Made by a program: the position numbers and the translations under genes. Below the pieces are notes generated by a model, which saw only the letters and a list, made by a program, of their open reading frames with translations, was not told the DNA's origin and searched no databases. This document shows positions 1 through 64,000 of a stretch of 64,000 nt of DNA, one piece after another. Source of the DNA: Scheffersomyces stipitis CBS 6054 (lineage: Eukaryota; Ascomycota; Pichiomycetes; Serinales; Debaryomycetaceae); contig NC_009043.1 of the NCBI RefSeq assembly GCF_000209165.1, positions 930,001 through 994,000 on the forward strand, given 5' to 3'. Each line of letters starts with the position of its first letter. The first letter of the stretch is position 1.

Positions 1-817
1 CTGGAACAAAGTTGATGGTAGTATTCATACGGCCTGCGTTGACAAGTAAACAAACCTTGCTGACGGATTTTCCCAGTTCCTTATATCTGATCATTCTTTC
101 TTTCAAGACTTTGGAGCATTTACTGGACTCCACTAAAGTACGAATATAGAGATCAGAAAACGGGATTTTGGCATCATTGTTGGCGTTGGTGACTTCACAA
201 AACGGAAAGTTGTTGGTGAAGCAAGCAGTTTCGTCATCAAAGAGTGCCTTTAAAAAGTCGTATTGGATATCCTTTCTCCAGAAAGGCTCACCATCAGACT
301 TTTTTAAATGTCTACATTTTGGTACAGTTGAGTTTGTGTACTTTCTCTTTTTTCTTTTACCGGAAGCTTTGGTCTCATCTCCATTACTCGTGGCAGTAGT
401 TCCATTGGACACTGAAGTGGTCATGGAAGCGCCTGCAGTCGATGTGTTCACATCTGTTTCGTAATCTTCTTCTTCTTCTTCTGTTTGATTTGCATTAATC
501 AAGTTGGAAATGGAGCTAGTCTTCACAGGAGGTTCTTCGTCTACCAAGGTCGATATGGAAAAAGGTTTGGAAGTCGCTGGAGTTGTTGAAAGTGACACAT
601 TACTGCTTATAGGGAGAGGAGGAGGAGGATTAGACTCGCCAGAGGTAATATCAGCAATGGTAATAGGAGCTTTTACAACAACTGGAGCCGAGTCGGTACT
701 ATTGACGTGAAGAGGCATTGCAGATGATCGTATGCTAGACGAGCTAGAACCATTGACAGGTTCTGGCACAACTGGCTTGGCTGGAGTATAAGTATCGTGG
801 ATAGGATCGTAACTCAT
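1..817 (-). CDS. IES1: INO80 chromatin remodelling complex subunit Ies1, N-terminal part (cut by window edge)
   Basis: The frame is open from an ATG at 817 to the window edge, giving about 272 codons of the N-terminus; the 3' part lies outside. Ies1 is a fungal subunit of the nuclear INO80 nucleosome remodeller. The call rests on segments I recall from S. cerevisiae Ies1: YDPIHDT just after the start, then VPKCRHLKKSDGEPFWRKDI, SKCSKVL, and LLVNAGRMNTTINF near the edge. Residues ~10-150 are low-complexity Ser/Thr/Pro with a run of Glu, followed by a basic KRKKRK patch. The conserved blocks begin only after this disordered leader. One CTG codon near the edge would be Ser in a CUG-Ser yeast. 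Alternative names are unlikely, but the remaining protein cannot be seen. Confidence 0.75.
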   Translation of the reverse strand, partial: MSYDPIHDTYTPAKPVVPEPVNGSSSSSIRSSAMPLHVNSTDSAPVVVKAPITIADITSGESNPPPPLPISSNVSLSTTPATSKPFSISTLVDEEPPVKTSSISNLINANQTEEEEEDYETDVNTSTAGASMTTSVSNGTTATSNGDETKASGKRKKRKYTNSTVPKCRHLKKSDGEPFWRKDIQYDFLKALFDDETACFTNNFPFCEVTNANNDAKIPFSDLYIRTLVESSKCSKVLKERMIRYKELGKSVSKVCLLVNAGRMNTTINFVP

Positions 818-1762
818 AGTACAATACGGTGTCTCAAGATAGTAATGATATTAATTTGATGTAATGATCATACAGTAATTTTGCAATAGAAGTATTATGC
901 TGGAGCCTAACAATTGTTTCTAAACTTTATAGTTGCTCAGTTTTTTGTTGTACTCAATTGTTGTGATTTATTGAAATGCTGGACGTGAACTGAAAAATTC
1001 GACAATACAAATGCAGCTAGTGGATCAGGATCTGGTGCGAGATCTTGCTGATGTACTTTCTGGTTAGCGATAGAAAAATGGAAGATAGAAGTCGTCTCCA
1101 ATTCAGTTGGTCAATGTCAGTGTGGTCCGGACTTACGGACAATGCTTAATTCAACTCTGGGCAGATCTCGTGGAATGAAAATTATGGCACTGCGAACTTT
1201 GATATGCTGTAGCAATGTTGTAGCAATGTATGGCGATACTGGAAGTATATGGCAGTAAGGCTCTATATGGCTATAGTTAGTGTGGAGTACTTGACTGTCA
1301 GTTGTAGTTTACAAGTAATTGTGATGCAAAAAGAAAAGTTGTCCTATTTTCACTACGGCAATTTTTCCATGCTGACAATAAATGCGTGTCGTGAAATGGT
1401 TGGTGACAGACCCGTTTGTTGCACTGGTTGAGCATTTCTTGGATCGGCAGGTGGTGGTGGTGAAAAATTGCGACACCGCGACATCGGGCAGACAATTAGA
1501 TAGAGTTGATATCATGGGCAAAATGCACATGAATACGTTTGAATGATATGGTCAAGACGTATTCTTTAGTTTGTATACATCTGTATGTGAATAGAAGCTT
1601 ATATAAATAGTTTAACTGTTCTTGTTAAAAAAATCAGTAAATTCTGTTGATGCAACGTAGCAGTAATGGCTGCGAAAATGCACTCTTGATTTGTTTCTCT
1701 GCTAGTTTTTCTATACTACAAATACTTCTAGTTGCCCACCTATTGTCTATTTACAGTCTATA
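818..1762. promoter_or_regulatory. 945-bp intergenic region, IES1 promoter and MNL1 3' end
   Basis: No gene is supported here. The region lies downstream of MNL1 and upstream of IES1, both on the minus strand. It contains an 11-bp direct repeat (TGTAGCAATGT twice, near 1208-1229), several short AT-rich tracts and an A-run at 1627. The short overlapping ORFs around 1249-1530 on both strands lack family features and look like chance. Confidence 0.5.
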
Positions 1763-4309
1763 CTAATCGTACCAAACCATTAAATTCTCAACGACGTTGC
1801 CCTGAAGAACCACCCTTCCGTCACTAGTCACATCGATAACAGATTGCTTTCCTGGTCCCGGTCTATGTGGCTCAAACGGAAGGGTCCATATTATCATCCC
1901 CGGTTTCACCTGGAGTCCGTTGATCTTTGTAATTCGTAAAACTACACCAATGTCTTTTCCAATAAAGCCTTTCGTATCCTTTGAAGAACTGCCGTCTGAC
2001 GTCAAGCATATACCATTCTCATTGTAATCATCCTGTCTCATGTTCTGAATATACTCTTGTGTGATCAAAACATTCCTGGTATCGACCTGACCAGCTCTCA
2101 ACTTCTCTATGCATACACGTAATGCATTCAACTCTGGAACCCAAAGATCACCATCTATAATGATTAAATCCTTTTTATCTGTTTTCTTGCTATCGTAGTA
2201 CAACTCTGAAACTTCCATCTCATTTATTTCAGTGATATTGCCCATAAATAGATCAAAAACTTCAGTGTCGTGTGGTCTAGAGCATTGCAAGAAGAGAGAA
2301 TCGTCACTTTGTTTTCCATACATTGTGAATTTGTCAAAAAACGGTTTTGTTAATTCCACGTAACTTCCATCCAACGACGTAGAGGAAAGATAACTTGGTT
2401 TCATAAGTGAGTCTTTAAATGTGAAATCTGGCGAGAACAAGTTATCTAATGCGTAGTAGCCAGATTTCAAAAACGTTTTGTCGCCAGAACATTTATTGAA
2501 TGGGTTTGTTTCACACTGCTCGAATCTGTCAAAGAAAGGGTCTTTCTTTCGGAGGTTATCTACCTTTGGAATCCCGTTGTCAGGCACCAGAGGCAACGTG
2601 ATATTTCTGAAGTAAACTGCTTCATTGCTGTTTATCAACCTTTCTTCACTCTTTATCATGGACAAGAATCTCTTATACAAGGGATTTCTAAAGTTGTAGA
2701 CTTCATCAGCATCCTTGCTCGAGTTCATGTAGGAGGGAGTCAACTTATGGTTATACCATAACGGGTGAGCTTCAGTGGAGAACACCCAGTTCTTGTTGGA
2801 CATCAAATTAGTGTGCAACAACAGCTCGTCCTTCGAATCAAACAATAAGTAAAGATATTTGAGTGTCTCGCCGATGACGAAAGACTCCATTCGGTTCTGG
2901 AGTTCTCCTGTCCTGACATCCTGGTACCCATTGAAGCCACACTTGGTCTTAAACTTAGTCTTGAGCAAATTAAGAACCCTCTCACCAATTTGTAGATACA
3001 TTGGGTCCCTAGTGGCTCTGAACAAGTAGTATGTAGATTCTATGAACTCTGGCCTCAATGGATACCATTCCAAAACTATTGAGTCCTCAGAAGTCAAAGT
3101 TTCTCCTTTGGTATAATGGCTATATACCCATCTTTCAGGAATCAGCTCAAAATGGTCCCATATCTTTAGGTACATCAAGTGGGATTTTATTGCATCATTT
3201 AATTGTCCTGTAAGCACCTGGAGACCAGTCCAGAATGCCCCTAACAGGTCTATCCAGTTGCTCTGTGATACACCGTCATTTGTTCCTACGTTGCTGAAAA
3301 TCATCGAGCCCTCAAAAGAGCCTCCACCACGCGCCAGATGAGTAAGAAGAGCCTTGTACGAGGTTTTGAATACAGACCACATAAAGTTGTCGTTGAATAT
3401 AATCGATGCTTTGGCAGAATACTCGTAGAATGAGTCTATAGAAGCTCCTATCCCCGTCAAAGAATCCTTCCAGGTATTTGCTATAGGGTCTATGGTCATA
3501 GGCAACAAATTCAACGGCAGCTTGGAAGCCCACAACTTCCAGAACGTAAGTTGAGTGTAATGTTCGAACTGAGGATCCCCCGTCAACTTCGACAAAAGCG
3601 TGAATTCCATCACGGGAGTTGTGGCTCCTGAAGTACAGGCATCTCTTTGCAAAGAAGTGGGCACTTTTAGAACTCCTTTGGCCAAATTGATTCTGGGCAC
3701 AGGTATACGAGTGGACGTCTTATAGGCTGGTATTAGACGTAATCCAAGATCATAGGCTAATTCCAATAAAAATCCGTCATATGCAGCAGAGATAGCCTGT
3801 AATCTTCTGTATCTTGCCGGTACTACTCCACTATTAGTTACATCTGTGAGGAGCAAATGAGCAGAGAGCAAGCCTCCCAAAGATCTGATAGAAAACTCAA
3901 ATACTTGTACTATTGTATCCTGATTGAATATATCTCTGTTGTTGTAGAGGTACTCGAGCATCTGCTCCAATTGGTCCCACTCTTCCATAATTATAAGAGT
4001 GTCCAAATTGTCTAATACTGTCAGAGAAGTGTTACCCAAAGCGTCGTTTCTCGCAGTATTGGTGTTGTCTTCATAGTCAGGACCATACGGCTCACAGGTA
4101 ATTGGCCGTACTTCATCAGCAGGAAACCCATATTTCATATACGAGCTCCAGGCATGCAGAAAGAGATCGTGAGCCTCGTTCTTGAGATACTCAATATGAT
4201 CTGGAGTGAACGAAGAGTTGAATATATTAGAATCAGTTCCAAGGGCTTTTCCCACGAACAAAGTTATGAACACCAATACATAACTGCTGTGGACAAGTCG
4301 GAAGATCAT
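1763..4309 (-). CDS. MNL1: EDEM-type alpha-1,2-mannosidase Mnl1/Htm1 (GH47)
   Basis: This 848-residue protein is an ER glycosidase that trims Man8 to Man7 on misfolded glycoproteins, marking them for ERAD; in yeast it works with protein disulfide isomerase Pdi1. The first true ATG is at 4309; the six codons before it are open but begin with TTG. Residues ~1-24 form a signal peptide (MIFRLVHSSYVLVFITLFVG). The GH47 domain fills about residues 40-500, with the family features EVRPITCEPYG, NDALGNTSLTVLDNLDTL, TGIGASIDSFYEY, EWYPLRPEFIESTYYL and RMESFVIGETLKYLYLLF, then STEAHPLW. The C-terminal ~300 residues match the extended tail of yeast Htm1 (796 residues) rather than short ER mannosidase I. 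N-glycosylation sequons are frequent, as expected for a lumenal protein. Confidence 0.9.
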   Translation of the reverse strand: MIFRLVHSSYVLVFITLFVGKALGTDSNIFNSSFTPDHIEYLKNEAHDLFLHAWSSYMKYGFPADEVRPITCEPYGPDYEDNTNTARNDALGNTSLTVLDNLDTLIIMEEWDQLEQMLEYLYNNRDIFNQDTIVQVFEFSIRSLGGLLSAHLLLTDVTNSGVVPARYRRLQAISAAYDGFLLELAYDLGLRLIPAYKTSTRIPVPRINLAKGVLKVPTSLQRDACTSGATTPVMEFTLLSKLTGDPQFEHYTQLTFWKLWASKLPLNLLPMTIDPIANTWKDSLTGIGASIDSFYEYSAKASIIFNDNFMWSVFKTSYKALLTHLARGGGSFEGSMIFSNVGTNDGVSQSNWIDLLGAFWTGLQVLTGQLNDAIKSHLMYLKIWDHFELIPERWVYSHYTKGETLTSEDSIVLEWYPLRPEFIESTYYLFRATRDPMYLQIGERVLNLLKTKFKTKCGFNGYQDVRTGELQNRMESFVIGETLKYLYLLFDSKDELLLHTNLMSNKNWVFSTEAHPLWYNHKLTPSYMNSSKDADEVYNFRNPLYKRFLSMIKSEERLINSNEAVYFRNITLPLVPDNGIPKVDNLRKKDPFFDRFEQCETNPFNKCSGDKTFLKSGYYALDNLFSPDFTFKDSLMKPSYLSSTSLDGSYVELTKPFFDKFTMYGKQSDDSLFLQCSRPHDTEVFDLFMGNITEINEMEVSELYYDSKKTDKKDLIIIDGDLWVPELNALRVCIEKLRAGQVDTRNVLITQEYIQNMRQDDYNENGICLTSDGSSSKDTKGFIGKDIGVVLRITKINGLQVKPGMIIWTLPFEPHRPGPGKQSVIDVTSDGRVVLQGNVVENLMVWYD

Positions 4310-4606
4310 TGAAAGTCGTACCTGCAAGTCTTGTTATTATGATTCTGGGGTATATCTGTTCTTTCTTCTTTGGTTAAGCTATCTGAAGATATTTATTCAA
4401 AGTCATGTGATTCGGAATCTAGTTGACATATTTTTGTTCTGCGCAATCCAGTAGCTGCGAAATCCATAACTAGCATAGACAATTACAATTATAGATGATA
4501 TTCTAATATGCAATGTTTACATGCTTATTTAAATAAATAAATCTAATTATATGCTAAATAAGAACAGAACTGCTTTCCGTTATTTATGCTGTGAAGTTCT
4601 AATTGA

Positions 4607-7606
4607 CTACTTCCCAAAGATTCTGTTCACTTGGGTTACAACCCTGCCTGTTCCAAACCACAACGTCACGACGATAACGAAAATGTTTATGGTTATGATC
4701 AACAATCCGCTCAACATGAATCTGGGTGCAAAGATTTTCCACACCATTAAGTGTCTTCTAAAATGAGCTGCAAATATTAAGCTGGACACCCCAGTGAACA
4801 ACTGGTATGTAATAAGAGTGGTTACATTGGTTACGATTTGCGACAAGATGGTAATAGGCTTGCTTGAAGGAGCCAATCTCCACAACGTGATCAAAGGCAC
4901 CGACAAGCAAATAATCAAGAAAGGACCAAATGTATTCAACACAATATTCAAGTGGGTGAATGGGAAGGTTATGGTTTCTGTGGTCATGAAGCCCACATCC
5001 CATTGAATAGCAGCAAGAGTAGCTTGATGCCCCGTACTGAAGAAGTGCTGGTAACCCAACAATCCAAAGATCAATGGCGAAATCAAGTTTCTACGTATGT
5101 CCATTATGTGGTATAGCTCCAACAACGACAAGATTTGTACGATCAACATATTGATGGAAATGGCTCCCAATGGTTTGGATACCAACATGATGGCTACTGT
5201 AAAGTTGAGAACCAACAAAAAATATGATGACCCGTAAACGTTGCCATATCCTAAAATTGTGGCTGTCTTCAGTGGCCCGTCTGAATCTTCAGATTCTGCT
5301 GAGTCTTCTTGTACGGCATCCGAGAGCTCTAACTTGACACACAAAGGACCCTTGGACCAACTAAAATTTGCAAGCACCAAGGTAATGAACAAGACGATTC
5401 TTGCAATTGCCAACTTCAAGGATTTGATCAAAGGCGAGCTCAAGACAAAACTCGTCGATAAGAAATACTCGCTGTTCAGAACATATTCTAAGGTCCAATA
5501 AACAGCATTCATGAACATTAGAAACTTGAGGCCAGTACCAACCCACAAAGGAGCAGCTGAATGGTATGAATCAGACAACTTATAGAATGACTTGATGATT
5601 GTTGGAAGAAGGTAAGAGCACAAGTGCAATAACACAATGGACCACCAAGACGTAGTGAAGGTAGCCTGGCAGTAAGGTCTTTGTTCTTCACGACAAAGAT
5701 TAATAGTGGATACCAACCTTGTTAACAGGGTAAATGTGATGGCATGCAGAAGTCCTAAAATCTTTTGTGAACGCGGAAGCTCGAAATTGATAGCAATGTT
5801 AAAAATACAAGCAACACCAAAAGTCATCAAGAAAAACAGAACCATTTTATCTTCCCATACCACGTATGAGTTGGATGCAAAAATCAAGCAATGTGCCACG
5901 ACATAGACCAACCCTAAAAAGGACCAACTGTTGAAATTGTACACGAAGAAATCGATGAGCTGGTGCACTAGCCAGTTGATGCTGAATCTATCCATTATGG
6001 GGGCCCAGAATCCGACAATTATTCCCAAAGAAGCACCGAGGGCTAAGCATTTTTTCAAGTTGAAATCAGCAGGCTTTAATACCAAACTCACTGAAAGACT
6101 TAGCACTAAACCAAGCAATGACATGGCTATCACTGATCCAATGAACTCGAAAGACATCGTCAGAACTCTGACCGCAGGAATCGATCTAGCATAGGTTAGG
6201 ATAAAAGTCAATGCTAGCAAAAGGATTGTTATTCCAACGCCAATCATCTTCAAATCAAACGTCGCCCATAATCCTTTGCATTCTTCTAAAGAACGGGACT
6301 GGTATGTCTTGGCCAGATCTACCAAGGTGTACAAGTCATGAGAATTGTTAGTATAATTACTGATGATCTGGTGGTATTGTTTGTTGATTTCGGGCGACAA
6401 ATTTGGCGTACTGTTTCTGAATCCCTGTATCTGTTGTAGAGTTTTATACGACGCTACGGACAATTCCATTTGGTTTTCAAATGCCTCATCGATGGGGAAA
6501 CCAAGGTTGTTGAACGGTATTGGTAGCCCAAGCAATAACGACATGGTGGAGACCAAGTCAATCTGGTTGACAGCTCTATAATGCTTACCTTGCTCTGTAG
6601 TGTTGTAATGACTTGAATCCTTTTTAAAAAACTTATTGTTTTTGGCATACATGAACAAGGTGCTCTCCAACTCATCCGGCGAATCGCCTCCGTGGTTACC
6701 GGTGGAATCCATTCCATGATCACCTATCACTACCAATAATGTCTTGTCGTCTAAACTTTTGACTACATTGGCTATAACCTCGTTCATCTGGTTTAACTTC
6801 TCCTTCATCAGAAAGTGACGGGGCCCATACCTGTGCCCTACATGATCTACTCCGAGAAAATGGCCCACTAGAAGGTCCCACTGGCTCGAATTATCCTTGT
6901 GAAGCAATGGGTACAAGTGCTCTATGACTCCGTTATCAACAGTGTGTAAGTCCCAGACATTTAAGGAGTCGTAAGGAAAGTTCAACGCAGGATTGATGTA
7001 GTGGTTGAACAAGGCATACCAGGTGTCATCACCCATAAATGCAATGCTTTTGTTGTTCTTGTGGAGCTGGAGCAACCAGTTATCTTCATCGATGGCATCC
7101 CCGTCAAAGTTGGAACCGGCGTCGATGAAAGTTGGCAACGAACCTGTGGTTAATCCCTTCAAGCGTTGCAAGGTCGTTGTGGGAGGGTCGGCAATGAACT
7201 TGAGCAATACACCATGATCATCCTGAGCCAATTGATGTAGTATAGGGAAGTTGTTGTGATAGTATTCATTTGAGTCGGCTATAGGAATAGCGAAATCAAA
7301 CCTTAACGCATCTATCACCAACAAGATCGCCTTATCGAACCGGGCTGGCGCCATGCACGTATTGAAGTCATTAGTGGTACACTCGGATACATTGGGTAAG
7401 ACGTTACGCAGAAGTAAGAAGCCCTTTGTGAAAAACCCTACTCCTATGAACTGAACTAGAGCTAGAAATACTAGCACCACAAGATAGCCTATAAAGGTGA
7501 CTTTTAACTTCTGCTGTCGGATCTTTGATCGCAGCTGTTGCTGGAATTGCTGTTGTTTGATTGCTCGCCGGTTGGTCGCTGAAGTGTCGATATCAACTGA
7601 CTCCAT
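4607..7606 (-). CDS. GPI13: GPI ethanolamine phosphate transferase 3 (Gpi13 / PIG-O)
   Basis: This 999-residue ER membrane enzyme adds phosphoethanolamine to the third mannose of the GPI precursor, the group later joined to the protein. Residues ~36-60 are a membrane anchor, followed by a lumenal alkaline-phosphatase-like domain. LLVIDALRFDF (metal-binding Asp at ~99), PPTTTLQRLKGLTTGSLPTF (nucleophile Thr region), GHFLGVDHVGHRYGP and VIGDHGMDSTGNHGGDS are the metal and catalytic signatures of the family. The second half (~450-999) is a long series of hydrophobic helices. Length matches Gpi13 (about 1,017 in S. cerevisiae). The Gln-rich cytosolic N-terminus (QQQFQQQ) is ordinary. Gpi7 and Mcd4 are paralogues; the overall match and length favour Gpi13. 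Confidence 0.92.
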   Translation of the reverse strand: MESVDIDTSATNRRAIKQQQFQQQLRSKIRQQKLKVTFIGYLVVLVFLALVQFIGVGFFTKGFLLLRNVLPNVSECTTNDFNTCMAPARFDKAILLVIDALRFDFAIPIADSNEYYHNNFPILHQLAQDDHGVLLKFIADPPTTTLQRLKGLTTGSLPTFIDAGSNFDGDAIDEDNWLLQLHKNNKSIAFMGDDTWYALFNHYINPALNFPYDSLNVWDLHTVDNGVIEHLYPLLHKDNSSQWDLLVGHFLGVDHVGHRYGPRHFLMKEKLNQMNEVIANVVKSLDDKTLLVVIGDHGMDSTGNHGGDSPDELESTLFMYAKNNKFFKKDSSHYNTTEQGKHYRAVNQIDLVSTMSLLLGLPIPFNNLGFPIDEAFENQMELSVASYKTLQQIQGFRNSTPNLSPEINKQYHQIISNYTNNSHDLYTLVDLAKTYQSRSLEECKGLWATFDLKMIGVGITILLLALTFILTYARSIPAVRVLTMSFEFIGSVIAMSLLGLVLSLSVSLVLKPADFNLKKCLALGASLGIIVGFWAPIMDRFSINWLVHQLIDFFVYNFNSWSFLGLVYVVAHCLIFASNSYVVWEDKMVLFFLMTFGVACIFNIAINFELPRSQKILGLLHAITFTLLTRLVSTINLCREEQRPYCQATFTTSWWSIVLLHLCSYLLPTIIKSFYKLSDSYHSAAPLWVGTGLKFLMFMNAVYWTLEYVLNSEYFLSTSFVLSSPLIKSLKLAIARIVLFITLVLANFSWSKGPLCVKLELSDAVQEDSAESEDSDGPLKTATILGYGNVYGSSYFLLVLNFTVAIMLVSKPLGAISINMLIVQILSLLELYHIMDIRRNLISPLIFGLLGYQHFFSTGHQATLAAIQWDVGFMTTETITFPFTHLNIVLNTFGPFLIICLSVPLITLWRLAPSSKPITILSQIVTNVTTLITYQLFTGVSSLIFAAHFRRHLMVWKIFAPRFMLSGLLIITINIFVIVVTLWFGTGRVVTQVNRIFGK

Positions 7607-8274
7607 TCTATATTTGTATGGTTTTACTGTATGATCTGAAATGTGAGAATGAAAATGTCTGAAATGTTAGATAGAATTGTTTAATATTGTTATTAGAGCG
7701 TTGATCTGAGATAATATTTCTATAGTATTGATAAGACTGATATTGGTATGAAACTGCTTTAATTAATCCTTTTTCTATGATCTCTACTTCACGTTGTTCC
7801 GTGATTTGATGATTCACTGATTGCGAGTTAGGTTAGTGTTTGAATATTTCTTTGCAGAAGTGGTTTTGTATGAAATATATCAGCCGCTTGTGCTGAACGT
7901 TTGCTAAACCACGCTTGGATCCGCTAGTGGGTTTGCAAGCTGATGGCAGAGGAGAATTGAGCCCGGTCTTCCTATCGAAGATATTCTGTCAAAACAGCGT
8001 GAATGCGCGTACATATCAGGACTTGGCCGAAGCACGTGATGGGTTGCTCAACGATGCTACTAATTATTCTAGAACCTTTGCAACCATTTGCATCGAATTA
8101 GTTCACTATTTCAGTGGTAATCAAGCTAATGTGTGTAAACTAAACTAATGTGTTACAAAATCTTATTGTTGGTTATTGTTCGAATTTGAAATAGCTGGAA
8201 ATTACTTTGGCTACTACTTTCTTTTCCTCTACTTATATACTTCATAATAATACACTACAACTCTATAACCTCTC
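7607..8274. promoter_or_regulatory. 668-bp intergenic region, GPI13 promoter
   Basis: It lies between the GPI13 start and the stop of the SNF6-like gene (both minus). A CACGTG hexamer is at 8033-8038. A plus-strand open frame at 7915-8148 begins with TTG and shows no family features, so it is not called as a gene. Confidence 0.5.
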
Positions 8275-9636
8275 CTACTCCATGCTATGGTCGATTTGAC
8301 TCAAGAAGTCCTGGTCAAACGCAGAGCCTCCCATTAATCCATCGTCTCCGTCCTCTTCAAAATTAATCAAGCCTCCCATATCGTCATTTACAATAGCCAG
8401 GTTGGGATCTAGATCTCCATCATTGTCCTGAAGGAAAGCATTCATATCGTCATCAACCATATCATCATTCTGATCGTTACCCATACCAGCTCCACTATGT
8501 ATGGAATCTGCACCACTTTGAATATCAGCCACAGAATTGATATTCGATCCTCTATTATTACTGTCAATTACACCTTCACTACTATTGTTAGTGCCATTGT
8601 CTATGCTGTCGATATTCACCATCGCCATCGTGAAGCCACTGGCCATGTTGCCATTGTTCTCGTAGTCGTTATTACTGCTACCATTTTCAAACTGGTTCAA
8701 GTACATATTCCCATTGAAGTTTCCCGTGTCCAAAGCACCTTGTGGTCCTAGGTTGGCTACAGATTCCCCGATGGACCCAACCATCAATTCTGACCCACCA
8801 CCGTTCAATCCCGACCCGTTAGTAGGAACTTGTGCTTTGATGCTAGCAGCAATAACATCAATTCCAGTGCCCGCACTGTTGGCAGTACCGCTATTGATGT
8901 TGATGAAAGATGTAATCAGCTTGGGGTTGTAGTTGGGTGGTGCATGTGTGACTTGGATCAGGCGATCTATACTGGTTACAGGCACAGAGTAGTTCTTCAC
9001 AGCTGGTACGGAGTGCAACGTCTGATTAAACTGCTCTTTGTATTCCAGCAGCAACTTGTCCACTTCGTTCTCCAAGTCCTGGAGTGACTCCTGGTTGTAC
9101 ATCTTGGATTGCAACTCAGACAACTTGTCAACAGCGTTAGAATGGAAGTTATACTTGGAATCATTAGGAACGTATTTGGCATAATAGACATTGGTGTCCT
9201 GTTTCAAGTCGAGAATTTCTCTCTGTAATTGTTTCTGTTTCAACTTCATCATTTGCAAGTCTCCAAAAACAATATCTTCTGGTTTCAAGTCGGCAATGTC
9301 CAGCACGTCACGCTTAGGAAGTTGTGGGTATAACCGAGGAGGAATTATTTTAGAGGTATGGACCATTTTCGAGGTGGCATTCTCAATATACTCGTGGTTG
9401 GTGATGTATCTGTTGAGGGCATCAGCTCGGAACGATATCAAGTCGGCTTCATCATGTAGTTGAACTCCTGGTTCTTCCTTTATCCTACTTTGAGCCGCAG
9501 CATGAGCCTGGGCTGCTGCTTGAGAACGAGCTGCTGCTTGAGCCTGGGCCTGGGCCGCAGCCTGTGCTTGTGCCGTGGCTTGAGCTTGCTGCGTTTTCTT
9601 GTTCATGCGGCCCCTGGGTCTTCCTGGGTGTGCCAT
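8275..9636 (-). CDS. Probable SWI/SNF complex subunit, Snf6-like
   Basis: A 453-residue protein of probable nuclear role. The N-terminus has an AT-hook-like PGRPRGR (residues 4-10), then an Ala/Gln-repeat stretch (~15-50). The central block DEADLISFRADALNRYI resembles DESDTISFRSNLLKNFI of S. cerevisiae Snf6 as I remember it. Residues ~100-210 are charged and likely helical or coiled coil. The C-terminal half is Asn/Gly/Ser-rich and ends in an acidic, hydrophobic-spaced tail (DDDMNAFLQDNDGD, INFEEDGDDG), also like Snf6, which ends in an acidic activation-type tail. Snf6 is a subunit of the SWI/SNF remodeller. Only one block really supports the name, so the call is tentative; another fungal SWI/SNF or RSC accessory subunit such as Ssr4 is possible. 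Confidence 0.5.
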   Translation of the reverse strand: MAHPGRPRGRMNKKTQQAQATAQAQAAAQAQAQAAARSQAAAQAHAAAQSRIKEEPGVQLHDEADLISFRADALNRYITNHEYIENATSKMVHTSKIIPPRLYPQLPKRDVLDIADLKPEDIVFGDLQMMKLKQKQLQREILDLKQDTNVYYAKYVPNDSKYNFHSNAVDKLSELQSKMYNQESLQDLENEVDKLLLEYKEQFNQTLHSVPAVKNYSVPVTSIDRLIQVTHAPPNYNPKLITSFININSGTANSAGTGIDVIAASIKAQVPTNGSGLNGGGSELMVGSIGESVANLGPQGALDTGNFNGNMYLNQFENGSSNNDYENNGNMASGFTMAMVNIDSIDNGTNNSSEGVIDSNNRGSNINSVADIQSGADSIHSGAGMGNDQNDDMVDDDMNAFLQDNDGDLDPNLAIVNDDMGGLINFEEDGDDGLMGGSAFDQDFLSQIDHSME

Positions 9637-10219
9637 TGTGTAGATGTAGATATGTTATTAGGGACGTTGAAATAGGAATTTCAATTTATAGTACAAGTTG
9701 AACGAGTTCAATACGAAGGGTCTTTAAAGTCTTGGTTCAGACAATTTGTTTATGTTGGTACTGCTACTATATGTGATCTTATATTATTCAATAAGAAGCC
9801 AGCTTTGCTGAAGTATTGGACATAAAACAAACGTAGGTATATGTTAAAGTCAAACATAGAGTTCAGTAGTTATGAACTGGAGATGTGGAGCGCACGACTT
9901 CGCGCACATTATTAGAATTTTCTCATAGTTAAGCTCTCATAGTTAAGAATCTGCAGAACAGTTAGCCATATTTTAAATATGGTATTACGTAGTTACTATT
10001 TGTTAGTAGCTGCTCAAACCTAGTTATATCGATTTCCATAGTAAGTTACATAAACCAATGGGCTGCTCCATAGTATATCTACCACTCTGCACTTTCTTTA
10101 TCGAATGTATAATTACTGAAATATATAAGAAAATGTAACTAAATAAATATAACAACGTAACAGCTAACAATATTACTACTACTCCACGAACAAGCAGAAA
10201 AAGCTCTCTAACCATCAAT
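9637..10219. promoter_or_regulatory. 583-bp intergenic region, promoter of the SNF6-like gene
   Basis: The region holds a direct repeat of TCTCATAGTTAAG (9921-9933 and 9935-9947) about 290 bp upstream of the Snf6-like start. The same decamer recurs in two other intergenic regions. A 64-codon minus-strand ORF next to the YPK1 stop (10024-10218) has no recognisable features and is left out. Confidence 0.5.
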
Positions 10220-12514
10220 CTACAAGTCGAATCTACCGTTAACGAACTCGTCGTCCATTTGATGGTCCTCGTCTATCTCCATCTCGTCAACTTCGTCGAT
10301 CTGATCGTCGTCGATGACGTCTTCATCAGGAGGTAAGTTGGGGTTTCCTGGAATGAACGAGCCCGAGTTCTTGAACGTGTTCATTCTGTACGACTTACCA
10401 AAATGATCTTCCATGGTCGAGTCGTCCACATACGTAAAGCCCTTGAAGTTTGCCTGGATTCCTGGTGACAATGGCGTGGATGCCAACTCCATCTGCTTCT
10501 TCAACACCGACGTCGACTCGGAGGTAAACTCAGGATCAAAGTTGGAAGTATCTGTCTCAGAAGTCAAATGAGGCTTGAAAGGTGGGGGGATGCTTTTGGC
10601 TCGCAACAACTCCCAGTCGATGTCGTTGAAGAAAGCATGTGCTCTCAACTCTCTGGCATCGTTAATGGCTCCCAATCTGTGCTTGGGGTTTCTGTTCAAT
10701 AAGCCTTTGACAAAGGATCTTCCTTCAGGACTCAAGATCTCCTTGGGGAATCTAACTTTGCCAAATGCAATGTTCTTGTACATCTGTTGAGTGTTGTCAG
10801 CATAGAAAGGAGACCAGCCACAGCACATCTCAAAAATCAAAACTCCCAACGACCAGAAGTCAACCATCTTGGTGTATCCAGATTCGTCTAACAACACTTC
10901 TGGTGCCAAGTACTCTGTGGTGCCACAGAATGTATTGGTGGTTCCGTCGTTGTTTAAGTTAGCCTTCGATAACCCAAAGTCACACAAAGCTATATGTCCA
11001 TTGGCATCCAACAAGATATTTTCTGGCTTCAAGTCTCGGTACACAATATCGTTGTCGTGAAGATGTTCAAGAGCCAAGACCAACTCGGCGATATAGAATT
11101 TTGCTCTATCTTCAGTAAATCTTCCTTCCTTCTGCAAATGCCAGAACAACTCTCCTCCCGACATGTAGTCTGTAACCAAATATAAGTCAGTAGGAGTTTG
11201 AAAGGAAAACTTCAATCCTACAATGAACGGAGAAGCGGCTGCAGAAGTTCTCACCAAGATGTTTCTCTCGCCAATTGTATGGGCAATTTCTTTCTTTTTG
11301 ACAATCACTTTCTTTGATAACACCTTCATGGCGTAGATGCGTTCGGTGTCCTTCTTCTTGACCTGGAAAACCTGGCCAAAAGTACCTTTACCTAACAATC
11401 TTAAGACATCAAAGTCTTCAGGGCCGTACAGCTTCTTGTTATCAAGAGAAGTGTATTCCCATTTGATCTTGATAGACCCACTGACACGCTCACCGACGAT
11501 TCTGGGTTTCAACTGCAACCATTCCGTGCTGTTCTTCTTGTTTATGATGGTAGAAGGAAAAACACGGACATGGCCCAAGAATGCGTCGTCGCGCGCCGAG
11601 TCGTACACCGAGATGTCTAGCTCTGATTTGGAGCCGACAACGTCGAAGATGGCATCGTGGTTCCAGATCGGATTGGAAGAGTCTGAGATGGTGGCTACTT
11701 GTTGCGTAGAAGATTGTCTCGAATAGAGACCAGGTCTGTTGCTGGATGACAGGGTGTTTCTCATTGGCAATGCTCTTCCGCCCAGATGAGGATTAGGGGC
11801 CTTGTTCTGGATGCTGGGAGACTTACCAAAAGATCCAGGAGCATTTGTCACAAACTCCGAGCTTTCAAATGTACACACTACATACGGTTGCGATGCAGTG
11901 ATATCTTTAGCTTCATAGATTGTGATCTTGAGCTTTCCCTTGGGCTGGCTGTTCTTGTTGTTCGAACGTACTGTCTGGCCCGTTTCATCGGTCGTAATAA
12001 TCATGGGCTGGCCCTGAGTGAAAGCCTGTACCGGTTCCTCGGTCAGCGAAGGTTGATTAGGTAATTGTTGTTGGTCGTATTGTGATTGGTTAAATTGAGT
12101 TTGTTGACCAAATTGCTCCTGCTGTTGTTGATTTAGTTGCTGTTGCTGCTGGTTAAGTTGAGATTGTTGTTGTTGAGTCAACGACTGCTGGGAGTAGAAC
12201 TGTCCCAGTAACTCGTTTGACTTGAATGTCTGATTTATGTAAGTTCCAGACCCCGACGATGTCGAGCTTGTTGTGCCGTACACGAGCGAATGGCTGGACA
12301 CTGCAGTCGTAGGTGCTACGTGGGCCAAGCCTTTGGGAAGAAACTTGTTTGTATGGTCATCGGCTAGCTGGTGAGCAACAGCGGGAGTGTGAGCAGTCAG
12401 CACGGGGTTGTCAATGTGATGCTGAGTGTCAGCCGGAGCCGATCCGGGAGCTGGTGAGTTATCTTTTCTGTGGAAGCCACTAAAGCCAAAGATGGACTTG
12501 GCAAAGTCGGCCAT
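10220..12514 (-). CDS. YPK1: AGC protein kinase Ypk1 (SGK-type, TORC2 effector)
   Basis: This 764-residue Ser/Thr kinase is the yeast SGK homologue, controlling sphingolipid synthesis, lipid flippases and cell wall integrity downstream of TORC2 and Pkh1/2. It has a Gln-rich disordered N-terminus (~100-170), a C2-like region (~193-355) and a kinase domain (~368-629) with GKGTFG (375-380), Lys397, YRDLKPEN (Asp494) and CDFG (Asp512). T-loop Thr528 sits in TFCGT, the PDK1-site context. The tail carries the turn motif STPLSPG (Thr680) and the hydrophobic motif FKGFTY (Thr694), the expected TORC2 sites. A CUG-clade yeast usually has one such gene, where S. cerevisiae has YPK1 and YPK2. The acidic C-terminal tail (DEDVIDDDQIDEVDEMEIDED) is typical. 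The promoter is unusually long, 2.1 kb shared with MRPL24. Confidence 0.95.
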   Translation of the reverse strand: MADFAKSIFGFSGFHRKDNSPAPGSAPADTQHHIDNPVLTAHTPAVAHQLADDHTNKFLPKGLAHVAPTTAVSSHSLVYGTTSSTSSGSGTYINQTFKSNELLGQFYSQQSLTQQQQSQLNQQQQQLNQQQQEQFGQQTQFNQSQYDQQQLPNQPSLTEEPVQAFTQGQPMIITTDETGQTVRSNNKNSQPKGKLKITIYEAKDITASQPYVVCTFESSEFVTNAPGSFGKSPSIQNKAPNPHLGGRALPMRNTLSSSNRPGLYSRQSSTQQVATISDSSNPIWNHDAIFDVVGSKSELDISVYDSARDDAFLGHVRVFPSTIINKKNSTEWLQLKPRIVGERVSGSIKIKWEYTSLDNKKLYGPEDFDVLRLLGKGTFGQVFQVKKKDTERIYAMKVLSKKVIVKKKEIAHTIGERNILVRTSAAASPFIVGLKFSFQTPTDLYLVTDYMSGGELFWHLQKEGRFTEDRAKFYIAELVLALEHLHDNDIVYRDLKPENILLDANGHIALCDFGLSKANLNNDGTTNTFCGTTEYLAPEVLLDESGYTKMVDFWSLGVLIFEMCCGWSPFYADNTQQMYKNIAFGKVRFPKEILSPEGRSFVKGLLNRNPKHRLGAINDARELRAHAFFNDIDWELLRAKSIPPPFKPHLTSETDTSNFDPEFTSESTSVLKKQMELASTPLSPGIQANFKGFTYVDDSTMEDHFGKSYRMNTFKNSGSFIPGNPNLPPDEDVIDDDQIDEVDEMEIDEDHQMDDEFVNGRFDL
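12047..12184 (-). repeat. Gln-codon repeat tract inside YPK1
   Basis: CAA/CAG-rich DNA encodes interrupted Gln/Leu runs at about residues 112-157 of Ypk1, read on the minus strand. Such tracts vary in length between strains. Nothing suggests a functional element beyond a disordered linker. Confidence 0.6.
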
Positions 12515-14627
12515 GATGAATAATTGATGATTAATGTATGAAGATGGTGGCGTCTAAAAATTACTATAGAACACTGTTGTATATCTGATGCAAGGCAGTT
12601 AACAGCAGCCAATAGTGACAATGATAGGGATAAATAGCTATGGTGAAAAATATTGTGAATGGCAATAGGGTAGTAGATGAACGTCTATCTTTCGCACAAC
12701 TACAATGGGATGCAATACGGAAACGGCCGAGTGATCTCTGAAAATCGGGCTATACGGCAATAGCAATATGATATGACGGTATTATATCTGGTATAGATAT
12801 CTGACAGTGTCTATAAAGATGGTGGCAATCTATAATAGGCAGTATGGCTCACAATTTCTATATCAGCAGATGGAAGTTCCTCGCTGTTTGATTATTCTTG
12901 GTTCTGGCTCTAGATAAAACAGAAGATGAGTTCGAGAGCTGCACCAGAAGGCAGTGGGGATAGTGGGGAAGAGTGTTACGCGGGAATGGGATGGGTCACA
13001 CTGGCAGGAATAGCCGCACAGTGGAGGGTTTGCTGATGCTGTGGTAGAAGTAATGCTAGCTTAGTAAAGAAGCAACAATTATGGTCAATCTCAGACTCAA
13101 ATCTGATGAGGATGGGTGGATGCTGGTTCCTGTACACAGTGCGTGCGTTTTTTTCTGGTTGAGATAGCGGAACTGAATTGAAGATGGGACAAATCTGTAG
13201 ATACAGATTGTCCTGTGCTTAGAATTGGCGATAGAGCTAGAAGCTACGAGTCGGTCAAACAGCTGGTCAAGTCTATACGACCGTATTGTGCAAATAATTG
13301 TGTACATTTATATACTGGCGAATTCACCTTCAGATTTTTGCATTTGGAGGGAGAATCCAGGCGAAAGCTGTGATTCCGTCGACATATCTATACATTTTTC
13401 TTTCTTATTCCTGCCCCTCTTGTCTTGTGTGTAATTCGTTCCTGGCCTCGTAGATAACATCCAGAAGTCGTCACGTGCGTATCTCGCTGCCTCCAATCCT
13501 TGACGATAGCCACGATTTTTCGCCTGTGTTTGGCTCCGGCATCTGCGGCACGGATCTACCCACCTCAAGGCTAGACGACCTGGGCTTCTGTCTACGCTAT
13601 GCTGATTTTGGCCCTCGAGCCATTGGCTGGCTGTTGGCTTCTGAGGCATATTCTGTCACAAAACGAGTGCAATTCCATCGCCCGCCTCTGTGCAGACTCC
13701 TCTCTGCCAATCACATTGTTTGACCGTTTGTTACTCTCGCTAACTGAACCCATGCACCACCTTCCTATTCGCTGCAGACCGTTGGGTCACGTGAGTTTAA
13801 CAAACCGTTCATCCACGGCTGGAACTTCTAGACCTCCCAGAAGCAATACGGCAGTTTGGGGGTTGCAGTTGCAGGAGGAAGCGGAGCAGCATCTTGTGTC
13901 CGGAACTTGACTTCATTCGTGAGGTGTTTGCCTTTTTGTACGCTTCATTGTAGTCCATGTTAACATTGTTTTCTAAGTTGAAATAGCAAATGGAAAACAG
14001 ATACACGAGCGAAAACTGCCTCTTATTCTTTGAAGTTGGGATGAATTGCTACAGAAAAGTTTTAATTTATAATTTCTACTTAAGTGCTATTTCTACCAAT
14101 AAAGTGTTATGGTTTTGTCAGAATATATGCCAAACAGAGCTATATATTCTTGGAAAATCGTTACTACTTCAGCATACCACAAACCTTCATTCTTGTAGAT
14201 CTAGTCTCTCATAGCCAAGTAACAGGCTTTTCTATCTTGGCCGCCTATCGCTAACTGCAATATGTACAAGCTGCGTATTCTCTTTGCTGATATAGCTGCG
14301 AAAACGATTTCGCAGTCAATTCTGACAGACTTTAGTAGAACTGAAACACAAATAGTACCGAATTTTTCATTAATTTCAGAACCAAATGTCTTTACGGCAT
14401 CTAAACGGTTTCAACATACCCAGCAACATGTATCATCTTCCCTTTCTATGCGACAGAACCACTTCCCTTCATACTCCCATCTGCTACCTACTCTTCCATG
14501 TCTCTGCATGTAGTGCCTCCAATCAGAGTGTGGCCTGCACATTCTCCATTTCAAAATTTTCAACATATTCACTGTTAAATCAACACCTAGAGCCAACCAA
14601 TACTGACCCAACAATACTGCAGCCATA
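12515..14627. promoter_or_regulatory. 2.1-kb divergent intergenic region between YPK1 and MRPL24
   Basis: No protein gene is supported. CACGTG sites occur at 13472-13477 and 13788-13793, a CCAAT near 13708 and a CCCCT stress-type pentamer near 13413. A 113-codon minus-strand ORF (13308-13649) and several shorter ones have basic, low-information sequences without family features. The length suggests long 5' leaders, a regulated YPK1 promoter, or an unseen noncoding RNA. Confidence 0.45.
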
Positions 14628-15428
14628 ATGAACGTTTTGGGTACATCTTGGTTCAGACAGTTGTCGGCCATCAGCCCCAGATCTGGTGTGTCCATCATGA
14701 GGACTTTCAGTACTACTTTGCCAGTGCAGGCTCGCAACAAAAATGACAAATTCTACAAGATCTTGAAATACGTCAAGCCTATAGACACCACTGTGTACGA
14801 AGCTGGCCAGGAGCTTCCGGAAGGAGTGAAGATACCTACTACTAGACCTCAATTCCCCCAATACAGGTATGAGGCCATGTTTTTCAAGAGGCAAAATAGA
14901 GGTTTGTTTGGTGGTGTACAGCGTAAGAGATCCAAGACCTGTTCCGAGAGTGGAAACAAGGGTTTGAGAGTACACTTGCCTAACATCCAGAAGACCAAAT
15001 TGTGGTCAGAAACATTGCAAAAGTCCATCCCCATAAAAGTCAGCACTAAGGTGTTGAAAACAATCACCAAAGAGGGAGGTTTGGATAACTACTTAACCAA
15101 GAACAAGCCATCCAGAGAAAAGACCTTGGGCTTGAAAGGATGGCAGTTGAGATACCAAGTGTTGAAACAACGCGAACTCAACGAATTGCCTGCTATCAAG
15201 GATGAGGAGGACAAGATCCGACAAGTATTTTACATCCATGAAGACGGCAAGAGATTTGTAGTGGGCAAGAATAAGTTGTTGAAGGAATTGTATCCATTTG
15301 TTAGAAGGGACAGCTACACCCATGTAAGTCATGCTGACTTTACTAGAACCCACAACTACTTAAGCATTGCCGAAGTGGTCAAGAAGTTGGAACAATATCC
15401 CTTCGATTTCTCCAAGGTCACCATATAA
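14628..15428 (+). CDS. MRPL24: Mitochondrial ribosomal protein bL28m (Mrpl24)
   Basis: A 266-residue protein of the large subunit of the mitochondrial ribosome; yeast Mrpl24 is about 258 residues. The N-terminus, up to the FSTTLPVQ segment, is a basic hydroxylated presequence. A bL28-like core follows, with RQNRGLFGGVQRKRSKTCSESGNKGLRVHLPNIQKTKLWSE cut into its typical pieces: GLFGG, basic RKRSKT, then RVHLPN and KLWS. The distal half (~150-266) is the fungal mitochondrial extension. Two in-frame ATGs (14628 and 14697) could start it; the first gives the longer presequence and is taken here. It is divergent from YPK1 across a long spacer. Confidence 0.85.
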   Translation: MNVLGTSWFRQLSAISPRSGVSIMRTFSTTLPVQARNKNDKFYKILKYVKPIDTTVYEAGQELPEGVKIPTTRPQFPQYRYEAMFFKRQNRGLFGGVQRKRSKTCSESGNKGLRVHLPNIQKTKLWSETLQKSIPIKVSTKVLKTITKEGGLDNYLTKNKPSREKTLGLKGWQLRYQVLKQRELNELPAIKDEEDKIRQVFYIHEDGKRFVVGKNKLLKELYPFVRRDSYTHVSHADFTRTHNYLSIAEVVKKLEQYPFDFSKVTI

Positions 15429-16235
15429 CCTTTGCATCTTGTAATTAAGAGCCATTGTCCGGATAGGATCCGCTGGGGCATACATAACGATACTATAGCT
15501 GTACATAAGAAGTAATACAAAACAAGTAATACAACAAGCAGAAGTGTACTTCTACCACTGGACGTATAAAGGGAGAGTAATTACATGGTTTGAATTCAAT
15601 TATGGTATGTGGCCATGCTCTTGAAGTAAGTTTGAACCCTTTTCCTATATGACACAATTGTGGTCCTTGAATTTTATTAAGCTATTCTTGTTTCTGATCA
15701 TGTCCTTGTCTATTCATGTAATGATAGATCCATATATATATGGGATATGTATATCTCATAGTATCTTCTATCAGAACACTTGAAATCTCAGTCTGTGTAC
15801 TTTACATTTTTCATGATCAATTCCAAACTACGAGTTCTATTCTCGTCCCTTACGTTTAATTAGCATCTAACTGAATGTTCATTTGCATCTTTCATAGGGC
15901 ATATGTGTTGCAGCCAGATAACGGTGTTAAGTATAGATCTCATGACTCGGGTCCCGTGCACAATTCACCAGATTAGAAGTAAAATAACAGTCACAAATAT
16001 CACGTGTGCCACAATTTCTCTCTTGGAGTTGTATATGCAATACAATTTATTAATCACTCACGTGATTTAATCTAACTGTAGGCTCTCATTATGGCTCGCA
16101 TAGTAACTTTGGCATCGTCTTCTGTGCAAACTTTCCGCACGGTACGAAAAATTTTCGAACAACTACTCTACTAAAAAAATTGAAGTTGAAGAGTTTTCTT
16201 TCTCAGTAACTAATACTTCAATAACATCAGATAAA
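15429..16235. promoter_or_regulatory. 807-bp region containing the RPL36 promoter
   Basis: It holds MRPL24's 3' flank and the RPL36 promoter. CACGTG hexamers (Cbf1-type) lie at 16001-16006 and 16059-16064, 235 and 177 bp before the RPL36 ATG. An RRPE-like GAAAAATTTTC is at 16146-16156. Cbf1, together with Tbf1, is reported to control ribosomal protein genes in Candida, so the paired sites fit. I did not find a good Tbf1 ACCCTAA match here. Confidence 0.55.
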
Positions 16236-17040
16236 ATGGCTAGAACCGGTATGTCTAGAACGAGAACAGTGTAACCCTTGAACCAAATGAGAAAAGACAA
16301 ATGATATGAATAAGAAAGTAGAAAAGTGCCAACGCGATAATGCTCGAATCGTCAGAAGTTCAATATGATAAGGCCAAACCTTGAATGCACTTAAGATTAA
16401 TCCCATACAACAAGAAAAAGAATCAAAACAGTAAAATATACCAGAGATTACTAGGACGGAGTAAGAAGATATCGAACAATGTGAACATATTCTATTCGAA
16501 GCGAATCCAATCATTTTTCAGGATGACCTAGTAGTATCATTAGGAGTCTAATAATTCTGAAAACTTTTCAGTGCCAGATCCATCATATTCCAAGACTTTC
16601 ATATCAAGATCTGAAAGAAATTGTAAATCCAACTTGCGGAGCAGAAGGCAAGATTTCAAAATTTTTACATCTATTTTCGTGTCATGTATTTTCAAACAAT
16701 AGTCGAGGAACACATTATCAGCTTATGTGAATAATATACTAACGTCGTTGTAGGAATTGCTGTTGGATTAAACAAGGGTCACAAGACTACCGCTAAGGAA
16801 GTTGCTCCAAAGATCTCTTACAGAAAGGGTGCTCTTTCCAAGAGAACCGACTTCGTCAGAAACATCGTCAAGGAAGTTGCTGGCTTAGCCCCATACGAAA
16901 GAAGATTGATCGAATTGATCAGAAACGCCGGTGAAAAGAGAGCTAAGAAGTTGGCCAAGAAGAGATTGGGTACCCACAAGAGAGCCTTGAAGAAGGTTGA
17001 AGAAATGAACAAGGTCATTGCTGAAACCAGAAGACACTAA
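16236..17040 (+). CDS. RPL36: 60S ribosomal protein eL36, spliced: join(16236..16248,16754..17040)
   Basis: Exon 1 encodes MART and the first base of the next codon. Exon 2 continues [13 protein letters not shown] and ends at TAA 17038-17040, giving 99 residues; eL36 is about 100 residues in yeast. It is a component of the large cytosolic ribosomal subunit. The [20 protein letters not shown] region is the conserved basic helix. Codon use is strongly biased (TTG, AGA, AAG, GGT, no CTG), as expected for a highly expressed gene. Only exon 2 would appear in an unspliced reading, and it has no ATG at the right place, so the small first exon decides the true start. Confidence 0.95.
16249..16753 (+). 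other. RPL36 intron
   Basis: The 505-nt intron starts GTATGT (16249), has branch site TACTAAC at 16737-16743, and ends TTGTAG at 16753. The branch adenine lies only about 11 nt from the 3' splice site, a short spacing common in CUG-clade yeasts. No clear snoRNA box set was seen inside it. Confidence 0.95.
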
Positions 17041-17432
17041 GTTATTTAGTTCATATCGACTTCATCACCAATAATAATACATCAATAATTAAAGATTTAT
17101 GAATTTGGGCTTCTTCTGTATCATTTTTATAGTGTAAATGTAAAATAGCACGTTTAGACACTGATGTAGTATGGAGGTATAGAATCTTCGTAGCCATGCT
17201 GTATTAAAGGTAACAGTAATCTATACTTGTTCTAAAGTGTGTTATATCTTCGTTGTTTTCACGAAGCGTACCTGAAGTAGTTCTTCAATTTATATTAAAA
17301 GAGAACCAACCGTTTTGTGTCTTTTTTTCCCCCATAGTTAAGACTCAAATATACCAAACCAATTTTTCAATTCGAGATCCTCGAATAGTTCATTAGTAGC
17401 CATAATACCTCCGTATATAATTCCAATCAAAT
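17041..17432. other. 392-bp intergenic region after RPL36
   Basis: RPL36 3' flank and promoter of the next plus-strand gene. It contains one copy of the recurring decamer CATAGTTAAG (17333-17342), 90 bp before the next ATG. Nothing else stands out. Confidence 0.4.
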
Positions 17433-18192
17433 ATGTGGCGAATAAAAGGACTCAATTACATCCTGGCCCATCGGTTCTGCCGTCTGCTTTCTACTAATCT
17501 TCCTCCTCCTTCTCATTTCTCTAATCCAGGAGAGATCCCGAACACCTACAATAGCAAAACTACACTGATAGACCAACACCAAACATCTCCAGTTTCTTCG
17601 CAAAATAGTCAGACGCCATCTACATTACCTCCTCCAACGTCCAGTGACAGAAGCAGCCCTCTTAAGGAAATCACTACCTTGTTAGCGATGGGCACGTTGG
17701 GGTATTTGGCTATAGACAATTACTTGAACCGTGTCAAGTTAGAGAAATTAGCCAATGAAACTACCGCCATCAACCTCAAAGCTCTCCAGATCCAACAGAC
17801 AAACTTCCTAAATGCCCGAAAAGTTCGAGATCTCCAGGTTCTTCAAGAAAGAAGAGACTATGCAAAGAGAGACTTCAAAATGGGCTTACATATAGCAATA
17901 TTACGCCAACAATTGGCAGACCTCGGAGTTGAGCCGATAGATATCGAAACTGCCATCAAGGAGTTTGAAAAGAACGTCAGAGCTGATAATTCAGTCAAAA
18001 ACGTCAGTGGTCAAACCCTTTGGTTGGTGGATAATTCTCGTACGTATAACTAAACTACTATAATGTACCTATTACTGCGGCACGGGTACTTTCACTAACT
18101 CATACTAACTCAAATCCTTAGCTCTAAAGGCATACATGCCCGACCCACACGACTACGATAAGAAGAAAGTCGAGGGAAGCTCCAAGACCTGA
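17433..18192 (+). CDS. Unidentified mitochondrial-type membrane protein, spliced: join(17433..18039,18122..18192)
   Basis: I do not recognise this family. The spliced product is 225 residues. The N-terminus (MWRIKGLNYILAHRFCRLLS) looks like a mitochondrial presequence: basic, amphipathic, no acids. A Ser/Pro/Thr-rich linker follows, then one hydrophobic segment (~85-102, ITTLLAMGTLGYLAI) and a helical charged region with probable coiled coil. A plain reading stops 14 nt after a GTACGT donor at 18040. Splicing to the TAG acceptor at 18121 restores an ending DNSPLKAYMPDPHDYDKKK and a stop at 18190-18192. The splice phase works and the MPDPHDYD tail looks protein-like. Its neighbours CMC4 and the DUF1640 gene are also mitochondrial. 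The function is unknown; inner membrane anchoring is inference. Confidence 0.75.
18040..18121 (+). other. Intron in the 17.4-kb gene
   Basis: An 82-nt intron with GTACGT donor at 18040, branch site TACTAAC at 18103-18109, and acceptor CTTAG ending at 18121. Removing it joins C to CT, keeping the frame open for 23 more codons. All three signals are present and correctly ordered. Confidence 0.85.
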
Positions 18193-18252
18193 TTTAGACT
18201 CATGAATAGACCAAATTATGTATATATTTCAAACTGTAGTTTATAGCTAGAT

Positions 18253-18332
18253 ACCCTAACTGGTTACCCGGAATTGATTGTATAGTTTTAACACGTGACA
18301 TCAGTTTTCAATTTTCATCATCACCTATAAAA
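18253..18332 (+). promoter_or_regulatory. Tbf1/Cbf1/TATA-type promoter for a candidate snoRNA
   Basis: ACCCTAA (18253-18259) matches the Tbf1 core, CACGTGAC (18292-18299) matches Cbf1, and TATAAAA lies at 18326-18332, all within 80 bp. Tbf1 sites followed by TATA boxes are known at yeast snoRNA promoters. No protein start follows on the plus strand, which points to a noncoding transcript. Confidence 0.5.
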
Positions 18333-18384
18333 TTGCATCTCGAGCAAAATTTTATTGTGTATTTGTCTTCTTTTCTTCATACAA

Positions 18385-18565
18385 TGTCTTTAAGATAGGC
18401 GCCCATTAGAGTCACGGTTTATATGAATTCCTCTACATATAATCTATAACCACTCTGTGGTTTTTTCGTGCTCGGGTAATCCTTAGATTAATAGTTTTCA
18501 CCAACCCTGTTCTGTCGAGTCTTACTGGATTAATGGAGAGACTACGCGGTTCTAGACTTACAGTT
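18385..18565 (+). ncRNA. Candidate H/ACA box snoRNA
   Basis: The segment between two convergent genes folds as expected for an H/ACA RNA: hairpin, H box, hairpin, ACA. Hairpin 1 has GAG-t-CACG (18409-18416) pairing with CGTG-CTC (18467-18473), plus an inner AACCAC/GTGGTT stem. The H box is AGATTA (18485-18490, ANANNA), 14 nt after CGTG. Hairpin 2 has AACC (18503-18506) with GGTT (18548-18551), and AGTCT (18518-18522) with AGACT (18539-18543). ACA is at 18560-18562, 16 nt after the upper stem, matching the 14-16 nt rule. The promoter elements before it support a Pol II snoRNA. The ends are estimated. I cannot name the target or the snoRNA; a fortuitous fold is the main alternative. Confidence 0.45.
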
Positions 18566-18876
18566 AGTTTATGTTATTGTAGTTGTAGATTCTATGTACA
18601 TAATGACTTCGTTGGGTAAGGCTAAAAGCTATCTACTCATGAGTTATAGTGATGTAGTATTGCTGTTCAGAGCAAAACTATCTGAACAAGATGGTAAGTA
18701 ACAGAATAAAGCTGATTGCATCGAGATTCTACTACCATGATGGCACCTCTTCTTATTTCAAACGGATTCCTACACAATTTTGGATTGTTATTGTTATTGT
18801 AAGATGATGACTGCGAAATTGGCTTTGTATGTCGTTATTTTATCTGTCCGAGTTTCGTTGCTATACTCAACTTGAC

Positions 18877-19137
18877 TTAACCTCCAGTTCTATGCTCAAT
18901 TAACTCAGCATCAATATTGCCTAACTCTCTCTGCTTCAACTTGAGCTGCAACAACTTGAACTTGGGACAACATACTGTGGTACTTTCTGCCCCATTCTTC
19001 TCGTAAAATTGCTTGCAACAGAGATAAAGCTCGTCTATAAGTTTGGTGCACCTAGACTCATTATAGCCATTTGCCAGCAAACAATCTTGAATAGCACAAG
19101 CTTGCGGTTTACAAGGATCGCTATTTCGACCAGACAT
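18877..19137 (-). CDS. CMC4: Twin CX9C mitochondrial intermembrane space protein Cmc4
   Basis: An 86-residue protein with two CX9C motifs: Cys9/Cys19 and Cys30/Cys40, plus a CC pair at 58-59. This is the Mia40-imported coiled-coil-helix-coiled-coil-helix fold of the intermembrane space. The segments ACAIQDCLL, IDELYLCC and GAESTTVCCP closely follow yeast Cmc4 (73 residues) as I remember it. Cmc4 is conserved from yeast to the human CMC4/MTCP1 small protein, but its exact role is unclear. The start is the only in-frame ATG before the first cysteine. It is transcribed toward the candidate snoRNA. Confidence 0.9.
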   Translation of the reverse strand: MSGRNSDPCKPQACAIQDCLLANGYNESRCTKLIDELYLCCKQFYEKNGAESTTVCCPKFKLLQLKLKQRELGNIDAELIEHRTGG

Positions 19138-19440
19138 TATACAGCTTGATTCTCAACTTTTTATATTGCTGCTTTATAGGTCAGGAATCGAAACAAATTT
19201 GAATTCAATTCAGGAAAAGAAGTTAACTCTTTGCTAAATGTAACTCCCGAATTTTCACTTCTCTTTTGTGCCAAACCAGATATCAATTCTTCAATGATGT
19301 TACACCAACTAACCAAATAAATGCATGTGCACTTCAACTCTCCTATTGTGTCTGCTACTAGGCTTTCGCTATCTATACTACGTCTTCAATCAAATTCTGG
19401 TTCGTCGAGCTCAGCAGTCGTCGTCGGCTGATGATAATAT
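19138..19440. other. 303-bp intergenic region between CMC4 and the DUF1640 gene
   Basis: CMC4 promoter and 3' flank of the next minus-strand gene. I see no element worth naming. Confidence 0.4.
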
Positions 19441-20475
19441 TTATTCGTGTCTAATAATGCTCTTATCTACATCGTCGTATTCGTAGTCGTCATCGTCATA
19501 TTCACTTGGTTCGTAGATAACCAAAGGAACGAAGTCGCTCTTGGACTGTTCTTCTCTATTTGCTTTTGCTCTTTGAGCATAGAAAGCAGCGCATCCTGAA
19601 AAAACTGAGACAAGGATAGCAATCACTCCCCATCTTGAAAGATGCCATCTCAAACTTTCGATTTCTGACCTCATCGCTGAATTTAATTCGGTGGTGATTT
19701 TATGGTTGGTCTCTTGGATTTTCAAGATTATTCTCTTACTTTGCAATGTGTTTTCCGACTTTTGGTCGTTGATAGCGACCTGGACATCGTTGTTCAGCTG
19801 AAGAAACTCGTTATTTAACTCATCTGATATCACACGGAAATCTCTTTCCAAAATACTAATAAGGGTGATCAACTCGTTGATATGCTGTTCTCTGGATCTT
19901 GTGATGTCTACACGTAATTCCTGTTGAGCGCTTTCAAAGAGATACTTTTCATTCTCCAATTCGTACTCTTGAGCAAATTTTGTTGATAATTTAGATAGCT
20001 TGGAGTTTAATTGCACAACCAAGAAGTTAATGATTTCATCGGCTTGTGATGGTGTAAAGCCAGCCTCCACGAGTTGAGAATATACAGCATACGTATCCAA
20101 ATATGGGTCCATGTTATCGAATATAGTTGTAAGAAAGTCATTTTCAGAGCTGATATCTTTACCTACCTCTACAGGCTCACCTTGGTATGCAACAGGACTT
20201 GGTCCTTTTGAATTACTTTCAGATTCACTTGCTACAGTCTTCCTATCATTTGCCTGGTTGTCGTTTTCTGTCTTTTTAGGTTTTTGAGTCGATTCTCTTG
20301 AATCTGACGGTTGCATAGAAATCGCTGAATTGAAAACGTAGCTATGAGTATGAAAGCTTCGATGAGCGTAGTTCATTCTTATGGTATGTTGCAGTATCCT
20401 GCTCAGACTATACACAATATATCGGTATGAAGAAGTGAAGTGGTTGGGACATCTTAGAATGCTTCCTCTAATCAT
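19441..20475 (-). CDS. DUF1640/MCUR1-like mitochondrial inner membrane coiled-coil protein
   Basis: A 344-residue protein of the CCDC90/MCUR1 family, which in S. cerevisiae includes Fmp32 (Put7) and Ylr283w (Put6), inner membrane proteins linked to proline metabolism. A basic N-terminus with several Arg and Ser residues fits a mitochondrial presequence. A Ser/Lys/Glu-rich linker follows. The family domain begins near residue 128 with YLDTYAVYSQLVEAGFTPSQ and the ADEIINFL helix, then a long coiled coil (~155-275), and ends with one membrane segment (~283-300, WGVIAILVSVFSGCAAFYA). The C-terminal tail is Asp/Tyr-rich (YDDDDYEYDDVD), facing the opposite side. Which of the two yeast paralogues it corresponds to is not settled; length favours Ylr283w. 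Confidence 0.75.
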   Translation of the reverse strand: MIRGSILRCPNHFTSSYRYIVYSLSRILQHTIRMNYAHRSFHTHSYVFNSAISMQPSDSRESTQKPKKTENDNQANDRKTVASESESNSKGPSPVAYQGEPVEVGKDISSENDFLTTIFDNMDPYLDTYAVYSQLVEAGFTPSQADEIINFLVVQLNSKLSKLSTKFAQEYELENEKYLFESAQQELRVDITRSREQHINELITLISILERDFRVISDELNNEFLQLNNDVQVAINDQKSENTLQSKRIILKIQETNHKITTELNSAMRSEIESLRWHLSRWGVIAILVSVFSGCAAFYAQRAKANREEQSKSDFVPLVIYEPSEYDDDDYEYDDVDKSIIRHE

Positions 20476-20796
20476 CTTGAGAAAAATCTGTAAATTTTGA
20501 ACTCAGTAATATATATATAGTTGGTAGTTGCAAGTTCTTCTATTCTTTTTTGAAATACGATTGATGTATGAAAATCAATAAAGGTCTCCTTGTAGGATTC
20601 TAGCTTGGTTCCTTTGGTGAGTTCTACTCAAGTAGCAATAATCGTAGATAAAACAAACGAGTACAAAATTTGAAAACGCGAGAACATTTCCGTACATATA
20701 CTTCCCTAGAGGGGATTCATTAGCGAGATTACTTCAGCCGTGTAGGTGTACACAACATAGAATAATTATATACGAGTTTATTTTTTTTGTACTCTC
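20476..20796. other. 321-bp intergenic region
   Basis: Promoter of the DUF1640 gene and 3' flank of the next minus-strand gene. AT-rich with a T-run near 20784; nothing further seen. Confidence 0.4.
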
Positions 20797-22281
20797 TTAG
20801 TTCCCATCAATATCAGAAGATTCTTTAGTAGGAGTTTTATGCTTCCTATCTGTTCGGAGCCACTTGAATATATACTTCAATGGAGCAAGAATTCTTTCTA
20901 ATTGGTCGTATCCATTGTCAATAAATGAAACACTTTTTGGTTTTGCCAAATACTTAAATTTGTGGATAGCAAAAGAATAGAGAGCTCTGTTAAAGCCATT
21001 GAATCCAAAAGGAAGGTGAGAGAAATAAAAGATACTATCTACACTTTCACTTTGTTCACTGCTCCAACGATAATCATAGTTCAGGTATCCTTCCGCAACG
21101 AAAACAAGGTCAGTAGAGGGTGGGAAAATCAGATTGAATTCAGGAAATTCGATTTCGTCAAGATTACTTTTGACCAATCTTAAAACAGTCTCGTCTCTTG
21201 AAATCGCATCACATAGGTAAACAATCAATTCTCTTTTCTCCGGACCAGCACTAACGATGCTATCGATAGATTCAGGCCCAATGGTGTTTGTATCTGGGTC
21301 TGTGGATTCAGCCTCATTTACATGGAGTCTCTCATTGGAATTCATATGAACAAGAATTATCTTTGGGAGATTCACTTTGAACTCGTCTAACTCTCTGTTG
21401 TTGCACGCATTGCTGAAACTATGTAGTTCACTCAAAATGGCATCAGCAATATTTTGGAGCGACTCCACTAAACTATTTGAGACTAACAACCCAAATCTCT
21501 CATAGATATAGAGCTCATTGGTAGTAGGCAATAATGCACTCCAAGTGACGAATTTTGCTACTTCAGTCAACAACTTCACCTTTTCTGCTGCCAAGTTAAC
21601 TCTGATTTGAGTGAAGTAGTCGTTTCTAAGGGCCAATACCATTTGTACGTCCTTTTTATCAGGTACTTTTATCTTCTTTTCGCTATCCAAATACGGTTGA
21701 GGGATTTCAGGAGGTGCTGCAGGAAATAGATTCTTTACGTTAAGTATCAAAGTCATCGTTTCGGGTAAGTCTCTCTTTGGAGTTGCGAGCTGAAACAGCG
21801 AAAGTCCCGAAGGTACACACCAAAGCATCTGTTGATAGATCACTCTAGATACCACGTTGGGCATGAGTGAAAGATAAAGATAAATGGCCGAAACTTGGTT
21901 AATAGCAGAGTACTTCAGCATTGAGGAGTTTCTTTGTACAGTCGTATTTAATTCATAACAACAGATAGAGTTTATCTCCTTGATGTCGTCCCAAAATCTC
22001 GCATAGTACCAGTATTGAGCTTGGAAATAGGTCCAGATCGTCAAAAATATCCGCAACATGTGAACCCTCAAGATTTGATAGGTGGTGATATCAACAACAG
22101 AACTATCCAAGGCATTATACATCCGGTTGGCACTGGTGAGCATGAAATTTCTATCATCAAATCCTTTGAGATCTTTAAACCCACCAAGTTTATTGGCCAA
22201 TGGCTGAGTGTTGTTGAAGTAGGATTCTTCCAACTTGTGGACATTTTCTTCTGTCAACCTGTCAACTCCTGGAGATGACAT
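20797..22281 (-). CDS. Divergent Nus1/NgBR-like cis-prenyltransferase-fold protein
   Basis: A 494-residue protein from the first ATG (22281); the frame is open further upstream but has no ATG. Hydrophobic stretches near residues 75-95 and 125-150 suggest ER membrane association. The C-terminal half resembles Nus1, the non-catalytic partner of Rer2 in dehydrodolichyl diphosphate synthase. EVAKFVTWSALLPTTNELYI followed by YERFG parallels Nus1 SEIVCWTVSAG..LMLYDYDG. SRDETVLRLVKS parallels NRDGRETIVDL. TDLVFVAEGYLNYDYRW parallels PDLLLYFGPSLDLQGFPPW. A FNRALYSFAIHKFK helix follows. Nus1 normally ends just after this helix with an RxG-type tail. Here about 45 extra residues follow and no such tail is seen. 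It may be the true Nus1 or a divergent relative. The match is from memory of short segments only. Confidence 0.4.
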   Translation of the reverse strand: MSSPGVDRLTEENVHKLEESYFNNTQPLANKLGGFKDLKGFDDRNFMLTSANRMYNALDSSVVDITTYQILRVHMLRIFLTIWTYFQAQYWYYARFWDDIKEINSICCYELNTTVQRNSSMLKYSAINQVSAIYLYLSLMPNVVSRVIYQQMLWCVPSGLSLFQLATPKRDLPETMTLILNVKNLFPAAPPEIPQPYLDSEKKIKVPDKKDVQMVLALRNDYFTQIRVNLAAEKVKLLTEVAKFVTWSALLPTTNELYIYERFGLLVSNSLVESLQNIADAILSELHSFSNACNNRELDEFKVNLPKIILVHMNSNERLHVNEAESTDPDTNTIGPESIDSIVSAGPEKRELIVYLCDAISRDETVLRLVKSNLDEIEFPEFNLIFPPSTDLVFVAEGYLNYDYRWSSEQSESVDSIFYFSHLPFGFNGFNRALYSFAIHKFKYLAKPKSVSFIDNGYDQLERILAPLKYIFKWLRTDRKHKTPTKESSDIDGN

Positions 22282-22639
22282 TCTACTAACTTCAAATAGA
22301 AAGATATAAGATAAATAAGAAGAAAAGAAAGCAGGTAAGAAAGAACAAACAGCTGAAAATATTCTGCTGGAAATTGATTCATCAAATGACTGGTAACATC
22401 GAATTGGGATAATTGCTGCAAAAATGCATGCGTACAGGAAATGCCTACAATATTTTAGATAGCCTTTTCTCGTATTTGGCTGCGAACTACTAAAATTCAA
22501 TAAATGTGTAACCAAGATTTAATTAAATTTCTAAATATTATACAGATTGGAAAATTGGAAGCGATCGAAACGCAAAGTGGTGTTTTTGTGAATATCTCAT
22601 GATTCTCAGAAAATGCAAAAAAAAGTTCAGAAAGTGAAT
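22282..22639. other. 358-bp intergenic region
   Basis: Promoter of the Nus1-like gene and 3' flank of the acidic gene. A pyrimidine-rich leader (minus strand) precedes the ATG at 22281. The reading frame stays open through much of it, but the first start codon is at 22281. Confidence 0.4.
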
Positions 22640-24637
22640 CTATTGTTCCATAGAAGCATCTTGGAATTCTTCGTCTGCTTCTTTAGCTGGGGATTCGTCG
22701 TATTCCTCAGTTGTGCTGTCGTCGTCATTTTTGAATGGTTCAATAGCAATCGATACTAAGTTGTCACTCTTGGAGATTGGAGCACCTTCATTTGGTATTA
22801 TCAATTCCAATTCGTCGTCGTTGATGAATCTGGCTTGGATTTGATCAAAGTGGACAATCTTGTCGAATTGGAAGTGCTTTTCAAATCTTATTTCGTGGTT
22901 CTTGAAGTCCTTGATAAGGGATTGAGTATCTTCTTGCACTTCTTCGTCCTCTTCGTGGTCACTTTCGAGATCTAAGTCCTCGTCGTCCTCGCCTTCAAAA
23001 CCGGACCATTCGAAGCTGTCATTGATGGCAGATGTCTCTTGCAATTCGTAGTCATCGTCATCTTCTTCTTCGTCAACTTCTTCGACGTCCTCCTCATCGC
23101 TATCGTCATCTTTTTCATCTGCTTCTTCTTCCTCTTCCTCATCCTCTTCGGCTTCGCTTTCTTCTTCATTTTCGGCTTCTTCATTTTCCTTAGCCTCTTC
23201 GTCATCGTTAACTTCTTCAAGGTGAACTTCAACTTCAACTGGACCTTCTTCGTCATCATCTTCATCTTCTTCCTCCTTTTCGTTTTCGATTTCAATTTCC
23301 TCGATGTCAGAGTCGTCAACGTCAGTGAAGTTGAACTTACCAGTAATTATTAATTCATTTTCGTTTTTCAAGAAGTCAATTTTCAATTCATCCTTGACCA
23401 AAGATGGAAATCTCAAGTTCAATTTGTAGGTGTTGTCGTCTAATTCAACAATTTCACAGTCCTTGCTGTTTTCTAAGTCGCCTGACAAGTCGATGACCTC
23501 AATCTCGTCTTCACTGTCTTCGGCTTGCAAATAACCGTCGCTGTCGTAGAGATCTTCATCAGATTCAGAATCAAGCAACTCTTCATCGGTAGAGTCTTCA
23601 GCACTTTCGTTACCTGGAAGGTCGAATCTGTGTCTGTAGATAGTGATACCTTCTTCATCGGAAGAATCAGAGGAGTCGGAGTATTCGTAGTATTCGTAGT
23701 TGACTGGATCACCAGCATCGTAGTTTTCTTCATCAGAAGATTCAATTTCAATGTCAGAGTCAATTTCAAAGTATTCTGGTTCAGAACCTAATTCAGAGTC
23801 TTCATCTTCAGACAATTCGATTTCATCGTCACTGACCAAACCTTCTTCGAAAGTTTGTCTAACGTTTTCCAATTGTAGTTGGTCTCTTAATTCTTCTTCG
23901 TCGGAATTGTAGTGCAAAGATTCATCTTCAGACGATTCTTCGTCGGAGTCAGATTGTTCAGATTCAGCACCAGCGATCTGTCTCAAAGCTTCAGCCTGCA
24001 ATTGGTCGTTCAAGTCAATGATGTCCAATATGTCTTCTGGTTCCAAGTCCGAGTCGGAGACAGAGTCATCTTCAGAGTCATCTTCGGAGGAGTCTTCAGA
24101 GTCGTCTTCAGAAGATACTTCATTGTCGTAGTATCTGACTAATTCATCGTTCAAGTCAAGCACTCTGCCTTCGTTGTCCAAGTATTCAATAGCTTGGTTT
24201 TCTAATTCGTCGTTCAAATCCACCAATTCAATGTCAGAGTCAATTTCGATATCTGAGACATCGGAATCAAGAAGGTAGTAAACGACTTCTTCTTCGGAGT
24301 CTGAGTCTTCTGAGTCTTCTGAGTCTTCTGAGTCTTCTGAGTCTTCTGAGTCTTCTGAGTCTTCTGAATCCTCAGAGTCATCGTCGGAGTCGTCGTTGTT
24401 TTCGTTGAGACCAAATTCGTAAACTTCTTCATCTTCTTCAGAATCTGGTTCAGAATCGTAGGCAGGGATATCAACTTCATCTTCTGTTTCAGATTCTTCC
24501 TCGCTGTCTGGTTCTTCCACAAACACAACCTTTTTGGATGGTTGCTCGTGGTAGTATCTTCTGTAGCCACCTTTTCTGCTCTTAGGGGCGTAGTGGGCCT
24601 TTCTGGCGTATCTGTTGTGCTTGGAAGCGGAAGTCAT
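22640..24637 (-). CDS. Hyperacidic small heat shock-like protein with a split alpha-crystallin domain
   Basis: A 665-residue, extremely acidic protein. Residues 1-36 are basic (YARKAHYAPKSRKGGYRRYY); 41-395 are mostly Glu/Asp/Ser. Residues ~396-437 (YKLNLRFPSLVKDELKIDFL, then NELIITGKF) resemble the first strands of an alpha-crystallin domain. About 140 residues of almost pure acid follow. Then ~578-616 (FEKHFQFDKIVHFDQIQARF, LELIIP) resemble its second half (FERTVKFP..IKDEEIKATY..LLQIKVP of Hsp42). A SIAIEPF motif at ~629-635 gives the C-terminal IXI anchor; Hsp42 has IAIEEI. I infer an Hsp42-type chaperone relative with an acidic loop in its core. A weaker alternative is a nucleolar acidic histone or ribosome-assembly chaperone. 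A short LDLNDEL-type motif recurs in the N-terminal half. Confidence 0.6.
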   Translation of the reverse strand: MTSASKHNRYARKAHYAPKSRKGGYRRYYHEQPSKKVVFVEEPDSEEESETEDEVDIPAYDSEPDSEEDEEVYEFGLNENNDDSDDDSEDSEDSEDSEDSEDSEDSEDSEDSDSEEEVVYYLLDSDVSDIEIDSDIELVDLNDELENQAIEYLDNEGRVLDLNDELVRYYDNEVSSEDDSEDSSEDDSEDDSVSDSDLEPEDILDIIDLNDQLQAEALRQIAGAESEQSDSDEESSEDESLHYNSDEEELRDQLQLENVRQTFEEGLVSDDEIELSEDEDSELGSEPEYFEIDSDIEIESSDEENYDAGDPVNYEYYEYSDSSDSSDEEGITIYRHRFDLPGNESAEDSTDEELLDSESDEDLYDSDGYLQAEDSEDEIEVIDLSGDLENSKDCEIVELDDNTYKLNLRFPSLVKDELKIDFLKNENELIITGKFNFTDVDDSDIEEIEIENEKEEEDEDDDEEGPVEVEVHLEEVNDDEEAKENEEAENEEESEAEEDEEEEEEADEKDDDSDEEDVEEVDEEEDDDDYELQETSAINDSFEWSGFEGEDDEDLDLESDHEEDEEVQEDTQSLIKDFKNHEIRFEKHFQFDKIVHFDQIQARFINDDELELIIPNEGAPISKSDNLVSIAIEPFKNDDDSTTEEYDESPAKEADEEFQDASMEQ
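24303..24365. repeat. 9-bp minisatellite, seven perfect units
   Basis: GAGTCTTCT is repeated seven times without change, encoding (Ser-Glu-Asp)n on the minus strand at residues ~88-112 of the acidic protein. Perfect identity suggests recent expansion and likely length variation between strains. Confidence 0.9.
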
Positions 24638-25882
24638 TTTTGTCTATAAGTTGTCGTCTATGAAAGGATGAAATGGTGATAAATATGTTCAACGGAAAGT
24701 TCGTTAAATGGCTATTTTTTGGAGGTAATTAGTAGAAAGTAAAAGAATAAGAACAAATAGCTAAGCAAAGAGACAACACGATAATCTACGATGTTACAAG
24801 TGCTTCTCCATATTACTTATACTAAAATTTTTCAGCCAGCTGATATTACGCCTCCATAGTGGGACAAATTTATTACTGCAGAGATGAGATGTGCGGCGTT
24901 TGCATAATTGCCTTTATGGGTGACGAGCGTCAGAGTGTGCATCACGTGGAAAAATTTTCACCATCTCGAAGAGAATAGAATTGAGAAGACTCTATTAGAA
25001 TTCTCTAGAAGTGCAGCAGCCAGCGGAAGTGTGTGAGATGAGGGGGGTCAGGTGACCGCTTCCATAGTTAAGCTGCTATAAAAGTTTTCTTCGTGTTTTG
25101 CACTCTGCTGCAAGAGCCCCACAATAAACGGGCATCGCGAAGAATATATATTTATTTGCAAATAGTAAAGCGTATCTAGGGAGACGGTGATGGTGGTAGA
25201 TCGTAGAATGAGTTGGAAACGAATGGAATTGTAGAGAAGCAAATGGTTCATGTAAATTGAGTTGTAATTGGACAATTTTGTAGTAGAATGCTTGGTGTGT
25301 TTTAGCTGCGAAGATGTCGCAATTTTTGATTTCCCAATTAGATTGCAAAAATTCAGCCAAAATGTAAAAATAGGAAATAGAGATACCCCACAAAACTTAC
25401 AAAAATTTAGGAAATGAAGATATCCAAACAATTAGAATTGCAAGGGTTCGACCTTGTTACTAGTTTTTAATACTATACATTAGTACAAGAACACTTGCCT
25501 GTGTAACTAGGTGAATATGGATGCAAAACCCTTCGTATTGTAGTATATACTCATTACTCCATAACTGGAAATAACTTTCAGCTACCTAACGTACGTTCCA
25601 GGACTTTATATCTCTCTTAGTTTACATAGCATCTTCAAATACATCATTGAATCAGTTAACTCGTCCTCTTTCCATCCACTATTTCTGTGTTATATGTCTA
25701 TTGCGTTTGCACCCAATTACACGTGTAAAATAAATGTTCGCGCGTCCGTAATTTGGCACTCCTGCTCGTAGAGTTGGAGTGGGAATATGCCGGATAGTGG
25801 TAATATGAATATACTGGAAATCGCATATACAATAAGGACCACCTATTAATCAGAACCACTCTATTTATTCTCGTTTCCAGCT
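24638..25882. promoter_or_regulatory. 1.25-kb divergent region between the acidic sHSP-like gene and SVP26
   Basis: CACGTG (24943-24948) is joined directly to an RRPE-like GAAAAATTTTCA (24949-24960). A PAC-like GATGAGATG lies near 24884, a GAAAGTTC half heat-shock pattern at 24695-24702, and a 12-bp palindrome TTACACGTGTAA at 25717-25728 before SVP26. The decamer CATAGTTAAG is at 25063-25072. Short ORFs at 25048-25431 have no family features. No gene is called. Confidence 0.45.
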
Positions 25883-26533
25883 ATGTTCATCCAGCTTCTT
25901 TCGTATGTCGGTATAGTGGTCGGCTTCGTGTTCCTCGTCTTGTCCATAGCTTCGGCGTTGTACTATGTCTCGGAGTTGGTAGAAGAGCACTCTGAGCCCA
26001 CCAAGAGGATTCTCAAAAGATTGATCCTAGGCATCATGGCTATATTACTTTTGCTTTGGATTGGCGATGGTTTCCCTTTCTGGTTGACTTTGTTCTCAGT
26101 TTTCTCATACTGGGTATACTTGCAAAATTTGAATAAGTTCCCCTACGTTGAATTAAGTTCGCCCGTATTTCTCGTTTCGTGCGTGTTGGTGGTAGCGAAC
26201 CATTTCTTGTGGTTCAACCATTTCCACAACCCGTACATTCCACCATTGGAAGTGAGATTGAGACCGGATTATGTGCCACCTCGTATCCCTTCGTTTGTAG
26301 AAGTGTGTTCCTTTTTCGGCTTGTTGGTGTGGTTCGTTCCTTTTTCCCTCTTTGTCAGTTTGAGTGCACACGATAATCTCTTGCCTCACCACGTAGAATC
26401 CAACGCTGGCAAAGATAAAAAGAAGAACAACGGGTTGGCTAAGGTAGTTGTTGCTAATCTTCGTGAATGGATCTACTCGATCACAAGAAAATTTGGCTAC
26501 GAACTCGATCCTCACTATGGCCAAATTGTATAA
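25883..26533 (+). CDS. SVP26: ER-to-Golgi cargo adaptor Svp26 (Tex261 family)
   Basis: A 216-residue membrane protein with four hydrophobic segments (~5-30, ~45-75, ~92-110, ~133-157). It helps load type II membrane mannosyltransferases such as Ktr3, Mnn2 and Mnn5 into COPII vesicles. The segments ALYYVSELVEEHSEPTKRIL, WIGDGFPFWLTLFS, LVVANHFLWFNHF and PSFVEVCSFFGLLVWFVPFS are the family's conserved blocks. Yeast Svp26 is 228 residues. The start follows a short leader and there is no upstream ATG. It shares its promoter region with the acidic sHSP-like gene and converges with the next gene, leaving 181 bp between stops. Confidence 0.92.
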   Translation: MFIQLLSYVGIVVGFVFLVLSIASALYYVSELVEEHSEPTKRILKRLILGIMAILLLLWIGDGFPFWLTLFSVFSYWVYLQNLNKFPYVELSSPVFLVSCVLVVANHFLWFNHFHNPYIPPLEVRLRPDYVPPRIPSFVEVCSFFGLLVWFVPFSLFVSLSAHDNLLPHHVESNAGKDKKKNNGLAKVVVANLREWIYSITRKFGYELDPHYGQIV

Positions 26534-26714
26534 ACTATTAAATGAAGACATTCAAAGACGCACTCATAAGAACACATGCTACTAATTGCATACTAGGATG
26601 TATGCAATATAACTTTCATTTAATCCTAGTTACTTCGATACTGCATTTCTCTACATAATCAATCAATCTTCACCATGTAATCATATATTCGTAATCCTAT
26701 CAAATGTCCATATG

Positions 26715-28235
26715 CTAACCCAAGAAATCGCGAACTGGCGGTCCAATATGGTCCAAGCTCAACAAGAAAGTGTCGTGGCCGTAGTTACTGATGTTGGTGC
26801 CCAACTCAAAGTACCGGATATCCCCAGTAGTATTGTTTTGCATTAAGACATCGGCAATTTCTCGCTGTTGCCACACTGGAAACAAGATATCTGACTCAAC
26901 ACCAATGACTAGCACATCTTTGTGCGAGATCTTGCTGATTCCGTTTCTCAAATCTTCTAAAGACTCCTCAGGAGTCACAGTTGCTGAACCCACCTTCTCC
27001 TTATATGGCTCTGGAGGAACCGAGTGAGATTCGGAGATATTGTTCTGCGAATTCCAACTTTGTTCAGTAGCAGTTCTCTTTTGAAGAGCTTTAGAACGGT
27101 TGGAAGAGCTCAAGTCAAACAAGTCCATAGCTTTCGACACATACAAAAGTGAGTTGGCATCGTATTCCAAACAAAACTTCTCGCCAGCATGGTCCAAATA
27201 CGTTTCGACGAGGAAATCCGGACACAATGCTGGAGGACGAGAGTCATCAGCTCTGTTTCTGCCGAATCTGTACTCCCATTCAGGTCCAGAACGGTAGGTG
27301 ACGGTAGCGATTTCTCTGGCCAACTTCATCCCTACATGAGGAGGCACACCTCCGTAGTAGAATCCTCTCTTCCAATTAGGATCGCTCATCAATACCTGTC
27401 TTTGAGTATGTCTTAATGCAATAGAGTATGGATGAGATCTGGCACAGCCACTGATAGATACGATCTTGTTGACTTCGTCAGGGAATTCCCACGCATATGC
27501 TAACGATTGCATGCCACCCATAGACGCACCTACCAGTGCATGAATCTTGGATACTTCGAAAACATTTCTGATCAACTCTCGCTGAGCTCTCACCATATCG
27601 TTAACAGTTATGATGGGGAATCTTGTAGCATAGATTTCTCCATTGGCTGGGTCTCTCAGGGAGGGCCCGGTTGATCCATAACAACCTCCAAGCACATTGG
27701 TACATACAACGAAGTATTTATCAGTGTCAATGTATTTTCCAGAACCAATGAAATCTTCCCACCATCCCGGCTTGGTATTGTCTGGTTGTGATTTGGCATG
27801 CGAAGATGCTGATAAGCCAGTATGGATCAACACTAAGTTGTCTTTGGCTGCATTCAATTGTCCCCAAGTTTCATACGCCACTTCGTACTCGGGTAAATAG
27901 CCTCCGTTATCAAGGAAAATCGGCTTGTCTGACTTGTACAACTTGAACCCAGTCTGAACATAAGAATAGGAAGGTTCTGGACCGGCATCTAATGAGCTGA
28001 TATTGTCATCTTCTATGTTACATGAATTGGAGAGATCCTGGGTCTTCTTCTCCAACTTATCAAGACATGGGAATGCCATCTGGGGATTTGAACTGGGAAT
28101 ATTCTTAAATGCAGAAGGCTTGAACACTGGAGTCGTAGTTGAAAAGTTGAACTTGACCTTTAGCCTGGCCAAATTGGTGTGGCTCCGTCTGCTGGCAGTA
28201 CGAGCAGCCAATTTTATGCTTGCTAGCGAAGACAT
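26715..28235 (-). CDS. Mitochondrial serine O-acyltransferase, Cys2/CysA type (MET2 superfamily)
   Basis: A 506-residue alpha/beta hydrolase. The N-terminus ([19 protein letters not shown], then FNFSTTTP) is a strong mitochondrial presequence. The catalytic triad is visible: Ser238 in GASMGG, Asp449 in VESDILFP, His487 in [17 protein letters not shown] and [13 protein letters not shown] form the oxyanion and lid regions. The core with [19 protein letters not shown] and [15 protein letters not shown] matches what I recall of S. pombe cys2 and Aspergillus cysA (about 500 residues), which acylate serine for cysteine synthesis. S. cerevisiae Met2, the homoserine enzyme, is different in these blocks. 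Two Cbf1 (CACGTG) sites lie upstream, fitting sulfur control. Whether succinyl-CoA or acetyl-CoA is used cannot be told from this. Confidence 0.75.
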
Positions 28236-28578
28236 AATGTAAATGTTGTATTTGAAGAAGTCTGTAAAAGTCTCAAAATCGCTTCAACTGCTTATTTATC
28301 ACAAGTGGAGTAGGACTTTGTATTATTAAGTCTGGCAGGTTTTGCATCAGCATAGTAATATTTTGCGATTAAACGATTTCACGTGATACGAAAATGCAGG
28401 ACATAATGACATGATAAGAGGAGACGCAGCAGATGCTGCGAAAATGGGCCCCAACTGAAAAATAAAATTTCTGTATTAGCGCATTGGACACGTGATGTTT
28501 GCACACGAATATGGATCAATATTTGGTATGCTCAACTTCAGCTTTAACTTCTTCTTTGTAGTGAGTGACCAAGCAACA
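28236..28578. promoter_or_regulatory. Divergent promoter between the Cys2-like gene and YFT2
   Basis: TCACGTGA (28379-28386, an optimal Cbf1/Met4-type octamer) and a second CACGTG (28489-28494) lie 144 and 254 bp upstream of the Cys2-like start. The second is 85 bp from the YFT2 start. Such sites control sulfur amino acid genes in yeasts. Confidence 0.5.
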
Positions 28579-29352
28579 ATGGCTTCCATCTGGTATGCTT
28601 TGGTGCTATTGTATCCTGCTACATTCGTAGCGACACTCCCGTTTTTCTTTCTCTTCAAGCAGTTCGGTTCCGATATCGCAAGAATACCCGTGATAAAGTT
28701 TCTAGAAGACTACATCATTAAGAACTACGGATATTTCTGGTTCACACTAGTATACTTTGCTTTTCTCTTTGGCTATGTTCAACCCAACGGCACAATTCCT
28801 TGGAGCAAGATAGTCCACACAATGAAGTGGTACGGAGCCAATACGGTTGTTTTTTTCTTGACTCAGCTGTGGTTCTTTGGATTTCTGATCTTTGAACGGA
28901 TAAATATAGCTACCGGGGGACATTGTCTCAATGAAGAAATATTGTCAGAGTACGAATGTAAATCGTCCGGTGAGAAATGGATCAACGGATTCGACTCTCT
29001 GGGCCATTTTTACTTCATCATCTCTATCAGTTTGGTGGTGGGTAGAGAACTCTTGGTACATTTGCCTTTGCCATCTAAAATTAGACTCCCAAATGGTAGT
29101 GGAATCGATTTGGAACGGGCAACTCCTGAATCCAGAACTGCTTCTACTAACGGAACCGAGGTCCAGATTTGGGACAATAAACAGCTCAAATTGTACAGGT
29201 TGGCAGTTGTTATCGTCGCATTACTGTTCATGGCTATATGGTTCTTCATGTATTTGATCACGTGCATATTCTTTCATACTGTGGGCGAGAAGATAGTAGG
29301 TACTATAGTGGGAGGAGCTGTTCCCTTAGCATTGGCATACTTCGATATCTAG
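28579..29352 (+). CDS. YFT2: FIT-family (fat storage-inducing) ER protein, Yft2/Scs3-like
   Basis: A 257-residue multi-pass ER protein (start at 28579) of the FIT2 family, which acts at sites of lipid droplet budding and has lipid phosphatase/diphosphatase activity in other species. The conserved region GGHCLNEE..KWINGFDSLGHFYF carries the first catalytic His. FFHTVGEKIVGTIVGG carries the second. The layout follows S. cerevisiae Yft2 (GGECS..GKWDGGFDISGH) more closely than Scs3. An in-frame ATG at 28495 would add 28 residues (rich in Phe); the ATG at 28579 sits right before the first membrane helix, has AACA just upstream, and is preferred. Confidence 0.85.
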   Translation: MASIWYALVLLYPATFVATLPFFFLFKQFGSDIARIPVIKFLEDYIIKNYGYFWFTLVYFAFLFGYVQPNGTIPWSKIVHTMKWYGANTVVFFLTQLWFFGFLIFERINIATGGHCLNEEILSEYECKSSGEKWINGFDSLGHFYFIISISLVVGRELLVHLPLPSKIRLPNGSGIDLERATPESRTASTNGTEVQIWDNKQLKLYRLAVVIVALLFMAIWFFMYLITCIFFHTVGEKIVGTIVGGAVPLALAYFDI

Positions 29353-29973
29353 AAATAGAATAGAATAGAATAGAATGGAATAGAACTCGCGTAGAGCATT
29401 GTTACAATTATATTCCATCAGATAACGGGAGATCTCAGATAAGAAAAAACGTCTTGCGGTACGGATCTCTTTCCGATCACAGGGTGACTTACACTAACTT
29501 AACTCTACATGTCTAACTCTTTTCATCTAACGACAATGAATGACCATGTATTATTAATCTGATTAACTTATCTTTTCCATCACGCCGTTGTGGGTAAAGA
29601 GAGATGATTGACATGGGGAAATCATGATTCTGAGCGCATTTAGCTGTGAAGATATTTTTAAGAGCTTCGCAACAGCGAAATTAGCGGTCTTGGCGCAATT
29701 TTTTATTCGCAGCAGCACAATTCGCGCAGCACTATATAGTTAGAGAGGTCGCTTGAGTTTGTCCAATTTGTCATTTTGCAACTTCTTCATTTATAGCTAC
29801 ACTATCATAAAGAGTAGGGAGGCGACAGAAAGTTACACCTCACACCACGACTACCCTACTGCTTCGCTCTTGTACTTCAATCCTATCGAATAGCATTGTT
29901 TCATCATCTTCTCATCAAGTAGTTTTTCTCGCTAATCCGAGCATCGCATTCAGAGATTCACATACAATTTGAA
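29353..29973. other. 621-bp intergenic region before CRP1
   Basis: Starts with a pentanucleotide microsatellite (ATAGA, six units with one variant, 29355-29384) right after the YFT2 stop. The rest is the CRP1 promoter, with TATATAG near 29736. I see no confident copper-response element. Confidence 0.5.
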
Positions 29974-32900
29974 ATGGAACATCTCCACATCAACTTTAGC
30001 AATATCCATTGCAACAACTGTGTTTCTTCTATATTCACAGTGCTATCTCAGTATTTCGTCAACATTCAACTTGCGTCAGCTGACTCTGACACTGGCACAC
30101 AGACCGTTTCTGAAATTAAGGAACTCAGCAAGACAAATCCGATCTTGCTGATAAACAACAACGATGTGGACGTCTACTACAGTATCGACTCATCCAAGCC
30201 ATCCTCCGAACCTCCTATGAAGAAAATCATCAAATCTCTAAACAAGGCTGGTTTCAAGTTGCTTTCTTGGGAAATAGAGAAAGATGGCACTGTAGTTCTC
30301 AGCAGCTCTGGCAATGCTTCGCCAAATGTCGAGGATATCTTTTCAGCCGACCATGCTGAAGGATTTTTTGACTTCTTGAACTTATACTCTAAGTTTGCTA
30401 AATCTCGTTCTACCAAAAACCACTTGAAAAACTGTGTAACTTGCCAGTTGGAGCAAACGGCCAGAGCTGCTAAGGACAGAGACTCAGAGAACGAGACTTC
30501 AACGTTGGAAACTGTAGTGGACCAGCCAGACAAAGAGTACAGAGCCGTCTTTTCAGTCACGGGCATGACATGTGCTGCCTGTGTTCAGTCTGTAACAGCT
30601 GAATTGAACAATATTCTCAATGGAGGAACTCCTGTCAAATCAGAGGAGCCCAACTTTTCAGTCGATCTTATCCAACAAAGTGCAGTAATAATCATTCCAA
30701 ACAAGCAAATCATCAACAAGGTCGTAGACTCCATAAATGACATTGGCTTTGAGTGTAGACTCCTAGAGGTGTTGCCAGTGCAGAGATCCATAAACACCAA
30801 AGTCACTGCTATCATCAGTGGTATAACCTGTGTAGCTTGTGCCAACTCCATCCAATCTGCAGTCAAAGAATTACCATTTGTGTTGGACTCTGGTATCAAT
30901 ACTGTAACAAAGACCGGACAATTCGTGTTGGAAGAATCTCCTTCTGATAAAGTAAATCATTTGGCCAAGCTCAAGGAGACAATCGAGGACTGCGGCTTCG
31001 ATTTTGAAGTAGTATCAAAAGATAAGATAAATTATACTTCATCAAGGAAGAAGTCCAGAACAATTAACATCAGTGTTAATGGGATGCACTGTGAACATTG
31101 TCCTGAGCTAGTTGCCAATTACTTGTCTAGTTATGGTGAAGCTATAGTCATTAATGATCCCATAACTTTAGAACATCCATTCATCAAGTTTACATACATC
31201 CCAAACAATGATGTCACAGTAAGAAAGTTTCTTCGTGACTTGAACCATATTGTTCCAAGTGAAAACGAAGACGGATATACCTTCAATTATGACGAACAAG
31301 GTGTATTCAATTGTGCGTTAGTGGAATCTGTTTCTATGGATGAACACTTGAGAAAGCTTTCCAAGAAGGAGATTCTTAGAGTCGCCGTAAGACTATTGAT
31401 TGCTACCGTATTTGCCATTCCTACGTTTGTGTTTGGAATAGTTGCCATGTCATTATTACCTTCCAGTCACCCATTTCGTATGTGGGTCGAAGACCCACTT
31501 TGGGCAGGTAACGTCTCTAGAAACACCTGGATCTTGTTGTTTTTAAGTACACCTGTCTATTTCTTTGCGGCGGACATTTTTCATCGCAAGGCGATTAAAG
31601 AAGTCAAATCGTTGTGGCTCCATAAGAATTCCTTCAAATCTAGACTATTTAAGTTTGGATCGATGAATTTATTAATGTGTTTGGGTACTTCAGTTTCATA
31701 CTGGGCTTCTATTGTTTTGTTAATTTTGAGTGCCAAGCAAGAACCTAAGAGCCACATGGGCTTTCACACAACGTACTTTGACTCGGTCGTTTTCTTGACT
31801 TTCTTCTTGTTGATCGGAAGGCTTCTTGAAAGCTATTCTAAGAGCAAAACCGCTAGTGCAATTGCGAATTTGGGATCATTGAAAGTTTCGACAGCAACGC
31901 TAGTAGATCTTGTCGACGACAATTTTGCTAACGATGAAGTCATCGATGTGAAGTATCTAGAGACAGGTGATTATATTCGTGTAGCTACTGGTGAATCCCC
32001 TCCAGTAGACTGTGTCATTGTAGAAGGCTCTTCTGAATTTGACGAATCAGCCTTGACCGGTGAATCAGTACCCGTCAAACATTCATCGGGCCATCAAATA
32101 TTTTCCGGTACTGTCAATACTGGCAGCAATGCCGTGATAGCAAAAATTATCAGCTTAGAAGGCGATTCGTTGATCGATCAAATTGTCAACACTGTCAGAG
32201 ATGGTCAGATGAGGAAAGCTCCTATTGAAAGGACTGCAGACTTGTTAACTGGATACTTCGTTCCTGTAATTACGTTATTAGCAATTATTACCTGGATAAT
32301 CTGGTTGTCTCTTGGACATTCTGGAGCATTGCCTGATGGGTACTTGGATATCGACATCGGTGGTTGGACTGTTTGGTCTTTGGAGTTTTCCATTGCAGTA
32401 TTTGTTATTGCATGTCCTTGCGGAATTGGACTAGCTGCTCCTACTGCTCTTTTTGTCGGTTCAGGGTTGGCTGCGAAATATGGTATTTTAGCAAAGGGTG
32501 GTGGCGTTGCATTCCAAGATGGTGCCAATACCAATGTTGTCTGCTTTGATAAAACTGGTACATTGACCCTTGGTGAATTACAAGTTACTGACTACGCTTT
32601 TGCTTCTCTTAATGAAAGGGATAGTGTAGTCAAAACTTTTGCATTACAAACTGCTAGAGATTTGGAGTTGGCATCTAAACATCCTTTGGCTAAAGCTGTC
32701 AGATCTTTCATCGAAGGCTACGCATTTCCTAAGCATGACATCAAGAGTAGCCAGAATAAGGTCCCTCGAGTAGAAACAATTCCAGGTAAAGGTCTTCGTG
32801 GTGAGATAGAGTTTGATAACGGAAGTGATATTTGGAATGAATACAAACCTTCCGAAGTAATTCTAGGAAATGAAGCTTTGTTGTCTGACTGTGGTGTCAA

Positions 32901-33663
32901 AATAACCGCTGACCAACTGGAAGTATTGAACAAGTGGAAATCTGAGTGTAAGTCAATCATCCTAGTGGCAATCAGGGCAAAGCTCTTTGGGGATGAACTG
33001 TTCCATTTGGTATTGATGTTAGCTACAAGAGACCAGCTTAGAGCAGAGACAAAAAAAGTTATTGAATATCTCCAGACGCACGATATCGAATGCTGGATGA
33101 TTACTGGTGACAATGCAATTACTGCCAAGGCTATTGGGGAGGAAATTGGTATCAAGAACATAGTCAGTGAAGTTTTACCTGCCGAAAAACAGGCACAAGT
33201 CAAAAAGATACAGCAGTTGAAGAAGGTTGTTGTTGCTATGGTTGGTGATGGTATCAATGATGCTCCAGCTCTTGCAACTGCCGATGTCGGAATTGCTCTT
33301 TCTTCAGGTGCCGACTTGGCTGTGACATCTAGTGATTTCATATTGTTGAATAAGTCTCACCCATTGATCACGTTGGTTACATTGTTTGATTTGTCAAAGA
33401 CTGTGTTCAGAAGAGTCAAGTTCAACTTTGGGTGGAGTTTAGTTTACAATATAATTGGAATCCCAATTGCGGCTGGCGTTATTTATCCGTATAACAACAC
33501 GAGGTTGAGTCCCGTGTGGGCCAGTGTTGCAATGGCCGCCTCTTCTGTCAGTGTTGTTCTGAGCAGTTTGGCTTTAAAACTCTACAGGCCGAAGATAAAA
33601 TCAGAAGATTTCAAATTGGAAGAAAGTGCCGCTGCTCTAGAACCAAAGGAGCACGAATTCTAG
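29974..33663 (+). CDS. CRP1: Copper-transporting P1B-type ATPase, Crp1/Pca1 type
   Basis: A 1,229-residue heavy-metal pump. C. albicans Crp1 (~1,197 residues) exports copper, and S. cerevisiae Pca1 is its relative. Four metal-binding CxxC domains are visible: CNNC (13-16), CAAC (200-203, GMTCAAC), CVAC (286-289) and CEHC (373-376, GMHCEHC). A further CVTC (154-157) sits in a linker. The pump core has membrane helices from ~470, TGES (695-698), the transport motif CPC (814-816), DKTGT (Asp859), the HP motif (903-904), a TGDN and a GDGINDAP near the end. The CPC segment reads CPCGIGLAAPTA instead of the usual CPCALGLATPTA. Cd2+ as well as Cu+ export is possible by analogy with Pca1. Confidence 0.88.
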   Translation: MEHLHINFSNIHCNNCVSSIFTVLSQYFVNIQLASADSDTGTQTVSEIKELSKTNPILLINNNDVDVYYSIDSSKPSSEPPMKKIIKSLNKAGFKLLSWEIEKDGTVVLSSSGNASPNVEDIFSADHAEGFFDFLNLYSKFAKSRSTKNHLKNCVTCQLEQTARAAKDRDSENETSTLETVVDQPDKEYRAVFSVTGMTCAACVQSVTAELNNILNGGTPVKSEEPNFSVDLIQQSAVIIIPNKQIINKVVDSINDIGFECRLLEVLPVQRSINTKVTAIISGITCVACANSIQSAVKELPFVLDSGINTVTKTGQFVLEESPSDKVNHLAKLKETIEDCGFDFEVVSKDKINYTSSRKKSRTINISVNGMHCEHCPELVANYLSSYGEAIVINDPITLEHPFIKFTYIPNNDVTVRKFLRDLNHIVPSENEDGYTFNYDEQGVFNCALVESVSMDEHLRKLSKKEILRVAVRLLIATVFAIPTFVFGIVAMSLLPSSHPFRMWVEDPLWAGNVSRNTWILLFLSTPVYFFAADIFHRKAIKEVKSLWLHKNSFKSRLFKFGSMNLLMCLGTSVSYWASIVLLILSAKQEPKSHMGFHTTYFDSVVFLTFFLLIGRLLESYSKSKTASAIANLGSLKVSTATLVDLVDDNFANDEVIDVKYLETGDYIRVATGESPPVDCVIVEGSSEFDESALTGESVPVKHSSGHQIFSGTVNTGSNAVIAKIISLEGDSLIDQIVNTVRDGQMRKAPIERTADLLTGYFVPVITLLAIITWIIWLSLGHSGALPDGYLDIDIGGWTVWSLEFSIAVFVIACPCGIGLAAPTALFVGSGLAAKYGILAKGGGVAFQDGANTNVVCFDKTGTLTLGELQVTDYAFASLNERDSVVKTFALQTARDLELASKHPLAKAVRSFIEGYAFPKHDIKSSQNKVPRVETIPGKGLRGEIEFDNGSDIWNEYKPSEVILGNEALLSDCGVKITADQLEVLNKWKSECKSIILVAIRAKLFGDELFHLVLMLATRDQLRAETKKVIEYLQTHDIECWMITGDNAITAKAIGEEIGIKNIVSEVLPAEKQAQVKKIQQLKKVVVAMVGDGINDAPALATADVGIALSSGADLAVTSSDFILLNKSHPLITLVTLFDLSKTVFRRVKFNFGWSLVYNIIGIPIAAGVIYPYNNTRLSPVWASVAMAASSVSVVLSSLALKLYRPKIKSEDFKLEESAAALEPKEHEF

Positions 33664-33897
33664 CTAATAGTTTAGAACATGATTATTAATACTGAGACTA
33701 TGTTACGAAATCTTATGATATATGCTAATAGATTACTTTAAGACGATCTTGAGTTCAAAGACGTTAAATATTATGATATATGCATTGCCTATACGAAAGA
33801 AGATGCTATTAGTAAGGCGTAAGGCACAGGGCCCTGCCTTTCAAATGGATCGTAGACAAGTGTGCTATGGCTTAGGCTATCGTTGTTGTAGAAGTGT

Positions 33898-35013
33898 CTA
33901 TTGTAATCTGTGGTTGAACACATTCTTATCAAACTTTACTATCATGACAGTTACGTTATCGGTGGTTGAGTTGTCGATTGCCAATTGGCACAATTTCTTT
34001 GCAGCAGCCTGTGGATCAGCATTATCCCTGTCACTATCGAACAAGTTTTGGACAAATCTACAAGCTTTCTGGTCGGAAATCACATCCCAAACACCGTCAC
34101 ACGCTATGATCAAGAATTCGTCTTCAGGTGTGATTTCAGTAGCAGTCGTGAATGGTCGTCCAATGACGATATCTTTCATATACGAGTCTCCTAGCGATCT
34201 TGTAACAGCAAGAACACCGTTGACTCTGTTCTTCATTACCAAACCTCCCGACAGTCTAATTCTATTTACTTCGTTTACGTCTATTGCCTTGTGGTCGTAC
34301 GAGAGTCTGTAAGGTTTACCTCCACGACACAAGACTATTCTCAGATCGCCCACGTTAGACGTATAGAGCATTCTTCGGTGGTTAAATGCCGGTACGAAGT
34401 CAAAACTGATTGGCGGATTAAGAGTATTGGAAGTAGAGTTTTCCGATGTGCTAGTTGCAGATTTGCTTTCAGATTTACTTTCGGCTGATGGCTTTTCAGC
34501 TAGATCGTCGCCTACAGTTTCCCAACGAAGTACTGCTACTGCTGCAGTGCTGCCAGAAGAGCCTGCGCCTTCCTTTTCTATCAACTCGTCAGCTTTTACG
34601 AATGCATTACAAAGATTGTCTTTCAAGTCAAAACGGCCCAGCAAGGGAGCTGCATTGTCGTCATGGCTATCGATCTCGTTTTCTAGCAAGGTGTGCAAAT
34701 TGTTTCCACACCATCTGGCAGTTCCTTTGCCGGCATGGCCGTCAAAAATGGCAAAGTAGCCCCAATCGACACGTTCGGCAAAGTTTGCAATATAGGTATG
34801 GACATCTTCCATTCTGTTTCTGAAGGTTGTATTTTTGTTTTCGGCGACTCCAACTTTGAACGAGAGTCCAAAGAACGGATCACTGGAATCCAACAACTGT
34901 TCCAGACTAGTCGAGTTGCGGGCTCGGGCTGTTCCCGGTACTCTGTTACTATTAGAAGATGTAGACGTGGATATGGACGGAGGCTCCGACGAATCTGCGG
35001 ATTGCGAGCTCAT
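33898..35013 (-). CDS. PTC1: Protein phosphatase 2C Ptc1
   Basis: A 371-residue Mg/Mn-dependent Ser/Thr phosphatase that dampens the HOG MAP kinase pathway. PP2C motifs are complete: NTTFRNRMEDVHTYI, YFAIFDGHAGKG, LYTSNVGDLRIVL, LAVTRSLGD, IIACDGVWDVI and TTDNVTVMIV. Compared with S. cerevisiae Ptc1 (281 residues), it has a ~45-residue Ser-rich leader and a ~40-residue Ser/Glu-rich insert after the RWE strand (SAESKSESKSATSTS). The leader and insert look disordered. Codon TTTG-type bias is ordinary. It converges with CRP1, with 234 bp between stops. Confidence 0.92.
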   Translation of the reverse strand: MSSQSADSSEPPSISTSTSSNSNRVPGTARARNSTSLEQLLDSSDPFFGLSFKVGVAENKNTTFRNRMEDVHTYIANFAERVDWGYFAIFDGHAGKGTARWCGNNLHTLLENEIDSHDDNAAPLLGRFDLKDNLCNAFVKADELIEKEGAGSSGSTAAVAVLRWETVGDDLAEKPSAESKSESKSATSTSENSTSNTLNPPISFDFVPAFNHRRMLYTSNVGDLRIVLCRGGKPYRLSYDHKAIDVNEVNRIRLSGGLVMKNRVNGVLAVTRSLGDSYMKDIVIGRPFTTATEITPEDEFLIIACDGVWDVISDQKACRFVQNLFDSDRDNADPQAAAKKLCQLAIDNSTTDNVTVMIVKFDKNVFNHRLQ

Positions 35014-36485
35014 TCCGATGGATCTGTTGTGTATTCGTCAACGGTTGAGATCAGTGTATATGTTGTAAATGTATAAATAGTGGTGGTAATAGTGGTGAAA
35101 CAACGCAAGAATCTGAAACGTCAAAAATACAAATTTCGATAATAATAATATAGCTGAAGAAAGTTGATTCAGAAATTACCAGCTTCTGCTTTATAGTACA
35201 AATTTTGAGAAGATACAACCGCCAAGCGTCCAAATAGCGGTTGCGGAATCCTGGAGTGCTGTCCCGAGTGCTGGATGATGATGCGGCAATTAAAGTAACC
35301 GGTTGCAATTATGACGAAACAACAGGTACGGATTCAAATACGTTTACTGAACTTTTGTAGCAAAGCTGGGGGTGACTGGATGCAGGCAGCGGCAAGAGCA
35401 TATGGAAAGCAAGACTACAAATGGGTAGAGACAAAAAGACAGGCATGGAGCGAGGCTGGAGGCGGTATACGTTTAGAGTCTCAGCTTCTATTCTGTATTA
35501 CAAGTAATTTGGCTTTTATATACGAATCAAATTGAGGCTTCCATGGCTGTCCAATGCTGGACTTGGACCTGGTAGAATGGTGAGCTGAGAGAGAAGTGGA
35601 GAAGAGTGGTTCTATTTTAAGTAGCGTGAGTGCTGCGACTCGCCAAGGGTGTCAACTGTGTACAGATCGGTGCAGCAGTGGGTACGAAGGAGATTTGAGA
35701 AACTGAGTTGAATTCCACATATTTCATGGATACAAAATCCAAATTTACAATAAACAATACGACTCCTAATACGTAACACCAATATTTAAATATATAATTC
35801 ACGTCTAGTTACGAAGTATAGATTTATGTTTATTTGTCATTACAAAATTGCACCAGGCTCGCAATGTAGTACGACCATTTTCTCTTGTCGTCGCAAAACG
35901 GCTCGCTCCCTGTACAAGACTTTTGTAGGTATCTGCAGCGGAGATTTTGATAAAGAGGTTATTTGTACCGGAGCTGTTTTGGATTGTAGGAAGAAAATCA
36001 GAACATCGTTGGAAGGATTTAAGTGTATCTCACTATATTCTATCCATGTAAGTTTCTGTCGTTGACGCCCTGTATTCTCTGAGTTTGTAGGCAGTGTACC
36101 CATTTCCTATTCGTAGTCTATTCTCTCTCTCTCGCTACTTCTCTGTGCTCTCGCTATTTCTTTCTCCGCAATCTCTCGCTACTCGCACTATAATTAACAC
36201 CACTTGCGAGACAGTCTCCTGCACAATCACAGTGCGGTTCCCGACTCTGGAGCTAAGGCTAGTTGGTTAGAATCCACATGTCATTATTTTGCCAGTGTGG
36301 AGCTTTCTGGGAGTTCAGTGTTTACATATTCATTGAAAATAATCAAGTGATCCTTGCCGTTTTTTCCCTGCAGACCCGAACTTCTGAGCCACCATTCGTA
36401 TTTAAGGACAGTTTTCGCTCTTTCATTCATTATTCATTATTCATCATAGCTTAACTAGCTGAAACATTCATTCTGCAATTGTACT
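35014..36485. promoter_or_regulatory. 1.47-kb divergent region between PTC1 and YJU3
   Basis: No gene is supported. A CT-rich simple-sequence tract with CTCTCTCTCTCGCTACTTCT lies at ~36122-36190. The 74-codon ORF at 35311 starts with a real ATG but has no family features. The YJU3 side is TATA-poor and AT-rich. Confidence 0.4.
36122..36190. repeat. CT-rich imperfect simple repeat
   Basis: A run of CTCTC and CTCGCTA units about 70 bp long, 300 bp before YJU3. Pyrimidine tracts of this type are common in yeast promoters. No further role is claimed. Confidence 0.6.
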
Positions 36486-37388
36486 ATGGCCGTAGAGATT
36501 CCATACAAACCTGTCAACAAGGTTGTTGTAGACTTTGTTGATTACAACGGCGCCAAGTTCAGAACAGCCTCGTGGTCGGTTCCTGAAGGTTCGACGAGAA
36601 AGGGGAAAATCATCTTTGTTCACGGCTTCGCAGAGCTGCACGAAATCTACACCGAATTCTTTGACAATTTGACCAGCAAGGGTTACGACGTTTTTATCTT
36701 TGAGCAACGTGGAGCTGGGGAAACATCTCCGGGTAAATTGGTAGGAAAGACTGACGATTTCCACACTTTCAACGATTTGGACTTTTTCATCAAACGTAAC
36801 TACGATGCCAGAACGGACGAATCTGAAAAGTTCTTCTTAGGTGGTCATTCCATGGGTGGAGGCATCTCGCTTAACTACGCCATTCGTGGGAAATACAAGG
36901 ACTACATCAAGGGTATCTTCGTTAGCGGTCCATTGATCAAGTTGCATCCAGACTCGGAGCCCAATGTGGTAGTCAGATCGTTATCCCCTGTGATCAACTT
37001 TTTGGTTCCATTTTTGAAGATAGACTCAAAGTTGAACTACGACTACATTACCTCTAACGACAGGTGGAAAAACTACATCATTCAGCACGACAAGAAGTTG
37101 ATAGGCACTGTTAGACAATTCAACGATATGTTTGTTAGAGGCGAAGACTTGCTAAAGAAGGACTTCGTTTCCAAGTTCAGCCCTGAAATTGCGCTTTTGG
37201 TACTCCACGGTACTGAAGACCACATTAACTACATCAAGGGTACAGATGAATTTGTCAAACTCTTGCCTTCTGCCATCGAGAAGCAGTTCTATCCTATCGA
37301 AGGAGCCAGACACTCTCTTTTCATTGAAAGAGAGGAGCTTTACGAAGATATCTTGGCCAAGGTGTTGGCTTTCTTGGACAGCCATTGA
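36486..37388 (+). CDS. YJU3: Monoacylglycerol lipase Yju3
   Basis: A 300-residue serine hydrolase that cleaves monoacylglycerols at lipid droplets and membranes. The motifs match the yeast and human MGL family: KIIFVHGFAELHEIYTEFFD (oxyanion HG), FIFEQRGAGETSPG, GGHSMGGGISLNYA (nucleophile Ser), LLVLHGTEDHIN (Asp) and GARHSLFIE (His). Length agrees with S. cerevisiae Yju3 (313). There is no signal peptide. The start follows a short AT-rich leader and no upstream ATG is in frame. Confidence 0.93.
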   Translation: MAVEIPYKPVNKVVVDFVDYNGAKFRTASWSVPEGSTRKGKIIFVHGFAELHEIYTEFFDNLTSKGYDVFIFEQRGAGETSPGKLVGKTDDFHTFNDLDFFIKRNYDARTDESEKFFLGGHSMGGGISLNYAIRGKYKDYIKGIFVSGPLIKLHPDSEPNVVVRSLSPVINFLVPFLKIDSKLNYDYITSNDRWKNYIIQHDKKLIGTVRQFNDMFVRGEDLLKKDFVSKFSPEIALLVLHGTEDHINYIKGTDEFVKLLPSAIEKQFYPIEGARHSLFIEREELYEDILAKVLAFLDSH

Positions 37389-38130
37389 TCGCTAAACTCG
37401 CAGAATTTGGTTCATAATTAGTATATAGATGGTAATTAGTTAATCTACATTAGTGTGATACAGTCTGTATTGAATAAAACAAAACGAAGGGGAGAGACCG
37501 TCGATGTTCAACGACAAAGGTGTTCCATTCAGACAAAGTTCTGGAAAAGAATTGCCAAATTGGAAAAGAATTGCTAAACTGGATAAGAAATGCTGTATGG
37601 GCCAAGAAATTCATTGCAAACACCGTACCACCTTTATGTAAGACGGACTTCCTTAGTATGTCACCATACAACCTGATTACAATCAGGAGTTACTGAATCA
37701 AGGTGTACGTCCGAGGTAGAACAGCCTTCTATAGCAACGGCTCCTTTTATCGCTTTGGTGTGTCCAAAATAGCAGTTTTGCGTCAGGTGCCTTTATTTAC
37801 AATATCTAAGCAAAATCACCTTTTGGAGTATCCCCGTGAACTGTCCGGAACTAAACCCCAATTGGTAAATTTCGCACTGCAGCATTTGCAATCATTTTTA
37901 TATCGGCCTACATATTTCTCGCAAACAATTAATAATCGAGTTACTGTAGACATCTTGTGTGCTGGAAAGTTCGACAATTGTCTCAGTTTCATGGATCAGA
38001 ACCATCCATTGCTCTGTAGTTCCATATAAATAGCCATTGAGGTATCCTGTTTTCGAAAGACGGTTATTTTTGTCTCCACTACAATTAGTACTAACTTCTA
38101 TACTATTTCCGCTTGACTATCAACCATAAA
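37389..38130. promoter_or_regulatory. 742-bp intergenic region before the Old Yellow Enzyme
   Basis: It contains three tandem 19-bp units starting GGAAAAGAATTGC (37543-37599, two close copies and one diverged). The open frames within it (37450-37671 minus, 37703-38029 plus) have no family features. The rest is the OYE promoter. Confidence 0.45.
37543..37599. repeat. 19-bp tandem repeat, about three units
   Basis: Units GGAAAAGAATTGCCAAATT (37543), GGAAAAGAATTGCTAAACT (37562) and the diverged GGATAAGAAATGCTGTATG (37581). The first two differ at three positions. Confidence 0.75.
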
Positions 38131-39435
38131 ATGACCTCTTCTTCTGTTGGACCAGACTACGAAGTGCCCGTTGCCAAAAACGTTGATTACTACTCGCCAT
38201 TACCAGATGTTGCTTCAGGAACATTCTTCAAAGAAAAGGAAGCTGACAAGCCTCCTAAGATTTTTCTGCCTTTGAAAATAAGGGGTTTGACCTTGCCCAA
38301 CAGGATCGGGGTTTCGCCAATGTGCCAATACTCAGCCGATGAAAAGTTCCAAGCTACTCCTTTCCATTTAATTCACTATGGACTGATACTTCTCAGGGGT
38401 CCTGCGATCACCATCATCGAAGCCAGTGCTGTTTCTCCCGAAGGTCCGTTATCTCCCCACGATTTAGGAATTTTCAATGACGCTCAAGCCGAAAAATTGA
38501 AACCTATTGTAGATTTCGCTCATGCCTACAAAAAATTGATTGCTATCCAATTGGCCCATGGTGGTAGAAAGGCTAGTGGTCAGCCTTTGTTCAGCCATCT
38601 TGAACAAGTTTCTGATGCTAGCGTAGGTGGTTTCCCAGACAAGACCGTTGCTCCTTCTGCCATTCCCTTCAGACCCTACGGTAACTTGCCCACTCCCAAT
38701 GAGATTACCAAAGAAGACATCAAGAGAGTCATTAGAGAATTCGGTGAAGCTGCAAAGAGATCCATTGAAATCAGTGGATTTGATGCCATCGACATCCATG
38801 CTGCACATGGCTACTTGATTCATGAGTTCTACAGTGCTTTCTCAAACAAAAGAACTGACGAATATGGAGGAAGTTTTGAAAACAGAATTAGATTCCTTTT
38901 GGAAGTCATCGACAGTGTAAGACTGAACATTCCCGAGTCTGTCCCTGTGTTCTTGAGAATATCTGCTAGTGATAACGTCGATGATCCAGACGCCTGGACT
39001 ATCGAGGACTCCATCAAATTAGCCAAAATAGTAGCTGACAAGGGTATTGATTTGATTGACGTTTCTTCCGGTGGAAACATCTACAAGCAGCAATCGAGAT
39101 CCAAGCTTCAAACCGCCGACAAGCCTATCCACGAACCATTTGCCAGAGCAATCAAGGAAGCCGTCGGTGACAAGTTGCTTGTATCCTGTGTTGCCAATCT
39201 TGAACGCGACCCAAAGCAAACAGCAGAATTAATCGAAGAGGGATCCTTTGATTTGGCTTTGATGGGTAAAGGATTCATGAAGAACCCAGGCTTAGTATGG
39301 CATTTTGCTGATGTCTTGGGTGTTAAAACTCATCAAATCCAGCAATACAACTGGGTCTTCAATCCAAAGAGAGAAGGAATCGCAGAATTGATTGCAAGAA
39401 CTGAAAAGCTTCTGGCTCAAGAGTCTGCTCAATAA
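38131..39435 (+). CDS. Old Yellow Enzyme-type NADPH dehydrogenase, YqjM-like class
   Basis: A 434-residue FMN-dependent ene-reductase of the YqjM-type (thermophilic-like) class, rather than classical OYE2/3. The ATG at 38131 is the true start; the six codons before it begin with TTG. The TIM barrel carries NRIGVSPMCQYSA, LAHGGRKAS, IHAAHGYLIHEFYSAFSN (paired substrate His), RTDEYGGSFENR and a late VSCVANL..DLALMGKGFM strand. A ~45-residue N-terminal extension precedes the barrel. Two CTG codons (residues 46 and 85) fall where relatives have Ser/Thr/Ala, supporting Ser decoding. The natural substrate is unknown; the enzyme reduces activated C=C bonds. Confidence 0.88.
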   Translation: MTSSSVGPDYEVPVAKNVDYYSPLPDVASGTFFKEKEADKPPKIFLPLKIRGLTLPNRIGVSPMCQYSADEKFQATPFHLIHYGLILLRGPAITIIEASAVSPEGPLSPHDLGIFNDAQAEKLKPIVDFAHAYKKLIAIQLAHGGRKASGQPLFSHLEQVSDASVGGFPDKTVAPSAIPFRPYGNLPTPNEITKEDIKRVIREFGEAAKRSIEISGFDAIDIHAAHGYLIHEFYSAFSNKRTDEYGGSFENRIRFLLEVIDSVRLNIPESVPVFLRISASDNVDDPDAWTIEDSIKLAKIVADKGIDLIDVSSGGNIYKQQSRSKLQTADKPIHEPFARAIKEAVGDKLLVSCVANLERDPKQTAELIEEGSFDLALMGKGFMKNPGLVWHFADVLGVKTHQIQQYNWVFNPKREGIAELIARTEKLLAQESAQ

Positions 39436-40629
39436 GCTCAATAAGCTTGAACAGCATTTTTTCATTTTCTTAGCTACTAGGGCTATATTATACGTTTCTT
39501 GACATTATATAAATCTGAAAATGTAGCTATGCTTGTATTGGGAGCAGTTCCCTTTAGCTGACGAAAGGAGTTATGATTATGGGGTACTCAGTGAAGAGTG
39601 CAAGTGAGTCTCGCTGTGACTCAAATGACTCAACAAAATATACGATTATATATGGAACAGTCTGTTCAAATAAGATACTCGGTATGTCAAGATTATCCTT
39701 GAGACATGACTAGAAATACATAGTTCCACGCATATACGTTATCTTTCGTTTGTGCTTATCAGCGTTGTCTAACTGCTCTGTAAAATCATCATTCCTTGCC
39801 TCCTACTACCACTTTAAAAATGAGGAAAGTTTGCGCGGGCCTGAGTCATGGTGAGACTGAGACTCATATGCTTGACTTTTTTCAACCGCTACACCGCAGA
39901 TGATTTCTTCTCTACATATGTATGTTGAGAGGCTTGTGACCGAGACAGCAAAATTCTCCTTACGTTTCATGTTTCCATTTCGGGAATACTCAATAGTGAT
40001 CTACCATCTCCTTACATTCACGTTTCTGACTTCGCCAGTTGGGCCATTTAGACGTCTGATGGATCTAGTGACTCAAAATGAACTAATTTCGCACGTGAGC
40101 TGTCCGGCTGGGTTCGGTGATTTCTCTAGTATTGATCGGAATCACCAGATGGCTAGAGCGTCGATCTGGAAACGTCTACTGCTTTAGACGTTTTTTCTTT
40201 ATCGTGTCTGTTCCTCGTATAAAGCTTGTTTCTTTGTCCCGCCGTTATTCTTTAAATTCGACAGCATATTCTTGAGAACAAAAATTTATCAAAAATTCGA
40301 GTTTCTTCTGGATTTGTCAACTACTGTTAGTCTAATTTTTTTTTTTTCGATTCCAGATTCAATTATAATTACAATTCTTGTGTAAAGCAAAAAAATAGCA
40401 CACCAATTGCACCATTAAAAGTTCAGGTAGCATAATTGATATTGTCGTATCTGATACATTGGAGCTGACTTGGCTTCTTATAATTGACAAGTGACAATTG
40501 ACATAATTGAGGTTTGACAGGCGCCTTACATGTCAGAGACCATACAGTATTGAGATGGCTATATAAATCACCCACATTTTATCTGTAAATATTCCAACAC
40601 GACCTAAACACTCACAAGACACACTACAA
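39436..40629. promoter_or_regulatory. 1.2-kb region upstream of PDC2 with a Gcn4-type cluster
   Basis: Four exact TGACTCA 7-mers (either strand) lie at 39617-39623, 39626-39632, 39842-39848 and 40069-40075, a dense Gcn4/AP-1-type group. A perfect 8-bp stem AACGTCTA/TAGACGTT (40171-40192) followed by T6 resembles a Pol III or intrinsic terminator. A CACGTG is at about 40094. Twelve T's run 40336-40347. A 95-codon ORF (39900-40187) overlaps the stem and is not called. Confidence 0.5.
40171..40196 (+). terminator. Perfect stem-loop followed by a T-run
   Basis: AACGTCTA pairs with TAGACGTT around a six-base CTGCTT loop, and the final TT continues into TTTTTT at 40191-40196. This is the layout of a Pol III or intrinsic-type terminator. 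No gene with internal A and B boxes is proven before it; GGTTCGGTGA near 40113 is a poor B-box match. The role is therefore unproven. Confidence 0.3.
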
Positions 40630-43182
40630 ATGGGCTACACCATCAAGCAGAAGATCGACATCTGCTTGAAGGCCGAGGCTTTCCCCAATATGACTCAGGC
40701 AGATCTTGCCCTCTGGGCAGCTGAGCAGTATGGCTCTCAGAAGGCTCCCTCTCAAACTACTATATCACGTATTCTCAGCTCCAAAAACGACTTAATTGCA
40801 TCAAAAGAGACCGACTTTCAATTGGTAAGAAGAAGAAAGCAGTCAAACCCTCTTCTTCGAAGAATCTTGACAGAATGGATTACACAAGCCATATGGGAAA
40901 ACATTCCAATAACCACTCCCATTATACAGCTGACTTCCAATGCGATCTGGAACCGTTTGCCGAAATTAGAAAAGGATGGAAACGGCATTTTCAACCATAA
41001 GTGGTGTAACCACTTTCTCAAACGTCTTAATATTAACCTTACTGGTTCGCCACAAGACATAGCATCGAACCCCGGACAATACAAGCTTAACAAGGTATGG
41101 AAACTAGACGAGAAAGTCGAGTTAAAACAATATTTATGTGATTTGATTGCTCAGGATAATTATTCTCCGCAAGATATATTTGTACTTGACGAGTTCCAGC
41201 TTTTCTATTCTTTACCGTTGGACCAGATCTTCGATGTCTCTTCTGTAGACAAAGGTTTGAAACAATCGAGTTCTTCAACCGAGAACTCCCTTACGATTAT
41301 GCTTGGATGTAACATAGATGGCTCCGAGAAGTTGTCACCATTGATCGTAGGCAAGTATGACAGATTTGATGTCTCTAAAAGCTCGCATTCGTCTTTGAAG
41401 ACAGCTACCATAAGCGTTAGCCAGCATAATCTTATGAATAGACTCACCGAGGCGTATCAGTTGTTCTACAAGTCCAACACTAACAAATGGATAACATCCA
41501 GTATGTTTCAGAACTATTTGCTAACCTTGGACCACAAGTTAGGAAACAGGAAGATCCTCTTGTTATTGGATGACTCCTCATCGCATAGAATAATCAATTT
41601 GAAGTTTGAAAACATCAAGTTATGTTACTTGAAGAATAACACAAATCATACAAGTCCTTACAATTCTCTCTACAACGGAGTCAAGTTTGATTATTTGCCG
41701 ATGAATTTCGGAATTATAGAAGAGTTCAAGATCCTCTACAGATTGCAGCAGTATTTGGAGATGATCAACCGTCAGAGATTGAACTCCAAAGCAGGTAACA
41801 AATCTGAAGAAATTAGAGAAGCATCGCCAGACATCGACTTGAGCAACTACAAGGCTGTAGCGTTACAAGGAATGGAGGTGTTATCAGAAAATGACTACCA
41901 TATTCCATTGATAAAGGTTATTGAATGGATCAAGCGCTCCTGGGACTCGTTGACATGCGAGAAGATATTCCTCTCTTGGAAGAAAACGCATTTGTTACCG
42001 TTAAACAAACTGTGGCCATCAAATGATCCTGCTATGGTTCTCAAGGCTGACAGCATAATTGCACCATTGATTTCTAGTACTGCTAGTTATAATGCAAATA
42101 AGAGCTACGACAAATTGAATGAGATCATGGGCTACTTAAATGTAGTGATTCCCTGGGAGATCGATGAACTTTTGGGCTTGGTCAATGAGATGGGAAAAGT
42201 TACTCTTAGCTACGTCTCCATCGAAGAAATCATTGGAAGTTGCCTACTGGAATCTTTCAGGGGTGATGAAAACCTGGAGAAGGCTGTAGCAGAGAATGTT
42301 CTAGCTGATGATCTGTGGTACGGCTCTAATGTAGATGCCAACGGTAACGATAGCGGCAATTCATTTACAAATAGTGGCACTCCTGGAAGTCTCTTGAATC
42401 AAGCATTTGCTACAGCTGCTGCTGGAAGACAGAATAATGGAGCTTTTGGTTTGTACTCTGATCTTAATTCCCAGTCACCGCAAGCCCAATCAATACAACT
42501 AAATGATGCTTCAAGACTTACATCACTAATAGAAACAGTGAACAAAACTCAATCAATTAGTGAAAACTTGATGTCTGGTCCACTTATGGATAACTCACAA
42601 ATGGTGAATGTTGTAGCGTCGACAAAACCAAGCATATCTTCTATGTCTCCAGAAATTCAAAAGTACACTGGACCGATATTGCCATCAAATACTAAACTAG
42701 ATGACCTGGGTAAAGCATTGAAACATAAAATAGATACTCAGGAAGCTTGGTTCGGTGACAAAAGAAGGCAGCCATATTTCAGTTCTACAACTAATAATTT
42801 CCCAGTCTTACCTTCTGATTTGCCCAATCAAGTAAACGACTCCATAACTAGCTCAGGTACCTCGTCGCCGTATCTTTCCAGCATGCCCCCCAACACAGGT
42901 TCAATTAGCAAGAACATTTACCTAGCAGATAACTACAAGAACAACGACATGGATAGTGGCTCCAGCATCTCATACAATGATGGTACACTTCAACGAACAG
43001 TCAAGCCCAATGATTTCCAGCTTATAAATTTGCTAAGAGCTGTATTAGCTGTAGGTCAGAGTTCGCTCAAGTTGTCGCCATCTACAATTAGCGAACTCAA
43101 CTTGACCTTGAAAGGGCTTGAGGACCGAGTGGAGCAACTTGGAAGAGAAGATGACTCTGGACAACAGCTCGGGGGACGATAA
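40630..43182 (+). CDS. PDC2: Pdc2-type regulator derived from a pogo/CENP-B transposase
   Basis: An 850-residue protein, homologous over its first ~530 residues to S. cerevisiae Pdc2, an activator of pyruvate decarboxylase and thiamine genes. Residues 1-60 form a CENP-B N-terminal helix-turn-helix, ~70-140 a second CENP-B DNA-binding region, and ~180-380 a DDE (pogo-type) transposase domain. The catalytic triad is partly lost: Asp187 (FVLDEF) and Asp314 (LLLDDSSSH) remain, but the third Asp of the pogo DQG motif is Asn359 in LPMNFG. S. cerevisiae Pdc2 has FNWG at the same place. This shows a domesticated, inactive transposase. The C-terminal ~320 residues are Ser/Asn/Gln-rich, like an activation region. 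No terminal inverted repeats were seen. Confidence 0.85.
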   Translation: MGYTIKQKIDICLKAEAFPNMTQADLALWAAEQYGSQKAPSQTTISRILSSKNDLIASKETDFQLVRRRKQSNPLLRRILTEWITQAIWENIPITTPIIQLTSNAIWNRLPKLEKDGNGIFNHKWCNHFLKRLNINLTGSPQDIASNPGQYKLNKVWKLDEKVELKQYLCDLIAQDNYSPQDIFVLDEFQLFYSLPLDQIFDVSSVDKGLKQSSSSTENSLTIMLGCNIDGSEKLSPLIVGKYDRFDVSKSSHSSLKTATISVSQHNLMNRLTEAYQLFYKSNTNKWITSSMFQNYLLTLDHKLGNRKILLLLDDSSSHRIINLKFENIKLCYLKNNTNHTSPYNSLYNGVKFDYLPMNFGIIEEFKILYRLQQYLEMINRQRLNSKAGNKSEEIREASPDIDLSNYKAVALQGMEVLSENDYHIPLIKVIEWIKRSWDSLTCEKIFLSWKKTHLLPLNKLWPSNDPAMVLKADSIIAPLISSTASYNANKSYDKLNEIMGYLNVVIPWEIDELLGLVNEMGKVTLSYVSIEEIIGSCLLESFRGDENLEKAVAENVLADDLWYGSNVDANGNDSGNSFTNSGTPGSLLNQAFATAAAGRQNNGAFGLYSDLNSQSPQAQSIQLNDASRLTSLIETVNKTQSISENLMSGPLMDNSQMVNVVASTKPSISSMSPEIQKYTGPILPSNTKLDDLGKALKHKIDTQEAWFGDKRRQPYFSSTTNNFPVLPSDLPNQVNDSITSSGTSSPYLSSMPPNTGSISKNIYLADNYKNNDMDSGSSISYNDGTLQRTVKPNDFQLINLLRAVLAVGQSSLKLSPSTISELNLTLKGLEDRVEQLGREDDSGQQLGGR

Positions 43183-43437
43183 TGTACATAGAACTACAAT
43201 CATATGGCTAAAATGGTACGTGTATATATGAAATACGTAGCGATTTTTGGATTACAAGAGTAGCATTGAATTCCTACGATTCTGCCTTTTCATATGTGAA
43301 ATGTATTTCATAAAAGAAACTCTATTGAAATTTGTCTTTTTGGTATGTACAAGAAGGTTCATAGCGGTATAAATGCTTCGTAAGGATTTCTGGAATATAT
43401 AGGTGAGCAGCAGGTTTGCCTTTTGTTTCATGGTTAT

Positions 43438-43836
43438 TTAAGACTGCGACACCTCTTCGGTGTCTTCATCTATTCCCAACAATCTAGCCTTTTCTTCCAA
43501 TCTTTGTCTCTTTTCAGCTCTGGCTCTTCTGATTCTGGCTATCTCTGCTTGGATTTCGTGAGGTTCCTTCGGGATTTGATTCAACGTCGAAGGATCAGGC
43601 CAGAAACCTGGCAAGTTGAATTTGTTATCTGTATCCAAACCGACGTAGTACATAACACAGATAGGTGTCAAAAGGTAAAAACCAAACTACAAAATTGTTA
43701 GCATCTAATGAAGAAATGAACGAACAATACAGAATAGAAATCTGTAATTTATGACTATTAAATGACTTACCTTAGCAGTTTCTAACTGTGTTCTCGTGAT
43801 CCCACCTATAAATCTACGATAGTAACCCAGGTGCAT
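43438..43836 (-). CDS. PET100: Cytochrome c oxidase assembly factor Pet100, spliced: complement(join(43438..43686,43771..43836))
   Basis: A spliced 104-residue protein. Exon 1 (43836-43771) encodes MHLGYYRRFIGGITRTQLET and AK. Exon 2 continues FGFYLLTPICVMYYVG, then DNKFNLPGFWPDP, and ends EEVSQS at a stop at 43438. The combined block of TRTQLE, F-x-x-YL, P-x-x-VMYY-x-G and FWP is the Pet100 signature. Pet100 is an inner-membrane assembly chaperone of complex IV (111 residues in S. cerevisiae). The membrane segment is FGFYLLTPICVMYYVG. Without splicing, a truncated product starting MTPICVMYY would lack the N-terminal targeting part. It is divergent from TVP23 across 269 bp. Confidence 0.9.
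43687..43770 (-). other. PET100 intron
   Basis: An 84-nt intron with donor GTAAGT (read on the minus strand from 43770), a GCTAAC branch region and acceptor TTGTAG ending at 43687. It interrupts the gene in phase 0 between AK and FGFYL. Confidence 0.9.
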
Positions 43837-44105
43837 TTTGGATCTAGATAGTATATGTGAATAGTATGAAAACAGAGTTCCTTTGAATTTGAATAATTCC
43901 AGTAGATAAATCTCATGATGTAGAAAAATGATTTTTAGCTACACAAAAATACGCACAGAAAAATACAAACCAAAATCAGACTCCGTTAACAAAATCAAAT
44001 GAGAAACTAATAGAGAACAAGTATTCATATTGAAAAATTGAACAGTTCAACTTCTATGAGTTTATAATATTTCATTATATATCCATCAAACATTCAATTT
44101 TCATT

Positions 44106-44822
44106 ATGAGTAGTGACTATACGGCGATAGAGTCGGATATTCCCGCAGACACGAATCCTCCTCCCTCCTATCAGAATGTACTGGGACAGATGGAAACAGA
44201 ACAAACCAATACCAATTCACAGACCACCAATGGCTCAACTGGGCCACAAACTTGGACTGACAGACTCAAGGAGTCGTCTCACCCTGTTGCTTTACTCTTT
44301 TACATGTTTTTCAGATTGGCACCAATTTTCATATACATCTTTGGCAATCTCTTCATAGGCTTGATTACTCTGAAGAACAAGTTCATTCTTCATTTCATAA
44401 TTTTGATTTTGCTTTTTGCTGCTGATTTCTGGAATTTGAAGAATGTAGCTGGTAGATTGTTGGTAGGCTTGAGATGGTGGAACGAGACTAACGCAACTGA
44501 AGGCAATGTTGGCGAATTCGAAAACGTATGGGTTTTTGAAACCGCTGATCCCAACAGATACATCAACCCCATTGATAGCAAAGTGTTTTGGATTCTCTTG
44601 TATGCTCAACCAGTTGTTTGGATGGTGTTTGCCTTTTTGTGTGTGTTGAAGTTCCAGTTCTTGTACTTGTTGTTGATAATAATAGCGATCTCGTTGTCGT
44701 TGACGAATGCAATGGCTTTTACGAAATGTGATAAGTTTGGAAAGGCTAACAATTTCGCTACTGATATCTTCTCCAGAGCAACAGGCAGCATTTTCAGCAG
44801 ATTGAACCCATTTGCATCGTGA
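44106..44822 (+). CDS. TVP23: Golgi membrane protein Tvp23
   Basis: A 238-residue protein of the TVP23/FAM18 (DUF846) family found in Tlg2-containing Golgi compartments and linked to vesicle traffic. The N-terminal ~45 residues are polar. Four membrane segments follow (about 57-80, 85-105, 158-175, 178-195). The conserved blocks VALLFYMFFRLAPI, FWNLKNVAGRLLVGLRWWN, ENVWVFET and NPIDSKVFW are typical. Length is near the yeast protein (199) plus a longer N-terminus. Its stop (44820-44822) is 2 bp from the stop of the next, opposite gene, so the two 3' UTRs must overlap. Confidence 0.9.
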   Translation: MSSDYTAIESDIPADTNPPPSYQNVLGQMETEQTNTNSQTTNGSTGPQTWTDRLKESSHPVALLFYMFFRLAPIFIYIFGNLFIGLITLKNKFILHFIILILLFAADFWNLKNVAGRLLVGLRWWNETNATEGNVGEFENVWVFETADPNRYINPIDSKVFWILLYAQPVVWMVFAFLCVLKFQFLYLLLIIIAISLSLTNAMAFTKCDKFGKANNFATDIFSRATGSIFSRLNPFAS

Positions 44823-44824
44823 TT

Positions 44825-45493
44825 CTAGCCCGAATGGGTATTTTTAGATTTCTTAAAGAACATTAGCTTACGCTTTAATGCACGGTCGGTCTTGAGTGCA
44901 ACTGCTAAATCGGTGTGGTATATCGAAGTGTCGTTCGGCTCGTAGTAGTTGCGGGTCTTAATAATCCCATCCTGATACCTCTGTTCAAACGGAAGATTGT
45001 CAAGAATGTTGTAATCGATTCTATCCAATACTTCCTTTCGAGAAAAGAGTTGATCTCTATCCCTAAGAGGTAGGCCATACGTAGAAGACGTAGGAGAAAA
45101 TGACGAAGACCAATATTCAGATTTCCAGAACCTGAAACTGAATGACAGTGGCGATTTCTGTTCTTCTCTTGGCTTATTCTCATTGAATATTTCAGTGAAG
45201 GTGTCTTTATTATCATTATCATTATCATTATTATTCTTTTCATTGTTTTTATTTGAAATTCGAAGAGAAGTAGGTAGAATAGAAGTATCTGGGGTTTCTG
45301 GAGATCCATATAAGTCTACGATTTCGTCTACAAGATTGTAGTCATTCGCTCTTTTTGGTTTTAACTTGAGTAGTAGAGAACGAGATTTAGAAACATTTCT
45401 TTTTGGTTCATCACATTTCAGAGCCTTTGAGCTTTCATGGGTAGACTTTAGTTGAATGGTACGAGATGAAATATCATTGTGAGAATTGACCAT
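44825..45493 (-). CDS. Uncharacterised Ser/Asn-rich yeast protein
   Basis: I do not recognise this family. The 222-residue protein starts at the ATG at 45493. The first half is basic and Ser-rich (KSRSLLLKLKPKR), with an Asn/Asp run (DNDNDN, ~93-99) encoded by an ATTATC-type repeat (45210-45230). The C-terminal part is more ordered, with SFSFRFWKSEYWSSSF and DRIDYNILDNLPFEQRYQDG, and ends basic (RALKRKLMFFKKSK). There is no membrane segment. It is tail-to-tail with TVP23. Confidence 0.6.
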   Translation of the reverse strand: MVNSHNDISSRTIQLKSTHESSKALKCDEPKRNVSKSRSLLLKLKPKRANDYNLVDEIVDLYGSPETPDTSILPTSLRISNKNNEKNNNDNDNDNKDTFTEIFNENKPREEQKSPLSFSFRFWKSEYWSSSFSPTSSTYGLPLRDRDQLFSRKEVLDRIDYNILDNLPFEQRYQDGIIKTRNYYEPNDTSIYHTDLAVALKTDRALKRKLMFFKKSKNTHSG

Positions 45494-45794
45494 GCTGATG
45501 ATCCCTAATCATGAATTTTGCTAGTAGTAGTCTTTACCCGCTAGATAATTTTGCAACTATGTGCGAAATATTTCAATTCATGCTGCTGCTACAGGTTTGA
45601 TATTTAGACTAATATTTACGATATAGATACAGAGTTACAAATACCTTATCATGTAGAGCACATATAACATAATCATACAGCATCGCAGGCTGATATCATT
45701 TACTATATATTATGGCTAACTAATAAAACTAACTATGTTTTCACAATGAATGTACAATTACATAAAAATATCTCTAATGCGCAATCCTGGAAAA
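45494..45794. other. 301-bp intergenic region
   Basis: Downstream of the CYP52 gene and upstream of the unknown gene. AT-rich, nothing named. Confidence 0.4.
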
Positions 45795-47345
45795 CTAAGA
45801 CAATTCAACAAAGATTCCGTCTTGGTGGCACATTGTCAAATGCATCGACTTTGCTGGTGGGTATGGTCTGTCATCCTTGGAAACCAAGTTAGGGAAGTTT
45901 TGCAATAATCTGACAATAACATAAGAAGCTTCAGTCAATGCAAACTGCTGACCCAAACAGATTCTTGGTCCACCGTTGAAAGGAAGGTAGGCCCATCCCA
46001 ATTTGTTCAAGGTGGCCCATCTTTCTGGTCTGAACACATTGGCGTCCTTACCGTAGTACTTTTCATCTCTGTGAGTACAGTAGACGGTGTAAGCAACAGT
46101 AGTACCCTTACCAACGAAAACAGGCTTTGTTCCATCCTTACCACCACCATTTGGCAATACGGTGTCCTTTGTAGAAACTCTGAAGTTGAGAGGAACAGAT
46201 GGATACATTCTCAAGGCTTCGTTCAAGACGAACTTCAAATATTCACACTGCTTCAATGATTCGAAAGTGATGTCTTCGACTCTGGACTCATCACCCTTAC
46301 CGAAGTGTTCGTAGATTTCATTCTTCAACTTTTCGAAGACGTCTGGGTTTCTGGCCAATTCGAAGAAGGTGAACGACAATAAACCAGCGGTGGTATCTCT
46401 ACCAGCAACCAAGATGTTCAACAATTGATCTTGCAACACAACTGGGTCTCTAGTTTGCTTGACCAATTCGTACAAGAAGGTGTAACCGTTGGCAGAAGCC
46501 TTTTCGAGTTCATCTGGAGTGAAATTCAAAGCTCTCTTGACGTAGTATTTAGCGACCTTGTGGACTTTAGCGTTACATTGATAGAACTCCCTGTTTTGAA
46601 CGACCCAGTACATGAATTGGAGCCATGCTCTGGTACCCAAGTACTTCTGCGAAGTGTTGAAAGCATCAGCGAATTCGGATCTGCCTTGGATGTCAGTTGG
46701 AGGAGTTAAACCAATAGAAGAGTCATACAAAGAGTAGATGGACTCACCAAACAAGAATTCAGTTGAGGTATCGAGGGTCAACTTGAAGAATAATTCTTGG
46801 AGATCAAACGTCTTACCCTTGTTCAACCTGATATGCTTCATTAAAACTTGAACGTGAGGTTCCAAGGCTCTGACGTGGGCGACTTGTTCTCTGGCAAACT
46901 GAGGTCTTAACATAGATCTAGAATGCTTCCATCCTTCGCCATCCAAAGTGAAGATACCATCACCCAACAATGGGGCAAGATGGGTGTGTCTGAATCCAAG
47001 AGCATAGTCGTTAAATTTGGTAGCCAACATGGTCTTCATATTCTCTGGGTCGATGGTGAAGATAATTCTGGCAGGGCCCAAGTAGACGTGGGTAGTTCTC
47101 CTATCAGACGTCATAAAGCTTTGAGCCAAATCGACCAATCTACCTTCGTTCTTGGCTTTAAGAACTCTAGACATGATTGGGATTGCAAACCATTTAGCAT
47201 CTGGAAGGAAAGGAGTCTCCTCACAACCATGCTTCCTGATGAATAACTGGATTTTGATGTAACGAGCAATACCATAGATCAAGGCAGCTCCGATCAATAT
47301 CGAGTACCATTTGGTCAAGTATTCAAAAGCAAGTTCAGCGGACAT
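45795..47345 (-). CDS. CYP52: CYP52-family cytochrome P450 (alkane/fatty acid omega-hydroxylase)
   Basis: A 516-residue membrane P450 of the CUG-clade CYP52 family, which hydroxylates n-alkanes and fatty acids at the terminal carbon in the ER. The N-terminus carries a signal-anchor (~14-32, YSILIGAALIYGIARYI). The I helix is AGRDTTAGLL, the K helix ExxR is EALRMYPS, and the heme loop FNGGPRICLG at 456-465 has the ligand Cys463. YALGFRHTHLAPLLGDGIFT and QLLNILVAGRD are family blocks. Members are usually strongly inducible, and the upstream gap is 2.1 kb. The precise subfamily and substrate range cannot be assigned from sequence alone. Confidence 0.92.
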   Translation of the reverse strand: MSAELAFEYLTKWYSILIGAALIYGIARYIKIQLFIRKHGCEETPFLPDAKWFAIPIMSRVLKAKNEGRLVDLAQSFMTSDRRTTHVYLGPARIIFTIDPENMKTMLATKFNDYALGFRHTHLAPLLGDGIFTLDGEGWKHSRSMLRPQFAREQVAHVRALEPHVQVLMKHIRLNKGKTFDLQELFFKLTLDTSTEFLFGESIYSLYDSSIGLTPPTDIQGRSEFADAFNTSQKYLGTRAWLQFMYWVVQNREFYQCNAKVHKVAKYYVKRALNFTPDELEKASANGYTFLYELVKQTRDPVVLQDQLLNILVAGRDTTAGLLSFTFFELARNPDVFEKLKNEIYEHFGKGDESRVEDITFESLKQCEYLKFVLNEALRMYPSVPLNFRVSTKDTVLPNGGGKDGTKPVFVGKGTTVAYTVYCTHRDEKYYGKDANVFRPERWATLNKLGWAYLPFNGGPRICLGQQFALTEASYVIVRLLQNFPNLVSKDDRPYPPAKSMHLTMCHQDGIFVELS

Positions 47346-49479
47346 TTATGAATATGCGGGGCTAATTGATATAACAATGCTGTTTGGGTAAATGTTTCTA
47401 CGATAATAAGACTGTGATTTACGAGGCGAAACCAAAGACTGGATAACACGGTGACGTTGAAGTTACGGTTGTGGCTGGCTCTAGAAACGTAAACCGATGG
47501 TTGAAAGCAATAGCAAAGTAAGAAGCAAAACTACAATTCGTATGTCCTGCGATAATGTGGGGGTTGTGCCTTCATTTTATAACTTACAGAAGGTGCATGT
47601 GCAAAAACGGGAGCGATGGCATTTTGGTTGCACATCCACCCTGTCCTAACGGGAATGGCAATAAGTGGACCTTAACTCACTGTATGGAGTTTGGGTGGGA
47701 ACTAAATTGATCTATACCTACAGGCTTCCGACATAGTAGCAGAAAGGTGGGGACTTTTGTTGGACAAGTTTCAATAGAGGAGATGCGGCAGGAAGATCGA
47801 ACAAATTTCAGTTGCAATTGTTGTCCTAATGGGGGAATTTGATTTTCATGTGAAACTGTACTGATCACTGTTGCATCTGGCGCCTGCATGGGACCCTTCC
47901 TCCGTTAGAATTGGAGCCTAAAATGAGAACATTGTGGAAAGTTTAAGTTTGAAAGTAACTGGACATTACGGCCGATGGTTAGAGTAGTTGTGGCACTATT
48001 GTCGATGCTGGTTGCGAAATCTTTTGAGTAATTGAGCTCTTCGTTATCCTTTTCTCCTTGCCTATATTTCTATGGCGGCCGGAGTTCTCGCAAAAAAGTT
48101 CATGCAGGCGAACTTTTCGTATACTCCCCACAATTCGCAGTCTGAACACGCTTCCAGGTCGTCGCTATTATTTTCGCCTAGCCACCATTGGATAACTGGA
48201 GATGGGGCATTTCACATGCATATCTATGGAATCTAGAATGCTAAGGGGACGGAGTGTCAACGTTGTCTAAGTGCATTCCCAAATGCAAGTCCTGGTTCTG
48301 GTCTTGTTTTATCGATTCTGCTCTCTGCAATTAGCTTTTCATTTCAAAAAAATACCTCCCTTAACGAAAATTATGGAACCTTAAGTTTCTTTGAGTTCTT
48401 CGATCTGGTTGTCGCTGAGCGCTTGAATTTGTGCGTCTGTTGCTGAAAATATGCCCCAATTGCAAAAAATATCATTCCAATCTCGAAAATGTATACATAG
48501 TAAAGTATGATCCTCCTCAGGACTCTTGAGTAGAAGAATATTGATCCTCGATTTTAGTGATAGAAAAAGTTTTTAGTTTCTTAAGGAGTTATGGTGTAAG
48601 ATTTACACAATGCAAATACATAACATTGTGCTGTAAGATGACGGAAACAAGTTTGAGCGATATTCTTATCGAGAGTTTAAAGTCACCGAACAGAAATTGT
48701 TACAAAAAGACAAACTCAACAGAGAAGAAGCTATACGTTGGGGCGGCGACATTTATATAGAGGCATCTACATACGTACACGAGTTTGCTCTTTCTGGAGA
48801 TGTATAGAAGTTAGAAAGTTCATCAATGTCGAAGTCTGCTGGACTTTTGTCAAGTAAGAGCACCACACAAATGGACTTTGTTTGCAAGTGAGGCCATCCA
48901 TTTGAAACAGCTTATCCGCTCTAATGGGGCCATCATAACTTTGAAAGCCAAGCTCTTCTCTGGAGTGAGGAGGCATCCTGATAAGACGGGTGAATTCAAG
49001 TCTAGTTCTGTCTCAAGCAAAACCTACACGTCGAGTCTTTATTCTATGAAATCCCATTGCATAGAAGTTTGCATTTTTTTTTTTTCATATGGTGGTGCTC
49101 GTTGTATTTCACGAAGATGCCCACTATTTTCTGTGTCAAGTGTATCAACTGCATTCTTGTTCCTTATTAGGTTCCGTTCCTGATTAGTGGGGCAGTTCTC
49201 ACAACAATGCCCCTCCTCTAATATTTATTCTAGCACACAATAAATTCAACTAGAATAAACTTTTTTGACTTAACAGGCGTTGACCGTTGACTAGATCGCT
49301 TATCACAAGCAGAACGGTTATTTTCCTCACCGATATGTCCGCACGTAGTATATCTTATTACATAGTGATCTCTAAATCAGTTTACTTTTCACATGCATGT
49401 GTTGGTACTGACAATCCTGACAATAAAATCAAGGCATTACCATACAGGCTACCCTGGTGTATTGTTGGTCTCTTACAAC
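47346..49479. promoter_or_regulatory. 2.1-kb region upstream of CYP52
   Basis: No gene is supported. CATGTG-type motifs occur at ~47590 and ~49392, and T-runs at 49074-49085. CYP52 genes of other yeasts are controlled by CATGTG-like alkane-response elements, so the motifs are of interest but weak. Short ORFs at 48557-49523 lack family features. It also holds the 3' flank of VPS41. Confidence 0.4.
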
Positions 49480-52400
49480 CTAGGCATATGATAATTCATC
49501 CACTATTTGTCGTAAATGACTGAGTTTGTCCTCATGATTAGTGTACACCTTCACATCTGTAGATCCAACAATCTCACGTTCTAAGCGAAACTCAGTTGCC
49601 AGGGAGTTAGCACTCCGTAGCATGAGAATTGTTTCAAAACTGCTGATCAACTCTTGCATCCCCACATGGTCTATCTCAACCTCGAAACCTTGTAGTTTTC
49701 TTTCTCGATATGTCCTAGAGACATCCTCCAGTTGTTTCCAAATAATGCGCAAAATCAACTGATTTAGAAGTAGATTTAAATCGTTATTATTCGAAAACTG
49801 AATTATAGATTTGTTAAGCCCGCTAACCTTGACATTTTTGGGCATTCTCTTAAGTATGGTGATGGGATCGTAAAATGAGTTTGATCTTTCGTCAGAGTTC
49901 TCTATAAGTGCTTTTATAAATACCGGCTTTTCCATTGAATAGTCAAGCAAGATATTCCACGCTTCTCTGTCGTTCTGATTCTTCGCAAACGCTATAGCTT
50001 TTATTGGATCTTCTAGTTTGTTGATGATCAACATCAAAGCCTTTCTGTTTTCGCCAATTTTTCCAAGTAGGTAAACCAATTCCTCCGTAAAATCATTACT
50101 TTCACATAGTTCGATGGCCCTGGCAATATCATATCCACTATGCTTGGTCAAGAATGGAAGCAATAGACTTCTATTGTATTGTGCATAATATTTGATTCTC
50201 TCATTACCGAATTGCAGCGTCGCAAATTCGTCGACCTGGTTCAATTTCTCCAAATAGAAATAGTTCATGAAATCCATATGGTGCTCTTTAAACAAATGGA
50301 TTAGCTCGTGGGGCGGGAAATCGTGTCGCTGCTCCACAAATATATCCACTACGTCGGCCAACCTCTTTTCAAGTACATTGATTGGTAATGTGTTCAATTC
50401 AGCACCATCAAACCTTATTTGAATCATTTGTGGTACATTTTCAATGAAATTGGATAGTATTTGGTTTTCGGAAACAAACTTGATAATGTTGGCATCTTTC
50501 AAGATTATCAAATGTGGTACAGCTCTGATATTATCGTCTGTCTTTATGCATAGGTCAACTAGACTTCGTCTTAATGTCTCGTTGTCGGACTGCTGTTCAA
50601 GCAATTCTTCTAACTTCGATTGTAGGTTCTTGAAATTGTAAAGTTCCATATCCCATTTCTCAATTAGCTCATGAAATTTTGTGACGTCTTCGATAACCCA
50701 GAACTCAAGAATACGTTGATATATCTCTGTTGGGATATTGAGAGCTGCCGTTGTTGGAATTATTTCTGTCAATTCTCTGATATGACCAGTTTCTATGAAT
50801 ATGTTGGACCACGTAATCCATTGCTCTATGATTTCTTTGACGTATTTATCGTGGACCTTCTCAACACCATTTTCGATAGCATCTATACTCTTGGAATCGA
50901 GTTCATGTAAATCGCTGAGATCAATATACAACAACTTATTCAAGAATTCTTGGGCCTGTTGCCAGTTGTTGGCTTTGATTAAGTTGTCTACATACTGAAT
51001 TCCAAAATTCATACGTCTTGAAGGCGATTCTAGATGTTCACTTATTTCCCAGGCTTCGTAGTACTTCTCCCTTTCCAAAAACCATGCCAATCTGTCACTC
51101 AATTGTAGTTCTTCTGCTATGACTCCATCTCTCGCACAAATTATAAAGTACTTGGGAACAGTTTCGATATGCATACCTAGTAAAAAGTCGTTCAATCCAA
51201 GTCCAGCAATATTCTTTAAACCCAACTCTTCTTCATACTCAACTTCTCCATTAGTAGAGTTGATCAATTTTATATCTGGATTTGGATATTCTCTCTTTCC
51301 TGTTTCCTCATCAGTAGTAGGAGGCTCATAGGTGAGAACCATCCAAAGGTCATCTTTAAAACTAGAAATTCCACTGATGAGCACATCTAGCTTGAAGATA
51401 TGCTCAATTTCAACTTTTTTTTCTTGCACTGCTCTAAAGGATATGCTAGCTGTCGAAGGTAAGATCTTACTCATAGACGATGAAGCTATAGTGCCGTCTT
51501 CTTCTGTTTTTAACGATACCCTTAACGACCATATGTAATTACCCCAGCCTATTATGATTCTATCAATCTCTGGAAAGGCAACTCTGGGCCAGTAAAGGTC
51601 ACTTCGAGGAGAATCTTCTGGTTTATCGATAACACAGATGATCTGGCGATTTGCTAAGTGGCATACGGTTACACCTTTGTCATTCATCCAAAGTACGAGA
51701 TCGTCTATAAGCTGAATAGACACTATTGGACCCATATCTTGTTCTAGAACAATATCAGATCTCTTTCCTAACCAACTTCTTGTCGAATAGATCACTTTGC
51801 CACTCATACCTCCAGATATAAAGCTTCTAGTCCTATAGTAGTTACGGTCTAGGACTATGGCATGAACAGGCCTCTGGAAATCATGAGCTACAATATCCTT
51901 TTCATCACGAATAGAGCCTATCACTACAGTTCCGTCCATCGACGCTGTGGCAAAGTATACACCGTCGGTGTATATGCAAAGTACGGAAGCTCTGTGTGCC
52001 TTAAATGTCCGCACAACAGTGAAGTCTGGCTTGGTAATACAGACAATGCCTGAATGGGTAGCAAACAAAAAGTACGACTCATGGAATGTGCAAGTCGATA
52101 CGGGATCCTTGTTGAAGAAATTGGGTGGTAATTGGTTCAAGCGAGTATACTTCAATTTTGGTGCTTCATCGTCTTCATCATCACTTTCGTGTTCTTCGTC
52201 TGCGGAATCTTCGTTTGTATGTGAACTTTTATATATTCCTTCAGAATCTTCTATATTGCCATTATTCTCTTCTTCCCCTCCTTCGTTCGTAAGTTCATGT
52301 CCCTTTTCAGTGACTTCTTCATTGTTTTGTTTAACTGGTTCTTGTTTTTCTTGTGCTTCTTCAATAGATTCTACAGCTGCATTTAATGTTTTATGAGAGT

Positions 52401-52482
52401 CTCCATCCTCTTCAATTGGATTTCCAGAAGAGTCATCGTTGATTTTTGGACCATGAATCGGTATCTGATCACCATTTTCCAT
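49480..52482 (-). CDS. VPS41: HOPS complex subunit Vps41
   Basis: A 1,000-residue protein of the vacuole tethering complex HOPS and of AP-3 vesicle docking. The first ~90 residues are acidic (GIYKSSHTNEDSADEEHESD). A beta-propeller (WD40-like) domain follows (~110-470) with KLKYTRLNQLPPNFF, FKAHRASVLCIYTDGVYFAT and ASMDGTVVIGSI. Then comes an alpha-solenoid/clathrin-repeat region to the end, with LLPFLTKHSGYDIARAIELC and YLLGKIGENRKALMLIINKL. Length equals yeast Vps41 (992). The C-terminal RING seen in animals is absent, as in S. cerevisiae. It is divergent from TFB5. Confidence 0.92.
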   Translation of the reverse strand: MENGDQIPIHGPKINDDSSGNPIEEDGDSHKTLNAAVESIEEAQEKQEPVKQNNEEVTEKGHELTNEGGEEENNGNIEDSEGIYKSSHTNEDSADEEHESDDEDDEAPKLKYTRLNQLPPNFFNKDPVSTCTFHESYFLFATHSGIVCITKPDFTVVRTFKAHRASVLCIYTDGVYFATASMDGTVVIGSIRDEKDIVAHDFQRPVHAIVLDRNYYRTRSFISGGMSGKVIYSTRSWLGKRSDIVLEQDMGPIVSIQLIDDLVLWMNDKGVTVCHLANRQIICVIDKPEDSPRSDLYWPRVAFPEIDRIIIGWGNYIWSLRVSLKTEEDGTIASSSMSKILPSTASISFRAVQEKKVEIEHIFKLDVLISGISSFKDDLWMVLTYEPPTTDEETGKREYPNPDIKLINSTNGEVEYEEELGLKNIAGLGLNDFLLGMHIETVPKYFIICARDGVIAEELQLSDRLAWFLEREKYYEAWEISEHLESPSRRMNFGIQYVDNLIKANNWQQAQEFLNKLLYIDLSDLHELDSKSIDAIENGVEKVHDKYVKEIIEQWITWSNIFIETGHIRELTEIIPTTAALNIPTEIYQRILEFWVIEDVTKFHELIEKWDMELYNFKNLQSKLEELLEQQSDNETLRRSLVDLCIKTDDNIRAVPHLIILKDANIIKFVSENQILSNFIENVPQMIQIRFDGAELNTLPINVLEKRLADVVDIFVEQRHDFPPHELIHLFKEHHMDFMNYFYLEKLNQVDEFATLQFGNERIKYYAQYNRSLLLPFLTKHSGYDIARAIELCESNDFTEELVYLLGKIGENRKALMLIINKLEDPIKAIAFAKNQNDREAWNILLDYSMEKPVFIKALIENSDERSNSFYDPITILKRMPKNVKVSGLNKSIIQFSNNNDLNLLLNQLILRIIWKQLEDVSRTYRERKLQGFEVEIDHVGMQELISSFETILMLRSANSLATEFRLEREIVGSTDVKVYTNHEDKLSHLRQIVDELSYA

Positions 52483-52678
52483 ATTCCTGATTGCTTATTT
52501 TTATTTAGTGCTACTAGAAAGATATACTATTGAATATCTTAATACATTCTGTACTCATGTCTGAAAACACAAAATCGGTCGCACTACTTCTACGAGATTG
52601 TATAGAATATGAGATTTTGCGATTTATGAAAAGTTTCCATCTTTATGTTGATTCTTCTTTACTGCTTTCAAATTCAAA

Positions 52679-52891
52679 ATGGTAACAGCAGTCAAGGGTG
52701 TTCTTGTGCTGTGTGATCCGTCCATCAGAGCATTGATCCTAGAAATTGACAACAAGAGCCCAGGAATCGTCTTGGAAGAAATGGACGATACCCATCTTCT
52801 CATCAAACTGGACAAGATCAAAATCGTCAAAGATGAGTTGAACAACCTTTTATCCAAAAATATCTACAATCCGTTTGAGGAAGAACAGTAG
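52679..52891 (+). CDS. TFB5: TFIIH subunit Tfb5
   Basis: A 70-residue protein, the smallest TFIIH core subunit, needed for nucleotide excision repair through its partner Tfb2. CDPSIRALILEID, GIVLEEMDDTHLLI and LLSKNIYNPFEEEQ match S. cerevisiae Tfb5 (72 residues), which ends NIYNPMDEEENQ. The CTG codon 11 (52709-52711) sits at a polar position (Gln in S. cerevisiae, Glu in human), which supports Ser decoding. It lies between VPS41 (divergent, 196 bp) and COG3 (convergent, 97 bp). Confidence 0.95.
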   Translation: MVTAVKGVLVLCDPSIRALILEIDNKSPGIVLEEMDDTHLLIKLDKIKIVKDELNNLLSKNIYNPFEEEQ

Positions 52892-52988
52892 TTCGCAAGT
52901 TAGTATTTCTTACAGATATTATAAGTGTTGTGAGTCATTGGTATTACTTGTTTTTGAAAATCAGTAGGCAATTTTTGTTCTACACTTC

Positions 52989-55691
52989 CTATACATCTTT
53001 TTCACTGCTGAATCCGTTGGATGCGGGCAATGTTTCTTCAGCAGCCTTTCCATCTTCGATTTCTCTGTTTGGTTCAACTCCATTTTCAACTGGTTCCGGC
53101 TCTTCTTCATGAATAGTTTCGGGCATCGGAGTTGATGCCTCTTCCTGTTGCTCTTGTAAAGACACTCCAGGTGAAGCTCCAGGAGATTCTCCTAACGAAA
53201 CCGCACGTCTCACAGTGTCAGGCTTCTCTTCAAGGTCCAAGTCTTTCAAGATATCTTCATTGAAATCCAAATTAACTAGGTTCTGTGCAAGGTCCAGTTC
53301 GTACAAATTGTTGACCAAGTCATTGACAAAGCCATATAGAGTATCCACTTCCATGATATCGTCAAATTGTTTTCGTTGTTCGTAATTGAGCTTGTCGAGG
53401 TCTTCAGTGAATACCTTATAGAAATTCTCGTATGTAGCAACAATCAAATTGCTCAAACTGTACATCAAGAACTCGACAATTCCCGAGTTGTTGATATAGA
53501 TCTTGATCTGTGTAAAATAGTTGGGAATCTTAATGATCAAATTGTCTTTGAACTCAGCACTCCTTTCCAATGGACGCTGTAAGAATTCTGATTTGTCTTT
53601 GTCTTGAGCCTTAAAGAGAATTGGTTCACAAATATTGTTTGTAGCCTCCTGTACAAATTCATTTACAGCATTGTTCAATTCCAACTCAATTTCATAGTTG
53701 GCGTCGATCATGTTATTGATGATCTTTGGTACAGTCTTCTTAGCCAATTCGATCAACCCACTGTTATCAAACGTAATTTCTCCATTTCTTAATGATTTCC
53801 AGATGTCAGTCAATCCACTAGTGAAGTCTATAGTGTAATCGTTCCGGGTATACAGAATGTCGAAGTTGTTGATCTGACCTCTCAAGATAATCAAGTTCTG
53901 GAGATAGGCTAATTTGGCATCAATCGTGCCCAAATGGGTCAGTGAAAGTTTATAAAATTCACCCTTCAATAAGATAATACTGGAATGCACGATGTAGTGA
54001 GCAAGATCGTCAAATACCCTTGAATTAATCAATTCGTATATGTTCGACAACAATGTCAATGCCTTACCCAAAGGCAAGTATACGTCCTTAAAAAGATTGT
54101 CAGCATAGTCAACATCTAATGGATGTACTTGTTCGATGCTCTCAGTAGATTTGTCATTAATGCTTGAACGCTTTCTTCTATTTCCAATCTTCAAATCTTC
54201 GGGCCTGGGTTTGAATTTCACTAAGGTGTCATCAACATAACGTTGGATTCTAAAGATCAATCTTGTTTGAACATCTTCAAGAATTGGTTGAAATAAAAAC
54301 TCGTAGTTGATCGAGCCACGACGGTCGAGGTCGGGAACAACACTGCTGTTGTCAATCAATATAGAGTCTTCGTCTTCGAATTCATAGTACTTCTGTAACA
54401 ATGTTGCAAGTTGGCAAAGGTTGGAAATGTTCACTTCTCGTAACACTAGCTGTCTTATGCTGTCATAAAGTGGGTCTAATACGTTCTTGAGGAATTGATA
54501 AAGTTCCTCATTGATGAAGGATGGAATAGATTCTCCTTCAGAAATAAAGAACCTTTTGAATAATGTGACTTCCTTTTCTACAGCATTTTTGAAAAACGAA
54601 ATCTGATCTTGACTGATTTGAACCAAGTCTGTACCGCTATAGTTTTGACTGAATAACTTTTGGATGGTCGAGTTGTTGTTGATATACATGTTTAGCAAAT
54701 GTAATCGAATCTTGAAGTAGTTGTTTAATACATCATTTAATAATCCTTTGTATTCTTCATGCCCCGGAACTCTGATAATGATTTCCGTAATCAACTCCTT
54801 AAAGGCTTCTCCATTGAATTGCAAGTAGTTGTTAAACTCGTTGTAGAGAAGCAAGTCAATGGTAATGTTAGACTTCTTTTTCTGGTCCTGATCTTTGAGT
54901 TTTCGCAATAGCCCCTCTGATATTCCTCGCAATTCATTATTCTCATACGACTTGATCAAAGTTAAGCCCCTGGTGAGGCACTGTCTAAACCTGCTTTCAT
55001 ATAATTCTACATCTTTGAACAGAGGATGTTGGTGGATGAATATGATAGACTCTTCTAATTGCTGAAGTATATCGCTCTTGAAGAACTGTCTACGATGGTT
55101 TAGCAAGTGCGAGCCTGACTTCGACAAGTTCTTCGTGATTTTTTCCAAGTTTTCGTAATGTTTAAGGTAGTTCTCGATCTGTTTGAATTTGTTAGTGTAT
55201 GTCACTTGAAGGCTCAACAACTCGCTAGAGACTTTGTCAAAATCTTGAGTTTCATGGGAGATCTGGTCATACTTGGCCATCAACGTGCCAACTGAGTTCA
55301 ATAGTCCGTCTGTTTCGTCGATAAACTCAGCGATCTGCGATTGGTTAACCAGAACGTTGTACTGGAAATTCAAGATTTCGTCCAGACGTAAGTCCAGAAT
55401 AGCTTCTATAGTTTCCTGCTTCAACAAACAGTCGTAATTGTACTTTTCGATATATTCGTGCCATATAAGAGCGGACTCCTTAGTATCAAAAGGATACATA
55501 AATTGGTTGAATTGCGGCGTTTCCTTTTGCTCAACTCTTGTCTCAGTCTGACTTGTGAAAGACTTGGATCGAGCTAGTCTGAAAGTCGTGGGAGTCGTAG
55601 CCAGAGTTCCGAGATTGAGGTTGTCCTCCTGGTACTTCGGCACATCCACGGCAATCTTCTGAACTATAGACTTGCTTCTTCCGCGCGGCAT
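52989..55691 (-). CDS. COG3: COG complex subunit 3 (Cog3/Sec34)
   Basis: A 900-residue subunit of the conserved oligomeric Golgi tethering complex, which retains Golgi glycosyltransferases. The N-terminal ~60 residues are basic and Ser/Thr-rich. The COG3/Sec34 domain starts with ALIWHEYIEKYNYDCLLKQ, followed by the coiled-coil part (FIDETDGLLNSVGTLMAKYD) and LSKSGSHLLNHRRQFFKSDI. The rest is helical with SINYEFLFQPILEDVQTRLI. The acidic C-terminal ~70 residues (EEEPEPVENGVEPNREIED) look disordered. S. cerevisiae Cog3 is 801 residues; the extra length is at the two ends. Confidence 0.9.
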   Translation of the reverse strand: MPRGRSKSIVQKIAVDVPKYQEDNLNLGTLATTPTTFRLARSKSFTSQTETRVEQKETPQFNQFMYPFDTKESALIWHEYIEKYNYDCLLKQETIEAILDLRLDEILNFQYNVLVNQSQIAEFIDETDGLLNSVGTLMAKYDQISHETQDFDKVSSELLSLQVTYTNKFKQIENYLKHYENLEKITKNLSKSGSHLLNHRRQFFKSDILQQLEESIIFIHQHPLFKDVELYESRFRQCLTRGLTLIKSYENNELRGISEGLLRKLKDQDQKKKSNITIDLLLYNEFNNYLQFNGEAFKELITEIIIRVPGHEEYKGLLNDVLNNYFKIRLHLLNMYINNNSTIQKLFSQNYSGTDLVQISQDQISFFKNAVEKEVTLFKRFFISEGESIPSFINEELYQFLKNVLDPLYDSIRQLVLREVNISNLCQLATLLQKYYEFEDEDSILIDNSSVVPDLDRRGSINYEFLFQPILEDVQTRLIFRIQRYVDDTLVKFKPRPEDLKIGNRRKRSSINDKSTESIEQVHPLDVDYADNLFKDVYLPLGKALTLLSNIYELINSRVFDDLAHYIVHSSIILLKGEFYKLSLTHLGTIDAKLAYLQNLIILRGQINNFDILYTRNDYTIDFTSGLTDIWKSLRNGEITFDNSGLIELAKKTVPKIINNMIDANYEIELELNNAVNEFVQEATNNICEPILFKAQDKDKSEFLQRPLERSAEFKDNLIIKIPNYFTQIKIYINNSGIVEFLMYSLSNLIVATYENFYKVFTEDLDKLNYEQRKQFDDIMEVDTLYGFVNDLVNNLYELDLAQNLVNLDFNEDILKDLDLEEKPDTVRRAVSLGESPGASPGVSLQEQQEEASTPMPETIHEEEPEPVENGVEPNREIEDGKAAEETLPASNGFSSEKDV

Positions 55692-56143
55692 GGCTGGGTG
55701 TGAAAGACTATTAGCTTTGATGGAATGGTATTCTTGGGTTGTATATTCCCCACTGAAGTAACAGCGATTCGAATGTACACTTGAATAATTGGTGTGCAGG
55801 AATGAGACTGAAAAATAGGACTCTAATGAAAATTTACTATGGAAGAATCAAACTGAACAATAATGAGAGAATAGAATAGCAACACTTACATATTTGGTTG
55901 GAGAAACGAATTTTATACAAATGAGACTACAGTAGCGTGGAACAAATTGACAAGTCGTAAATATTGTCCCTTTTTTTCCCTGTCTTTGCTGATATCTCAT
56001 TCTGAAGACAATTCTGTGGGCTACGCGTATTTACTTCTACACGTACTTCATATAGTTATCTAGAAGGAATATATTGTCTTCCAGATGATTTCAATATAAC
56101 TCTTTGTATATAACTTTTGAGTTGTCAACGTTATTCGGTCAAT
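55692..56143. promoter_or_regulatory. Divergent promoter between COG3 and MCM10
   Basis: A perfect MluI cell-cycle box ACGCGT lies at 56023-56028, 116 bp before the MCM10 ATG. MCB sites drive G1/S expression of replication genes through MBF. The COG3 side is AT-rich. Confidence 0.6.
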
Positions 56144-57994
56144 ATGAATGAAGTAGTAGATCCGCGAGATGAACATATCGATACCGATGAGATCCTCACC
56201 GAAAGCTCTTCCGACGAACTCAATGATCTTGTCAAGCTGTTTGAAGCCAAGTACGAGGAGCTCAAGAGAAAGAAGGCATTAAAAAAGCTGCGAAATTCAG
56301 CAAACGAACACGTCTCTCACCAACAAAGTAGCAGTATCCTGAATGATCACGAACTTATCAAATCTGCTATGGCACAGGTTGAAACGACTCCACCACCATC
56401 TCCCCAACATAAAACAGCACCATCTCTGAAAAATCTAGTACAGAGTTCATATAAGCCAACTATACCGAAAGTACCTAAAAGTGATGTCAAGGCTTCCAGT
56501 TTTATCAGTAAATTGTACGATGCCAATTTCGCAAGCAAGGCTCAAAGTCTCCAGAAGATCGACTATTCTGAACGGAAATTTGAATTTGACGGAGTTCAGG
56601 AGATCAAGTCTGTAAATATTGAAGCTGATGAAGTAGAGCCTATATCGCGTATGCGTCTAAGAAAGCGATATATCGAACAAAAATCGGTAGAGAAGCTCGT
56701 ATCGGATATCAATGAATTGAAATACCTCCAAGTGGACAAGTTGCTAGCCAAAGTTCACAAGGGTAATAACTACGCTGAACCAATGTATACCAACTGGTGC
56801 TTTGTAGGGTTCGTTGTCAAGAAGTCAGAACCAAAACAGTCCAAAGACAAGAACAAATCCAAGTTCATCAAGCTTTCTGTAGGTAATTTTGTGCGAAGTG
56901 TCGATGTTCTTCTATTTGGTGAAGCTTTTAATCAGTATTGGAAAATTAGTCCTGGAAGCTTGGTATTCATTCTTAATCCTTACATAAGTAAGTACTCTAT
57001 GGGAGAAGGAAATGGCATCAAGACTGGATTCACCTTGCATGTTGCAGGTAATAATACAAATTCAATATTGGAGATTGGTGCTATTCGTGATTATGGCCTA
57101 TGTACTTTTGTGAAAAAGACGGACTATTCCAGATGTTCCAATGTCATTGATGTCCTGAAGTCATCCTTGTGTGATTTCCATCTTGATACAAAATACAGAA
57201 AGAGCAGCAGAATGGAATTGAATGGAAGTGTGATGATGAAGTCTCCACAGAAGAAGAAGGCAGCTGTGTATTTAACCAATGAAGGTGTTCAAGGAAATGG
57301 AGGGTTTATCAGATTCGCTAATGAGAATACTACTTTGTATGAATCTGGAACAGCAAAAATCGATTTAAAAAGATACCACGATCCCCGCATTCTACAAACT
57401 AGTGAAAAGAAGAGGAAAATGAACGACGAAAGAGCCAATCAGTTATTGGAAAGAAGGCTTTCTAAACTTCTGCAAAATTCTGGATTAAGAGCTCTACATT
57501 TAACAAAAGATCAGCATAAAGAGGAAAATTCGGCGAAACACTATGAAATGAAGAATCGTGGATATTCGCACAACATGATCAGCAAGCTCGGCTTCGATCC
57601 TACTACTACGATGGTGAAATCACAAGATGCAAGCTACAAGAGCCCCACAAGGAAAAGACGCGAGCACGAACGAGTCCGAGAATTGTATGAGCTAAGTAAC
57701 TCTAAATCCAAGGAAAGAACCTTGAGAAGTTCAACAGAAGATCAGAAGTCAAAAATTTCAAAGTGGCAGGAAAATATACAAAACTTGAAGCGTTACAAGG
57801 ACAGCATTAACAATTCTCGGGATCCATTCTCTGACTATTCATCCAACACCAAAACTATTTTGCATCTCCAGAAACCAGCAAAGAACCGCGTAATTGATGA
57901 TACTGACTCTTCCAGCGACAATGACGATTTAGATATAGAATTCGATACAGAAGAGATGAAGCAATCATATCTAAATAGAGTTAGACAATCTTGA
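56144..57994 (+). CDS. MCM10: DNA replication initiation protein Mcm10
   Basis: A 616-residue replication factor that binds CMG helicase, ssDNA and DNA polymerase alpha. The ATG at 56144 is the start; nine codons upstream are open but begin with TTG. The N-terminus is coiled-coil-like (LVKLFEAKYEELKRKKALKK). The OB-fold (about 200-320) carries YTNWCFVGFVVKKSEPKQ and SVDVLLFGEAF. The zinc finger follows, C-x10-C-x11-C-x2-H, in YGLCTFVKKTDYSRC and SSLCDFH. LTNEGVQGNGGFIRF follows and is a family block. The tail is basic, with an acidic end (DTDSSSDNDDLDIEFDTEE). An MCB site upstream fits cell-cycle control. Length is close to yeast Mcm10 (571). Confidence 0.92.
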   Translation: MNEVVDPRDEHIDTDEILTESSSDELNDLVKLFEAKYEELKRKKALKKLRNSANEHVSHQQSSSILNDHELIKSAMAQVETTPPPSPQHKTAPSLKNLVQSSYKPTIPKVPKSDVKASSFISKLYDANFASKAQSLQKIDYSERKFEFDGVQEIKSVNIEADEVEPISRMRLRKRYIEQKSVEKLVSDINELKYLQVDKLLAKVHKGNNYAEPMYTNWCFVGFVVKKSEPKQSKDKNKSKFIKLSVGNFVRSVDVLLFGEAFNQYWKISPGSLVFILNPYISKYSMGEGNGIKTGFTLHVAGNNTNSILEIGAIRDYGLCTFVKKTDYSRCSNVIDVLKSSLCDFHLDTKYRKSSRMELNGSVMMKSPQKKKAAVYLTNEGVQGNGGFIRFANENTTLYESGTAKIDLKRYHDPRILQTSEKKRKMNDERANQLLERRLSKLLQNSGLRALHLTKDQHKEENSAKHYEMKNRGYSHNMISKLGFDPTTTMVKSQDASYKSPTRKRREHERVRELYELSNSKSKERTLRSSTEDQKSKISKWQENIQNLKRYKDSINNSRDPFSDYSSNTKTILHLQKPAKNRVIDDTDSSSDNDDLDIEFDTEEMKQSYLNRVRQS

Positions 57995-58136
57995 TGATAA
58001 TTTAATAAAATGAAGATTTGGCATTCATTCAATAGTTTCTAGGTCTATAAATGTACATGTAATGTAAAACTAAATGGGCTAACAGATGCCATAAGGGCTA
58101 GAACACCTCGCAGTACTTCAGTGAATCTGGCTCCAA

Positions 58137-60545
58137 CTATTCCGTCCCAACCCAAATATCACCGTAGTACTCGAAAAGGTTTTGTGCTTTATCATCAAAC
58201 TCGAAGATATAGCCTGTTTGGGTGTTGTCACCTCCAGTCAGAGTTCTTCCTCCAATCTGAGAATACGCACACCAAAGGTAAGACTTGCAGTACTCTTTAT
58301 CCATGTGCCATCCTTCTTTGGGTTCTTCATCTACGTTATCACAAAGAGTTTCCTTCTTGTTCTTGAAAGGAGGAATAATGGCATGCGTTATCTTCATAGG
58401 GTCTCTGTAGAAGGTTTCCATTGCTTCCTTGTTCTTCAAAAATTGGAAACGCTTTCCCTTTTCAAATTCCTCTTCGAAATTGACATCCTTGGAACAGAAA
58501 TTGTAACCAGAATTGAACCAGGCCAATGATTTACCATCTTCGCCATTGATGTGTCCCGGATGAGCAGCACAAAGTTCCTTAGCCTTCTTCTTACGGCCGC
58601 CAGAGGTGACATGGAACTTATCATCGGTCAACTGGCCGATAGCAGCAGCAGAATAGGAATTGAACACATAGTCTTCGTCTCCATTAGCAGCAAAAGACAA
58701 GAAGAAAAGCTCCTTGTCTCCGTATAGTCTGTGCATCACGGGACGCATGAAGCTCATCTGCATCATCAACAAAATAGAGTTGAAATGTCTGTTTCTATTG
58801 AGAACAACCACACCAGACTCCATAAAGTGTGACATGCCGTCAAAGAAAGGCAACTTGATTGTGTAGTCAGTCATGATAGGAATGTCAAACATCACGGAAT
58901 CAACGATGGAAGGACTGGTCTTCTGGAAGAAAACTGAGTCACCAGGAGGTCTAAACTGAGGCGCGGTTCTGTCTCTGTAGAAATAGGCACCCTTTTCCTT
59001 GTATCCGTTCAATTCAAAAAAGAACTCTGGAGATTGAACAAACACAGTATCGGCATCCACAAGAATGAACTCTTCAAACGAGTTGAACATAGTAGCCAAA
59101 AATTTGTTGGAGAATTTTTTGAAGTTGTCCTTGTAGTTTTTAGCAACAACACTGTGGACGTTTACAAACCAGATCTCTTGTTGAGGTAAACCACCGTTGT
59201 CCATGTAATCATCAGGGAAGTATTGGTGAACCTTTTCGAAAGACTTCGGAAGCACTACAAACTTTTCTCTAGCTGCTGTGACAAGTTTACTCTTGGACTT
59301 CTTTGAAAGATTGTCGTAGTAAACGATTTCAATGGGGTACTTATTGTTAAGAGCACGCAAGAGGTGAATAAAACGGACAGTTTCGTCCACATGTTCATCA
59401 CTGATAGACATGACAAGACCCTTACTGTTTACAGAGTTTTTGAAAGTGTTCAAGAAGCAGGGTACATTGTTGGTCATTTTCGACTTAATTGGTTCTTTCT
59501 TCTTCAAGTTGGCCGACTTGGGCACATCGATGAATTCAGACATGTCTGGAGGAGTCATCTGCATGTTACCACTCCATCTTTCATAGACTGGATAATCTAG
59601 CGAAAGCCATGGATAGAGTCTCTTCTCAAGATGGGCACAATTCTCGAACTTCATATTTACTCTCTTTTCGGACGAAGAAGGAACAAACGGGGGTGGCACT
59701 GTCGACTGGCCAGGCTTTGGACCAGCCTTGAAAAACTGTTTCATGAACTTCATCTGGTTCTGGGAGAAGTTTTTGACACGGTTGACTTGGGCGGCGTTGT
59801 CGTTGGAAACGAAGCACTTGTTGAAGATTCTCATGTGACTCAAGTAGTCAGTAACAACTTGCTCTGTTTTCATCATCAGATCCCAGAACTCGTAGTACTT
59901 CTTCTTAATGAAGTCTTCTAAGTCTTGGTCAACCTTGACTTCATCGAGGTTTTTATCTTCTGTATCCTCGCCTTTATCCTTGAGCCATTCTTTCTTGAGA
60001 TCGTTCAACATCTTCTTCTTCCATTTGTCGTAACTAGTTTCGTCACGATGTTCAAAGTAGAAGTCGTACTTGGGGTCTATCCACCAGTCAACATCCATAG
60101 TGTATAAAGTGGTGAAATACAACTCGCATCTATCCTGGAAGTCCAAGTTAGCAAGAACCGATTCGACTTCGTGGTTATTGAACATTACATCATATACTGT
60201 AGAGTGAGAATCCTTCTTACGGGTGTCTTTAACTCCTGTCTGCTTATGTAACAATTGAATCGATATCTGGTCAATGAGGCCGGGCTGTGGTTTCGCGTGA
60301 TAGTGTGGATCTGAAGACTTGTCATTTGTCTTCTCGTCCGGTTTGTTGGACTTGTCATCGTCGGGGTTGATAAAGTCAGGGTTGTACTCGTCGTATATGG
60401 AAGAGGATTCATCCTTGAGAGGAGTTCTGGTGGAGTGGTGGTAGTAGTTGAAGATCCAGAGGTTGACGCATATGAGCCACAACACAAGCCCAGCATACAC
60501 TATGACTTTCTGCTTGGATCTGGGAACATGGAGCTTATCTCTCAT
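58137..60545 (-). CDS. Alpha-1,3-mannosyltransferase of the MNN1 family (GT71)
   Basis: An 802-residue type II Golgi membrane protein that adds terminal alpha-1,3-mannose to N- or O-glycans. A short cytosolic tail is followed by a signal-anchor (~13-35, VIVYAGLVLWLICVNLWIFN) and an acidic stem. The catalytic domain begins near residue 360 with VPCFLNTFKNSVNSKGLVMS. The metal-binding DxD is Asp497-Ala-Asp499 (FILVDADTVFVQSP). SFAANGDEDYVFNSYSAAAIG and PGHINGEDGKSLAWFNSGYN are further conserved blocks. S. cerevisiae has Mnn1 and Mnt2-4 in this family, and CUG-clade yeasts have several members; the exact one cannot be told. Confidence 0.88.
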   Translation of the reverse strand: MRDKLHVPRSKQKVIVYAGLVLWLICVNLWIFNYYHHSTRTPLKDESSSIYDEYNPDFINPDDDKSNKPDEKTNDKSSDPHYHAKPQPGLIDQISIQLLHKQTGVKDTRKKDSHSTVYDVMFNNHEVESVLANLDFQDRCELYFTTLYTMDVDWWIDPKYDFYFEHRDETSYDKWKKKMLNDLKKEWLKDKGEDTEDKNLDEVKVDQDLEDFIKKKYYEFWDLMMKTEQVVTDYLSHMRIFNKCFVSNDNAAQVNRVKNFSQNQMKFMKQFFKAGPKPGQSTVPPPFVPSSSEKRVNMKFENCAHLEKRLYPWLSLDYPVYERWSGNMQMTPPDMSEFIDVPKSANLKKKEPIKSKMTNNVPCFLNTFKNSVNSKGLVMSISDEHVDETVRFIHLLRALNNKYPIEIVYYDNLSKKSKSKLVTAAREKFVVLPKSFEKVHQYFPDDYMDNGGLPQQEIWFVNVHSVVAKNYKDNFKKFSNKFLATMFNSFEEFILVDADTVFVQSPEFFFELNGYKEKGAYFYRDRTAPQFRPPGDSVFFQKTSPSIVDSVMFDIPIMTDYTIKLPFFDGMSHFMESGVVVLNRNRHFNSILLMMQMSFMRPVMHRLYGDKELFFLSFAANGDEDYVFNSYSAAAIGQLTDDKFHVTSGGRKKKAKELCAAHPGHINGEDGKSLAWFNSGYNFCSKDVNFEEEFEKGKRFQFLKNKEAMETFYRDPMKITHAIIPPFKNKKETLCDNVDEEPKEGWHMDKEYCKSYLWCAYSQIGGRTLTGGDNTQTGYIFEFDDKAQNLFEYYGDIWVGTE

Positions 60546-63500
60546 TGTGTATAAAATGAATTAACGATTGTGAGTATGCACTATAAAGACAGTAATGATG
60601 GGTGCAATAATGGAAGTTGTGATATAAAGGAGTAAGTATTCAACTTTTGAGCGGGCTAAGAGCTAGCAGCTGCAAACAACTGGAGATGGTATCTGATGTT
60701 GTTGCTAGTAATAAAGTTAGCAAGAAAAATTGTGGGACTTAGGAGCGAGAGCAATAGTGCTGAACACCGACACGTCAAGAACTGTAAATAGCAGGCAAGA
60801 CTAGCTAGTAGTGGGTGGAAGTCGCAGTTGCCGTCGCTAGCACCAAGCAAACACGAATAGTTGGTATGACTAAAAAAATCAACTAATGCTGATGAAGAAG
60901 AAGACACAAGGTTTTAAGGGAAAAACACATTCAGATGAAATCTTCCAACTTCAATCCACGTCCTCGTCTTCAACACAGGAAAAAAAATATGCTTCAACAC
61001 GCTCTATCTGTGAAGATCCGATCGCTGTGAAAACGACACATCTTGTGACTGGATATAGAAGGGTTAGGTGAAAACTCAGATTGTACTACCACGTTGTTGC
61101 AGTCAACTTGCCGTCGGCAAAAATATTCTTCAAGGCTGCAGTCGTGCATACATGCACGTTAATCAAGAGTGGGCGCTTAATTACGCCCGATGCCAGGAGT
61201 GCTCACTTCAGGGGAAAGCAGGGCTGGATCCAGCAATGTAAATCTAACGTGGACCAGATACGAAGTCAGTAGTTGTAGCCTGTTGAAGATGGCGACGCTG
61301 TCTTCTTAAAATTGTATTCTTATTGTGGGCTGAAAGGTATGGATGGCAGCGTTTGTTTTTGGAGTGAATTTAACCCATGTGCATTAATCTATTTTCGTTT
61401 CGCGGCTTATATTTATTATGTAAGCGTCTGGGTTTAATAATCAACCCCTGTGGGATTTGAGTGCCTTCGCGGATATTAATGTAAAAGGAGATCCAATTGA
61501 TGTATCTGTCTAGCCAGGTGCGCCAGGGGCTGCCAGACTTGCCTCAAGTCAGTTTCATTGTCTTCTTGTTCTGCCCAAGAATGTGCAGCGTCTCAAACTC
61601 TGACTGTTCCAGCCATAGCCACCTTGCGCACTAAAAATACATCGTTATCGGTTCCGCATCCAATTTGGGGAGGAGCGGGCACGTGCGTTGATAGCCGTTT
61701 TTTCTTGGTCCCAAGCTTCTCAGCCATAGCGAAAGCAAGAACCTCAAGGCACAAAGTGAACTCCGAGCTGGGAGAAGTAAACCGAACGCTCTACTGACGT
61801 TTAGAGCTTGTTTATAAGTCGAAGCATTCTTGCAAACTTCAAACCAGTCACAATACTTAGTACCATCCAGGGAACTACACTCGCGTTAACTTGCCAAAGT
61901 CCAGCATAGAAGGATGGCTTTCGGTTATTTTACTACCAAATTTAACTGCGATTTTCTAGAACACTAGTTCTCAATTAGAATTTTTTTGATGCTATGTACT
62001 GTCTATCTGCTAGTAGCGATCTCATTAAGCCGTGATAAGTCACTGTCCAATCTCTTGCTGAACGGCCATATGGAACTATACTCGCTATTCGCTCAAATTC
62101 GCTCATATTCCAAATTCACCGCCAAATGCACCATTTTGGTGCTGGTACGATTGCCGGAAAATATTCTCGTAATTCACCAAATACCAGTTTTTGGCCACAG
62201 TATTTTGTCTAGGGGGTAGTTCGACAACTAATATTAACTAATATTTGGTTGACACAACATGTCCCCAGGGCTCATTGTATTTACTTAAGTTTTTAATTTC
62301 GTCAAGGTCGAACAATTGGCGACTGTAGTAAGAAGTTACCAGGCTCACAACGGAGTGGCCAACCTCAACTGTCTCACGTCAGTATGGATCTTCTCTTTCG
62401 TTTGTTTCTGCCAGGTGCGTATTGTTCCTAATTATAGACATTATGTAACTGTGCAGTGCAGGAAGGAGAAGCCAACATAAGCCCTGCGCAAGTATTTGAC
62501 AATAGCCTTGGTTCGTAGCCGATCTCCGGCCGCGAGGCCCTTCGAGAACTATGGCAACTGGAGCAGACATTGACAAAGTCCTCTGGGACCAGCGTTCTGC
62601 TTGCCAAAAAGTAAACGGCGAGGACTTTTAAGAGGCATGCCGGTTAATTGCATTTGAGGATGAACGGCGCCGCTGTACATTCTTAGCGACTATATTAATC
62701 TGAACATTATAACATGGCATGCTTGAATGTTATCATTGAGACCTCATAACCCCGTTTGCTGGCTCTTTCAATTCGAAATCGCAGTCGAGCTTGCAATTGT
62801 AGTCGCGAACTTTCTGCACTTAAAGATCACGTTTAAGAGAGCTCTTTGAAAAGGCTTCCAGCTACATCATAGAAGTATTCCATGCAGATACTTGCATCGA
62901 TGGCGGCAGCAAGATTACAAGACAACGTTACCATTGAACATTGGTCTTGTCGGAATTTCGCGGTTATTGCAAGGTTGTTTGTGTGTCGTGGATCCTTCCT
63001 GTTTTGATTGCTCTGTTGAGAATAAAAAAGCTGCGAATCTATGTTGCACAAATGTCTATTTTGGGTTACAAGATCGGCAACGCAAATTCCGAATATTTAA
63101 CAGATTTGCATCTTGGGCACATTCTGGGGTACTTCTGTAAATATTACTCAACGGCTGGTTACTGTTCCACACATACCGACCAGCAGTCTTATCTAGTACA
63201 GCCATTGCGTCTTTTCTAAGGCTCTGGTTCAGCTCTACAGCCCTAGGCATTCGATTTCTTTATTCAATTTCTTTATTCAATCTCTTGTTGAAGTATAGAT
63301 AGAGATAATATATATAGGATAGCAAGCCTGGATACCTGACAATGGACGCCCTAGCCTGGGCAATAAATAATTTTGTCGCAATATCAACCTTTTCATTAGC
63401 AAAACGAAGATAGCATGATAGTAGCTACTATCAGTAATAAATAGAACCAGCCACTTAGGCTGGTGAATAACCCCCAACTGCTTACGAGCAGCTATAAACC

Positions 63501-64000
63501 GAAGACGCAGTTCTCTATAAATACGAAGATGAAGTGTGTGCCAAAGATGAGAAACTGCTGGCCAGCCAGACTAAATGCTCATCTCAGCTCTGTTCAGGTC
63601 CGCGAATACATGTTCAATGAAGTAAATACCACTGTCTTCAAGTTCACGACCTTGCAGCTGACGTAGTAAAGCACGTCGATAAGAAACAATAATACAATGG
63701 GGAAGCTAATGAGTATCACCAAGCTGAAACAGATGCTGGTGAGAAGCGACTCAAGGCTGTGAATGGTTGCAGCGAGAAAATTCGACCATATCATAAGCTG
63801 CCCGCTGTACGAAGACACCACGGGACTCGAGTTGTAGCTTATTATGTTGGCAATCATGTCTGTATGGTTATCCGAATATGTGTAGCGAAGATGAATGTTG
63901 TAATCTATGACTTTGTGAATTTGTAATTAGAGAAAAATGGAATCTGGAAAACGTTTAGTATAGGAGTGAGCACCTTCCAATGATAAGCAACGAGATGGAG
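60546..64000. other. 3.5-kb gene-free region to the window end
   Basis: No supported gene. It includes the MNN1-family promoter, two short palindromic groups (61143-61188), an 18-bp perfect palindrome (63416-63433) beside a 7-bp-stem hairpin (63446-63464), and a weak LTR-like stretch. Small ORFs on both strands show no family features. This is the largest gap in the window. It may be repeat-derived DNA, a long promoter or a noncoding transcript. Confidence 0.4.
63284..63470 (+). mobile_element. Possible solo LTR remnant (weak)
   Basis: The stretch begins TGTTGAAGTATAGATAGAG and runs, AT-rich, to GAATAACCCCCA. TG...CA ends and TGTTG openings are typical of Ty1/copia LTRs. No matching 5-bp target duplication, primer-binding site or coding remnant was seen. 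Without a second copy elsewhere in the genome this remains a guess. Confidence 0.2.

Follow-up and report, generated by a model that had tools for sequence, protein, structure and literature searches.

The gene at 22640..24637 on the minus strand of the window (the 64,000-nucleotide stretch of Scheffersomyces stipitis DNA analysed here) encodes a protein of 665 amino acids that, judged from its sequence and from those of its relatives, is a real and conserved variant of the small heat shock proteins (sHsps) within the HSP20 family. Its α-crystallin domain (ACD), a module usually treated as a single uninterrupted unit of about 90 residues, is almost certainly present as one domain split in two by a long acidic insert. 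The reading frame (665 codons plus stop, supported by its translation and by alignment with relatives; 76.8 kDa, pI 4.05) contains no CTG codon and gives the same translation under genetic code tables 11 and 12, so that its reading is independent of the yeast genetic code. A Pfam scan of the whole protein produced no match, and the protein is therefore easily missed; by the same token, counts of sHsps that rely on domain scans can miss members. Its acidity was exceptional among the 26 ORFs of at least 150 amino acids in the window, peaking at 65 D+E per 100 residues compared with at most 34 in the other 25.

All parts of the gene described below lie on the minus strand. Residues 1-40 (24518..24637) form a basic, Tyr/Arg-rich N-terminal arm with a net charge of +10, and alignment revealed motifs that it has in common with the relatives (RYxxKx, YxxYxxxQPS and a VxEEP-like motif). 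Residues 41-380 (23498..24517) are acidic in composition, with 44% D+E and a net charge of −143. The first-pass annotation had described about 350 acidic residues before the first ACD half; the acidity was confirmed, but the region is 340 residues long and is not a plain acidic run, since AlphaFold2 predicted helices at 141-156, 162-174, 200-221 and 243-268. These helices (23834..24217 for residues 141-268) carry LNDxL/LxDQLQ-type motifs, which are possibly short binding motifs; LND.[LIV] was found in 8 of the 17 usable members of the split-ACD family, with variants in the others. The LNDxL and LxDQLQxExxR-type helical motifs belong to the most confidently predicted regions of the protein, and somewhat similar motifs, SLYDVLNAL and LxxLLxAL, occur in Hsp42s. 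The acidic region also includes a run of (SED)n, encoded by a 9-bp tandem repeat (24300..24379; 8.9 copies, 94% match) that is likely to be variable in length. A short motif upstream of the ACD, G[IVL]TIY, lies within residues 330-341 (GITIYRHRFDLP) and was present in 17/17 family members and 0/13 Hsp42s.

The first ACD half, delimited by profile matches and AlphaFold2, spans residues 381-437 (23327..23497), and its predicted strands at 394-400, 403-409, 419-423 and 428-435 were taken as β2-β5; the NELxIxG[KR] motif of β5 was found in all 17 members. The insert follows in the β5-β7 loop (residues 438-570, 22928..23326; 133 amino acids, net charge −80). It had been called almost pure Glu/Asp, which is right as to its strong acidity and overstated as to its purity, as D+E make up 62% of residues 438-570 and 61% of residues 446-577 (net charge −76). 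A conserved segment predicted to be helical precedes β7 (residues 561-581, 22895..22957; consensus EDAQxLIKDFxNxEI), in which E565, E569 and D570 were invariant in the 17 members. The second ACD half (residues 571-618, 22784..22927) has predicted strands at 582-590, 601-605 and 609-615. It is followed by the C-terminal IxI/V-type anchor, IAI at residues 630-632 (22742..22750), which takes the form [IV]x[IVL] in 17/17 members, and by an acidic C-terminal tail (residues 633-665, 22643..22741). The two half-blocks at 396-437 and 578-616 and the IAI reported by the first-pass annotation are thus all present in the translation.

When residues 438-570 were removed, the 665-residue protein matched HSP20 (PF00011) with an E-value of 0.0012-0.0019 over profile positions 4-100 of 102, scoring 18.7-19.4 bits, just below the curated cut-off of 20.8 bits. 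Its relative P0002, joined in the same way, scored 22.4 bits and exceeded the cut-off. Counting matches at E 0.1 or better, HSP20 was matched by all 14 joined cores (best E 4.9e-9) and by 6 of the 17 unjoined proteins; the joined-core and half alignments comprised 14 of the 17 usable members, with P0004, P0014 and P0015 omitted as near-copies and retained in the 17-row alignments. Among nine usable proteins, P0009, P0011, P0013 and P0014 passed the cut-off unjoined (22.0-22.8 bits), the scores of P0013 and P0014 being sums over both halves, neither of which passes alone. P0012, a doubtful gene model, also scored above the cut-off unjoined.

The halves taken singly gave weaker signals. Among the 14 first halves, 10 matched HSP20 (best E 0.02) and 9 matched ArsA_HSP20 (best E 0.0024); that of the 665-residue protein matched ArsA_HSP20 (E 0.037, beside a chance match to a DUF) and not HSP20. 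Among the 14 second halves, 7 matched HSP20 (best E 0.00095), and that of the 665-residue protein had no Pfam match. In profile-profile comparison by hhalign, the first half aligned to columns 264-311 of the Hsp42 profile (E 2.6e-5, probability 75). The second half aligned to columns 331-384 (E 8.7e-5, probability 60), so that the two fall next to each other on the Hsp42 ACD and in the expected order. Joined cores aligned to the 13 Hsp42s with a probability of 94.9 (E 4.4e-8), and even the unedited full-length alignment was aligned over both halves with the insert skipped (probability 28, E 6e-4). By sequence comparison, then, the ACD halves are weak singly and clear jointly. The joined halves also beat chance, because all 14 cores outscored the best shuffled core against the Hsp42 ACD profile (16.3-31.1 bits vs 11.8 bits; 980 shuffled cores, 952 reported); the unjoined 665-residue protein scored 10.7 bits. 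In the PDB, a profile of the cores picked up plant sHsps as well as yeast Hsp26 (E 0.0026), in addition to two matches at E 0.9 that we attribute to chance; phmmer with the single joined core of the 665-residue protein found nothing in the PDB. NCBIfam gave no match to the core of this protein and matched Hsp18_Clos to the cores of 11 of the 14 members. These results uphold the original proposal of a single ACD interrupted by acidic sequence. The first-pass annotation had named a lack of ACD matches for either half as evidence against it, and such matches were found among the halves of the family.

In two AlphaFold2 models, too, the halves come together as a single ACD with the insert between them, at modest confidence (pLDDT of about 55-73 in the ACD; whole-model means of 46.6 and 48.6); the models were built on the family alignment and hence are not independent of the sequence data. 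The structural matches of both models aligned over both ACD halves, and Foldseek matches of the first model were weak (best E 0.16). The first-pass annotation had taken halves left unfolded and unpaired in prediction as evidence against its reading, and the pairing was found instead.

In non-metazoan sHsps the β5-β7 loop carries a strand, β6, that is swapped for dimerisation, whereas metazoan sHsps dimerise through β6+7. Such a loop, with a β6 swapped between subunits, is described for Hsp26 (PMC8602628). The split-ACD family resembles non-metazoan sHsps such as yeast Hsp26 in strand order, in the NELxIxG and [NG/DD]ELExxxP motifs, in the IxI/V-type anchor and in its disordered flanks. It differs from them in that the ACD is cut at the β6 loop by 79-183 acidic residues with no predicted strand there: the insert follows β5 and precedes β7, and neither AlphaFold2 model, both being of monomers, puts a strand between the two. 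When the joined cores were aligned by hhalign, the LIKDFxNxE segment before β7 lay opposite the β6 region of Hsp42; in both models this segment is a helix. On these models, the insert either precedes a changed β6 or takes its place.

Comparison of the family members revealed the insert in all 17 usable ones, with P0012 left out of the insert counts. The inserts range from 79 to 183 amino acids, with D+E+S of 55-82% and net charges of −29 to −87. Serine accounts for 5-10% of the insert in five members (the 665-residue protein, P0002-P0004 and P0017) and 24-41% in the other 12. What is kept in the aligned inserts is charge and place, and not sequence or length. Because S/T-x-x-D/E sites are abundant in 13 of the 17 members (at least 13 sites each, compared with 6 in the 665-residue protein), casein-kinase-2-type phosphorylation could conceivably raise the charge of the insert further in most members. 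Within the inserts of P0002, P0003 and P0004 lies a pair of related units, each about 30 residues long, helical in appearance and containing basic residues. The pair, which in P0003 consists of IKENAAARRERVAELLADLEE and IKELVAKKEAKSERVAQLLAELEAQE, is an internal repeat specific to this lineage; the repeat was identified by local alignment in P0003 and by eye in P0002 and P0004.

Leaving P0001 aside, 6 of 16 usable relatives carry a species name. The named relatives come from Candida viswanathii, Metschnikowia pulcherrima, another Metschnikowia, Candidozyma duobushaemuli and Hyphopichia burtonii, and the four relatives' species that were looked up belong, like S. stipitis, to the order Serinales. 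The two C. viswanathii copies, P0003 and P0004 (Cantr_02937 and Cantr_04147), differ slightly in their inserts and are either alleles or paralogues. Since UniRef labels P0012, P0014 and P0018 'SHSP domain-containing', the family has been partly noticed by automatic annotation. The protein itself was not found described in the CC-licensed PMC literature, and neither was any sHsp with such an insert, in agreement with the first-pass annotation; this absence is weak evidence.

When the host genome (15,441,179 bases, 8 contigs) was searched with the joined core, the core found itself and then only an ordinary sHsp gene (C4:1678498, 27% identity, E 0.012). The product of this gene (L001:1273-1899, C4:1678483) has 208 amino acids and an uninterrupted ACD. 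A further PF00011 candidate (E 0.066) was dropped, as it lies in an ORF of 719 residues that we take to be CDC45-like. The ordinary sHsp, which corresponds to Hsp21/Hsp18 of CUG-Ser yeasts, is probably the P. stipitis Hsp18 named by Mayer et al. 2012 (PMC3369842). No third sHsp was found in the genome. The ordinary one differs from the 665-residue protein in its length, in its unbroken ACD and in lacking long acidic regions. This ordinary sHsp, the basic N-terminal arm of the 665-residue protein and the placing of the insert in the β6 loop are additions to the first-pass annotation. The 665-residue protein is also larger than usual sHsps, for which a range of 12-43 kDa is given (PMC9224193). 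Because the literature, as represented by PMC3369842 and PMC9224193, credits C. albicans with one ACD sHsp, the second of these stating that only one was identified, it looks from the sequences as if a second sHsp had been overlooked in the Serinales clade. We infer from C. viswanathii that the split-ACD sHsp may extend to C. albicans.

The first-pass annotation had tied the protein specifically to Hsp42, and of the alternatives the one that survives best is that this is the genuine Hsp42 of the yeasts concerned, with an enlarged acidic domain and an insert and with the same sequestrase work; we consider this unlikely. The order of parts is Hsp42-like, as both have a Tyr-rich N-terminus, an acidic disordered region before the ACD, and an IxI followed by an acidic tail, and the ACD profiles match, as described above. 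A canonical Hsp42 was not found in the host genome by a search with Saccharomyces Hsp42, run without a positive control, and Table 1 of Mayer et al. 2012 (PMC3369842) gives Hsp21 for C. albicans and neither Hsp42 nor Hsp26. Nothing linking Hsp42 with the CTG clade was found in the CC-licensed PMC literature, an absence that again is weak evidence. Against this, SLYD, PFSPxxNxY and PDEEL were present in all 13 Hsp42s (Saccharomyces Hsp42, P0019, and 12 further Saccharomycetaceae proteins) and in none of the 17 split-ACD members. In the ACD tree the 17 members and the 13 Hsp42s fell on opposite sides of a branch with support of 96/93. The N-terminus is less prion-like, with 46-60% Q/N/Y/G/S/H/P in the five members measured vs 72% in Saccharomyces Hsp42, and is richer in K/R. 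Such an insert was found in none of the 13 aligned Hsp42s. In the same tree Hsp21 was nearer to the split-ACD family and Hsp26 nearer to Hsp42; both sit on very long branches, so finer placement is unsafe. Given the absence of the three motifs and the separation of the two groups in the tree, Hsp42 orthology was not accepted and the protein is not filed as Hsp42. We regard it as an sHsp variant of unsettled origin that may work like Hsp42.

As for how it would work, the computed comparisons establish the split ACD, the IxI anchor, the conserved polyanionic insert and its position in the dimerisation loop, the basic Tyr/Arg-rich arm and the predicted helices of the acidic linker; the working of these parts is inferred. 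The proposal as a whole, which we hold to be evenly balanced, is that of an ATP-independent sHsp-type chaperone with a split ACD, whose assembly and condensate are tuned by the acidic arm formed by the insert. Its first step is likely: the protein would hold unfolding proteins, as other sHsps do, without ATP. The following two steps are put forward together and more tentatively. The acidic arm would weaken or replace β6-swapped dimerisation, and charge repulsion from it would lead to small, open and soluble assemblies. The arm and the acidic linker would also bind the basic N-terminal arm of the protein itself or, alternatively, basic partners, and stress or serine phosphorylation would tune a reversible client condensate, much as a disordered domain restrains Hsp42. 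A loose holdase or sequestrase kept so by the arm is supported by analogy with two yeast sHsps. Hsp26 is unlocked and activated by negative charge placed in its middle domain or ACD (PMC8602628). Hsp42 is held in check by a second disordered domain; the chaperone works better once that domain is removed, while fitness requires both disordered domains (PMC6584373).

A bolder version, which we hold to be doubtful, is that Serinales (CUG-Ser) yeasts, among them Candida relatives credited with a single ACD sHsp, have a second, overlooked sHsp in which a polyanionic arm replaces the dimerisation loop, making it a constitutively open and electrostatically self-regulated sequestrase. The basic Tyr/Arg-rich N-terminus would lie on the arm at rest, and stress would cause its release or its coacervation with the arm. 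Whatever its mechanism, the family indicates that the β5-β7 loop can house a large module, with up to 183 acidic residues tolerated inside the ACD, and offers a natural experiment on whether β6 dimerisation is needed for chaperoning. Neurospora crassa Hsp30, which may have a charged insert inside its ACD, provides a lead. Other chaperones offer parallels. In Hsp110/Grp170 the substrate-binding domain has a long acidic insertion (PMC11897415, PMC4488524, PMC11593806, PMC9411049), but these members of the Hsp70 superfamily have an unrelated fold and are driven by ATP, making the likeness one of analogy and not of kinship. Dictyostelium HSP48 combines an ACD with a disordered region of high charge, but there the charge is positive and lies C-terminal to the ACD, not within it (PMC6584373). 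With a polyanion built into an sHsp, for which the Hsp110 insertion is the analogue, charge-controlled client condensates become directly testable in yeast.

The polyanionic stretches could also be the working part of the protein and the ACD its scaffold, as in a nucleolar acidic chaperone or one for histones or ribosomal proteins, which we rate somewhat lower again than Hsp42 identity. The high net charges of linker and insert (about −143 and −80) favour such a role, as does the negativity of the insert, which is retained in 17/17 members though its chemistry ranges from Glu/Asp-rich to Ser-rich. However, the conserved parts are the ACD motifs and the anchor, while the insert varies in sequence and length; Pfam gave no match to a histone-chaperone family; and the protein's own basic N-terminal arm could occupy the acidic stretches. 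This N-terminus is the nearest basic partner for the acidic arm, and basic clients such as histones, which the first-pass annotation had suggested for the arm, are possible.

Far less probable is a CS-domain Hsp90 co-chaperone of the p23/Sgt1/PIH1 type in place of an sHsp. CS domains share the ACD fold and made up 4/50 and 3/50 of the structural matches listed for the two models, and three of the 14 first halves matched PIH1_CS (best E 0.045), with the fungal Pih1 CS family matching in one. Joined cores, on the other hand, matched HSP20 in 14/14 cases vs PIH1_CS in 1/14 (E 0.08), no second half matched a CS family, the IxI-type anchor occurs in every member, and the PDB profile matches above chance were to sHsps.

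A mature protein with an ordinary ACD, the insert being an intron or an error of assembly, is barely credible, and the intron reading was rejected: a GTAAGT does adjoin the insert at codon 433 and the insert stretch is absent from one gene model of M. pulcherrima (P0012), but the gene has no TACTAAC-type branch site (only loose CTGAC words at codons 134, 229, 294, 438 and 443), the insert contains no stop codon, 17/17 members other than P0012 read through it, another M. pulcherrima entry (P0011) retains it, and the P0012 deletion takes conserved residues before β7 and leaves a loop too short for an ACD, while a second deletion takes a conserved N-terminal stretch. P0011 has both the insert and this N-terminal stretch; the gaps in P0012 most likely reflect introns wrongly called where the coding sequence is acidic and of low complexity.

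Upstream of the gene, a weak heat-shock-element-like site with one mismatch lies about 360 bp from the ATG (24998..25010). Two such sites occurred within 1 kb upstream, a count reached by 15 of 300 shuffles, and the 1,272 bp upstream of the ordinary sHsp gene contained no three-unit heat-shock element when one mismatch was allowed; heat-shock elements were not used as support. A weak STRE-like AGGGG is located at 25041..25045, one of 24 occurrences of AGGGG/CCCCT in the window. On the downstream side, an ORF of 494 residues (20797-22281), without a Pfam family at E 0.001, adjoins the gene on the same strand.
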